Source: an uncultured Actinomycetes bacterium
GTDB taxonomy: Bacteria; Actinomycetota; Actinomycetes; S36-B12; UBA5976
Assembly (NCBI GenBank): GCA_903892635.1
Contig: CAITJH010000010.1
Coordinates: forward strand, 1 to 40,597
Length of the DNA stretch: 40,597 nucleotides
Reading direction: 5' to 3'
A model generated the notes under the pieces. The model did no database searches, was not told where the DNA came from, and saw nothing but the letters and a program-made list of their open reading frames with translations. Positions within the stretch are counted from its first letter, which is position 1. Each line of letters starts with the position of its first letter. Shown here in pieces: positions 1 through 40,597 of the stretch. A program made the position numbers and the translations under genes.

Positions 1-37
1 ACTGAACCACTATTCGTTGACAAGGAGAACACACGTC

Positions 38-634
38 GTGACGGTTAAAGTTCTTAACGGCGCCAAGAGCCCATTGGGTGGCGCAAAGCATGGCAACGAA
101 GCAAGTGTGTCGTTGCAAGAGATTCCATTCACCCCTGGATACGACCTACGCGTTGATCCGGCGTCGGCTGGTTTTGCTGCTGTTAATGCGGCACTCGGTT
201 TGACACTTCCGACCAAGGTTGGCGAAGTCGCTCGAGTGAACGCACCGTGCCCCACCGATCCTGCGTCCAACTCAGACAGTGTCATTGCACTCTGCCTCGG
301 ACCGGACTGGTGGTACGTGACAGGAACAGCAGACATAGCTGCACTCGTGACACCACTTCGCGATGAGCATCATCTCTCAATCGTCGATGTCAGTGCACAG
401 CGCACAAAGATCGAAATGTGGGGCCCTAACGCCAAGGAAGTCCTCGAGCACATTTGGGAAAATGATCTTCGCGAAAAGGCCTTCCCTATCGATGCTTGCG
501 CGCAAGGCGTAATGGCAAAGGCACCAGTGATCTTGTGGCATTGCTGCGAAAATTGTTACGTCATTTTCGTTCGATCATCATTCGCCGAGCACTTGTGGGC
601 AGTTTTGACCGACGCAACCGTCGAATACCTCTAG
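38..634 (+). CDS. soxG: Sarcosine oxidase gamma subunit
   Basis: This is the small gamma subunit of heterotetrameric sarcosine oxidase, which oxidises sarcosine to glycine and passes the methyl group to tetrahydrofolate. The protein is about 198 residues, normal for the family, and has the SoxG/GcvT-like fold pattern (LGPDWWYV, a [21 protein letters not shown] segment split over mid-protein, and a C-terminal [11 protein letters not shown] stretch). I chose the GTG start because AAGGAG lies ten bases upstream; a TTG seven codons earlier is also open but would place that AAGGAG inside the gene. The alpha, beta and delta subunits are expected just left of the window. folD and a choline-dehydrogenase-like gene follow, consistent with use of the released one-carbon unit. 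The assignment rests on sequence pattern and context. Confidence 0.85.
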
Positions 635-654
635 CACTATCTATCTACCCAAGA

Positions 655-683
655 AAGGTGCAGTACTTTTGGTACTGCACCTT
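655..683 (+). terminator. Perfect 12-bp hairpin between soxG and folD
   Basis: Arms AAGGTGCAGTAC (655-666) and GTACTGCACCTT (672-683) are perfectly complementary around a TTTTG loop. There is no T-tract, so it is either a weak terminator or an mRNA processing or stability hairpin separating soxG from folD. Confidence 0.6.
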
Positions 684-704
684 CGCAACGAACTAAGGAT
701 GACA

Positions 705-1553
705 ATGTCCGCCATTATTTTGGACGGTAAAGCAACCGCCGCAGCCGTCAAGGCTGAACTAGCCAAACGAGTCGAAGTACTTAAAGCCAAAGGCATCGTT
801 CCTGGCCTCGGCACAATCTTGGTTGGCGATGATCCAGGCAGTCACTCATATGTGGCAGGCAAACATCGCGACTGCCACGAGGTAGGGATCACTTCCGTAC
901 GCGAAGATCTACCTGCAGATGCAACTCAGGCTGATGTTCTGGCAGCGATTGAGCGCCTGAACGCTGATCCTGCATGCACCGGCTACATCGTGCAGCTGCC
1001 TTTGCCAAAGGGTCTTGACGCCAATGCCGCTCTTGAGGCAATGGATCCTCGCAAGGATGCCGATGGCTTGCACCCAACTAACCTTGGCCGTCTCGTGCTC
1101 GGCGAACCAGCACCTCTGCCTTGCACACCTCGTGGCATCGTCGAGTTGCTTCGCGCCTACGACGTACCGCTTGATGGCGCTGAAGTTGTCATCGTTGGTC
1201 GCGGTGTCACTGTTGGTCGTCCACTAGGACTACTTCTTACCCGTCGTTCCGAGAACGCAACCGTCACCTTGTGCCACACCGGAACTAAGGACATGACATC
1301 ACACCTCAAGCGTGCAGACATCATCGTGGCTGCTGCAGGTGTTCCTCATTTCATCAAGCCAGACATGATCAAGCCCGGTGCTGCTCTTCTTGACGTCGGC
1401 ATCACTCGCACCGACGCAGGCTTGCTCGGCGACTTGGATCCTGCATGCGCAGAAGTTGCGGGTTGGATTGCTCCAATGCCAGGTGGAACTGGTCCAATGA
1501 CACGCGCCATGCTCATTAAGAATGTTGTCGATACCGCAGAGGGACTTATCTAA
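705..1553 (+). CDS. folD: Methylenetetrahydrofolate dehydrogenase / methenyltetrahydrofolate cyclohydrolase
   Basis: FolD is a cytosolic bifunctional enzyme that converts 5,10-methylene-THF to 10-formyl-THF with NADP. The 282-residue protein has the usual length. It shows the catalytic-domain signature around YVAGKHRDC, the [11 protein letters not shown] motif, the DADGLHP segment and the Rossmann motif [12 protein letters not shown], then the C-terminal [14 protein letters not shown] signature. The ATG at 705 is preceded by AAGGA at 695-699; an ATG two codons earlier at 699 is possible. The gene follows soxG and its stop overlaps the next start (TAATG), so folD and the GMC oxidoreductase are translationally coupled. 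In this setting FolD probably processes methylene-THF made by sarcosine oxidase. Confidence 0.95.
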
Positions 1554-3229
1554 TGTCAGTTGATTCACAAGCAAAGGTCAAGGAATACGACTACCTCATT
1601 ATTGGTGGTGGCTCTGCAGGTTCAGTTCTTGGAAACCGTCTGTCAGAGAATCCAGACAACGAAGTACTCGTACTGGAAGCTGGCCGCCCTGACTACTGGT
1701 GGGATGTGTACATCCACATGCCAGCGGCATTGACTTTCCCGATTGGTAACAAGTTTTACGACTGGAAGTACGAAACCGATCCTGAACCATTCATGAACGG
1801 TCGCCGCGTCTACCAAGGTCGCGGAAAAGTTCTCGGCGGCTCCGGCTCAATCAACGGCATGATTTTCCAGCGCGGTAATCCTATGGACTACGAACGCTGG
1901 TCTAAAGATGCAGGCATGGAGAACTGGGATTTCGCTCATTGCTTGCCATATTTCAAGAAGATGGAAAACGCTACTGGCGTTCCTAATGACAACACTTACC
2001 GTGGTCATAGTGGTCCGTTGTACTTGGAAAAAGGTCCAGCCAAGAACCCCTTGTTCAAGGCATTCTTTGATGCAGCAGTGTCTGCAGGATTCAAGCGCAC
2101 AGATGACGTGAATGGCTTTAGCCAAGAAGGTTTCGGCCCGTTCGACAAGAACGTCAAGAAGGGTCGTCGCTGGTCATCAGCACGCGCGTACTTGCACCCC
2201 GTTATGGATCGCAAGAACCTCACGATCAAAACCCGTCACCAAGTTCACCGCGTGATCTTCGAAGGCGACAAAGCTGTTGGCGTCGTTGCACAGCATCGTA
2301 AGAAGATCGTTGAATACCGCGCTAAGGAAATCATTCTGTGTGGTGGCGCGATTAACACACCACAGGTACTTCAGCTCTCGGGCATTGGTCCAGCAGAGTT
2401 GCTCAAGAAGCACGGCATTCCTGTCGTGAAGGATCTACCGGGTGTTGGCGCTAACTTGCAGGATCACCTCGAGGTCTACATCCAGCATGCCTGCAAGCAG
2501 CCAATCACAATGAACCCAAACCTTGCATTCTGGAAGCGTCCATTCATTGGCGCTGCTTGGCTATTCGCTCGTAAGGGTCCTGGTGCAACCAACCACTTCG
2601 AAGGTGGTGGCTTTGCCTGCTCAAACGATGATGTGAAGTACCCGAACTTGATGTATCACTTCTTACCGATTGCAGTGCGTTATGACGGCACGGCTATTGA
2701 ACAAGGACATGGTTACCAGGTTCACGTTGGACCAATGTATTCAGATGCTCGTGGTCGAATCGAAATCAAGAGTGCTGATCCAATGGAAAAGCCTTCGATC
2801 CTTTTCAACTACTTGTCTACCGAACAAGATCGCCGCGAATGGGTTGAAGCTATTCAAGTTACTCGAAAGATTTTGGGTCAGTCTGCTTTCGATGAATACA
2901 GCGATGGCGAAATCTCGCCAGGAACATCAGTTCAAACTCCAGAAGAAATTTTGGAATGGGTTGCTAAGGACGCAGAAACTGCGTACCACCCATCGTGTAC
3001 TGCCAAGATGGGCACTGACGACATGAGTGTCGTTGATCCGAACACTATGAAGGTTCATGGAGTTGAAGGTTTGCGCGTTGTTGATGCTTCGGTATTCCCA
3101 TATGTCACCAATGCCAACTTGTACGCTCCAACCATGATGGTTGCCGAGCGCGCAGCTGACTTGATTCAGGAAAAGACACCACTGGCTCCTGAATATGTCG
3201 AATGGTACAAGCGTCCAAACGCACAGTAA
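1553..3229 (+). CDS. betA: GMC oxidoreductase, choline dehydrogenase-like
   Basis: This is an FAD-dependent glucose-methanol-choline oxidoreductase of 558 residues, close in length to choline dehydrogenase BetA, which makes betaine aldehyde from choline. Visible features are the N-terminal FAD motif ([16 protein letters not shown]), the GMC signature [15 protein letters not shown], the second signature [17 protein letters not shown], and the C-terminal [10 protein letters not shown] with the presumed catalytic His479. The second active-site position, Asn in E. coli BetA (GNLNAT), is Tyr524 here (ANLYAPT), so the substrate is not certain. The neighbours soxG and folD fit a choline to betaine to sarcosine to one-carbon route, though the betaine and dimethylglycine steps are not in the window. 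A strong terminator follows. Confidence 0.82.
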
Positions 3230-3238
3230 AAACATAAG

Positions 3239-3274
3239 AAAAAAGCGGGAGACTTCGGTGTCCCCCGCTTTTTT
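3239..3274 (+). terminator. Rho-independent terminator after the betA-like gene
   Basis: An A-rich GCGGG(A)GAC arm pairs with a GTGTCCCCCGC arm around TTCG and is followed by a six-base T run. It ends the soxG-folD-betA unit and also lies downstream of the converging EamA gene. Confidence 0.9.
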
Positions 3275-3286
3275 CTTTGCCGATCG

Positions 3287-4189
3287 TTAAGCCACTACTT
3301 CTGCTCCCGATTTATTCTCGCGATTGATAACTACAAGTCCGAGCAAGATTGACACGGCCCCAACAACCTGCCAAACATTGATTGGTTCACCAAGCACAAC
3401 AACACCAAGAACCATCGCGACAAAAACAATGAGATACGTTGTGTCACCTGTAACAGATGCACCGACTGCGCGAATCAGTTTTTGTATAAGCAGGAACGTC
3501 ATGGCTGTTCCAAAAAATCCCAAAGCCAATACTGATGCGACAGCCTTGGTCGAAGGATTAAAAGTTTCACTGTGAAAAAATGGCAACAGAATCGTAAAGT
3601 GCAGCGCCGAGCAGATCATCTGAGCGGCAGTTAATGACATTGAACTATCTGTGATGTCATGAAATGTTCGACGGACATAAACCAATCCTGCCGAAAAGCT
3701 CAATGTACTGATCAAAATGGCTGCAGTACCCAATAGGTCAATTGACCCAAAACCATTCCACGGCTCAGCCAGCACAATAGCTCCCACTAACCCCATACCG
3801 AGACCAACAGCGCGATGTGTTGATGGTCGCTCCTCGGGTACAAAAATGAGAACGAGTAAAAGTGTCATTAAGGGAATGAGCGCATTCCAGATGCTCGTTT
3901 GAACTGTTGTAATCCGAGTAACAGCGACCGCCATTCCTAGAAAGGCAAAAGTATTCAAAAGAAAAGCAGAGATGTTGATTTTGAACCACGTTGCGCGTCC
4001 ACGAGGTAGCTTGTCACCTTGAAAATAGGTAGCAGCCGTAAGTACTACAGCGGAGATCATCGTTCGCGCCCAAGAAATCTCAGTTGGAGTAAACGAATCA
4101 TGTGCAACTGCAGCAAATAAATAGTTACCGGCAAAAAGCACGGATGCCCAGATGAAAAGACTCATGTGGTTTTTTAATTGATTTGGCAT
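3287..4189 (-). CDS. EamA-family transporter (DMT superfamily)
   Basis: This 300-residue integral membrane protein has the two-repeat, ten-helix hydrophobicity pattern of EamA/RhaT metabolite exporters. Conserved-looking elements include the first-repeat SLFIWASVLFAGNYLFAAVA helix, the VPEERPS loop and the second-repeat LGEPINVWQVVGAVSILLGL end, typical of EamA domains. The substrate is unknown; relatives export amino acids, nucleotides or drugs. It diverges from a second EamA gene across 98 bases. Both genes have a TAGGCT -10 hexamer just before the start codon and no Shine-Dalgarno, suggesting near-leaderless mRNAs. Family assignment is firm; function beyond transport cannot be read. Confidence 0.88.
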   Translation of the reverse strand: MPNQLKNHMSLFIWASVLFAGNYLFAAVAHDSFTPTEISWARTMISAVVLTAATYFQGDKLPRGRATWFKINISAFLLNTFAFLGMAVAVTRITTVQTSIWNALIPLMTLLLVLIFVPEERPSTHRAVGLGMGLVGAIVLAEPWNGFGSIDLLGTAAILISTLSFSAGLVYVRRTFHDITDSSMSLTAAQMICSALHFTILLPFFHSETFNPSTKAVASVLALGFFGTAMTFLLIQKLIRAVGASVTGDTTYLIVFVAMVLGVVVLGEPINVWQVVGAVSILLGLVVINRENKSGAEVVA

Positions 4190-4204
4190 GGTGTTTCGAG
4201 CCTA
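4190..4204 (-). promoter_or_regulatory. -10 element of minus-strand EamA gene
   Basis: TAGGCT (4204-4199) lies nine bases before the ATG at 4189, with no Shine-Dalgarno. It is an inverted copy of the TAGGCTCG at 4276-4283 serving the divergent gene. Confidence 0.5.
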
Positions 4205-4275
4205 TTGAGTTATCGCACGATTCCCAAAGTAAACACTCTCGCGATGCGCAGTTCTCAACTGTTGCGAATGTCTCG

Positions 4276-4287
4276 TAGGCTCGGTGT
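4276..4287 (+). promoter_or_regulatory. Leaderless -10 of plus-strand EamA gene
   Basis: TAGGCT at 4276-4281 is followed by six bases and then the ATG at 4288. There is no room for a ribosome binding site, so transcription probably starts at the A of ATG. Confidence 0.6.
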
Positions 4288-5244
4288 ATGCGCAAAGAAA
4301 CCGCCCTCACCAGCATGGTCACAGGAATGGTGCTGTGGGGATTTGCGAATCCATTCAGTGACATTTCCATGTCGTACATGTCGCCTGCCGAAGGCTACTT
4401 TCTCGAGTCAGTAGCGGGAGCGCTTGCTTTCATTCTGATAGTTGCACTCATTCCTCGACTTCGGAAAAATATCGGCGAAATTCCATGGCGACTTGCGATA
4501 CCACTTGGCTTAGTTATGCCAGGACTCTGTTTCTATCTCGGAAATATCGGATATCAATATGGCACGGTCACTATCGGCGTAATTCTCTTGTCGACTGAAG
4601 TGATGTTCACTGCACTTGGCGGTGCATTCATTTTGGGCGAGAAGTTGTCCCCCAAAGCATTTATGGCAATTCTGATGGGCATGGTTGGTGTTGTCATTGT
4701 CGGGGTCAATGGCCAAGTCAACAATCCCGAGACCGCCGGACAAGTCGTTCACTTATTTGGAACGGAAGTTAGCGCAGGATTAGTCGGAGCGCTGGGTTTT
4801 ATCACGTCCGCGTTCTTTAGTGGCCTGTACGCCGTCTACGTTCGAAAATATGCAGCCGACGTCGATATCATTGGTCTCACAATTGGCCAGCTAGTCTCAG
4901 GTGCTGTATTCGGTATTGTCGTATTCTTCGCGGCGGGTTTGGATTTTGCTTCGATGTACGCTCGCCCAACAGGGTTTTGGGCAGCGATTGTTGCCGGCCT
5001 TTTGGGCAGCGCCTTTGCATTCCTGTTTTTCAACATGGCATCCGAACACGTCACTACTCGTCAAACTGCGATGACTCTTAATCTCATCCCGGTAATTGCG
5101 ATTGCCGCAGGTGCTGTTTTAGGTCGAGGTATTCCTACAGTGGTTCAGGTCTTGGGCGCAGCTATCGTGCTGGCCAGCTTGTTCTTCTTGGAGACTGACG
5201 ATGAATCGGACAGCGCCGTCGAAATTACACCCGTGCAGAATTAA
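4288..5244 (+). CDS. EamA-family transporter (DMT superfamily)
   Basis: This is a second DMT-type membrane protein, 318 residues, with two EamA repeats. The first repeat ends at the ILGEKLSPKAFMAILMGMVGVVIV element and the second at VLGRGIPTVVQVLGAAIVLASLFFLE, the usual repeat endings. A short acidic tail (ETDDESDSAVE) follows. The ATG at 4288 is supported by the TAGGCT hexamer six bases upstream. It is divergent from another EamA gene and its last 20 bases overlap the convergent PH-like gene. The substrate cannot be inferred. Confidence 0.88.
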   Translation: MRKETALTSMVTGMVLWGFANPFSDISMSYMSPAEGYFLESVAGALAFILIVALIPRLRKNIGEIPWRLAIPLGLVMPGLCFYLGNIGYQYGTVTIGVILLSTEVMFTALGGAFILGEKLSPKAFMAILMGMVGVVIVGVNGQVNNPETAGQVVHLFGTEVSAGLVGALGFITSAFFSGLYAVYVRKYAADVDIIGLTIGQLVSGAVFGIVVFFAAGLDFASMYARPTGFWAAIVAGLLGSAFAFLFFNMASEHVTTRQTAMTLNLIPVIAIAAGAVLGRGIPTVVQVLGAAIVLASLFFLETDDESDSAVEITPVQN

Positions 5245-5572
5245 TTCGCCGAATCAGCTCTTCTGGATTGTGCGTGCCGACAATAATCCGTGACCACGGG
5301 TTATTTTTCAAGACAATTTGCACAGGAATTTCATTTCGTCGCCAATAGACAAATTGCTTAGCACTCTTTTTGAAAAAAGTTCCGGCATAGATCAACCCTG
5401 GAAATCCTGTTCCTGGACAACGAATGCCGAGACCGCGCGGAAAACCTTCAAAAATTTCTGCAGATTCAACATTCGACAGCGGCACGATGATGTCGCGACG
5501 AAGGCTCGCGAACTTCTCTTTTCGTGTCAGTTGGACAACAAGATTGTCGCCTTGAATAGCTATCTCTGGCAT
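5225..5572 (-). CDS. Small protein with a bacterial PH-like fold pattern, function unknown
   Basis: I do not recognise a specific family. The roughly 115-residue protein is rich in alternating beta-type segments (IAIQGDNLVVQLT, IIVPLSNVESAEI), followed by a glycine/proline loop (PRGLGIRCPGTGFPGL), a FVYWRR stretch, then LKNNPWSRIIVGTHNPEELIRRI. That closing pattern, a strand followed by a helix beginning NPEEL, resembles bacterial PH-domain proteins of the DUF304/bPH type. No membrane helix or signal peptide is visible. The ATG at 5572 is preferred because GGTGAT precedes it; a GTG at 5587 is also open. It lies seven or more bases downstream of the livH remnant on the same strand and overlaps the EamA gene tail to tail. 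Confidence 0.6.
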   Translation of the reverse strand: MPEIAIQGDNLVVQLTRKEKFASLRRDIIVPLSNVESAEIFEGFPRGLGIRCPGTGFPGLIYAGTFFKKSAKQFVYWRRNEIPVQIVLKNNPWSRIIVGTHNPEELIRRINSARV

Positions 5573-5594
5573 AAATATCACCAACACCGCTTCA

Positions 5595-6479
5595 CTAGTT
5601 GCTCATTCTCACTTTACGCATTCCCCAAAGGCCTTCGGGTTTGTATACCAGCATGAGAATTAATGTCGAAAAGATCACTGTTTGGTCCCATTGTCCGCCA
5701 AGTCCGTTTGGCATCCACCCGATCAACGATTGAACTAAGCCAATAAAAAATCCACCCAGCGCCGCTCCCTGTATTCGACCTACGCCACCGATAATTGCAG
5801 AGGCATACCCAATAAGTCCGATCTTCATTCCTATTTGAAACGACACCACTCGAGCTTCTTGGGCATACATCAATCCGGCAGCGCCGGCACAAGCTCCTGC
5901 AATAGCAAAGGACCAAATCGTGATTCGATCAATATTGATTCCCATAAGTGGCGCAATTTCGATATCGTCTGCGACTGCCTTGATCGCCCGACCATTCCGG
6001 GATCGATCGATGTAGAACACTGCCCCAATGATGATTGGCAAAGTCAGGGCAAGAATAATCATCATGCGAATAATTGCAGGTCCTGGTGTTGAGTAGTACA
6101 GAAACTCAGGAACAACCGAATGAATCTTTTTCGGCCCTGATCCATTCATCTTCAGCCCAATATCTTGCAATACCAAAGCGACTCCAATAGAAGCTACAAG
6201 CGGCGCAAGTTTTGGTCCGGTTCGCATGTGCCGAAAAACGATCCGATCTGTTGCCACACTTACCATGGCTCCGACGGTTATCGCCACGGAATACGCTGCC
6301 GCAAACCAGCCCCAATTTCGGAGTGAATTCGATTCTGCTCCACCAATATCAACCAGGACTATCGTGCCAATGACCGATGAGAACATAAAGACATCAGCAA
6401 AACCCATATGAGCACTTGCCGAAACTGCCCAAGTCGCATAAAGCCAACCTACTAGAGGCCCAATGATTGAGCTGGTCTC
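5595..6479 (-). pseudogene. livH: Orphan branched-chain amino-acid ABC permease LivH, 5' end damaged
   Basis: The frame encodes a LivH-type inner-membrane permease: the family's EAA-type loop appears as GRAIKAVADDIEIAPLMGINIDRI, followed by AGACAGAAGLMYAQ, GGVGRIQGAALGGFFIGLVQS and a YKPEGLWG C-terminus. The first ATG at 6407 starts only after the first transmembrane segment. The open frame continues upstream through SIIGPLVGWLYAT, which matches the missing first helix, but reaches a TAG at 6480-6482 with no ATG, GTG or TTG between. An ATG in another frame at about 6500 gives MPNKLSVGDQ, so a single frameshift could explain the break. No livK, livM, livG or livF lies nearby. I call it a probable pseudogene; a functional short form or rare ATT start cannot be excluded. 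Confidence 0.7.
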
Positions 6480-6513
6480 CTACAGACAATTTGTTTGGCA
6501 TCTCTAACATTGC

Positions 6514-7431
6514 GTGACACCATTGAGTGTGCTGAAAACTCTCAATAAGTTGCGTGATCCTCAAGCTGCATTGACTAGCAAGCAAGCAGCATTCACTCTC
6601 GGACTTTCGGCACTTCTTTTCGGATCTTCAGGCACCGCCGCGCACTTGGGTATGGATGACGCTAGTCCACTGGCGACCTCGTCGACTCGATTAACACTTG
6701 GCGGGCTTTTCTTAATTGCCTGGGTCTTATACAGCCAACGTTCATTGCAGATATTTGGCGCGATGCTTCGTGATCGACGAACGTGGTACCTCGCGCTTTC
6801 CCTCTCGTTTTTTCAGCCCGCTTACTTTCTCAGCATTCAACAAGCAGGCGTTGCACTCGGCACAATGGTTGCTATCGGCGGAGTTACATTATTTACAGCT
6901 ATCGCTGGTGCTTTCATTGGGCACAAAGTCACGCGAATCTGGTTCATCGCAACGAGTTTGTGTCTCGTTGGCTTGAGTCTTATTTCATTCAGGGATGCCA
7001 GCACTGGTGACTACAAAGGCATCATCTACGGGTTAGTTGCCGGCATTGCAGGAGCAGGTTTTACTTTGTCAACAAAATCTATTCTCGATGACAAGATTCA
7101 CCCGATCGCACCCACTGCAATTGGCCTCACTGTTTCTGGGGTTGTCGTGGGTGTTATTACTCGTCCAAGCTATGAGTTCCTCACCACTCCACACGGCTTG
7201 CTCGCTGCCATTTACCTAGGAATCGTCGTTTCTTCATTTGGAAATATCTTGTGGGCTCGAGGTCTCGGGAACCTTGCACCCGGTCCAACGGCGACCTTGA
7301 TGCTGGCAGAGCCAGCGTTTGCCACATTGCTTGGGGTAGTTGTCCTTCATGAAGCGCTTACTGGCCAAGCAACGATTGGGATTATTTTGCTCTTCATCGG
7401 ACTTGCGCTTCAAGGACTCAAAGGGAAATAG
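6514..7431 (+). CDS. EamA-family transporter (DMT superfamily)
   Basis: This is the third DMT-type exporter in 4 kb, 305 residues, with two EamA repeats and about ten hydrophobic segments. The first repeat begins FTLGLSALLFGSSGTAAHLG and the second ends VVLHEALTGQATIGIILLFIGLALQG. Tracts such as SQRSLQIFGAMLRDRRTWYLALSLSFFQPAYFL (split here over about residues 73-105) are typical. The start is uncertain: the GTG at 6514 gives a soluble 25-residue lead, while TTG 6523 and GTG 6529 are alternatives, and none has a clear ribosome binding site. It diverges from the damaged livH. The substrate is unknown. Confidence 0.83.
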   Translation: MTPLSVLKTLNKLRDPQAALTSKQAAFTLGLSALLFGSSGTAAHLGMDDASPLATSSTRLTLGGLFLIAWVLYSQRSLQIFGAMLRDRRTWYLALSLSFFQPAYFLSIQQAGVALGTMVAIGGVTLFTAIAGAFIGHKVTRIWFIATSLCLVGLSLISFRDASTGDYKGIIYGLVAGIAGAGFTLSTKSILDDKIHPIAPTAIGLTVSGVVVGVITRPSYEFLTTPHGLLAAIYLGIVVSSFGNILWARGLGNLAPGPTATLMLAEPAFATLLGVVVLHEALTGQATIGIILLFIGLALQGLKGK

Positions 7432-7502
7432 CAATAACTCTGAGACGGAAGTAACTTCATTTATTCCCACAACTGAGGTTTACGACTGACAGACTCAAGG
7501 AT

Positions 7503-8711
7503 ATGGAGTCAGCCAAGCAAGCAATCCGCGAAGGCGCTCCAACTTATTGGGCGTCGATCAACATGCGAGCCGGAATGGTCGTCGTCAGTCCGATCATCAC
7601 AATGATCGGCAAGGATCTCGGTCTACGCACAATTCAACTTGCATGGCTCACCTCAATCCCAGTTCTCACGTTTGCCTTTGCTTCGCCATTAACGACTTGG
7701 TTTCGTCGATTCGGCAGCGTTAACCAGCTCATCACCTGGGCATTGTGGTTACTCGGCTTCTCTTTGTTGCTTCGCGCAACCGGTAGCACAATTGCGCTTT
7801 ACACATTCACTATCGGTGTCGGAATAGGCATTGCGACGTTAAATGTCTTATTGCCAATTTGGGTAAAGCGAAACTCTGGTCACTTCAGTGGCTTAGTCAC
7901 AGGAATATATGTAGCGATGATGGGAATTGCGACTTCCATTGCCATCGGAGCAGCCGCACCATTAGCTCATGCAACGTCATGGGGTTGGAAACTTGCCATG
8001 CTTCCTTGGGGCATTGTTGCTCTCATTTCTGCAGCATGGTGGCAATTCACAATACGAAATGATGACGTTGAACCGCCACTGGCTAAAAACGAAATTAACA
8101 TTCGAATGTTTATGCATAGCAAGCTTGCATGGCAAGTGATGCTTGTATTCGGTTTTCAATCCATGAATGCTTATGCAACTCGCACTTGGCTTCCAACCAT
8201 CATGGTTACTAAAGGATTTACGATTCAATCAGCCGGTGCGACAGTGGCAGTCGCTGGACTTGTCGGTGCCCTGCTTGCCATCGGAGTGCCACATGTGGCG
8301 CAACGAAGTGTCGATCAGCGTCTAACTATTTGGATCGTGTCATTGATGGCAGCATCGGCCTACATCGGAATTGAATACGGTTCTCATGGCTGGGTTATTT
8401 TCTGGGTGTTCATTTCGAACATGGCGCAATGGCTCATTTATCCCTTGGCTCTACTTCTGATTATTATGCGATCGCCGACGCCTGATCAAGGCCAAAGTCT
8501 TTCAGCGATGGTTCAAACTTTTGGCTACGTGCTCGGAGCCGCCGCTCCACTGATTACAGGTGCACTTTTTGATATGACAGGAACGTGGAAAATGTCGCTA
8601 TTCGTTTTGTGCGCAGTTTCAATTGGCCAAGCACTCGCAGGTCAAGCAGCGGGACGAATTGGCTTTGTTCAGTCGAAAGAGGAAATATCGTCAAACAGCC
8701 GGGGAATGTGA
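7503..8711 (+). CDS. MFS transporter, CynX/NimT-like
   Basis: This 402-residue major-facilitator protein has about twelve hydrophobic segments. The N-terminus (INMRAGMVVVSPII, then DLGLRTIQLAWLTSIPVL) and the later GLVTGIYVAMMGIATSIA helix resemble the cyanate/nitroimidazole transporter group (CynX, NimT). The ATG at 7503 has AAGGA immediately upstream, closer than ideal; a later ATG at about 7563 would remove the first helix and is unlikely. It lies downstream of an EamA gene in the same direction and before tRNA-Lys. The physiological substrate is not readable; no cyanase gene is nearby. Confidence 0.8.
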   Translation: MESAKQAIREGAPTYWASINMRAGMVVVSPIITMIGKDLGLRTIQLAWLTSIPVLTFAFASPLTTWFRRFGSVNQLITWALWLLGFSLLLRATGSTIALYTFTIGVGIGIATLNVLLPIWVKRNSGHFSGLVTGIYVAMMGIATSIAIGAAAPLAHATSWGWKLAMLPWGIVALISAAWWQFTIRNDDVEPPLAKNEINIRMFMHSKLAWQVMLVFGFQSMNAYATRTWLPTIMVTKGFTIQSAGATVAVAGLVGALLAIGVPHVAQRSVDQRLTIWIVSLMAASAYIGIEYGSHGWVIFWVFISNMAQWLIYPLALLLIIMRSPTPDQGQSLSAMVQTFGYVLGAAAPLITGALFDMTGTWKMSLFVLCAVSIGQALAGQAAGRIGFVQSKEEISSNSRGM

Positions 8712-8813
8712 CTTCAGCGCGTGCTGAAAATTAGCCTCTTTTCAACGCCAAAGTTTGCGAGAAATGCCTTGCTAATTAAGGGGTCCCCGGATTTCGTCAC
8801 TGAACAAATGCCT

Positions 8814-8819
8814 GATAAT
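8814..8819 (+). promoter_or_regulatory. Possible -10 element for tRNA-Lys
   Basis: GATAAT lies 15 bases before the tRNA, preceded by TGCC as in extended -10 promoters. The -35 region is weak, so confidence is low. Confidence 0.35.
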
Positions 8820-8834
8820 CTTTTCTCGTACTAA

Positions 8835-8910
<76 letters not shown>

Positions 8911-8914
8911 AGCC

Positions 8915-8940
8915 AGAAGCCACCTATTCGGGTGGCTTCT
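8915..8940 (+). terminator. Hairpin after tRNA-Lys
   Basis: AGAAGCCACC and GGTGGCTTCT form a perfect ten-base stem around TATTCG, five bases after the tRNA CCA end. The following T content is modest. Confidence 0.8.
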
Positions 8941-8992
8941 GTCGTTCTCGGGCCTACGCTGTCTTCAACAGGTGGCCAACTGGGTTACGGGC

Positions 8993-9004
8993 TAGTCTTT
9001 TCGA
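8993..9004 (+). promoter_or_regulatory. Leaderless -10 for the DUF2256-photolyase pair
   Basis: TAGTCT at 8993-8998 is followed by six bases and the ATG at 9005. It fixes the start of the small DUF2256 gene. Confidence 0.6.
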
Positions 9005-9145
9005 ATGCGAGTGGCTCAAACTAAGAATGGTTTCGGGCCGAAAATATGCGTCACTTGTGGCTTACCTTTTGAATGGCGAAAGAAGTGGGCGCGCGATTGG
9101 GAATCAGTCAAATACTGTTCTGAAAAATGTCGGCGAAAATCATGA
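9005..9145 (+). CDS. DUF2256 zinc-ribbon-like small protein
   Basis: This 46-residue protein is easily missed. It has four cysteines in two pairs, Cys15-x2-Cys18 and Cys38-x3-Cys42, flanking the core [19 protein letters not shown], which is the DUF2256 signature. The pairs suggest a metal-binding ribbon. The family is commonly encoded beside iron-sulfur photolyase/cryptochrome genes, and here its TGA stop overlaps the photolyase ATG (ATGA), so the two are translationally coupled. The start is supported by a TAGTCT hexamer six bases upstream. A biochemical role is not known to me; a part in photolyase maturation or metal handling is inference from linkage only. Confidence 0.88.
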
Positions 9146-10629
9146 GTCAGATCATCTACATACCGTTTGACCAGCTCAGTACCGAACGCGGTGCAATGAA
9201 AGTTGCCAGCAAGGAAAACGACCTCGTTGTGCTAGTTGAAAGTCAACGCATGATCACTGGACGACAGTGGCATCGGCAGCGATTGCAGTTTCTCATTTCA
9301 AGCGCAAGGCATTTCGCCGAAGAACTTGCTTCCGATGGATGGCAAGTACGGTACCTCAAGAGCGAGACCACCAAGGCGGGTCTTAAGGAAGTCCTTCAGC
9401 AGTTTCCGCACTTTCAGCTGGTATGCGCAACGCCAAATTCCTTTCGCCTGCGAGAAATGCTGAGCACCATGAATGCCACATTTGTCGAGAATGACTTTTT
9501 CCTTACTTCTGAAGACATGTTTAGTCTCTGGGCGGACAAGCAAAAGTCTTTTACGATGGAGAATTTCTACCGCGCACAGCGCAAGCGTCTCAACATTCTC
9601 GTCGACAATGGAGAGCCAGTCGGTGGCGCATGGAACTTTGACGCTGACAATCGACTTGCACCGCCTAAACAACATGACTGGGGCTCGACACTCACTTTTG
9701 CCACCGATGACGTTGATCGGCAAGTGACCCAAGAGTTACCCGAAACTTCTTGGGGCAATCTCGACGGCAAGATCTGGGGAACCACACGTGCTGAGGCACT
9801 GCAACAAATGGAGCACTTCTTCACCCATCACTTTGCCAACTTCGGACCCTACGAAGATGCGATGCCAAATGCAAGTTGGAGCGGTCACCACTCTCTCTTA
9901 AGTCCATACTTAAATAACGGACTGCTGTCGCCGCACGAAGTAGTTCGTGCGGCACTCAATCGATTTGCCGATGGTGATGTTCCTATCTCATCGTGTGAAG
10001 GATTTATCAGACAGATCATCGGGTGGCGCGAATACATCAACGGTATGTACTGGTATCTGGGCTACGACTATCGCGACAACAATCACTTGAACGCCACTCG
10101 AAAACTCTTGCCGCTTTTTCATGATGCGCAAGCTACTCATATGAATTGCGTCAAATCTGTCGTCTCAGATGTGCATGAGTATGGCTGGACGCATCACATT
10201 CCTCGACTGATGGTCCTGAGTAACTTGGCTCTGCTTACTGGAGTGTCGCCACAAGATTTTCTGGACTGGATGCGCGAAGTATTCATTGATGCGGCTGACT
10301 GGGTGATGGTGCCCAATGTGATCGGCATGGCAACTCACGCTGACAACGGGGTGTTGATGACCAAACCGTACGCATCTGGTGGTGCCTACATTTCTAAAAT
10401 GGGTCAATTTTGTAAGGAATGCCAATACGACCCAAAGAAGCGCACAGGCAACGATGCATGTCCATTCACAACTCTCTATTGGGACTTCCTTGACCGAAAC
10501 AAGGAGGCCTTTGCAAAGAATCACCGAATGTTCCAACAGATGGCCGGACTCAGGCGACTTAGCGACCTTCCTGAAGTTCGCACTCGCGCACAGCACGTAC
10601 TCTCAGGATTAAGCTCCGGCGAAGTGTGA
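9142..10629 (+). CDS. Iron-sulfur photolyase/cryptochrome (FeS-BCP, DPRP family)
   Basis: This 495-residue flavoprotein belongs to the deoxyribodipyrimidine photolyase-related family, whose studied members (Agrobacterium PhrB, Rhodobacter CryB) repair (6-4) photoproducts or act in light signalling and carry FAD and a 4Fe-4S cluster. Four cysteines stand at 336, 424, 427 and 440; the spacings 88, 3 and 13 equal those of the PhrB cluster ligands (350, 438, 441, 454). Family motifs include [52 protein letters not shown] and [10 protein letters not shown]. The ATG at 9142 overlaps the DUF2256 stop and is preferred over an in-frame start five codons upstream inside that gene. A surface-water, sunlit habitat fits. 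Confidence 0.93.
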
Positions 10630-10686
10630 CGTTACAGGCTTACAAGCAACATGACTGAGCGCTAAAAATTCAGCCGCATCACGCGG

Positions 10687-10698
10687 TAGATTGAAGGT
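10687..10698 (+). promoter_or_regulatory. Leaderless -10 of the DUF4287/DUF1801 gene
   Basis: TAGATT is followed by GAAGGT and then the ATG at 10699, exactly six bases. GAAGG could double as a weak ribosome site if transcription began earlier. Confidence 0.5.
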
Positions 10699-11262
10699 AT
10701 GCCAGTTGATAAGTCTGATAGAACTTCGCACTTCCCTGCTATCGAAAAGAAGTACGGCCAACCCATGTCGTACTGGTTCGGGCAAATGGAAGAAATTGCA
10801 GAGCGCAAGTACCCAGAGCAAATCGCATTCTTGCGCGAAAATCACGGATTCAGTCAGGCACACGCCAATGCATTGGTGATGTTCTCGCGTGGATCAACAA
10901 CAACCAAGAAGTACTCGAACTTCAAAGAATTCTTTGCGCAACACGATGCCACAAAGCAAAATACAGCCAAGGCAATTTTTAAAGCCATCACTGATAAATA
11001 TCCTGCGATGGAAGAAGTCATTGCTTGGAATAAGCCAACGCTTAAACTTGGCGATGACTACATCTTTGCAGTTGACATTCTGAAGAACCACATTTTGATG
11101 CTGCCTCATGACGGCCGCCAGATTTTGATCGACATGGCGCCGAAACTTAAGGGGCTAGAAGTAAAGCTAAAAACGATTCAAGTTCCTGTGGATTGGAAAG
11201 TCGACACAAAACTTGTTCAGGACTTGGCTACCGCAAGAATCAAAGCGCTCAAAAACAAATAG
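10699..11262 (+). CDS. DUF4287 and DUF1801 (YdhG-like) two-domain protein
   Basis: The 187-residue soluble protein has an N-terminal DUF4287-type helical segment (SYWFGQMEEIAERK, then FLRENHGFSQAHANALVMF, residues about 25-75) and a C-terminal DUF1801/YdhG-like domain (VIAWNKPTLKLGDDYIFAV, then NHILMLPH, and a closing PVDWKVDTKLVQDLATARI). YdhG relatives include a Bacillus iron chaperone (Fra), but many members are uncharacterised, so no function is assigned. It lies just after the photolyase gene with its own -10 element and converges with the FAD oxidase, five bases apart. Confidence 0.75.
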   Translation: MPVDKSDRTSHFPAIEKKYGQPMSYWFGQMEEIAERKYPEQIAFLRENHGFSQAHANALVMFSRGSTTTKKYSNFKEFFAQHDATKQNTAKAIFKAITDKYPAMEEVIAWNKPTLKLGDDYIFAVDILKNHILMLPHDGRQILIDMAPKLKGLEVKLKTIQVPVDWKVDTKLVQDLATARIKALKNK

Positions 11263-11267
11263 CGACT

Positions 11268-12410
11268 TTAGTTCTTCGCAGCGCGAATCCATTCCGCTTT
11301 GCCATGAGGAATGCGGCGAGGGTCAAACATCGAGACATCTAACACTGGGTCTTTCTTTCCCGCCATGAGGTTTGCAAGCATCTGCGCTAAGGCAGGTCCT
11401 TGCATGGTGCCGTGCCCATCAAATCCAGCAAAGACCCACAAACCATCTTCGATCTCACCTACATAGGCGTGGCCATCGCCACCGGTGGCGTCAAAAGCGG
11501 CACTCGTCGTTGTCCGCATTCCCACTTCACTGAAAATTGGGGCGCGCACACTTGCTAATTCAGCGAATTGTTCCATGACAGCATTCTTGCCGTGTGGACC
11601 AAACGTTGGATCAGAAACCGTAACGCATGCCCCTTCGCCTTCTCTTTCGATAATCAGCCCCGAATCAAGATCAATCATGAGTGGCATCGGTTGACCAACT
11701 GCTACCGCCGTGGTGTACCCACAATGCAACCACAACGGCGTGATATCGAGGTCCACACCAAACGGCTTGGCCATAGCGGGTGCCGACAAACCTGACGCGA
11801 TCACGACACGATCAGCCGAAATTGTTTCACCAGCTTCAACAAGCCAACCTGAATTTGCCTGGTTAATCGATTCAACACGAGTGTGTTCACGAATTTTTAC
11901 GCCGAGATTCTTTGCGGCTCGTGCAAGGCCATACAAGCCATCTGTCGGATTAAAACGACCATCGAGTGGCGTGTAACTTCCGCCAAGTAATCCTTCGGGG
12001 CTTAGCCACGGTGCAACATCTGTAATTCGATCGGCCGAAATGATCTCGACATCGGGTGCACCTGCAGCACGTTGCGCTTGTGCCGCAAGTTCAAGTGCAG
12101 CAAGAGTCTCAGGTTTACCCGTAACTAGTAGATAGCCATCCTGATAGTAGGTGCATGGGTAGTCAAAATCTGATTCGAATGTCGTCCAGAAATTGCGTCC
12201 CCGAATAGCCAATTCGATTTCAGGTGCCGTACTAAATTGTTGACGAACTCCCCCAAGCGACCCTTGAGTGCACCCACTTGCGAGTTCATTAGCTTCAAGA
12301 ACAACGATTCCAGTTTCACCATTACGCGCCAGAAAGTATGCCAGAGCAACACCTGCAATACCACCACCGATAATTACGGTGCTGTACGAACGTTGCACTG
12401 CTGAATTCAT
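11268..12410 (-). CDS. FAD-dependent amino-acid oxidase/dehydrogenase, DadA/proline-dehydrogenase-beta type
   Basis: The 380-residue protein is a DAO-fold flavoenzyme. It starts with the dinucleotide motif VIIGGGIAGVALAYFLARNG, continues with the GSLGGVRQQFS segment seen in DadA, sarcosine-oxidase-beta-like and proline dehydrogenase beta subunits, and ends with VFAGFDGHGTMQGPALAQ, the usual C-terminal FAD-contact region. Likely substrates are D-amino or cyclic imino acids such as proline or hydroxyproline. I chose the ATG at 12410, four bases after the ProC-like stop; an upstream TTG/ATG-like start at 12449 would overlap that gene by 35 bases. It is the last gene of the minus-strand set with a ProC-like reductase, GntR and DapA-family lyase. 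Confidence 0.8.
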   Translation of the reverse strand: MNSAVQRSYSTVIIGGGIAGVALAYFLARNGETGIVVLEANELASGCTQGSLGGVRQQFSTAPEIELAIRGRNFWTTFESDFDYPCTYYQDGYLLVTGKPETLAALELAAQAQRAAGAPDVEIISADRITDVAPWLSPEGLLGGSYTPLDGRFNPTDGLYGLARAAKNLGVKIREHTRVESINQANSGWLVEAGETISADRVVIASGLSAPAMAKPFGVDLDITPLWLHCGYTTAVAVGQPMPLMIDLDSGLIIEREGEGACVTVSDPTFGPHGKNAVMEQFAELASVRAPIFSEVGMRTTTSAAFDATGGDGHAYVGEIEDGLWVFAGFDGHGTMQGPALAQMLANLMAGKKDPVLDVSMFDPRRIPHGKAEWIRAAKN

Positions 12411-12414
12411 ATTG

Positions 12415-13200
12415 TTATTCAGATTTCTTTGCTCGGTTACGAGTTTCAAAAATGAACTGCAATTGCTTGTCGAGTTCAGTAAACATTCCAGCGGACATCA
12501 TTGAGTTGCGCATGTGTTCATTGAGACCACCAGGAGTTTCGTGCTCACGAGGCATGTCATCGAGGTCGGACGTAGACGTGTTCATAGCCTCTGTAGCGAG
12601 CCCCTTGAAAAGTGATGTTGCGTAAGCATGAGAAATTTCTCGCGACAAGCCATTCTTTGTCGACCAATCAATAACCGTATTTTGAAATTCGAAGAAGGTC
12701 GACATCGTGGCCGAAGCGCAACTCAGAATAAAAATTTTTGACTCATCATCAAGGACAACAATTTCGCCACAGCCTTCAAATAGGTCGACAATTGCAGGAA
12801 CATTGGGACAGATAACTAATGGTCCAGCATGCATTGCTACGACAGGCAATGGAATCATTTGTGCAACGGAAGTCGCAGGGGCAACTAAGGGTTCAACAGT
12901 CGTCGGAGGCATTCCTGCAATTAAACTCACAACTGTTTGATCAACCCGAAATGTTAACTCTGAACAAACGTCGATCATTTGTCCCGGCAAGACACCCATG
13001 AAAACGATGTCGCAGCCATCAAGAACTTCTTGATTGCTCCCAAGCACAGTGACGCGATCATAAGCCTGAGCTAATGCCCCACTTCGTTGCGCATTTCGTG
13101 GCGACAACACGATATCTAGTTCACTCGCATGAGGACCAGTCATCAATGCGTTCACAACGGCCTCAGAAATTGCTCCTACGCCTACAAATCCCAAACGCAT
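12415..13200 (-). CDS. Pyrroline-5-carboxylate reductase-like oxidoreductase
   Basis: The 261-residue protein opens with the NAD(P)-binding motif MRLGFVGVGAISEAV and has ProC-like features: the VSLIAGMPPTTVE segment, AQMIPLPVVAMHAGP in place of the family's R(x)MPN(x)P signature, and a C-terminal helical dimerisation region with THETPGG-like PREHETPGGLNEHM. The retained TPGGLNE motif matches the conserved substrate-site TPGG(T)T of ProC. The altered MPN motif suggests a substrate other than pyrroline-5-carboxylate. It is followed after four bases by the FAD oxidase and probably acts on the same cyclic imine pathway. The 92 bases before it separate it from gntR and may hold a secondary promoter. 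Confidence 0.75.
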   Translation of the reverse strand: MRLGFVGVGAISEAVVNALMTGPHASELDIVLSPRNAQRSGALAQAYDRVTVLGSNQEVLDGCDIVFMGVLPGQMIDVCSELTFRVDQTVVSLIAGMPPTTVEPLVAPATSVAQMIPLPVVAMHAGPLVICPNVPAIVDLFEGCGEIVVLDDESKIFILSCASATMSTFFEFQNTVIDWSTKNGLSREISHAYATSLFKGLATEAMNTSTSDLDDMPREHETPGGLNEHMRNSMMSAGMFTELDKQLQFIFETRNRAKKSE

Positions 13201-13292
13201 GCGATTCTCATTTCTCTCTAATGTGTCGTTCTCAAGAAGTTACTCTGACAGCCTATTGAATGAAACGACGCGAGGAACACTATTCGCACGTG

Positions 13293-13973
13293 TTACCCAA
13301 GTAAGCGGACTAGTTCACTCGCACTTCCCACAGTGTGTTCATGGATTGCTTGAGCTGCTCGAGCATGATCACCCGAAAGGATTGCATGCACATATTTCTG
13401 ATGAATTGAATGCTCTCGCTTTGGATCCTGCCTGACTTGTAAGTCGCGTGCCAGAGCGATTGTCATCAATCCCTCAACTACCGGTGCAACATGCAGCAAC
13501 GTGGAGCTTCGCGAGGCTTCCCAGATCGCATGATGAAACGCGATATGAGCTTGGTGTCGTGCGAGTGGGTCGGCATCGTTTTCAAGTGCCTCAAACACCG
13601 TCCACGCTTGGGCTACATGTGAAAGAGAATCTTGTGTCACGTCTTTGAGTAACTGATCCAACGCCAATAGATCAAGCGATTCGCGGAGCAACGCCAAATC
13701 CATAATGTCTTGTGCGCTTGGTTCAGCAACCTTGATTCCCTTAAATGGCTCTTGAACAAGCAGACTCTCACGAGTTAGCTGTGCGAGTGCCTCGCGAATT
13801 GTTTGCCGGCTTACCTCGAGATTTTTTGCAAGGTCAAGTTCGGTAAGTTTCTGACCTGGTAACAGGACACCTGTGATGATCCAGCGACGAATTTTGACTA
13901 CAACGCCATCTTTGCGAGTCAGCGATCTCGCACTGGTCGCCGTATCTATCATTGCCGTCTTAGATTCAGCCAT
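13293..13973 (-). CDS. GntR-family regulator, FadR subfamily (FCD domain)
   Basis: The 226-residue DNA-binding protein has an N-terminal winged helix (residues about 15-85: IITGVLLPGQKLTELDLA, then VSRQTIREALAQLTRESLL, the classic GntR recognition region) and a C-terminal all-helical FCD ligand domain with histidines at the usual metal positions (HIAFHHAIWEAS, and HAILSGDHARAAQAIHEH). FadR-type proteins usually repress a neighbouring catabolic operon and release on binding an acid metabolite. It lies 18 bases downstream of the dapA-like gene, whose promoter contains a perfect inverted repeat fitting this class. Self-repression of the whole set is inferred. Confidence 0.9.
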   Translation of the reverse strand: MAESKTAMIDTATSARSLTRKDGVVVKIRRWIITGVLLPGQKLTELDLAKNLEVSRQTIREALAQLTRESLLVQEPFKGIKVAEPSAQDIMDLALLRESLDLLALDQLLKDVTQDSLSHVAQAWTVFEALENDADPLARHQAHIAFHHAIWEASRSSTLLHVAPVVEGLMTIALARDLQVRQDPKREHSIHQKYVHAILSGDHARAAQAIHEHTVGSASELVRLLG

Positions 13974-13991
13974 CGGTATTGCCTCACAAGA

Positions 13992-14897
13992 CTAAACAGT
14001 CTTGACGCCTGCCTCTTGCAGAAGTCGCTGTAACGTTGCTCGTTCTTGCGAACTCAATGGCAAAACTGGTGGGCGTACAGGACCAGCAGGAGCGCCAATC
14101 AGTTCGTGCGCAGTCTTAACCGCTGCCACATAGTTCACTGACTCAACGAAGTCTGCAATCGGCCACAACTTGCTCCACAACTGACGACCCGCTTCTAAGT
14201 CTTTATTGACAGCAAGCGTGTTCCACAGTTGTGCTGCAAGTTCGGGAATGAATCCTGCCATGCCCCATACAGATGCTTTCGCGCCAAGAGACATTCCAAC
14301 AAAAGTTAATGTGTCCCAACCGTTGAAAGCACTGATTCGGTCACTCTTGCTGACGATGAGGTTGGTTAACGATACGGCGTCACCCGACGTGTCCTTCATG
14401 AAGTCAACACCAGGGATGTCGCCAAGTTCGGCGAGTTGATCAGCGGTGAGATGAACTCCCGTAGCACCCGGAACGTTGTAGTACATAATCGGAATTGAAA
14501 TTGATTCAGCAACACTTTGCATAAAAACTTTGAGTGCAGGAAATTGTGGCGCATCGTAAAACGGTGGCAACAACATGATGGCGTCCGCTCCAGCTCGCTC
14601 GCTATGTTGTGCAAGCTCGATCACTCGGGCAGTCGAAGTTGAACCGATACCCGGAACAACCGGCACTCGACCATTCGAGGCTTTAACGAATTCAGAAATT
14701 ACTTGCTCATATTCGGCGTTCGTTAGAGTTGTGAACTCACCTGTCGTACCAGTTGGAACTAAACCGTGAATGCCGCCTGCGATCATTCGATCAACTTGTG
14801 CATGCAAATTCGCGACATCAACTTGGCTGCCATCGGCTGTAAAAGGCGTTACGCAGGCTACAAGAATGCCAGTTAGATTCGCTGACTTTCGGGACAT
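13992..14897 (-). CDS. DapA/NanA-family aldolase or dehydratase
   Basis: This 301-residue class I aldolase-fold enzyme has the Schiff-base lysine in DFMKDTSGD, the active-site tyrosine in MYYNVPG and the GTTGEFTTLT motif. The family covers dihydrodipicolinate synthase, N-acetylneuraminate lyase, sugar-acid dehydratases and pyrroline-4-hydroxy-2-carboxylate deaminase. The context of a GntR/FCD regulator, a ProC-like reductase and a DAO-fold oxidase, away from lysine genes, argues against housekeeping DapA. It would fit a catabolic role such as hydroxyproline breakdown, though the epimerase and the semialdehyde dehydrogenase are not seen. AAGGAG lies seven bases before the ATG, and promoter and operator are visible. 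Confidence 0.82.
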   Translation of the reverse strand: MSRKSANLTGILVACVTPFTADGSQVDVANLHAQVDRMIAGGIHGLVPTGTTGEFTTLTNAEYEQVISEFVKASNGRVPVVPGIGSTSTARVIELAQHSERAGADAIMLLPPFYDAPQFPALKVFMQSVAESISIPIMYYNVPGATGVHLTADQLAELGDIPGVDFMKDTSGDAVSLTNLIVSKSDRISAFNGWDTLTFVGMSLGAKASVWGMAGFIPELAAQLWNTLAVNKDLEAGRQLWSKLWPIADFVESVNYVAAVKTAHELIGAPAGPVRPPVLPLSSQERATLQRLLQEAGVKTV

Positions 14898-14929
14898 AAG
14901 AATTCTCCTTGCACAGGGCGGATTCCCCT

Positions 14930-14958
14930 ACCGTAGTGCACTTTTCTCCGATTGTCAG
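14930..14958 (-). promoter_or_regulatory. Promoter of the dapA-like operon
   Basis: On the minus strand CTGACA (14958-14953) and TACGGT (14935-14930) are 17 bases apart, a standard -35/-10 layout. The -35 sits inside the inverted repeat at 14951-14963. Confidence 0.55.
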
Positions 14959-14963
14959 ACAAT
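14951..14963. promoter_or_regulatory. Probable GntR/FCD operator
   Basis: ATTGTCAGACAAT is a perfect inverted repeat (ATTGTC/GACAAT around one A). FadR-subfamily operators typically have T-GT...AC-A symmetry, which this has. Overlap with the -35 hexamer would give repression. The regulator is most likely the GntR protein encoded in the same operon. Confidence 0.65.
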
Positions 14964-14988
14964 CTAAAAGGTATCCCAAATACGACAT

Positions 14989-15026
14989 AAAAAGGGAGGC
15001 CACCACGTTCGTGGCGACCTCCCTTG
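14989..15026 (-). terminator. Rho-independent terminator after hisD-like gene
   Basis: On the minus strand AAGGGAGG pairs with CCTCCCTT at the base of a long stem with two internal mismatches, followed by a run of T. It separates the hisD-like gene from the dapA-like promoter. Confidence 0.85.
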
Positions 15027-15034
15027 AAGCAGTA

Positions 15035-16354
15035 CTAGAGACGTGCAATACGCAAGTCTGCAGTGATCTTGTGAGCTTCCATCTTTTCGTAGCCACCAAT
15101 TGCAGATACGTGTGGAGCCAACGACATCGTTGCATCCTTAGTTGAGCGTTGGTAGGTCAAAGGCTTCAAAAAGCGACCAACAGACATACCCGCTGAGTAC
15201 TTCGCGCCACCACCAGTAGGCAGGACGTGATTAGTTCCTGAAATTCCCTTGTCAGAGTACGCAACTGTTGACCATGGTCCAATGAACAAGGATCCATAAT
15301 TGGTCAATCGATCTTGGTAGTACTTGTCATCAGATGTGATTACTTCAAGATGTTCTGGAGCAAGGAAATTCATGATTTCAATTGCATCATCTGGAGTAGC
15401 AGCCACATAAACCGTGCCGTAGTCACGCCACGCTGGGCCAGCGATGTATTCAGTCGACAATGTTTCGAGTTGGCGTTCAACTTCCTTAATAACAGCAAGG
15501 CCGAGTTCACGCGACGTTGTTACCAGCGACGCAGGAGACTGCTTTCCGTGCTCAGCCTGACCAAGTAGATCGGCCGCAACGATAATTGGATCGGCAGTCT
15601 CGTCTGCAATTACGGCCACTTCCGACGGACCTGCGAGCAAGTCAATGCCCACTCGTCCAAAGAGCTGACGTTTTGCTTCAGTCACGTAGGCATTACCTGC
15701 ACCAACAAGTATGTCGACTGGCTTTTCTCCCAAGAGTCCAAAGGTCATTGCGGCAAGTGCCTGAACGCCACCGACGATAAACGTGCGGTCAACACCGGAT
15801 AAGTACGCCGAATACAGCACTGCCTCATTGCCTGCTTTTGGAGACATAGGCGGAGTGCAAGCCATGGCCATCGGGACACCAGCAACCTTGGCAACACCTA
15901 CAGTCATGAAGGCACTTGCGAGAATTGGAAAGTTTCCAGCAGGCATGTAAGCGCCGACACGATCAATCGGAATGTACTTTTGACCGGTCACTGTTCCAGG
16001 AGAAAGTTCTGCTTCAAAATCGACAAGGTGCTTTCGTTGTTCCTTAGCAAATGCTTGTGTGCGTGCCGCGCCTGTCTCCAGAGCCAAACGCAATTCTGGA
16101 CTCAAGTTGTCGCCGGTCTTGGCCAGGTCTGCGGCGCTTAGTTCAAAGTCGTCGCCTTCCCACTTATCCAAAGTCCGCGCATATTTAATGACGGCGTCGA
16201 TTCCGTTCTTTTCGATGTCTAGCAACATCGAAGATACGGTCTCGATAACTTCTGGAAGTCGCTGCGCGGGAGGTGAATCCAGCTCAGGTGCCTTGAGGGT
16301 TTCAAAGTCAGCCGATAGTGACAGGAACTTTTTGTCCGATTCGTTAATACGCAT
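15035..16354 (-). CDS. Histidinol dehydrogenase paralogue, probably sulfopropanediol dehydrogenase type (HpsN-like)
   Basis: The 439-residue NAD-dependent alcohol dehydrogenase keeps the HisD metal and catalytic residues: Gln266 and His269 in GQAEHG, Glu334-His335 in LAPEHLE, Asp368, and His428 in MEAHK. No other his gene is near. The region after NHVLPT reads GGGAKYSAGMSVGRFLKPLTYQ rather than the Y/T-type end of true HisD; this glycine-rich form followed by FLK-x-x-TYQ is what I associate with HpsN-type enzymes that oxidise 2,3-dihydroxypropane-1-sulfonate. The ATG at 16354 is chosen for its GGAGA four bases upstream, although the frame is open to 16456. A sulfite-oxidase-like gene lies upstream on the same strand. 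Substrate is inference. Confidence 0.75.
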   Translation of the reverse strand: MRINESDKKFLSLSADFETLKAPELDSPPAQRLPEVIETVSSMLLDIEKNGIDAVIKYARTLDKWEGDDFELSAADLAKTGDNLSPELRLALETGAARTQAFAKEQRKHLVDFEAELSPGTVTGQKYIPIDRVGAYMPAGNFPILASAFMTVGVAKVAGVPMAMACTPPMSPKAGNEAVLYSAYLSGVDRTFIVGGVQALAAMTFGLLGEKPVDILVGAGNAYVTEAKRQLFGRVGIDLLAGPSEVAVIADETADPIIVAADLLGQAEHGKQSPASLVTTSRELGLAVIKEVERQLETLSTEYIAGPAWRDYGTVYVAATPDDAIEIMNFLAPEHLEVITSDDKYYQDRLTNYGSLFIGPWSTVAYSDKGISGTNHVLPTGGGAKYSAGMSVGRFLKPLTYQRSTKDATMSLAPHVSAIGGYEKMEAHKITADLRIARL

Positions 16355-16393
16355 TGATTCTCCATTGAATGTGCCTGGAATTGTTCTCTCACC

Positions 16394-16453
16394 GTGACAC
16401 ACCTCACGTTGCAATGCAATAGATTTTGGCAAACTCATGGTGACACACACCAT
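16394..16453. promoter_or_regulatory. Twin GTGACACAC sites in the hisD-like leader
   Basis: GTGACACAC occurs at 16394-16402 and 16440-16448, 46 bases apart. The second lies within the perfect dyad ATGGTG-N5-CACCAT (16437-16453); the first within GTGA-N6-TCAC. Both lie 40-100 bases before the gene, suiting a regulator. The regulator is unknown. Confidence 0.4.
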
Positions 16454-16564
16454 CATGACGACTTTTGATCAAGGCCCAGCCGGTCTGACTTATCCTGCGA
16501 CGAATAACGTCAAGAAAGTGACAAAAATAAAGGGCGCATTGAAGTTCTCAAGCTTCTAACAGAA

Positions 16565-17641
16565 TTAAGTCACATTAACGACAAGTGAATGCCATCCAGT
16601 GGCGCCGTCGGGTTCCACTGTTGCTGCCTTACTGGTTTGGGTATATCCACTTCCGTCAGTTGCTCGAACTGTGATTCGTCGCTTCCCAGAAGTCGGAGTC
16701 CAATCAATCCACCACTGTCGCCATGTGTCTGCATTAATCTGAGGGCCAAGCGTGGCCGATTGCCACGGACCATCATCGATGCGGACTTCAACTTTTGTGA
16801 TTCCACGAGTAGGCGCCCAAGCAACACCGGCAATCTTTGTTGGTTGAGCAGCAACTGCTTGGCCTTGCTTGAAATTATCAATTCGCGACTCAGTTTTTAC
16901 CGGGCCTAGTTCTGACCATCCACGAGTAATCCAAAAGCCCTTCTTTTGATCAAAACGTGTAATCGTAATTTCAGTCAGCCACTTTGTTGCCGATACATAT
17001 CCATACAGACCTGGAACCACCAGACGCACAGGATATCCGTGCTCGGCCGTTAAAGGCTGGCCATTCATCGCAACCGCAATAATTGCATCACGATCGAACG
17101 CGTTCTGAAATGGAAAACCTGCTGAGAATCCATCTGAAGAAACGCTCAGCACTTGGTCAGCGTTAGTTTGCGGTTTTGCTTTGGCAAGCACTTCGGAAAG
17201 CTTGACGCCGAGCCACCTAGCATTGCCTACTAAATCGCCGCCAACTTCGTTTGATACGCACCCGATTGTGCAATCTACTTCAATCATCGGCATTGCCAGA
17301 ATCTCGTCGTAGGTAAATGTGAGTAGTTGATCCACCATTCCATCTACAACTAGCTTCCACGAATTCATGTCGATGTTAGGAATGTCGAAAGCTGTATCGA
17401 TTCGGAAAAAATCTTTAGTCGGAGTGATCAATGGCGAAAGGCCGTCAATTGTCACTGCTGGATCAGAAGGTAGTGGAGCGGCTGATGAATAACTTGTAGG
17501 TAGTTTGCGCATGACTGCCTTGGCCGCAGAAGTTGATTTTTTATGCACCTCTGCCAAAAAACCGCCTAGGGCCGCACTGCCTGCAACAATGGCTCCTGAA
17601 GCGATCAGGAAACTTCTTCTCGATGGCTGTTCATCACTCAC
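16565..17641 (-). CDS. Tat-exported sulfite-oxidase-like molybdopterin oxidoreductase
   Basis: The protein has an N-terminal Tat signal (SRRSFLIAS followed by an alanine/glycine-rich hydrophobic stretch), an oxidoreductase molybdopterin-binding domain (about residues 80-240) and a C-terminal Mo-co dimerisation domain (VEVRIDDGPWQSATL, then WWIDWTPTSG). Cys124 in VDCTIGCVSNEVGG is the likely molybdenum ligand. The family includes sulfite oxidase; these exported actinobacterial members lack a heme domain. I prefer the GTG at 17641 because TACAGT lies exactly six bases upstream and it places the twin arginines near the start; a TTG at 17662 is the alternative. Detoxifying sulfite released from sulfonates would fit the neighbour, but that is inference. 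Confidence 0.83.
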   Translation of the reverse strand: MSDEQPSRRSFLIASGAIVAGSAALGGFLAEVHKKSTSAAKAVMRKLPTSYSSAAPLPSDPAVTIDGLSPLITPTKDFFRIDTAFDIPNIDMNSWKLVVDGMVDQLLTFTYDEILAMPMIEVDCTIGCVSNEVGGDLVGNARWLGVKLSEVLAKAKPQTNADQVLSVSSDGFSAGFPFQNAFDRDAIIAVAMNGQPLTAEHGYPVRLVVPGLYGYVSATKWLTEITITRFDQKKGFWITRGWSELGPVKTESRIDNFKQGQAVAAQPTKIAGVAWAPTRGITKVEVRIDDGPWQSATLGPQINADTWRQWWIDWTPTSGKRRITVRATDGSGYTQTSKAATVEPDGATGWHSLVVNVT

Positions 17642-17653
17642 ATCATCACTGTA
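17642..17653 (-). promoter_or_regulatory. Leaderless -10 of the sulfite-oxidase-like gene
   Basis: On the minus strand TACAGT (17653-17648) is followed by GATGAT and a GTG at 17641. This decides the start in favour of 17641. Confidence 0.5.
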
Positions 17654-17745
17654 GTTTCCCAAACGTCGATGCGCTCGGTGAGACGGTTGAGGCTGAAAAG
17701 TCCACCCAGTACGCTAACTAACAACAGATTCACAGAAAGATCTTC

Positions 17746-18357
17746 ATGTCTGAGTTAGTTTTTTTCACGGGAACCATGGACTGTGGCAAGTCAACCCTTG
17801 CCGCACAGGTAAATTACAACCACGCTAGCCGTGGGCGACGTGGTTTGGTTTTCACAAAGAACGACCGCGCTGGATCCGGCATACTTTCCAGCCGTCTCGG
17901 ACTCGAAGTAGCAGCCATTGAAGTTAACGACGAGACAAATTTCTTCTCACTTGTCCTCGAAGAAAATTCACACGATGCAATTGACTACCTCATTTGCGAC
18001 GAGGCTCAATTCTTTAGTCGAGAACAGATTAATCAGCTCGCTCATATCGTTGATGATCTAGACATTGACGTTTTCGCATTTGGTATTACTAGCGACTTTC
18101 GAACAGAACTTTTTCCAGGATCGGCTCGCCTGATTGAACTTGCAGATCGTATTGAAACCTTGCAAGTCGAGGCACTTTGTTGGTGTGGCCGTAAAGGCAC
18201 ACATAATGCCCGCACGAGTAACGGAGTGATGGTGACAGAAGGCGATCAGGTTTTTGTTGGCGATACTGGCGTTGACGCCGACGTCATCGGATACGAAGTG
18301 TTGTGCCGTCGCCACCATATGCAGGGCATGACACTAAGCCATCCCGAAGCTGATTAG
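17746..18357 (+). CDS. tdk: Thymidine kinase, type II
   Basis: Thymidine kinase phosphorylates thymidine with ATP for dTMP salvage. The 203-residue length is typical. The P-loop is GTMDCGKST (residues 8-16), the Walker B-like motif is CDEAQFF, and the lasso/zinc region shows two cysteines in LCWCGRKGTHNAR and a later CRRHH, giving the usual four ligands. The ATG has only a weak upstream purine stretch (AGAAAGA). The gene diverges from the sulfite-oxidase-like gene and its stop overlaps the convergent DUF3618 stop by four bases. Confidence 0.95.
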   Translation: MSELVFFTGTMDCGKSTLAAQVNYNHASRGRRGLVFTKNDRAGSGILSSRLGLEVAAIEVNDETNFFSLVLEENSHDAIDYLICDEAQFFSREQINQLAHIVDDLDIDVFAFGITSDFRTELFPGSARLIELADRIETLQVEALCWCGRKGTHNARTSNGVMVTEGDQVFVGDTGVDADVIGYEVLCRRHHMQGMTLSHPEAD

Positions 18358-18596
18358 TCGCGGTCTCGCGTTAACAGTCCCACGAGGCCAATCACAGCGG
18401 CAGTCGCAATGGCAATGCGCTCTGGCCTCACTTTTCCTTCTGGAGTAATGAAGAAACTCTTAGCCTTGTCGATTCCTCGACCCGCTACGTTCTCAGGTTT
18501 TGCGTACTCTTGCAGGGAGGCAACCGTGGCCAAAATCCGATCACGGGTTTGCGAAATCTCATTCGCAATTTGATCGGCATTTTTGTGAGAACTCAT
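18354..18596 (-). CDS. DUF3618-type small membrane protein
   Basis: The 80-residue protein begins with a helical segment (IANEISQTRDRILATVASLQEYAKP) of the DUF3618 pattern, common in actinobacteria, and ends with one transmembrane helix (IAIATAAVIGLVGLL) and a charged tail RDRD. No biochemical function is known to me. The start is supported by TAGGGT exactly six bases upstream. It converges on tdk with overlapping stop codons. Confidence 0.8.
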   Translation of the reverse strand: MSSHKNADQIANEISQTRDRILATVASLQEYAKPENVAGRGIDKAKSFFITPEGKVRPERIAIATAAVIGLVGLLTRDRD

Positions 18597-18608
18597 ATCT
18601 CAACCCTA
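18597..18608 (-). promoter_or_regulatory. Leaderless -10 of the DUF3618 gene
   Basis: TAGGGT (18608-18603) is followed by TGAGAT and the ATG at 18596. Confidence 0.6.
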
Positions 18609-18671
18609 CCCGCGATAATGGCGATGTTAGAAAGCCTCAATTTCCAAGGTGCGTATTTGGCAATTCTGCCT

Positions 18672-18677
18672 TAGAAT
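18672..18677 (+). promoter_or_regulatory. -10 element of the nickel transporter gene
   Basis: TAGAAT lies just upstream of the TTGCAA dyad, which would therefore cover the transcription start. The -35 region is weak. Confidence 0.5.
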
Positions 18678-18680
18678 CGC

Positions 18681-18701
18681 TATTGCAAGTTATTTGCAAT
18701 A
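18681..18701. promoter_or_regulatory. Nur-like operator upstream of nicT
   Basis: The perfect dyad TATTGCAA-N5-TTGCAATA contains TTGCAA-N5-TTGCAA, the form I recall for the operator of Nur, the nickel-responsive Fur-family repressor of Streptomyces. It lies between the -10 hexamer and the AAGGAG of the nickel transporter. The same arms and spacing recur at 28939-28959. As RNA it could also form an 8-bp hairpin directly before the ribosome site. Confidence 0.7.
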
Positions 18702-18710
18702 AGGAGTTCC

Positions 18711-19907
18711 ATGAATACCGTAGCCACACCTGCCGGAGCAGAAAGCAAAGTCACTCTTCGAGATCGCCTCACTCGTGATGAATGGCGACGCATGGGTGCG
18801 ATGTTTGGTGTGATTGTGGCACTCCATGTGATCGGTATTGGCCTGATTTATTTGGCGACTCGCGGACATTACCAACTCAGCGATGGCTCCATGTTCGGCT
18901 GGGGAACCGCTGCATTGGCCTACTCACTGGGCATGCGCCACGCATTCGATGCTGATCACATCTCTGCGATCGACAACACCACTCGCAAGCTCATGAGCGA
19001 AGGTCAACGTCCGCTTGCTGTCGGCTTCTTCTTCAGCCTCGGACACTCGTCAGTTGTTGCCTCTCTGGCCATCTTGTTGAACTTTGGAATCAAGTCACTC
19101 GGCGCTCAGGTCAGCAATGACAACTCTGCTTTGCACCACTACACCGGACTTATTGGCACCACTGTAAGTGGACTGTTCTTAATGTTGATCGCGTTGCTCA
19201 ACTTGGTCGTTCTGGTTTCTGTTGTAAAGATCTTTGTTGCAATGCGCCGCGGGCTCTACGACGAAGCCGAACTTGAAAAGCATCTCGACTCCCGTGGTTT
19301 CCTCATGCGATTCTTCGGACCAATTGCTCGTCGAATCGATAAGAGCTGGAAGATGTATCCGTTAGGCATTTTGTTCGGCCTCGGCTTCGATACCGCAACC
19401 GAAATTGGTTTGCTCGTTCTCGCGGGCTCCTCAGTAGTTGCCGGATTGCCTTGGTGGGCCATCATCGCCCTGCCTGCACTTTTCGCCGGAGGAATGAGTC
19501 TGCTCGACACCATCGACGGTTCATTCATGAACTTTGCTTACGGATGGGCATTTTCGCAGCCAGTACGCAAGGTGTATTACAACATGGTCATTACTGGCCT
19601 ATCTGTAGCAACCGCATTGTTTATTGGTGGCATGGAACTTGCTCAAGTATTCTCCGCACAGCTCGACCTCAGTGGTGGATTTTGGGATTACGCCAATAGT
19701 TTCAACTTGAACAATGCAGGGTACATAATCGTCGCAGGCTTTGCCATCATTTGGGCGGTTGCAATTTCCGTGTGGAAATTTGGCCACATTGAAAAGCGCT
19801 GGCATGAACGCGCCCACATGGCTCAACTTGCCCGTGGTGAACAAATTGATCACGCAGCAGCAGGCCTCGAACCAGGTCCAATCCGCGATCCATTTATCAT
19901 TGACTAA
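18711..19907 (+). CDS. nicT: NicT-family nickel/cobalt transporter (HoxN/NixA type)
   Basis: This 398-residue inner-membrane permease takes up Ni2+ or Co2+. The diagnostic motif RHAFDADH is at residues 76-83 in the second helix, followed by the family motifs FSLGHSSVV (about 108-116) and LGFDTATE. About eight hydrophobic segments are visible. AAGGAG lies four bases before the ATG. The upstream Nur-like dyad argues for nickel-repressed uptake; nickel superoxide dismutase or urease would be likely users, but neither is in the window. bcp follows after 16 bases with its own -10. Confidence 0.95.
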   Translation: MNTVATPAGAESKVTLRDRLTRDEWRRMGAMFGVIVALHVIGIGLIYLATRGHYQLSDGSMFGWGTAALAYSLGMRHAFDADHISAIDNTTRKLMSEGQRPLAVGFFFSLGHSSVVASLAILLNFGIKSLGAQVSNDNSALHHYTGLIGTTVSGLFLMLIALLNLVVLVSVVKIFVAMRRGLYDEAELEKHLDSRGFLMRFFGPIARRIDKSWKMYPLGILFGLGFDTATEIGLLVLAGSSVVAGLPWWAIIALPALFAGGMSLLDTIDGSFMNFAYGWAFSQPVRKVYYNMVITGLSVATALFIGGMELAQVFSAQLDLSGGFWDYANSFNLNNAGYIIVAGFAIIWAVAISVWKFGHIEKRWHERAHMAQLARGEQIDHAAAGLEPGPIRDPFIID

Positions 19908-19911
19908 CTCA

Positions 19912-19923
19912 TAGGCTTAGGCC
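19912..19923 (+). promoter_or_regulatory. Leaderless -10 of bcp
   Basis: TAGGCT is followed by TAGGCC and the ATG at 19924, exactly six bases. The promoter sits in the short gap after nicT. Confidence 0.6.
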
Positions 19924-20388
19924 ATGAGTCGTTTAGAAGTTGGAAATAAAGTACCTGCATTTTCCTTGAAGGATGCCGAAGGAAAATCACACAAGCTCTC
20001 GGACTTTTCAGGAAAGCAAGTGATTTTGTACTTCTACCCCGCGGCAATGACTCCCGGTTGCACAAAACAAGCATGCGATTTTCGGGACAATCTCAACTCG
20101 CTGAAGAGTGCTGGTTACACCGTCATTGGAATATCGCCTGACTCGCCAGAAAAACTCAAGCAGTTCATCGAGTACGAAAAATTGAATTTTCTACTTCTTT
20201 CTGATCCTGAGCATAAGTACATGGAAAAAGTTGGGGCGTGGGGAGAAAAGAATCTCTACGGAAAAATTGTCACTGGCGTTATTCGATCGACTCTGATTGT
20301 TAACGGCAAGGGCATGGTCACTCACGCCATGTACGGAGTAAAAGCAACTGGTCATGTCGCTAAGTTGCACAAAGATTTAGGAATCTAA
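19924..20388 (+). CDS. bcp: Thioredoxin-dependent peroxiredoxin, BCP type
   Basis: This 154-residue cytosolic thiol peroxidase reduces hydrogen peroxide and organic hydroperoxides using thioredoxin. The peroxidatic Cys46 is in TPGCTKQACDF and Cys51, five residues on, is the resolving cysteine of atypical two-cysteine BCPs. The FYPAAMTPGC block differs from the usual FYPKDFTPGC but keeps Pro and Thr. Its stop overlaps the ATG of the following MFS gene (TAATG), so the two are coupled. Confidence 0.93.
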   Translation: MSRLEVGNKVPAFSLKDAEGKSHKLSDFSGKQVILYFYPAAMTPGCTKQACDFRDNLNSLKSAGYTVIGISPDSPEKLKQFIEYEKLNFLLLSDPEHKYMEKVGAWGEKNLYGKIVTGVIRSTLIVNGKGMVTHAMYGVKATGHVAKLHKDLGI

Positions 20389-21557
20389 TGTCATCGCCCA
20401 AGCGGCCATGGCTAACACGTAATCTCATTGTGTTGAGTTTGGTGTCGCTGACTCAAGACGCAGCGAGCGAACTGATGTACCCCCTGCTTCCGTTATTTGT
20501 GACAGGTGTACTTGCAGCACCAGCTATTGCTCTTGGCGCGATTGAGGGAACCGCCGAACTAGCAACAGGATTGTCAAAGTTTTATGCAGGACGTGCCTCT
20601 GATCGCATCGGACGAAAGAGGCTCATCACAACCGGATACGGGTTAGCGGCTCTCGGCAAAGTATTTGTCGCATCAGCTGCGGTATGGCCAATGGTTGTCT
20701 TTGGACGCGTTGTCGATCGCATTGGCAAGGGTGTTCGCAGCGCGCCTCGTGATGCAATGATCACTAACTCTGTAGACCGTGAACATTATTCAAAGGCGCT
20801 TGGTTTCCATCGCAGCGCTGATACCTTCGGCGCTGTTCTCGGACCGCTTGTTGCTTTAGTTGGATTGGCATTGCTCAACAACAATGTTAGGGCCGTGATG
20901 TGGTGGGCACTCGTCCCGGCCGTGATGTCAATGGGACTGACTTTCTTCGTACGAGAAGTTCGGATTCCAAAAACCCGAAACCCGGAACGCTCGAGTGATT
21001 CACTCGGACCAACGTTCTGGAAGGTGGCATTACCGCTTATTGCAATCTCGGCAATCAACATCCCCGACACAATGTTGCTACTACGTGTTTCGCAACTCGG
21101 AGTCTCACAAACGCATGTCGTACTGGCCTACGTGGCTTACAATTTGGTCTATACCGCTAGTGCGTATCCGGCAGGAATTGTTGCAAGTCGAATGCGTCCA
21201 CGAACCGTTTATTCATTAGGAATGCTGGCCTTTGGATTGACGTATTTTGCACTTGGTCGAATGACACACAGCTCTGTACTCGTGTTTATTGTTGTGGCGG
21301 TTTATGGATTTTTTCCAGCGCTCACCGATGGCATTGGCAAATCCATCATCGCACTTAGCACCCCAAAAGAAATTCATGGAACTGCTCAAGGAGTTTTTCA
21401 ATCGCTCACTGGTGGTTCAATTCTTTTTGCAGGACTCTGGGCTGGCGCAATTTGGAGCGTGGGCAAAGGCCATGGCAGTTTGCCATTCACTATCGCTGGA
21501 ATTCTCGGAGTTGTTGGTGCGATCTACCTGTACATCAGCGATCGCGACGGAATGTAA
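20388..21557 (+). CDS. MFS transporter
   Basis: The 389-residue membrane protein has about twelve hydrophobic segments and the MFS motif A as GRASDRIGRKRLI, plus GRVVDRIGKGVRSAPRDAMI in the following loop. That KG(V/I)R-APRDA loop is typical of a group of efflux-like MFS proteins of unknown substrate. It is translationally coupled to bcp. It ends directly against the convergent SDR gene. Confidence 0.85.
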   Translation: MSSPKRPWLTRNLIVLSLVSLTQDAASELMYPLLPLFVTGVLAAPAIALGAIEGTAELATGLSKFYAGRASDRIGRKRLITTGYGLAALGKVFVASAAVWPMVVFGRVVDRIGKGVRSAPRDAMITNSVDREHYSKALGFHRSADTFGAVLGPLVALVGLALLNNNVRAVMWWALVPAVMSMGLTFFVREVRIPKTRNPERSSDSLGPTFWKVALPLIAISAINIPDTMLLLRVSQLGVSQTHVVLAYVAYNLVYTASAYPAGIVASRMRPRTVYSLGMLAFGLTYFALGRMTHSSVLVFIVVAVYGFFPALTDGIGKSIIALSTPKEIHGTAQGVFQSLTGGSILFAGLWAGAIWSVGKGHGSLPFTIAGILGVVGAIYLYISDRDGM

Positions 21558-22349
21558 TTACTTCTCGTCATAACCAGGGCGAGGAACCGAACTCATCAAT
21601 GTTGTTGTAAATCCGCCATCGGTAACGATGTCAGCACCTGTGACATAGCCAGATCGATCACTAGCCAAGAACAACACGACTTGCGCAATGTCTTCTGGAC
21701 GTGCAACGCGACCGATAGGCACTGCTTTGTCACGGCGAGCTGCAACATCTCCCACGTTGTAATAGGCCTCAGTCATCGGAGTGCGAACTAAGCCGGGGCT
21801 CACTGTGTTGCTTCGCACTCCTCGAGCGCTCCACTCTAAAGCTAGTTGTTGCGACAACATCAAGACTCCTGCTTTGCCCACGCTGTAGGCACCGCTATTG
21901 CCTTGCGCATTGCGACCAGAGATTGATGCGATGTGAACGAGTGAACCATGCCCGCGCTCAAGCATTCCCTTACCAAAAGCTTTCGAAGTAAAGAAGTATG
22001 CATTCATGTTGACATCGAGAACTGAGTTCCAATCGTCCACGGATACATCAGCGATACCGCCTGGACGAGAAATTCCAGCGCAGTTGACCAGAATGTCGAC
22101 TGCACCTGCTTGCGAAGCAGCATTCTCGACACTTGCTACATCAGAGACGTCACATGTTATGAGAAGCGGATCAGGCCCAACGGCAGAGACTGCGTTAGCC
22201 GCTTCGGTTAATGAATCCAGCGAACGATCGAGCATGACAACGCTCACTCCTTGTTCGGCCAAGGCAATTGCCACGGCGCGCCCGATTCCACTTCCTGCTC
22301 CAGTTACCGCAGCTACTTTTCCGTCGAGGCCAAGCCAGTTTTGTGTCAT
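21558..22349 (-). CDS. SDR-family oxidoreductase
   Basis: The classical short-chain dehydrogenase, about 263 residues, has the NAD(P) motif TGAGSGIGRA, NCAG (VNCAGIS), the catalytic serine in HIASISG, YSVGK with catalytic Tyr and Lys, and the C-terminal DRSGYVTGADIVTDGG typical of FabG-like enzymes. An acidic residue after the second strand (MLDRS) suggests NAD preference. I chose the ATG at 22349, which has TAGCGT seven bases upstream; an earlier in-frame start at 22373 is less likely. Substrate unknown. Confidence 0.88.
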   Translation of the reverse strand: MTQNWLGLDGKVAAVTGAGSGIGRAVAIALAEQGVSVVMLDRSLDSLTEAANAVSAVGPDPLLITCDVSDVASVENAASQAGAVDILVNCAGISRPGGIADVSVDDWNSVLDVNMNAYFFTSKAFGKGMLERGHGSLVHIASISGRNAQGNSGAYSVGKAGVLMLSQQLALEWSARGVRSNTVSPGLVRTPMTEAYYNVGDVAARRDKAVPIGRVARPEDIAQVVLFLASDRSGYVTGADIVTDGGFTTTLMSSVPRPGYDEK

Positions 22350-22362
22350 GTGCGAAACGCTA
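22350..22362 (-). promoter_or_regulatory. Near-leaderless -10 of the SDR gene
   Basis: TAGCGT (22362-22357) lies seven bases before the ATG at 22349. Confidence 0.45.
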
Positions 22363-22462
22363 CTGGTTCTCACATGATTAGCGATGGAAAATTAATGAAT
22401 ATTTCCCAACATCTGAGCCGATTTCCCGCGAGTGCCAAAACCTGACAGAATAGGAAACTCGT

Positions 22463-22547
22463 GCGGGAGTGGCGGAATTGGCAGACGCACCAGATTTAGG
22501 TTCTGGCGCCTTCGGGTGTGGGGGTTCAAGTCCCCCCTCCCGCACCA
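22463..22547 (+). tRNA. tRNA-Leu (anticodon TAG)
   Basis: Acceptor GCGGGAG pairs with CTCCCGC; anticodon stem CCAGA/TCTGG encloses TTTAGGT with anticodon TAG at 22497-22499. A long variable arm (GCGCCTTCGGGTG region) is typical of leucine tRNAs, the T arm has GGTTCAAGTCC, and CCA is encoded. A seven-T run follows closely. Confidence 0.97.
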
Positions 22548-22617
22548 AATTTTTTTGACGAAATCTCGTCAGTGATTTTCACTCACCAATAAACAACTAA
22601 TCACCTGCAAAGCCCAA

Positions 22618-22630
22618 TAGATTGTCAACT
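22618..22630 (+). promoter_or_regulatory. Near-leaderless -10 of the second SDR gene
   Basis: TAGATT lies seven bases before the ATG at 22631, with no Shine-Dalgarno. Confidence 0.45.
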
Positions 22631-23503
22631 ATGGCTTTTGAATACGCAGGAAAAGTTTTTGTCATTACCGGTGCTGCCGGCGGAATTGGATCGCACCTCG
22701 CTCGAGATTTTGCAGAACGCGGCGGTGTTGTATGTGCACTTGATCTCAATGAAGTAAAACTCAAAGAGCTTGTTGAATCCCTTCCAGGTTCAGGGCATAC
22801 CTCGATCGCTGGCGATCTGACTGAAAGGTCGCACATTGTCGATTGCATCTCTCGTATCACTTCGACATACGGCCATATCGATGTGCTTATACCTAATGCT
22901 GCAATTACAACGACCGATCGATTCGATGAACGTAGCTCTGAAAGCATCGAACGCGAATTAGACATCAACCTCACTGCACCGCTAGTTCTAATGAACAAGG
23001 CAATACCTCTTCTCAAGCAATCAAGTGACCCACGAATCATCACTACGGTGTCTCTTGGCGGTATCTTCCCGCTTGGCGAAACACCGATGTACACCGCATC
23101 AAAATTTGGTTTGCGAGGTGCGATTTTGTCGCTTGCGCTCGACCTTGAGCCAAAAGGCATCAAAGTTGGCGCAGTCATGCCATCTGCAACAGATACACCA
23201 ATGCTTCATCGTGAGGCAGTTGAAGGCGGTAACTCACTGCAGTTTCTTGATCCGCCACAAAAGACCGATGAAGTCGTCAAGGCATTTCATAAGATGCTCG
23301 ACAAGCCAACGTACGAACGCTATCCAAAACCAAGTGAATCGTGGCTGGTGCGCATTGCAATGATTGCACCAAGCGCTCTGCCGAAACTGATGCCGCTATT
23401 TCGCGGACGAGGCGAAAAGGGGCATCAGAAATTCCTCAAGGATCTCGAGTCACGAGGGCTTGTTCGTCGCAATGGCGACGAATGGGAAATGATCGAAGAC
23501 TAG
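22631..23503 (+). CDS. SDR-family oxidoreductase
   Basis: The 290-residue short-chain dehydrogenase has TGAAGGIG for NAD(P) binding, LDLNE after the second strand, IPNAA (NNAG equivalent), YTASKFG with catalytic Tyr and Lys, and a longer C-terminal extension (KLMPLFRGRGEKGHQKF) than FabG-like enzymes. This extended type often acts on hydrophobic alcohols or ketones. Its stop overlaps the stop of the permease-monooxygenase fusion by four bases on the opposite strand. A shared pathway is possible but not shown. Confidence 0.87.
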   Translation: MAFEYAGKVFVITGAAGGIGSHLARDFAERGGVVCALDLNEVKLKELVESLPGSGHTSIAGDLTERSHIVDCISRITSTYGHIDVLIPNAAITTTDRFDERSSESIERELDINLTAPLVLMNKAIPLLKQSSDPRIITTVSLGGIFPLGETPMYTASKFGLRGAILSLALDLEPKGIKVGAVMPSATDTPMLHREAVEGGNSLQFLDPPQKTDEVVKAFHKMLDKPTYERYPKPSESWLVRIAMIAPSALPKLMPLFRGRGEKGHQKFLKDLESRGLVRRNGDEWEMIED

Positions 23504-26310
23504 CCCCGGGATTCACTCGAGGAAGACAGTTCCCGAAGGCTTTCAAAAGCATCTTCGTCAAAGTCATACCAATGGAACGAATCTCGCAAATGCGCTAGAT
23601 ACTCTCGATAGGTATCAACATCGATATATCCAGTGTGGCGTGGGCTATCGACATAGGAATGTCCACCAGATAAATCTGGATGATCACTGTGGCGATGAGC
23701 AAGCCACGCATCCATCATTTCGCCCGTTTCTTGAATTCGGATATCCATCACAATCATGTGTGCCATATCTTCGAAACGCTTGTATGCAGCATCGGCGAAT
23801 TCGGCAAAGCCAATGAAATATAAGTGATCGTATTGACGTGAAAAGAGTCGCAAATACAACTGAGGGCGGCCATGAATCCACGACAGATCTGGTGCATTGA
23901 GGAAAGGCACAGAATATTGATAGCCCGTTGCCAAAACAATATGATCGATTTTTTCAACTGATCCATCGACGAATTCGACTCCGTCAGCAAGTATTTGCTT
24001 GACATCAGGTTTAGCCACTAAATCGCCATGAGCCATGTGATACAGCACTTGCGTATTCATAATGGGATGGCTCTCAAGCACGTTGTGATCTGGCTTTGGC
24101 AGGCCAAAGCGAGTGAGATCTCCAACCAGTGTGTCGACGAGCTTGTTGGCATCACCAGAAAGCGAGACCCCTCGAGGAGGATCAATGACTCCTGAGAGCA
24201 GCGCATCGGTTGGAATGCCGAACACATGCTTGGGAACATAGCGATAGCCACGACGCACTGAAAGGAATGCCGTATCCGCGTATCGTGCGGCATCACATGC
24301 AATATCTACTCCCGAATTTCCCGCGCCGACCACGAGGACATTTTTACCTGTGAATTGTGAACCGTCACGGAATGTCACCGAGTGTTCGATAGTTCCATTG
24401 AAATCAGTGGCACCTGGAATCTGCGCGACATTGGGATGCCAGTTAGTTCCTGTTGCTACTACAACGCCGGCATAGGTTGCAACATGACCGTTGTCTAACT
24501 CGACTGTCCACGTGCCATCAGCATTTGGCGACGCACTTGTCACAGCGGTGTTTAGTTGCACTTTGTCATAGAGGCCGTATGCCTTAGCAAAACTTCGAAT
24601 GTAATCACGGATTTGACGCCACGTCGGGTAGTCGGGGTAATCATCTGGCATTGGAAATCCAATAAAAGCGCTGGTGTACTTCGAGCTTATGAAGTGAGCA
24701 CTTTCATACATCGGACTACCGGGATTATCCATGTCCCACAATCCACCGACGTCGCTGTGACGTTCGAACCAATCGAAGGGAATGCCTTCCTTAAGGAATG
24801 CGCGCGCAGTAACCAAGCCAGAGGGTCCTGCGCCAACAATGCAGTACTTGGTCGAATAATTTGCTGGAGGTAAAATCGCAGCTTTGCGAACGCGCAATCT
24901 CGACGAAGCCAACTTGGCGTAAACTGCCGGATCGTTTTTCCGCAGGTGCGACCCTTTGGCAATACCTGCAATCGCTACAACTACTAAAAGGATTGGCACG
25001 AGGTTAATGACTTTGTTATCACTTCCAGTCAACGTTCGGTAATTCATCGATGCCAAAACGAATGCTGAAGTGAGACCAACAAATCCAATCAGCGGCGCAG
25101 CAAAACTTGACCACCACGATCGATCTCGACGCCGCCAGAAAAAGACAACTACGGACAGTGATGCAAGCGCCTGGAGTGCAATGATGCCCAGTGTTCCCAT
25201 TCCGATCAAACTTGCAGCAAATACTCGATAAGGGTCTGCGTTAGAAACGGCGAACACAAGCGCTACTACTGATGACAGCGCGCTGATTGCCACGCTTGCG
25301 ATGTGCGGGCTAAAGAATTCCTTGTGATACGACGCAAAGATGCGCGGCATAATTGCTTCACGACCGAGGGCGAACAAATAACGACTTGCAGCATTGTGAA
25401 GTGCCGAATAGCTTGCGAGCACGCTAGTGCACAGTAAGACTGCGGCGATGTCGTAAAGAATTTCGCCGCCGAATTGGTTTATGAGGTTGAGCACCAGTAC
25501 ACCACCGTCGCTTTGCGCGCGGTCCTGAACGTTCTCGACACCAATAGCACCGATCACAAACCACGTGGTGATGACATAAAAGATTCCAACAGTTGATACC
25601 GCAATGTAAGTCGCCCGAGGAATGCTGTGTTCTGGATCTTTAGTCTCTTCGCCGTACAGTGCAGCAGATTCGAATCCAATGAAACTTGTAAAGGCAATCA
25701 TCAATGCAATGCCGATTGAGCCCGAAAAAACGTGAGTCGGTGCAAATGAAGCTACCGGAAATGCGTGCACGCCCTTGTCCGCCACGACAAAGCCACCAAA
25801 AACTAGCAAGACCAGGAATTCCAGGCTCATCAGAACGCCCAAGACTTTGGACGACAAGTCTGCCGAACGATAGCCCAGCACACCGACTACTACGAGGCCG
25901 ATGACTGAAAAAACGGGCCACGGAACACTCACGCCAAGACCATCAAATACTTGCTGCATAAAGTAGCTAAAGCCACCGAGCAAACCAATGGCCATGGTTG
26001 TGTATGCAACAAGTGCAACATAAGCCGCACCAACGCCTGGCGACTTACCTAATGCACGCGACACATAGGTATAGAACGCGCCAGTATTGACGACACGTCG
26101 ACTCATTTGGGCATAGCCAACCGAGAAACACATCAACACCAACGATGCAATTAAGAACGCTGCAGGTAACCCTGCGCCATTGCCTTGAAGCAAAGCAATT
26201 GGAACATTGCCAACCATTGCAGCCATTGGCGCGGCCGCGGCAATAACAATGAAAACAACTCGACCTGTCGAAAGAACTCGCGGACCGGTCTTAGTGGTGT
26301 CATTCTGCAC
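23500..26310 (-). CDS. Fusion of APC-family amino-acid permease and flavin-containing monooxygenase
   Basis: One unbroken frame of 936 residues joins two proteins normally separate. Residues 1-455 form an APC/AAT amino-acid or polyamine permease with about twelve helices (opening ISTG-like VLSTGRVVFIVIAAAAP, and SFIGFESAALYGEETKDPEHSIPRA at 209-233). Residues 487-910 form a class B flavin monooxygenase: FAD motif GAGPSG (493-498), FMO signature FNGTIEHSVTF (637-647), NADPH motif GAGNSG (662-667) and LATGY (793-797). A basic linker of about 30 residues (456-486) would put the enzyme on the cytoplasmic face. The start is a GTG. It lies 27 bases after rdgB on the same strand. Uptake coupled to N- or S-oxidation of an amine or amino acid is inference. 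Confidence 0.9.
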   Translation of the reverse strand: MQNDTTKTGPRVLSTGRVVFIVIAAAAPMAAMVGNVPIALLQGNGAGLPAAFLIASLVLMCFSVGYAQMSRRVVNTGAFYTYVSRALGKSPGVGAAYVALVAYTTMAIGLLGGFSYFMQQVFDGLGVSVPWPVFSVIGLVVVGVLGYRSADLSSKVLGVLMSLEFLVLLVFGGFVVADKGVHAFPVASFAPTHVFSGSIGIALMIAFTSFIGFESAALYGEETKDPEHSIPRATYIAVSTVGIFYVITTWFVIGAIGVENVQDRAQSDGGVLVLNLINQFGGEILYDIAAVLLCTSVLASYSALHNAASRYLFALGREAIMPRIFASYHKEFFSPHIASVAISALSSVVALVFAVSNADPYRVFAASLIGMGTLGIIALQALASLSVVVFFWRRRDRSWWSSFAAPLIGFVGLTSAFVLASMNYRTLTGSDNKVINLVPILLVVVAIAGIAKGSHLRKNDPAVYAKLASSRLRVRKAAILPPANYSTKYCIVGAGPSGLVTARAFLKEGIPFDWFERHSDVGGLWDMDNPGSPMYESAHFISSKYTSAFIGFPMPDDYPDYPTWRQIRDYIRSFAKAYGLYDKVQLNTAVTSASPNADGTWTVELDNGHVATYAGVVVATGTNWHPNVAQIPGATDFNGTIEHSVTFRDGSQFTGKNVLVVGAGNSGVDIACDAARYADTAFLSVRRGYRYVPKHVFGIPTDALLSGVIDPPRGVSLSGDANKLVDTLVGDLTRFGLPKPDHNVLESHPIMNTQVLYHMAHGDLVAKPDVKQILADGVEFVDGSVEKIDHIVLATGYQYSVPFLNAPDLSWIHGRPQLYLRLFSRQYDHLYFIGFAEFADAAYKRFEDMAHMIVMDIRIQETGEMMDAWLAHRHSDHPDLSGGHSYVDSPRHTGYIDVDTYREYLAHLRDSFHWYDFDEDAFESLRELSSSSESRG

Positions 26311-26337
26311 ACTTCATTATTGAGCAGAATGTCTTGC

Positions 26338-26937
26338 TTATCCGAGGATTTGAGCTACTAGTTGTGTCAGAGCGCGGCTTCTGTGGCTAATTGCGTCCTT
26401 TTGAGCTGGCGTCATTTGGGCCGTCGTGATGTCAAAGCCAACTGGCACAAAAATTGGGTCATAGCCAAAACCATTTGTCCCGATTGAATCGCGCAACAAT
26501 CGTCCTTCGATTGCTCCTCGAACAACAATTTCTTGACCCTCAGGTGTCACATACGCCGCGGCACATACAAATTGTGCGCCACGTTTATCATCGGGCACAT
26601 CAACCATCTGCGACAGCACGAGTTCTCGGTTCGTTGCGTCAACATTGTCGATGGCCCCTGACCAACGTGCTGAGAGAATCCCCGGCGCACCATTCAGCGC
26701 ATCCACACACAATCCGGAGTCATCTGCAATCGCAGGGATTCCAGTAAATTGCGCGAGTGCTCGAGCCTTCAGCAGCGCGTTTCCCTCAAATGTGTCTTCC
26801 GTTTCTTCTACCTCTGGAGCGCCAGGAAAATGATCAACTGTGAGCAACTCGAATGCAACGCCATGGTCTTTGAGAATTCGATCCAACTCTTCAAGTTTGT
26901 GCGCATTACGTGTCGCAAGAACAATTTGCTGTGTCAT
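26338..26937 (-). CDS. rdgB: Non-canonical purine NTP pyrophosphatase (RdgB/HAM1)
   Basis: This 199-residue enzyme hydrolyses dITP, ITP and XTP to monophosphates, keeping them out of nucleic acids. The N-terminal ATRNAHKLEEL (T/SxNxxK motif), ETEDTFEGNALLKA, ADDSGLCVDALNG and C-terminal ISHRSRAL signatures are all present. The ATG starts immediately after the rph stop, with no gap, so the two are co-translated. The rph-rdgB order matches the mycobacterial block. Confidence 0.96.
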   Translation of the reverse strand: MTQQIVLATRNAHKLEELDRILKDHGVAFELLTVDHFPGAPEVEETEDTFEGNALLKARALAQFTGIPAIADDSGLCVDALNGAPGILSARWSGAIDNVDATNRELVLSQMVDVPDDKRGAQFVCAAAYVTPEGQEIVVRGAIEGRLLRDSIGTNGFGYDPIFVPVGFDITTAQMTPAQKDAISHRSRALTQLVAQILG

Positions 26938-27666
26938 CTATAGTCCGAGTGCAGCTCGTTGAAGTTCGGTGAGTGTGGCACAACCATCACTAGCAAGGTC
27001 AAGTAGTGCGTTAAGCAACTCTCGGTCAAAGGGATCGCGTTCAGCAGTGCCTTGAATTTCGACAAACTTGCCGCCACCAGTCATGACAACATTCATGTCA
27101 GTTTCGGCACGAACATCGTCGTCATAGTGAAGATCAAGTGTTGGCTTGCCATCAACAATTCCGACAGAAACTGCCGCAATCGAATCACGAAGCACAACAG
27201 CATCCTTTGCGAGGAATCCTTGTGATCTCCCCCATTCAATAGCATCAGCCACAGCGACATAGGCACCTGTGATTGCAGCAGTTCGAGTTCCACCATCGGC
27301 TTGAAGAACATCGCAATCAATCATGATCGTGTTCTCGCCGAGCGACTTCATATCAAGTACGGAACGCAGTGAACGACCGATAAGACGCGAAATCTCGTGG
27401 GTCCGTCCACCAATTTTTCCTTTGACGCTCTCGCGGTCGCTACGAGTGTGAGTAGCGCGCGGCAACATCGAATATTCGGCAGTGAGCCAACCTTCGCCGC
27501 TACCTTTCTTCCAACGAGGAACGCCTTCAGTAAACGACACTGCGCACAGCACTCGAGTTGCGCCGAATTCGACTAAAACACTGCCCTCAGCATGTTCAAG
27601 CCAGTTGCGCGTAAATTTCACATTGCGAAGTTGGTCGAGCTCGCGACCGTCAGTACGTGTAGACAC
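26938..27666 (-). CDS. rph: Ribonuclease PH
   Basis: This 242-residue phosphorolytic 3'-5' exoribonuclease trims tRNA 3' ends. Family signatures include the N-terminal [33 protein letters not shown] with RDRESVKGK-like [26 protein letters not shown] (split over residues about 75-105), the [17 protein letters not shown] phosphate-site block, and [13 protein letters not shown]. The GTG start at 27666 is supported by TAGAGT exactly six bases upstream. murI ends 17 bases upstream on the same strand. Confidence 0.97.
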
Positions 27667-27678
27667 ACTGCGACTCTA
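27667..27678 (-). promoter_or_regulatory. Leaderless -10 of rph
   Basis: TAGAGT (27678-27673) is followed by CGCAGT and the GTG at 27666. The rph-rdgB-fusion unit could therefore be transcribed separately from murI. Confidence 0.6.
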
Positions 27679-27683
27679 ACGCA

Positions 27684-28469
27684 CTAAAGCGAAGTAACCT
27701 CATTGACTTCAGGACCAAGGAATCGATGCGCCAGACCTGTGAACGTGTCACCAGTGGCTAAAAATTGATGGTCGGGCTCGCCAAGATCGCTCGGGCGCAT
27801 CAGATCATGTTCAACAAGGGTTCGGTATACATCTTTAGCAGTTTCTTCAGCACTTGATACCAACGTGACTGAATCACCCGCGATCATCGAAATGACACCG
27901 GTGAGAAGTGGGTAGTGCGTGCAGCCCAATACCAAAGTGTCAATGTCGGTAGCTAGTAACGGATCAAGGTACTCGTGCGCTGCTGCAACAAGTTCCGCAC
28001 CACTCGTAACACCGGCTTCAACGAATTCAACAAATCTCGGACATGCTTGCGAGGTCACTGTGATGTGTGGTGCTGCAGCAAACGCATCGTCATAAGCACC
28101 GCTCGTGACGGTAGCAGATGTTCCAATAACGCCAATACGTCCACTTCTAGTTGCACCAACTGCTCGTCGTACCGCGGGTTGAATGACTTCGATAACAGGG
28201 ACGTCGTATCGTTCTCGAGCATCACGCAACATTGCAGCACTCGCCGAATTACACGCAATCACAAGCATCTTGACATCACGCGAGACCAGCTCGTCCAACA
28301 CATCAAGAGCAAGTTCTCGCACTTGCGCAATCGGTCGAGGTCCGTATGGTCCATGCGCAGTGTCGCCCACGTAAATGATGGGTTCATTAGGAAGCTGATC
28401 CAAGATCGCACGCGCAACAGTCAAACCTCCAACGCCGGAGTCCATCACACCAATCGCTCGTGAGTCCAT
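27684..28469 (-). CDS. murI: Glutamate racemase
   Basis: MurI makes D-glutamate for peptidoglycan. The 261-residue protein has MDSGVGG (Asp10, Ser11), the catalytic cysteines Cys73 in IACNSASAA and Cys183 in LGCTHYPLL, and [11 protein letters not shown]. The usual CNT after the first cysteine is CNS here, a mild change. The ATG at 28469 has TAGCCT eight bases upstream; the frame is open to 28520 but that would run into the divergent membrane-protein gene region. Confidence 0.95.
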
Positions 28470-28483
28470 AACAACCAAGGCTA
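28470..28483 (-). promoter_or_regulatory. Near-leaderless -10 of murI
   Basis: TAGCCT (28483-28478) lies eight bases before the ATG at 28469. Confidence 0.4.
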
Positions 28484-28530
28484 TTCTTAGAGGGTCAGCA
28501 TTGCCTAAATGCCACACCACACGAGGGATT

Positions 28531-28932
28531 ATGAGTCAACAATCGCAAGGTCGCGCGCCACTTGGCGTCTACTACATGATTGTCGTCATCTCGTTGATTG
28601 CCGTTACTTACCTAGTAGTCGGCTTATGGCTTGCCTTTGGCGCGCCGCTCTCGCCGACATTTGCCACAGACAACCGCTTGCCACTTCCTTCGTGGACTCC
28701 CCTTGTTAATGGCCTGATGAGCCTGCTACTTGGATTGCTGTACTTGGCTCTTGTCCGTCTCATCGCGACACGATCGAGCATTTCTTACATCATGGTTCAA
28801 GCAATAGCGTTTGTTTCAATCGTTTTTAATGTTGCGCGGTTGCCTGTCGGTTTGATCGCAATTGCAATCGCGATATCCATCGTGATCGCTAGTAATGCCG
28901 ACGAATCAAAAGCGTGGCTGCAGCACAAATAG
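28531..28932 (+). CDS. Small four-helix membrane protein, unknown
   Basis: I do not recognise this 133-residue protein. It has about four hydrophobic segments ([20 protein letters not shown] near the start, [17 protein letters not shown], a mid helix at [16 protein letters not shown], and [14 protein letters not shown] near the end) and short polar termini. No signal or catalytic motif is visible. The ATG at 28531 has GAGGG upstream; the frame is open from 28501. It lies between murI and cysO, where mycobacteria have a rhomboid gene, but it lacks the rhomboid GxSG motif and is not one. Confidence 0.6.
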
Positions 28933-28938
28933 CGTCTT

Positions 28939-28959
28939 TATTGCAAACATCTTGCAATA
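28939..28959. promoter_or_regulatory. Second Nur-like dyad, upstream of cysO-cysM
   Basis: TATTGCAA-N5-TTGCAATA, with arms and spacing identical to the site at nicT but a different spacer (ACATC against GTTAT). It lies seven bases after the membrane-protein stop and directly before a TAGTCT -10 candidate at 28962-28967, so it would cover the -35 region of the cysO promoter. Confidence 0.65.
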
Positions 28960-28961
28960 AC

Positions 28962-28967
28962 TAGTCT
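28962..28967 (+). promoter_or_regulatory. Candidate -10 for cysO-cysM
   Basis: TAGTCT follows the dyad at once; the second-best -35 would be TTGCAA within the dyad, at 15 bases spacing. It predicts a leader of about 80 bases before cysO. Confidence 0.35.
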
Positions 28968-29054
28968 CGGGAATACCAACACCCGTAAACCAAGTTATGT
29001 TTAAGTACAGAACTTGATTTAACTTTGAATTACCTGAAAAGTGAGAAAGTCCAG

Positions 29055-30277
<1,223 letters not shown>

Positions 30278-30286
30278 GCACCACGT

Positions 30287-30706
30287 TTAGTCGACGATCG
30301 TCACTTCTTCTTCAGCAATAACCCCATCGACAATTCGGTACGAACGAAATTCATACGGGCCATCCTCTGTTCCATTTTCACGAGTGGAAACGAGCACGTA
30401 GTGTGCAAAAGGTTCTGAGGCATAAGAGACATCCGTGCGAGATGGATATGCTTCCGTTGCAGTATGCGAATGGTAAATGACGACTGGATCTTCGTCATTC
30501 GCATCCATGTCGCGATAAAGCTTGAGCAAGTCACTGGACTCAAATTCGTAAAACGTTGGTGATCGAGCAGCATTGATCATAGGTATGAAACGTTCAGGAC
30601 GGTCAGATCCAATAGGACCTGCAATCACGCCACAGGCTTCGTCAGGATGATCTTGTCGAGCGTGCGCAACGATTGCATCAACTAAGTCACGACGAATTGT
30701 TAGCAC
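30287..30706 (-). CDS. mec: CysO-cysteine peptidase Mec (JAMM metalloprotease)
   Basis: This 139-residue M67-type zinc peptidase cleaves cysteine from the CysO carrier. The JAMM residues are all present: Glu23 in DEACGVI, His79-x-His81, then Ser89 and Asp92 in the exact H-x-H-x7-S-x2-D pattern. I chose the GTG at 30706 because GGAGGA stands four bases upstream; the frame opens with a TTG four codons earlier, which would place the ribosome site inside the gene. Unlike in mycobacteria, where mec precedes cysO on the same strand, mec here faces cysM. Confidence 0.93.
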   Translation of the reverse strand: MLTIRRDLVDAIVAHARQDHPDEACGVIAGPIGSDRPERFIPMINAARSPTFYEFESSDLLKLYRDMDANDEDPVVIYHSHTATEAYPSRTDVSYASEPFAHYVLVSTRENGTEDGPYEFRSYRIVDGVIAEEEVTIVD

Positions 30707-30741
30707 GCAGTCCTCCAAAGATCAGTAAACACATTTTACTG

Positions 30742-31257
30742 TCACCTATTCGTTAGCGAATCAACTAATGTGCCCTGAAGGTAAGTCAGCCAGTCATAGA
30801 GCTCGTATCCCGGTGCATTCTCTTCATCGCGATCATTTGAATCTTCAGTGATGTCCAAGCGGGTTCCCAAGGCAAGGCGCATGTCATTGAGACTGAGCAA
30901 CCAGGCCATGGCTTGCTCGTCAGTCATCGCGCGCTTTCCCGACCAATCATGCAACAGCGACTGAGAAATGCGGGCCTTCATGGCTTTGCTATTGCGCATT
31001 TCGTGCTCTGTATACCGACGAAAATCTGCGGCTGCCTCAAAGTCATCAATGTATGCATCTGGAAACAAACGTGCCATTGCAGGATCACTTGGCTTGATAC
31101 TCGGTCCGTTTAATCCAACAAGGCGCTCAAGGGGGTCTTCAACTGGCATCGGCTCGATCTCTACCAATGCAATCATTTGATCAAACAACTGGTCGAGAAC
31201 CTCGACTTCAAAGCTTTCAAGCGAGAGCACAACTTCGCCACGTTTGCGTTTGAACAT
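30742..31257 (-). CDS. DUF2017 protein
   Basis: The 171-residue soluble protein starts [27 protein letters not shown] and has ARLFPDAY, DDFEAAADFRRYTE and AWLLSLNDMRLALGTRL segments, the DUF2017 pattern found between clpS and mec in actinobacteria. Function is unknown; constant linkage to clpS suggests a role near protein turnover, which is inference. Its ATG overlaps the clpS stop by one base (TAATG), so the two are coupled. Confidence 0.88.
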   Translation of the reverse strand: MFKRKRGEVVLSLESFEVEVLDQLFDQMIALVEIEPMPVEDPLERLVGLNGPSIKPSDPAMARLFPDAYIDDFEAAADFRRYTEHEMRNSKAMKARISQSLLHDWSGKRAMTDEQAMAWLLSLNDMRLALGTRLDITEDSNDRDEENAPGYELYDWLTYLQGTLVDSLTNR

Positions 31258-31538
31258 TACTGATCGTCCTTTTGTAACGTGGCCCAAAGTCCGTAGCCGT
31301 GCATTGCTTGGACGTCGCGCTCCATCTCTTCACGTGAACCAGAGCTGACGACCGCCCGACCCTTCTGGTGTACGTCGAGCATCAATAACTCAGCTTTGTT
31401 TTTGTCGTATCCAAAATATTCTTGGAATACAAATGTCACATAACTCATCAAATTTATGGGATCGTTCCACACAAGCGTGATCCACGGACGATCTGTTCGA
31501 GTATTCGACTCGGTAAGTTCAGTCGGTGCAATGCTCAC
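31257..31538 (-). CDS. clpS: ATP-dependent Clp protease adaptor ClpS
   Basis: ClpS binds N-degron substrates and hands them to ClpC/ClpA. The 93-residue protein has the core [19 protein letters not shown] and the ligand-pocket region around [13 protein letters not shown] with the conserved His. A GTG start is used; GAGAG lies about nine bases upstream. It begins the clpS-DUF2017-mec minus-strand unit. Confidence 0.95.
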
Positions 31539-31575
31539 ACACTTAGTCTCTCACGCATGACGCACCAGTGAAACA

Positions 31576-31613
31576 AATAACGGAGGGTGAGCTTCAGCCC
31601 ACCCTCCGTTATT
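31576..31613 (-). terminator. Strong hairpin terminator after hdeD
   Basis: AATAACGGAGGGTG and CACCCTCCGTTATT pair perfectly over 14 bases. The A/T ends of the arms provide a T run on either strand. It separates hdeD from clpS. Confidence 0.88.
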
Positions 31614-31637
31614 GAAGTTCTGATTAAGAACTAGTAC

Positions 31638-32204
31638 TTACTTTCCGAGCTTGCGCACCTGGAATGAAGAGAAGATCTCCATGAATCCAAGGACGAGCAG
31701 GAAGATTGCGATGACCTGAGTCAACGCAGCAATACCACTTACTGGGTGGTTGATCATGATGAGACCAGCAATCATGGTCACGATGCCCATGAAGATTGCC
31801 CATCCACGACCTGGCTGACCCTTAGCAGCAATGCCGGCTACGAGTTCAGCTGAACCACGGAATACGAAAGTGATACCGATAAACAGTGATGCGATAACAA
31901 CCTTGTCAACGATTGTTCCACTGAAGAACATGAAAGCAATGCTGACAGAAAGGATGCCGCTGATAAGACCAAGGGTCTTACCTGAACCTTCGATGTCTGA
32001 GCTCAATGAACGAAGGATTGTTCCAATACCGCTAACAAGAAGCCAAATGCCAAAGAAGACGATGAGGCTGCGCGCTGCGTTTACTGGATGGTTAATCGCT
32101 GCAATACCAGCAGCAACTGAGACGATGCCAAGAAGTAGCAATAGCCACCACTTTTTGCCGAGCTCTACCAAAGCGTCAGTTGACGCAGGTGTACTTGTAG
32201 TCAT
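31638..32204 (-). CDS. HdeD/DUF308-family membrane protein
   Basis: The 188-residue protein has six hydrophobic segments in two similar halves (each half contains an INHPV motif: AAINHPVNAARSL and MINHPVSGIAALT), typical of HdeD/DUF308. In E. coli HdeD is linked to acid resistance; in actinobacteria the role is not known. GGGAGA lies seven bases before the ATG, one of the clearer ribosome sites in the window. It is monocistronic with its own terminator. Confidence 0.87.
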   Translation of the reverse strand: MTTSTPASTDALVELGKKWWLLLLLGIVSVAAGIAAINHPVNAARSLIVFFGIWLLVSGIGTILRSLSSDIEGSGKTLGLISGILSVSIAFMFFSGTIVDKVVIASLFIGITFVFRGSAELVAGIAAKGQPGRGWAIFMGIVTMIAGLIMINHPVSGIAALTQVIAIFLLVLGFMEIFSSFQVRKLGK

Positions 32205-32240
32205 TTATTTCTCCCGTTACGTAAGCAACGAACCCGTTGC

Positions 32241-33617
32241 TCACACCATCGTAGTTTGGCAGCGGCGGGAGGCAAGCCACGCCACTCCGCCAAAAAACGC
32301 CGTAATGAGCCATATTTGGCCAAAAATGGCGGAATTTTGGCTACCTGTGACGCTCGCTGAAGTGAGTAGTGCTCCCGTGATAGCAGTTCCGACGATGACG
32401 CCTAATGAATCGGCCATTTGAATCGAAGCACTGTCTGCAGCATGAGAGGTAGAGCTTTCCAGAAGCAACACTCCAAGAGTCGGATAGATCATTCCCACTC
32501 CAAATGCTGCACACGCCCAAATTAACGATGCCGCTATCGCTGCAGTAGTGGCATTAGGTGCGTGCAGGACTGCTAAAGGGAGCATAAGTATTGCCAGAAT
32601 CATCAACGCGATACCGCGCTGCAAAAATTGTTGGCGAGACCAATGAACTCGATGACTTCCTTGAAACGCAGAACCCGAAAACCAAAATACGCATGCTGCG
32701 CCAAGCACTGCACCAGAAAGCGCTACCGAGACGCCGCGGTTTTGCAATGCCAACGGTACGTATACCTCAGTTGAAAAATAGGCGGCAGCTACAAGTCCGC
32801 GTAATGCAACAACAGCAGGTAGTCCTCGACGGGCAACAAGAAACCCGTGTGGCATTAACCATCGTGTTGAGGATGCAACTACGACCAGAGAAACAAATGC
32901 GCCGCACGACACCTCGAACCACATCCACTGTCCAGCTTTACCTGTGGCAATTTGTAAACACACGAGCCCTGCTATGAGTAAAGCAACTGCAAAAGTCTTT
33001 AGATGCCCTGGAGTGGTGTCATGACTCGTGACTGGCGCTAGTTCTTTGATTCTGGGTAACAACAACGTCAGCGGTAAAACTAAAACAAATGGAATGGCTA
33101 GAAAGACTGATCTCCACGACCAATACTGAACCATCGCTCCGGCAAGTGCTGGTCCGATGAGTCCAGGGACGACCCACGCGCCTGCCAACATGCCAAGAGC
33201 TTTTGGTCGAACATCTTCGGGGTACGCCCGTCCAACGATGACATACATTGTGACCACGTCAATGCCGAGACTGAATCCTTGAAGTGCACGTCCAACGACA
33301 AGCACTGTGAGCGAGTGCGCAAAACCAATGACAAGTGATCCGAGCGCTAGAGACGACATTGTCGCTAGCACGACGCGGTACAAACTCACGCGATCAAGCC
33401 ATACGCCTGCAAATGCCATCCCTGCAAGTGCGGCCATACCAAAACTTGTAAAACCGAGCGTGTAGTGCGACAGCGAATGTAAATCGCGTGCGACGACCGG
33501 CATCACAGTGCCAACAGCAACGCCTTCGAAACCGAAAACACTAACGAGAGCAACGACACCAATACTGAGCTGACGATATTGCGCACTCCATGGAGACACT
33601 GGTCGCGTTGTTGTCAT
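32241..33617 (-). CDS. MFS transporter
   Basis: The 458-residue protein has about 12-14 hydrophobic segments. The first loop DRVSLYRVVLA stands in for motif A, GRALQGFSLGIDVVTMYVIVGRAYPEDVRPKALGML (about residues 108-143) is an MFS motif B/C-like region, and GPALAGAMVQYWSWRSVFLAIP resembles the DHA2 antiporter motif. Drug or metabolite efflux is likely but the substrate is unknown. Its ATG overlaps the stop of DUF3039 (four bases), so it is the second gene of a two-gene operon. Confidence 0.85.
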   Translation of the reverse strand: MTTTRPVSPWSAQYRQLSIGVVALVSVFGFEGVAVGTVMPVVARDLHSLSHYTLGFTSFGMAALAGMAFAGVWLDRVSLYRVVLATMSSLALGSLVIGFAHSLTVLVVGRALQGFSLGIDVVTMYVIVGRAYPEDVRPKALGMLAGAWVVPGLIGPALAGAMVQYWSWRSVFLAIPFVLVLPLTLLLPRIKELAPVTSHDTTPGHLKTFAVALLIAGLVCLQIATGKAGQWMWFEVSCGAFVSLVVVASSTRWLMPHGFLVARRGLPAVVALRGLVAAAYFSTEVYVPLALQNRGVSVALSGAVLGAACVFWFSGSAFQGSHRVHWSRQQFLQRGIALMILAILMLPLAVLHAPNATTAAIAASLIWACAAFGVGMIYPTLGVLLLESSTSHAADSASIQMADSLGVIVGTAITGALLTSASVTGSQNSAIFGQIWLITAFFGGVAWLASRRCQTTMV

Positions 33618-33886
33618 TGACTTTCGTCATCGGAGTTGCCGCCTGGAGGCAAACCTTCGAAGATCTCTTTACATTCGGGGCAGACAGGAAATTTTCCAGG
33701 ATCACGGCCAGGAACCCACACTTTGCCGCATAACGCCACGACAGCCCCACCCATGACAGCACTTTCGACAATCTTGTCTTTGCGTACGTAGTGCGCGAAT
33801 CTTTCGTGGTCACCAGCTTCTGTCTGTTCAACAGTTCGTTCGTCCGTCAACACGCCATCTTGGGGGCGGTACTCAACATCGACCAT
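33614..33886 (-). CDS. DUF3039 protein
   Basis: The 90-residue protein matches the actinobacterial DUF3039 pattern: GDHERFAHYVRKDKI, ALCGKVWVPGRDP and FPVCPECKEIFEGLP. The three cysteines (one in LCGK and CPEC) suggest a small metal-binding ribbon. Function is unknown. The start is fixed by TAAGGT exactly six bases upstream. Its coupling with an MFS gene and its divergence from the glycosyltransferase are clear. Confidence 0.9.
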   Translation of the reverse strand: MVDVEYRPQDGVLTDERTVEQTEAGDHERFAHYVRKDKIVESAVMGGAVVALCGKVWVPGRDPGKFPVCPECKEIFEGLPPGGNSDDESQ

Positions 33887-33898
33887 GTTTACACCTTA
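33887..33898 (-). promoter_or_regulatory. Leaderless -10 of the DUF3039 gene
   Basis: TAAGGT (33898-33893) is followed by GTAAAC and the ATG at 33886. Confidence 0.55.
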
Positions 33899-33933
33899 AA
33901 CGAGGCTCTGCGGGTATGCCTAAAGACTGCTCC

Positions 33934-33945
33934 TAGACTTGAACT
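33934..33945 (+). promoter_or_regulatory. Leaderless -10 of the glycosyltransferase gene
   Basis: TAGACT is followed by TGAACT and the ATG at 33946. Together with the DUF3039 promoter it makes a 59-base divergent promoter region. Confidence 0.6.
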
Positions 33946-34641
33946 ATGTCTGAGAAGCCCGCATCTGCGCCGCTGAATCTAGACGCCGCAATTGTTGTTC
34001 CGGTCTACCGTGAAGCCACAGTCATTGGTTCAGTCATTAATGAACTCAAGGCTTCTTTTGCCAACATTTTTGTTGTAGACGATGGCAGCCCTGATGGTTC
34101 GGGCGATATTGCACGTCAACATGGCGCTCGGGTAATCGTTCATCCTCTGAATTTCGGCCAAGGTGCTGCACTTCAAACTGGCATCGAAGCCGCATTGGCG
34201 GATCCGACAATTAAGTACATCGTGACTTTTGACGGAGATGGCCAACACTCAGTTGCCGATTCCGTGGCGATGGTCGATCGGTTGCGCGCAGGTGACGTTG
34301 ATGTGGTCTTTGGTTCACGCTTTTTGGACGAGCGTACTGAACTCACTGCTGCAAAGCGATTAGTGTTGCGCGCTGCAGTTGGCTACACAAATATGACTAC
34401 AGGTCTCAAGCTCACAGATGCCCACAACGGACTTCGTGCATTTACACGCGAGGTCGCACAACACATTGATCTCAAGCATGATGGCATGGCACATGCAACT
34501 GAAATTGTGCAGCAAATTAGTGATGGCAACTACCGCTTTGTTGAACTTCCAGTTCACATTCTCTATACCGACTACTCGCGCGCCAAAGGTCAAAGCCTAT
34601 GGAACTCGATTAACATATTGTTTGACTTGATTGTGAGGTAA
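33946..34641 (+). CDS. GT2 glycosyltransferase, dolichol/polyprenyl-phosphate mannosyltransferase-like
   Basis: The 231-residue GT-A enzyme has the nucleotide-sugar region AIVVPVYREATVIGSVI, FVVDDGSPDGSGDIA, and the metal-binding FDGDGQHS (DxD type), then DVVFGSRF. A polyprenyl-phosphate hexosyltransferase of this type charges lipid carriers on the inner membrane face. No membrane helix is present in the protein itself; the next gene, DUF2304, supplies a membrane partner, a pairing often seen in actinobacteria. The two genes are three bases apart. Confidence 0.88.
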   Translation: MSEKPASAPLNLDAAIVVPVYREATVIGSVINELKASFANIFVVDDGSPDGSGDIARQHGARVIVHPLNFGQGAALQTGIEAALADPTIKYIVTFDGDGQHSVADSVAMVDRLRAGDVDVVFGSRFLDERTELTAAKRLVLRAAVGYTNMTTGLKLTDAHNGLRAFTREVAQHIDLKHDGMAHATEIVQQISDGNYRFVELPVHILYTDYSRAKGQSLWNSINILFDLIVR

Positions 34642-34644
34642 ATC

Positions 34645-35010
34645 GTGAGACTAGCTCAGTTCGTATTGCTCGTAATCATTTTTGTTGCATTGTGGTTCGC
34701 TTTGCATCACCGTTCACGGACAGAAGCGCGCGCGTTTCGTCGAATTGCATTCTTTTTGCTCCTCGGAATCGTTATTGCTTCCGTGCTCTTTCCAGGAATG
34801 CTTACTCGCATCGCCCATGTCGTTGGAATCGGTCGTGGTGCAGACCTCGTTATTTACCTCACAGCCATCGGCTTGCTTTACGTATCAATTAGCGTCTACC
34901 TGAAGTTTGGCGACATGGATCGTCGAATCACACTTCTTGCACGCCAAATCGCACTTATGGAAGATTCGGGCGCCATCTCGCATCCAGATAGAACTTCCGA
35001 GTCTAAGTAA
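34645..35010 (+). CDS. DUF2304 membrane protein
   Basis: The 121-residue protein has three hydrophobic segments (FVLLVIIFVALWFAL, FLLLGIVIASVLFPG, LVIYLTAIGLLYVSISVYL) and a C-terminal helical tail (DRRITLLARQIALMED) that fits a coiled coil. This is the DUF2304 pattern, usually next to GT2 polyprenyl-phosphate glycosyltransferases, and probably serves as their membrane anchor or partner. The start is GTG. The TRIC gene follows after three bases. Confidence 0.88.
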   Translation: MRLAQFVLLVIIFVALWFALHHRSRTEARAFRRIAFFLLLGIVIASVLFPGMLTRIAHVVGIGRGADLVIYLTAIGLLYVSISVYLKFGDMDRRITLLARQIALMEDSGAISHPDRTSESK

Positions 35011-35013
35011 TTC

Positions 35014-35688
35014 ATGCACGGCATCATCGCGGGCATTGCAACTGTCCCACCACAGCTTCCACCAGTAATTGATCTTGGTGCGGTGGCCCTTGGCGCGGTT
35101 TACGGAGCCACGCTTGCTGCATCCCGCAAGGCACCGCTTATTGGAGTACTCATCATCTCCGTCATGATGGGCGTTGGCGGCAGCATCATGCGCGACATTC
35201 TGCTCCACACTGACATCAACGTGCTGGTCCACGGTCGATACATGATCACCGTCATGATCAGCGCACTTGTCGGTTCACTTATTGGGCATCGGCTTCTTCA
35301 ACCACTGTGGTTAATTTTGATGCTTGATGCAATCGTCATGGGAATGTTCGTCATTGTTGGAACCGAAAAGGCATTCTTATTTGGCATGCCAACGGCATCG
35401 TCTATCTTCATTGGAACTGTGGCTGCAATTGGTGGTGGAATATTTTCTGATGTCTTGATGGGACAACAACCTGACATCATGACCCGCGGTCCGTGGAATG
35501 CCTCTATCGCACTTGTGTGCGCGGCATGGTTCACAATTTTTGCAAACGCCAACATGATTACATTTGCTGAAATTTCAACAGTAATTTTGGCTACTGGAAT
35601 TAAGGGCATGGCTTTGTGGCGTGGCTGGGAAGCCCCAATGCCAGAACATTTAAGGCCCACTGAATGGATTCGCCGAACACGAGGATAG
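35014..35688 (+). CDS. TRIC-type cation channel family protein (UPF0126)
   Basis: The 224-residue membrane protein has about seven helices in two repeats. Family motifs are VMMGVGGSIMRDILLH in the first repeat and AAIGGGIFSDVLMGQQPDIM in the second, both of the GG(G)xxRD/D type of UPF0126 (YicG-like), related to trimeric intracellular cation channels. In the second repeat the usual Arg-Asp is Ser-Asp, an oddity. Ion selectivity is unknown. It ends the GT2-DUF2304 run, 21 bases before the aminotransferase gene, which has its own -10. Confidence 0.85.
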   Translation: MHGIIAGIATVPPQLPPVIDLGAVALGAVYGATLAASRKAPLIGVLIISVMMGVGGSIMRDILLHTDINVLVHGRYMITVMISALVGSLIGHRLLQPLWLILMLDAIVMGMFVIVGTEKAFLFGMPTASSIFIGTVAAIGGGIFSDVLMGQQPDIMTRGPWNASIALVCAAWFTIFANANMITFAEISTVILATGIKGMALWRGWEAPMPEHLRPTEWIRRTRG

Positions 35689-35697
35689 GAACGTCAA

Positions 35698-35709
35698 TAG
35701 GCTGTGTTC
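35698..35709 (+). promoter_or_regulatory. Leaderless -10 of the cysteine-desulfurase-like gene
   Basis: TAGGCT is followed by GTGTTC and the ATG at 35710. This favours the ATG over the in-frame GTG at 35704. Confidence 0.6.
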
Positions 35710-36918
35710 ATGGCTTTTGATGTTGACCGTATTCGTTCCCAATTTCCGTCGCTTGATGCTGGCGCTGCCCATTTCGATGGCCCTGGCGGCACCCAGACTC
35801 CCAAGTCGGTCTACCAAGCGATTGTGGATCTGCTCGCAGGACCAGTGGCTAATCAAGGAACGGTGACACTTGCCGAACAACGTGCCCAAGCTGCCGTAGT
35901 TGGTGCACGCCAAGCTATGGCTGACCTACTTGGTGCCGATCCTGATGGCATCGTTTTTGGTCGAAGCATGACTGCATTGACGTTTGATTTTGCTCGAACA
36001 CTTTCGCAAGATTGGGGTCCTGGCGACGAGATTGTCGTTTCGCGACTTGATCACGATGCCAACGTTCGACCATGGGTGCGTTACGCCGAAAAGAGTGGTG
36101 CAACTGTTAAGTGGATTAACTTCGACACAACCACCGGATACTTAGACGTCACCGATGTGGAATCTGTGTTGAGCGATCGGACCAAGCTCGTTGCACTTAC
36201 TGGCGCATCAAATCTAATTGGTACACGACCGGATCTTCCAGCAATCGCAAAGTCAGTGCATGCCGTTGGCGCACTCTTCTACGTTGATGGCGTTCACTTG
36301 ACAGCACACACAGCAATCGATGTAAAAGCGATTGGCGCTGATTTCTACGGTTGTTCTCCATACAAGTTCTTTGGTCCACACATTGGCGTCATGGCCGCAT
36401 CTCCTACATTGCTCGAAACTTTGCACCCAGACAAACTATTGCCATCAACCGAAGTAGTTCCGATGCGATTCGAATTAGGAACACTCCCCTATGAGCTTTT
36501 GACTGCCATAACTGCAGCAGTGGATTTCATTGCCGATATGGCACCAAGCACTGGCACTCGACGAGAGCGCATCATTGCTTCGATGAACGCTGCTGAAGAA
36601 TACGAAGATTCACTAAGCCACCGGTTACGCGACGGTTTGAAGTCGATTGATGGCGTAACCGTTTACAGCAATGCACGGTCGAAAACACCAACAGATCTTT
36701 TTCGAATTGACGGCGTTGATGGCGAACGTGCCTACGAATACTTCGCTAAGCACAACGTCAATGCACCATCAAGTAGCTTTTACGCAATTGAATGCTCTCG
36801 CTACCTTGGACTTGGTGACGAAGGCGGCATTCGCGCAGGACTCGCGCCATATAACACGGTCGAAGATATCGACCGATTGTTGGCCTGTGTACGAGATTTA
36901 GCTAGCGGAAAGCGTTAA
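35710..36918 (+). CDS. Cysteine desulfurase-like class V aminotransferase
   Basis: This 402-residue PLP enzyme has the PLP lysine Lys219 in GCSPYKFFGPHIG, Asp193 and His196 in YVDGVHLTAH, and the SRLDHDANVRPW motif characteristic of the VC1184-type subfamily (TIGR01976), which is related to cysteine desulfurases but not tied to a known iron-sulfur operon. I see no mobile catalytic-cysteine loop of the SufS kind that I can place. No suf or isc genes are near. It converges on the DoxX-Rieske gene with six bases between. Confidence 0.85.
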   Translation: MAFDVDRIRSQFPSLDAGAAHFDGPGGTQTPKSVYQAIVDLLAGPVANQGTVTLAEQRAQAAVVGARQAMADLLGADPDGIVFGRSMTALTFDFARTLSQDWGPGDEIVVSRLDHDANVRPWVRYAEKSGATVKWINFDTTTGYLDVTDVESVLSDRTKLVALTGASNLIGTRPDLPAIAKSVHAVGALFYVDGVHLTAHTAIDVKAIGADFYGCSPYKFFGPHIGVMAASPTLLETLHPDKLLPSTEVVPMRFELGTLPYELLTAITAAVDFIADMAPSTGTRRERIIASMNAAEEYEDSLSHRLRDGLKSIDGVTVYSNARSKTPTDLFRIDGVDGERAYEYFAKHNVNAPSSSFYAIECSRYLGLGDEGGIRAGLAPYNTVEDIDRLLACVRDLASGKR

Positions 36919-36924
36919 CGTCAC

Positions 36925-37938
36925 TTAAGCAAGAAAGATGTCAGTTCCGCTAACGGTGACTGTGAATTTTTCAAGGTCACGGTGCGCTGGCCCACGAGTA
37001 ACAGCACCCGAGGTTCCATCGAATTCCGCGCCGTGGCATGGGCAATGAAAAATATCTGATGCCTTGTCAAAATTCACGATGCAACCTTGGTGAGTGCACA
37101 CTGCGCTACAGGCAACAAAAGTTCCAGCTGCAGGTTGCATGACATATCCTGGCTTACCTGTTGCAGGGTTCATGAACTTAAATGCAGATCCAACTGGAAC
37201 GTCAGTTACCGAAGCAATCTTCGTGCCAGAAGTTGCTGCTGAAGCACTCGCTGAGGCAGTCGTCGAGGCACTTGCACTCGGCGTTGCAGTCGCTATGACC
37301 TTGTTGCTATTTGATTTGTAGCCAATGACTCCAACGGCTAGTCCGGCAATACCAGCGCCGCCGGCAACTGCACCGGTCTTGAGAAGTGTGCGTCGCTTAA
37401 TCTCATTTTCTAACGGTGCATTGCTGATGACAGCACCGGGTGCAACACCCTTGTCACGGCGAACGCCTTCAGCGATTTTCGAACCTAGGGATAAGTAGTT
37501 TCCGTCACCAGCGATGATCAATGGAAGTAACGCCGCCATGAATACGATGTCAGGACCAAAGTAGTAAGGCGATGTTCCCCAACTCACAGTCAAGAAGAAT
37601 GATGTCGACAGTCCAAATGCGCCAAGTGCGGCCCATCGGGTCCAAATTCCAAAGAGAATTCCCAAACCAGAAAGCAGTTCACCTGCAGCGATCGCGAAAG
37701 CAAAGATCGCATGGTGCTCGAGGGTGTGATTAAGAATAAATCCGATCGGACTATTTACACTCGCGGCTTGAGTTTGTGACAGAAAGCCGTTGGATGATGT
37801 GGCACTCCAATAGTCAGCGCTGAAGAACTTTTGTAAACCTGCGTAAATAAATGTAAATCCAAGGAAGGCGCGCAGCGGGAAAAGCGCGAGACCCAGATTG
37901 CTGGATTGGGATGGAACACGACTACGAGAATTCGACAT
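36925..37938 (-). CDS. Fusion of DoxX-type membrane domain and Tat-dependent Rieske domain
   Basis: The 337-residue protein has a DoxX/DoxD-like four-helix domain (residues about 15-150: FPLRAFLGFTFIYAGLQKFF, GELLSGLGILFGIWTR), a twin-arginine segment EIKRRTLLKTG followed by a hydrophobic helix (181-205), a Ser/Ala/Thr-rich linker (216-240) and a C-terminal Rieske domain. Cluster ligands are Cys281 and His283 in CTHQGC and Cys299 and His302 in CPCHG, with Cys286 and Cys301 placed for the disulfide. The layout is like actinobacterial QcrA, where the last helix needs Tat. An outer-face electron-transfer role with a quinone partner is inference. The ATG at 37938 is preferred to an upstream start at 37965. 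Confidence 0.88.
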   Translation of the reverse strand: MSNSRSRVPSQSSNLGLALFPLRAFLGFTFIYAGLQKFFSADYWSATSSNGFLSQTQAASVNSPIGFILNHTLEHHAIFAFAIAAGELLSGLGILFGIWTRWAALGAFGLSTSFFLTVSWGTSPYYFGPDIVFMAALLPLIIAGDGNYLSLGSKIAEGVRRDKGVAPGAVISNAPLENEIKRRTLLKTGAVAGGAGIAGLAVGVIGYKSNSNKVIATATPSASASTTASASASAATSGTKIASVTDVPVGSAFKFMNPATGKPGYVMQPAAGTFVACSAVCTHQGCIVNFDKASDIFHCPCHGAEFDGTSGAVTRGPAHRDLEKFTVTVSGTDIFLA

Positions 37939-38017
37939 AGTGAAATACTCGCAGTTCAGTACCAAATTTCAGGTAACCGAATGTAAGAAATATGTAAGTT
38001 GAGCGAGTTTCGAGGCT

Positions 38018-38503
38018 TTATTTCTGTGTAGCGCCTTCAAAGGCTAATCGAAGTGCATCAAGCTCAATCTTGTTCATCGTGATCATTGCCTGCGTTGCCG
38101 CCGCGGCACCAGCAGCGTCAGGGCCGCCGATGTACTGCTCCATCGCGGGGCTTACTACTTGCCATGAAACTCCGAACTTGTCCTTAAGCCATCCGCAACG
38201 TCCAGCTTCTCCGCCGTCTGCAGTTAGCAAGTTCCAATAGTGATCGATTTCGTTTTGATCGGCGCAGGGAATTTGGAACGAGATCGCTTCGCTGAATTGG
38301 AACATTGGGCCACCGTTGAGCCCGATAAACGGTTGACCAAAAATCGTGAAGTCCACAACTACTTCTGTGCCTTGTTCGTTACTTGGGGTTTCAGTTGGCG
38401 CGATCCAGTTGTTACCTAAACTGCTGTCAGGGAAGATGCCGACATAAAAGTTGGCTGCTTCGCGAGCTTTACCATCGAACCAAAGGCATGTAGTTAGTTT
38501 CAT
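38018..38503 (-). CDS. VOC-superfamily protein (PhnB/3-demethylubiquinone-methyltransferase-like)
   Basis: The 161-residue protein has the PhnB-like pattern LTTCLWFDGKAREAANFYVGIFPDS, TEVVVDFTIFGQPFIGLNGGP, and FGVSWQVVSPAMEQYIGGPD, two beta-alpha-beta-beta-beta units of the vicinal oxygen chelate fold. Database names for this group mention ubiquinone methylation, but no methyltransferase motif is present; the function is unknown. The ATG is set by TACACT six bases upstream. Confidence 0.85.
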   Translation of the reverse strand: MKLTTCLWFDGKAREAANFYVGIFPDSSLGNNWIAPTETPSNEQGTEVVVDFTIFGQPFIGLNGGPMFQFSEAISFQIPCADQNEIDHYWNLLTADGGEAGRCGWLKDKFGVSWQVVSPAMEQYIGGPDAAGAAAATQAMITMNKIELDALRLAFEGATQK

Positions 38504-38515
38504 GGCTTAAGTGTA
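38504..38515 (-). promoter_or_regulatory. Leaderless -10 of the VOC gene
   Basis: TACACT (38515-38510) is followed by TAAGCC and the ATG at 38503. Confidence 0.55.
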
Positions 38516-38524
38516 GGCGGTTGT

Positions 38525-38538
38525 TGTGGTGGAGATGC
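38525..38538 (-). repeat. Partial copy of the tmRNA 3' end
   Basis: TGTGGTGGAGATGC here is identical to 38604-38617, which spans the tmRNA CCA end. The copy is 79 bases away in the same orientation. It may be an old attachment-site scar or a small duplication. Confidence 0.5.
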
Positions 38539-38571
38539 TGCCGAATTGCTTGCAGATACTCCACAAAAGCC

Positions 38572-38598
38572 AATGGCCCAACCATTGGTTGAGCCATT
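38572..38598 (-). terminator. Terminator of tmRNA
   Basis: A 12-bp stem with one mismatch around a three-base loop (CAACC-ATT-GGTTG core) lies eight bases past the tmRNA CCA end; on the minus strand it is followed by GGCTTTTGT. Confidence 0.75.
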
Positions 38599-38605
38599 AA
38601 TGCTG

Positions 38606-38970
38606 TGGTGGAGATGCCGGGAATCGAACCCGGGTCCTTAGGTGAAGATTTGATCCTTCTCCGAGCGCAGTTTGCATTAGCTTTTCTCTGCCCCGACGTT
38701 CACGCAAACAAGATGTCGACAGGCACAGTCACTGTTTAATTTCCCGCTAGAACCCGCGACCGGTTCCGTTGGTAAGTTCCCTAAATGACACGAGGATCCA
38801 GAGCGGGAACGCCCCTGGTCTCATGGATTTCGGGGCTAGCTATGCAGCTAGGGCGAAATCAGTGCGGTTAGATTTGGCACTTATTGGTTTTGCTGGACGT
38901 TTACGAGATGACCAACATTCTCGGCTCGCTTCTATCATTTCGACTACCAAAGTCGAAACCGTTCATCCCC
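38606..38970 (-). ncRNA. ssrA: Transfer-messenger RNA
   Basis: tmRNA rescues stalled ribosomes and tags their products for proteolysis. On the minus strand the 5' end GGGGATG pairs with CATCTCC before the discriminator A and encoded CCA at 38608-38606; the 3' half has the T arm GGGTTCGATTCCCGG. The tag frame runs from GCA at 38893 to TAG at 38840 and encodes AKPISAKSNRTDFALAA, ending in the usual ALAA degron. The 365-base length is normal. Confidence 0.95.
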
Positions 38971-39099
38971 ATCGAGTTCGCATCGCTGCGAAGTTTCTGG
39001 GGCTACACGATGTAACCACCACTATTGAGTTATGTACCTTAAGTGTAAATCACCAGGCTGACATGTGTAACCACATCTGATGCTGGCTTATTCCCAGCT

Positions 39100-40131
39100 T
39101 TAAGGTGGTGGGGTCACATGTACTGGAGGGGTGAGATCCGAACGTGCAGATGCCACTCCAAATACATTTGCGCGTACTTGAAATTGATAGTCCACAAGTG
39201 GTTGCGCTGACGAAAACACGAATTGAGTGCCTGTGGCCCTTTGAGTTTGTTGGACCCCTGACTCGACATAAAACACGTCATACGTCTGAGCATTCGTCAC
39301 TTGCGACCACGTAACGACAATGCTTTGATCTTGGACTTGGCTATTCACCTGCGATGGAACTGCAGGTGACTTAGCAAATGCATCGTTGAGGGTGACAAGC
39401 TGCAGTCCACGTTGGCTGACTAAATTGAGCATCTTGCCAAACACCTTTGACGCTTGAGTGTTGTTGGCATGTGTCAGCAAAATAACTTCATTACCGACGT
39501 ACCTCTTGGCTTTGCGCCAAATCCCTGCGACTGAAATAGCAGTCGAATCGGCCAAAGTTCCAGACCACATGACAGGCGACGTGTAACCAATTGCCGCGGC
39601 TGCCTTCACAACTTTGCTATTTATCGCTCCATACGGAGGACGAAAGAATGGTCGAGCATCAACGCCATAGTTGTTGAGCATAAACAGATGACACGTCCAC
39701 AATTCTTTTTGAATTTGTTTTGTAGAAAGTTTCGTTAAATCCAAGTGATGTGCAGTGTGATTACCCACTTGAATTTGCCCCGATGCAATAAGTGGCCGGA
39801 GCTGCGGAGCAAGAGTTTTCCATCCTGACATTGACGAGTAGACAAAAAATGTTAAACGAACATTCTCCGATTCAACCAGCGCCAGATATTTACGAAGCAT
39901 TGCAACGCTTGTGCCATCATCAATCGTCCAAGCCATTCGACGCTGACGAGATTTAGGTAATCGGAAGAGCGTTGAGCCTCGTCGGTACACGACTGTTTCC
40001 GGATTTACGGCAACGGCTGATCCAACTTCAGATTCAACCGGTTGTGCAGCGACAGGTGTAGCGATCAGCGAGGGTGCTGACAATGCAAGTGCGCCAAGCC
40101 CAAGGCTTGCCAGAACTGATCGACGATTCAC
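39100..40131 (-). CDS. Exported polysaccharide deacetylase with fibronectin-type tail
   Basis: The 343-residue protein has a signal peptide with a twin arginine (MNRRSVLASLGLGALAL... to about residue 30, cleavage near VAAQP), then a NodB-type deacetylase domain with TIDDG (motif 1, Ile in place of Phe), NHTAHH (motif 2, His-x3-His) and RPPYG (motif 3). Residues about 258-343 form a fibronectin type III-like domain (ITVTWSQVTNAQTYDVFYV-like IVVTWSQVTNAQTYDVFY) that could bind cell-wall glycan. Activity on peptidoglycan or capsule N-acetyl groups is inferred. The GTG start has TAGACT six bases upstream. Confidence 0.88.
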   Translation of the reverse strand: MNRRSVLASLGLGALALSAPSLIATPVAAQPVESEVGSAVAVNPETVVYRRGSTLFRLPKSRQRRMAWTIDDGTSVAMLRKYLALVESENVRLTFFVYSSMSGWKTLAPQLRPLIASGQIQVGNHTAHHLDLTKLSTKQIQKELWTCHLFMLNNYGVDARPFFRPPYGAINSKVVKAAAAIGYTSPVMWSGTLADSTAISVAGIWRKAKRYVGNEVILLTHANNTQASKVFGKMLNLVSQRGLQLVTLNDAFAKSPAVPSQVNSQVQDQSIVVTWSQVTNAQTYDVFYVESGVQQTQRATGTQFVFSSAQPLVDYQFQVRANVFGVASARSDLTPPVHVTPPP

Positions 40132-40143
40132 GTCATCAGTCTA
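40132..40143 (-). promoter_or_regulatory. Leaderless -10 of the polysaccharide deacetylase gene
   Basis: TAGACT (40143-40138) is followed by GATGAC and the GTG at 40131. Confidence 0.6.
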
Positions 40144-40225
40144 AATCGCTCAGTCAGATGTTCAGAGTGCTTTACAGAACTCTTACTAATGTCACTCGCT
40201 TCAAGATCACTTAAGAACAAAACAA

Positions 40226-40597
40226 TTAGAGAACGCGATGGACCTTATGTTGCGCCGATTGAGCCAAGGGACGAATAACCATCAAGTCAATGTTGAAATG
40301 ATGTGGCAACATGACAGACCAACGCACGCTTTCGGCAACATCATCTGCTGTCAAAGGTTCAGCAACACCTTCATAGATTTTTGCAGCGCGCTCGTGATCT
40401 CCACCGAAACGCTTGACGGCAAATTCATCGGTCTTGACCATTCCCGGAGCAATTTCAACAACACGAACAGGCTGGCCCGAAAGTTCCAAACGAAGCGTCT
40501 CGGCTAGTGCCGTAGTTCCGTGCTTTGCGGCTGTGTAACTTCCGCCATTTTCATAAACAATGCGCCCTGCAGTCGAACTCATGAGAACTATCGTGCC
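40226..40597 (-). CDS. SDR-family oxidoreductase, 5' part outside the window
   Basis: The frame is open to the window edge (GTIVLMSS), so the N-terminal NAD(P) domain lies outside. The visible part has the catalytic Ser (MSSTAG), Tyr-x3-Lys (SYTAAKHG), and IAPGMVKTDEF, with a C-terminal ADDVAESVRWSVMLPHHFNIDLMVIRP typical of YdfG-like serine/3-hydroxy-acid dehydrogenases. That group oxidises L-allo-threonine or serine derivatives with NADP; the exact substrate is uncertain. Confidence 0.85.
   Translation of the reverse strand, partial: GTIVLMSSTAGRIVYENGGSYTAAKHGTTALAETLRLELSGQPVRVVEIAPGMVKTDEFAVKRFGGDHERAAKIYEGVAEPLTADDVAESVRWSVMLPHHFNIDLMVIRPLAQSAQHKVHRVL

Follow-up and report, generated by a model that had tools for sequence, protein, structure and literature searches.

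A gene encoding an APC permease fused in frame to a flavin monooxygenase (FMO) was detected in the window, the 40,597-nucleotide stretch of uncultured actinobacterial DNA that we analyzed. The frame is uninterrupted and runs on the minus strand from a GTG start through 936 residues (23503–26310), with its stop at 23500–23502. An SDR gene and rdgB lie on either side of it, and the features considered here are as follows:

23500–26310, minus strand: APC–FMO fusion gene, a single open frame of 936 aa plus stop
24946–26277, minus strand: APC permease part, residues 12–455 (Pfam, AlphaFold model, and structure match)
24853–24945, minus strand: basic linker, residues 456–486, between the APC and FMO parts
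23581–24852, minus strand: FMO part, residues 487–910 (Pfam; closest solved structure DiatB, 8z12)
24688–24690, minus strand: codon of Ile541, at the site of the FMO active-site Asn (alignment)
22622–23503, plus strand: short-chain dehydrogenase (SDR) gene, convergent with the fusion and adjoining its 3' end (conserved partner)
26338–26937, minus strand: rdgB, 27 bases upstream of the fusion

Both halves were recognized by Pfam, the permease as AA_permease_2 (PF13520; residues 17–444, E 4.8e-28) and the enzyme as FMO-like (PF00743; residues 488–834, E 3.6e-50), and a search of NCBIfam assigned no equivalog to either. The open reading frame list, these matches, and the conserved relatives described below bear out an earlier note made from the sequence alone, which had placed an APC permease and an FMO in one 936-residue frame. 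The short basic linker that it described is also present, with the FMO following directly and no hydrophobic segment after it in the fusion protein.

The fusion is genuine and reflects neither a sequencing error nor a chance join. Approximately 24 distinct homologues, 51–86% identical, retain it in Nanopelagicales-type MAGs, Streptomyces, Amycolatopsis, Actinocorallia, Paeniglutamicibacter, and one Agrobacterium plasmid; the carriers include Streptomyces shenzhenensis, S. humidus, Actinocorallia sp., Amycolatopsis rhizosphaerae, and Paeniglutamicibacter antarcticus, as well as many freshwater actinobacterial MAGs. The plasmid-borne fusion of Agrobacterium sp. T29 is named just "amino acid permease" in RefSeq, and because automatic annotation describes at least one such protein in this way, the enzyme half can be overlooked. 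Counting full-length or near-full-length single-frame proteins among 60 relatives searched, we found the fusion in six further genomes of the same genus (G001, G002, G003, G007, G016, and G018) and in two from another family of the order (G045 and G057), all 61–86% identical. Overall, the fusion is rare. Approximately 16 of the 166 genomes of the order carry it at full or near-full length, in families f1, f6, and f7; among 395 genomes sampled from the class, G621 was the sole one beyond the order with a full-length match, and the one match besides the window in a phylum sample of 396 genomes (E 1e-150) was an FMO alone. Mean column identity across an alignment of 23 fusions was 69%, and comparison with the 86% identical protein of L050 gave dN values of 0.095 (APC part) and 0.103 (FMO part), dS being saturated or nearly so. 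Strong purifying selection acts on both halves.

An assembly or frame error, or the production of two proteins through an internal start, could also give the appearance of such a fusion, and two-gene versions in two relatives are in keeping with that explanation. The same join nevertheless recurs in more than 20 independent assemblies, isolate genomes included, and in the window, as in many relatives, the linker contains neither ATG nor GTG in frame as a potential start. We rejected an assembly or frame artefact on account of the independent fused homologues, and consider this class of explanation extremely improbable. Relatives split at the linker, or a frame error, had been named in the earlier note as what would count against the fusion: most relatives are fused, which excludes a frame error, whereas the split does occur in the two relatives with separate genes. 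In "Streptomycetaceae bacterium AM_0118" (L079:9995–12747), one TGA interrupts the fusion frame in the third helix region and the remainder is intact; sequencing error, decay, and recoding are all possible causes.

The permease half is an APC-superfamily member with a LeuT-type fold. It matched AA_permease_2 at 98.7 bits (gathering cut-off 27) over profile positions 5–426 of 427, and an AlphaFold model from a 23-row alignment (pLDDT 80.8, pTM 0.64), in which the mutual placing of the APC and FMO halves is not established, has permease helices spanning residues 15–459, broken TM1 and TM6, and the AdiC/ApcT fold. The closest structure match was AdiC (Z 39.0, 423 residues aligned, rmsd 3.0). An amino acid or amine as the cargo is suggested only by the APC fold. 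The C-terminus of AdiC/ApcT-type proteins is cytoplasmic, and this topology, together with the basic tail and the lack of a later hydrophobic segment, predicts that the FMO half should face the cytoplasm. An 859-aa frame around a distant APC gene in G843 was also considered and rejected, as it is just an open high-GC upstream frame.

The FMO half carries the FAD motif GAGPSG (493–498), the fingerprint FNGTIEHSVTF (637–647), the NADPH motif GAGNSG (662–667), and ATGY (794–797), and scored 171 bits against PF00743 (cut-off 22); it thus has the dinucleotide motifs and fingerprint of class B. It is 34% identical to DiatB (8z12) over 407 residues (Z 35.6), a protein for which we found no paper in the open-access literature, and phmmer matched it to the DiatB N57A mutant entry at 237 bits. 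In the phmmer alignments, Ile541 lies opposite Asn57 of DiatB (Ala in 8z16) and the Asn of the ancestral FMOs, its counterparts being N57 in DiatB, N62 in AncFMO5, and N61 in hFMO3. Class B FMOs have Asn (or Gln) at this site to stabilize the C4a-(hydro)peroxyflavin, and the window protein has Ile. The statement of the earlier note that all FMO motifs are intact thus holds for the FAD, fingerprint, NADPH, and ATGY motifs but fails at the active-site Asn. Scores against the NCBIfam equivalogs for Tmm (97.6 bits, cut-off 675) and ArsO (120 bits, cut-off 425) fell under their cut-offs, and both identities were rejected.

In a published survey, the residues recorded at this dyad position are Asn and Gln, with Thr, His, or Val as rare cases; the Asn is postulated to stabilize the C4a intermediate, and its mutation abolished mFMO activity (PMC10682829). 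In hFMO3, the N61S variant shows faster decay of the C4a-hydroperoxyflavin and lower activity (PMC5676948). We found the motif HxISSK/R in all fused and split proteins, and stand-alone FMO relatives down to approximately 34% identity also have Ile, with Asn in the outgroup proteins L019, L027, and L030; across the 55 rows examined, the position was Ile in 50 and Asn in 5. A wide bacterial Ile-type FMO subfamily bearing HxISSK/R was observed (L018, L020, L021, L086, L107, L121, L122, and L123), and some members lie inside PKS-like clusters (Paraburkholderia and Azospirillum). Because the stabilizing Asn is Ile throughout this FMO subfamily, its chemistry may depart from classical N/S-oxygenation: judged from these alignments, the subfamily would either stabilize the hydroperoxyflavin otherwise or perform other chemistry, which may be Baeyer–Villiger-like, a substrate-triggered oxygenation, or an NADPH oxidase activity. 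The N- or S-oxidation proposed in the earlier note is possible, but the motif check lends it no support, and with Ile in place of the hydroperoxyflavin-stabilizing Asn it cannot be assumed.

Alternatively, the FMO half may no longer oxygenate, serving as an NADPH/FAD regulatory or oxidase domain that redox-gates the transporter or makes H2O2. Such a role would suit a domain in which the dyad Asn is Ile in every fused and split relative, the NADPH- and FAD-binding motifs are intact, and the whole has proved dispensable, with at least two losses. The same Ile, however, occurs in stand-alone FMOs beside SDRs (Burkholderia and G500) and in the Ile-type FMOs of PKS-type clusters, settings in which transporter gating is not expected, and the invariant surroundings of the active site point to catalysis. 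We consider this alternative unlikely, and oxygenation by the FMO half is presumed.

The steadiest partner of the fusion, overlooked in the earlier note, is the SDR gene, which adjoins its 3' end in most loci. The two genes run in the same direction at the loci of Streptomyces, Amycolatopsis rhizosphaerae, and Agrobacterium; within the window's genus, and also in a permease-only group, they converge. The SDR additionally neighbors permease-free FMO genes in Burkholderia ambifaria, where the genes overlap, and in G500. By the neighbor test, an adjacent SDR was missing at the fused loci L041, L043, L045, L046, and L053, and in L047 an extended-SDR gene takes its place. Several loci, L048 and L049 among them, have a TetR regulator divergent upstream of the fusion, and aldo-keto reductases lie near four; these recurring alcohol/carbonyl enzymes are suggestive of a pathway that handles an alcohol or ketone beside the FMO. 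Besides the SDR, neighboring genes vary between genomes. The earlier note had also placed the fusion 27 bases after rdgB at the end of a housekeeping operon, which holds for the window. Because the order murI–rph–rdgB–fusion recurs in the other loci of the genus, co-transcription with the housekeeping operon is likely there, but not as a general rule.

Several further neighbors were observed. A second SDR of another subtype lies beside the partner SDR in the window (21558–22373) and in the nearest relatives. In one MAG, the fusion is followed downstream by pntA and pntB (L041:13566–16505), transhydrogenase genes that might supply NADPH. The permease-only loci L055–L063 (e.g., L058:11422–15325) have the same SDR adjacent, and most have genes nearby for an FGGY-family kinase and for a homologue of sphingosine-1-phosphate lyase (E 1e-133 to 3mad), a cluster that looks undescribed. 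A neutral/alkaline ceramidase gene lies directly upstream of the Actinocorallia fusion (L047:7770–9863). Sphingoid-base catabolism was rejected as a general function: at the thresholds used, the window genome has neither lyase nor ceramidase, neither gene has a match in the listed genomes of the same genus, and ceramidase was found in only 4 of the 166 genomes of the order. An S-methylmethionine route, raised by a homocysteine S-methyltransferase gene beside L053, was rejected as confined to one genome.

The distribution of fused, split, and truncated forms indicates how the gene may have arisen. In Amycolatopsis pithecellobii (L054), the APC gene stops at a TAG at 11468, the FMO gene starts at 11504, and a dehydrogenase gene follows, while on plasmid pCRE138 of Rhodococcus erythropolis R138 the APC, SDR, and FMO are separate genes within one cluster that also encodes an enoyl-CoA hydratase, a nitronate monooxygenase-family protein, an AMP-binding enzyme, and an aldehyde dehydrogenase. 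Fused proteins form a single group in the FMO tree (85/90), with the FMOs of A. pithecellobii and R138 as its sister and FMO genes without an APC falling outside the fused and two-gene groups. They likewise form a single group in the APC tree (99/88), and permease-only genes branch inside it: those of the freshwater group L055–L063 (100/100), that of Arthrobacter MYb227 (paired at 100/100 with the fused gene of Paeniglutamicibacter, with shared synteny), and probably that of Rhodococcoides trifolii, whose placing is weak. In both trees, L103, L104, L116, and L117 are fused genes or their contig-edge pieces rather than stand-alone genes, as is L084 in the APC tree only. Most permease-only genomes have no close FMO elsewhere, although G562 also has the fusion and Arthrobacter has only a 37% identical relative. 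These trees fit a single fusion event from an APC–FMO operon, after which the FMO half would have been lost at least twice, and probably three times.

Because the FMO was lost repeatedly and the permease retained, coupling is not obligatory, and the permease can work independently of the FMO. This retention of the APC and SDR, along with the absence of constant pathway genes other than the SDR, would also be expected if the halves were joined just for co-expression and membrane targeting and their substrates were unrelated or unlinked. Against such an arrangement, separate genes of the two families lie in a single cluster in R138 and adjoin in Amycolatopsis, both outside the fused clade, and linker length is almost unvarying across fusions. 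The neighboring separate genes in R138 and A. pithecellobii support a shared pathway, and we regard unlinked halves as rather improbable.

We lean slightly towards a bifunctional membrane protein in which import is followed by oxidation by the tethered FMO, working with the neighboring SDR. A 12-helix APC-fold (LeuT-type) secondary importer would bear a soluble FAD/NADPH-dependent FMO-type enzyme at its cytoplasmic C-terminus; the permease would take up a small amine, amino acid, or amino alcohol, and the flavoenzyme would oxidize the arriving compound with NADPH and O2, benefiting from high local concentration and trapping it metabolically. The SDR may then perform the next, or the preceding, alcohol/carbonyl step. 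A stronger version, with kinetic coupling between import and oxidation and a transporter-tethered flavoenzyme from a subfamily able to activate oxygen in the absence of the canonical Asn, is a tentative proposal; if true, it would be new both as a transporter–enzyme architecture and, among class B monooxygenases, as an active-site variant.

Transporter–enzyme fusions are known as a kind, though to our knowledge secondary transporters rarely carry a redox enzyme within one polypeptide. In line with the earlier note, which knew of no characterized protein with this layout, we found no paper describing the APC–FMO architecture in the open-access literature; a subscription paper could exist. Since the gene exists fused, as an operon, and truncated, its natural variants allow tests of the coupling of uptake and metabolism, and the Ile-for-Asn subfamily offers a way to gauge the reliance of class B monooxygenases on the canonical residue.

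Comparison with known systems places each half in a familiar family and sets the whole apart. The AdiC, ApcT, LAT, and CAT families share the fold and full-length APC match of the window permease, which is only 13–18% identical to solved APC-fold transporters and, unlike them, has a C-terminal enzyme. The nearest solved relative of the FMO half, DiatB (PDB 8z12–8z17), is a stand-alone 432-aa chain with Asn57, whereas the window FMO is fused and has Ile541 at that site. Class B FMOs more widely (mammalian and ancestral FMOs, mFMO/Tmm, and YUCCA) have in common with it the FAD and NADPH motifs, FxGxxxHxxxF, and ATGY, but carry Asn at the dyad position (or Gln, His, Thr, or Val in reported clades; PMC10682829), in contrast to the Ile and transporter fusion of the window. 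The clusters of R138 pCRE138 and Amycolatopsis pithecellobii contain the same APC and FMO families with an SDR nearby, as in the window, and differ in that the two are separate genes.
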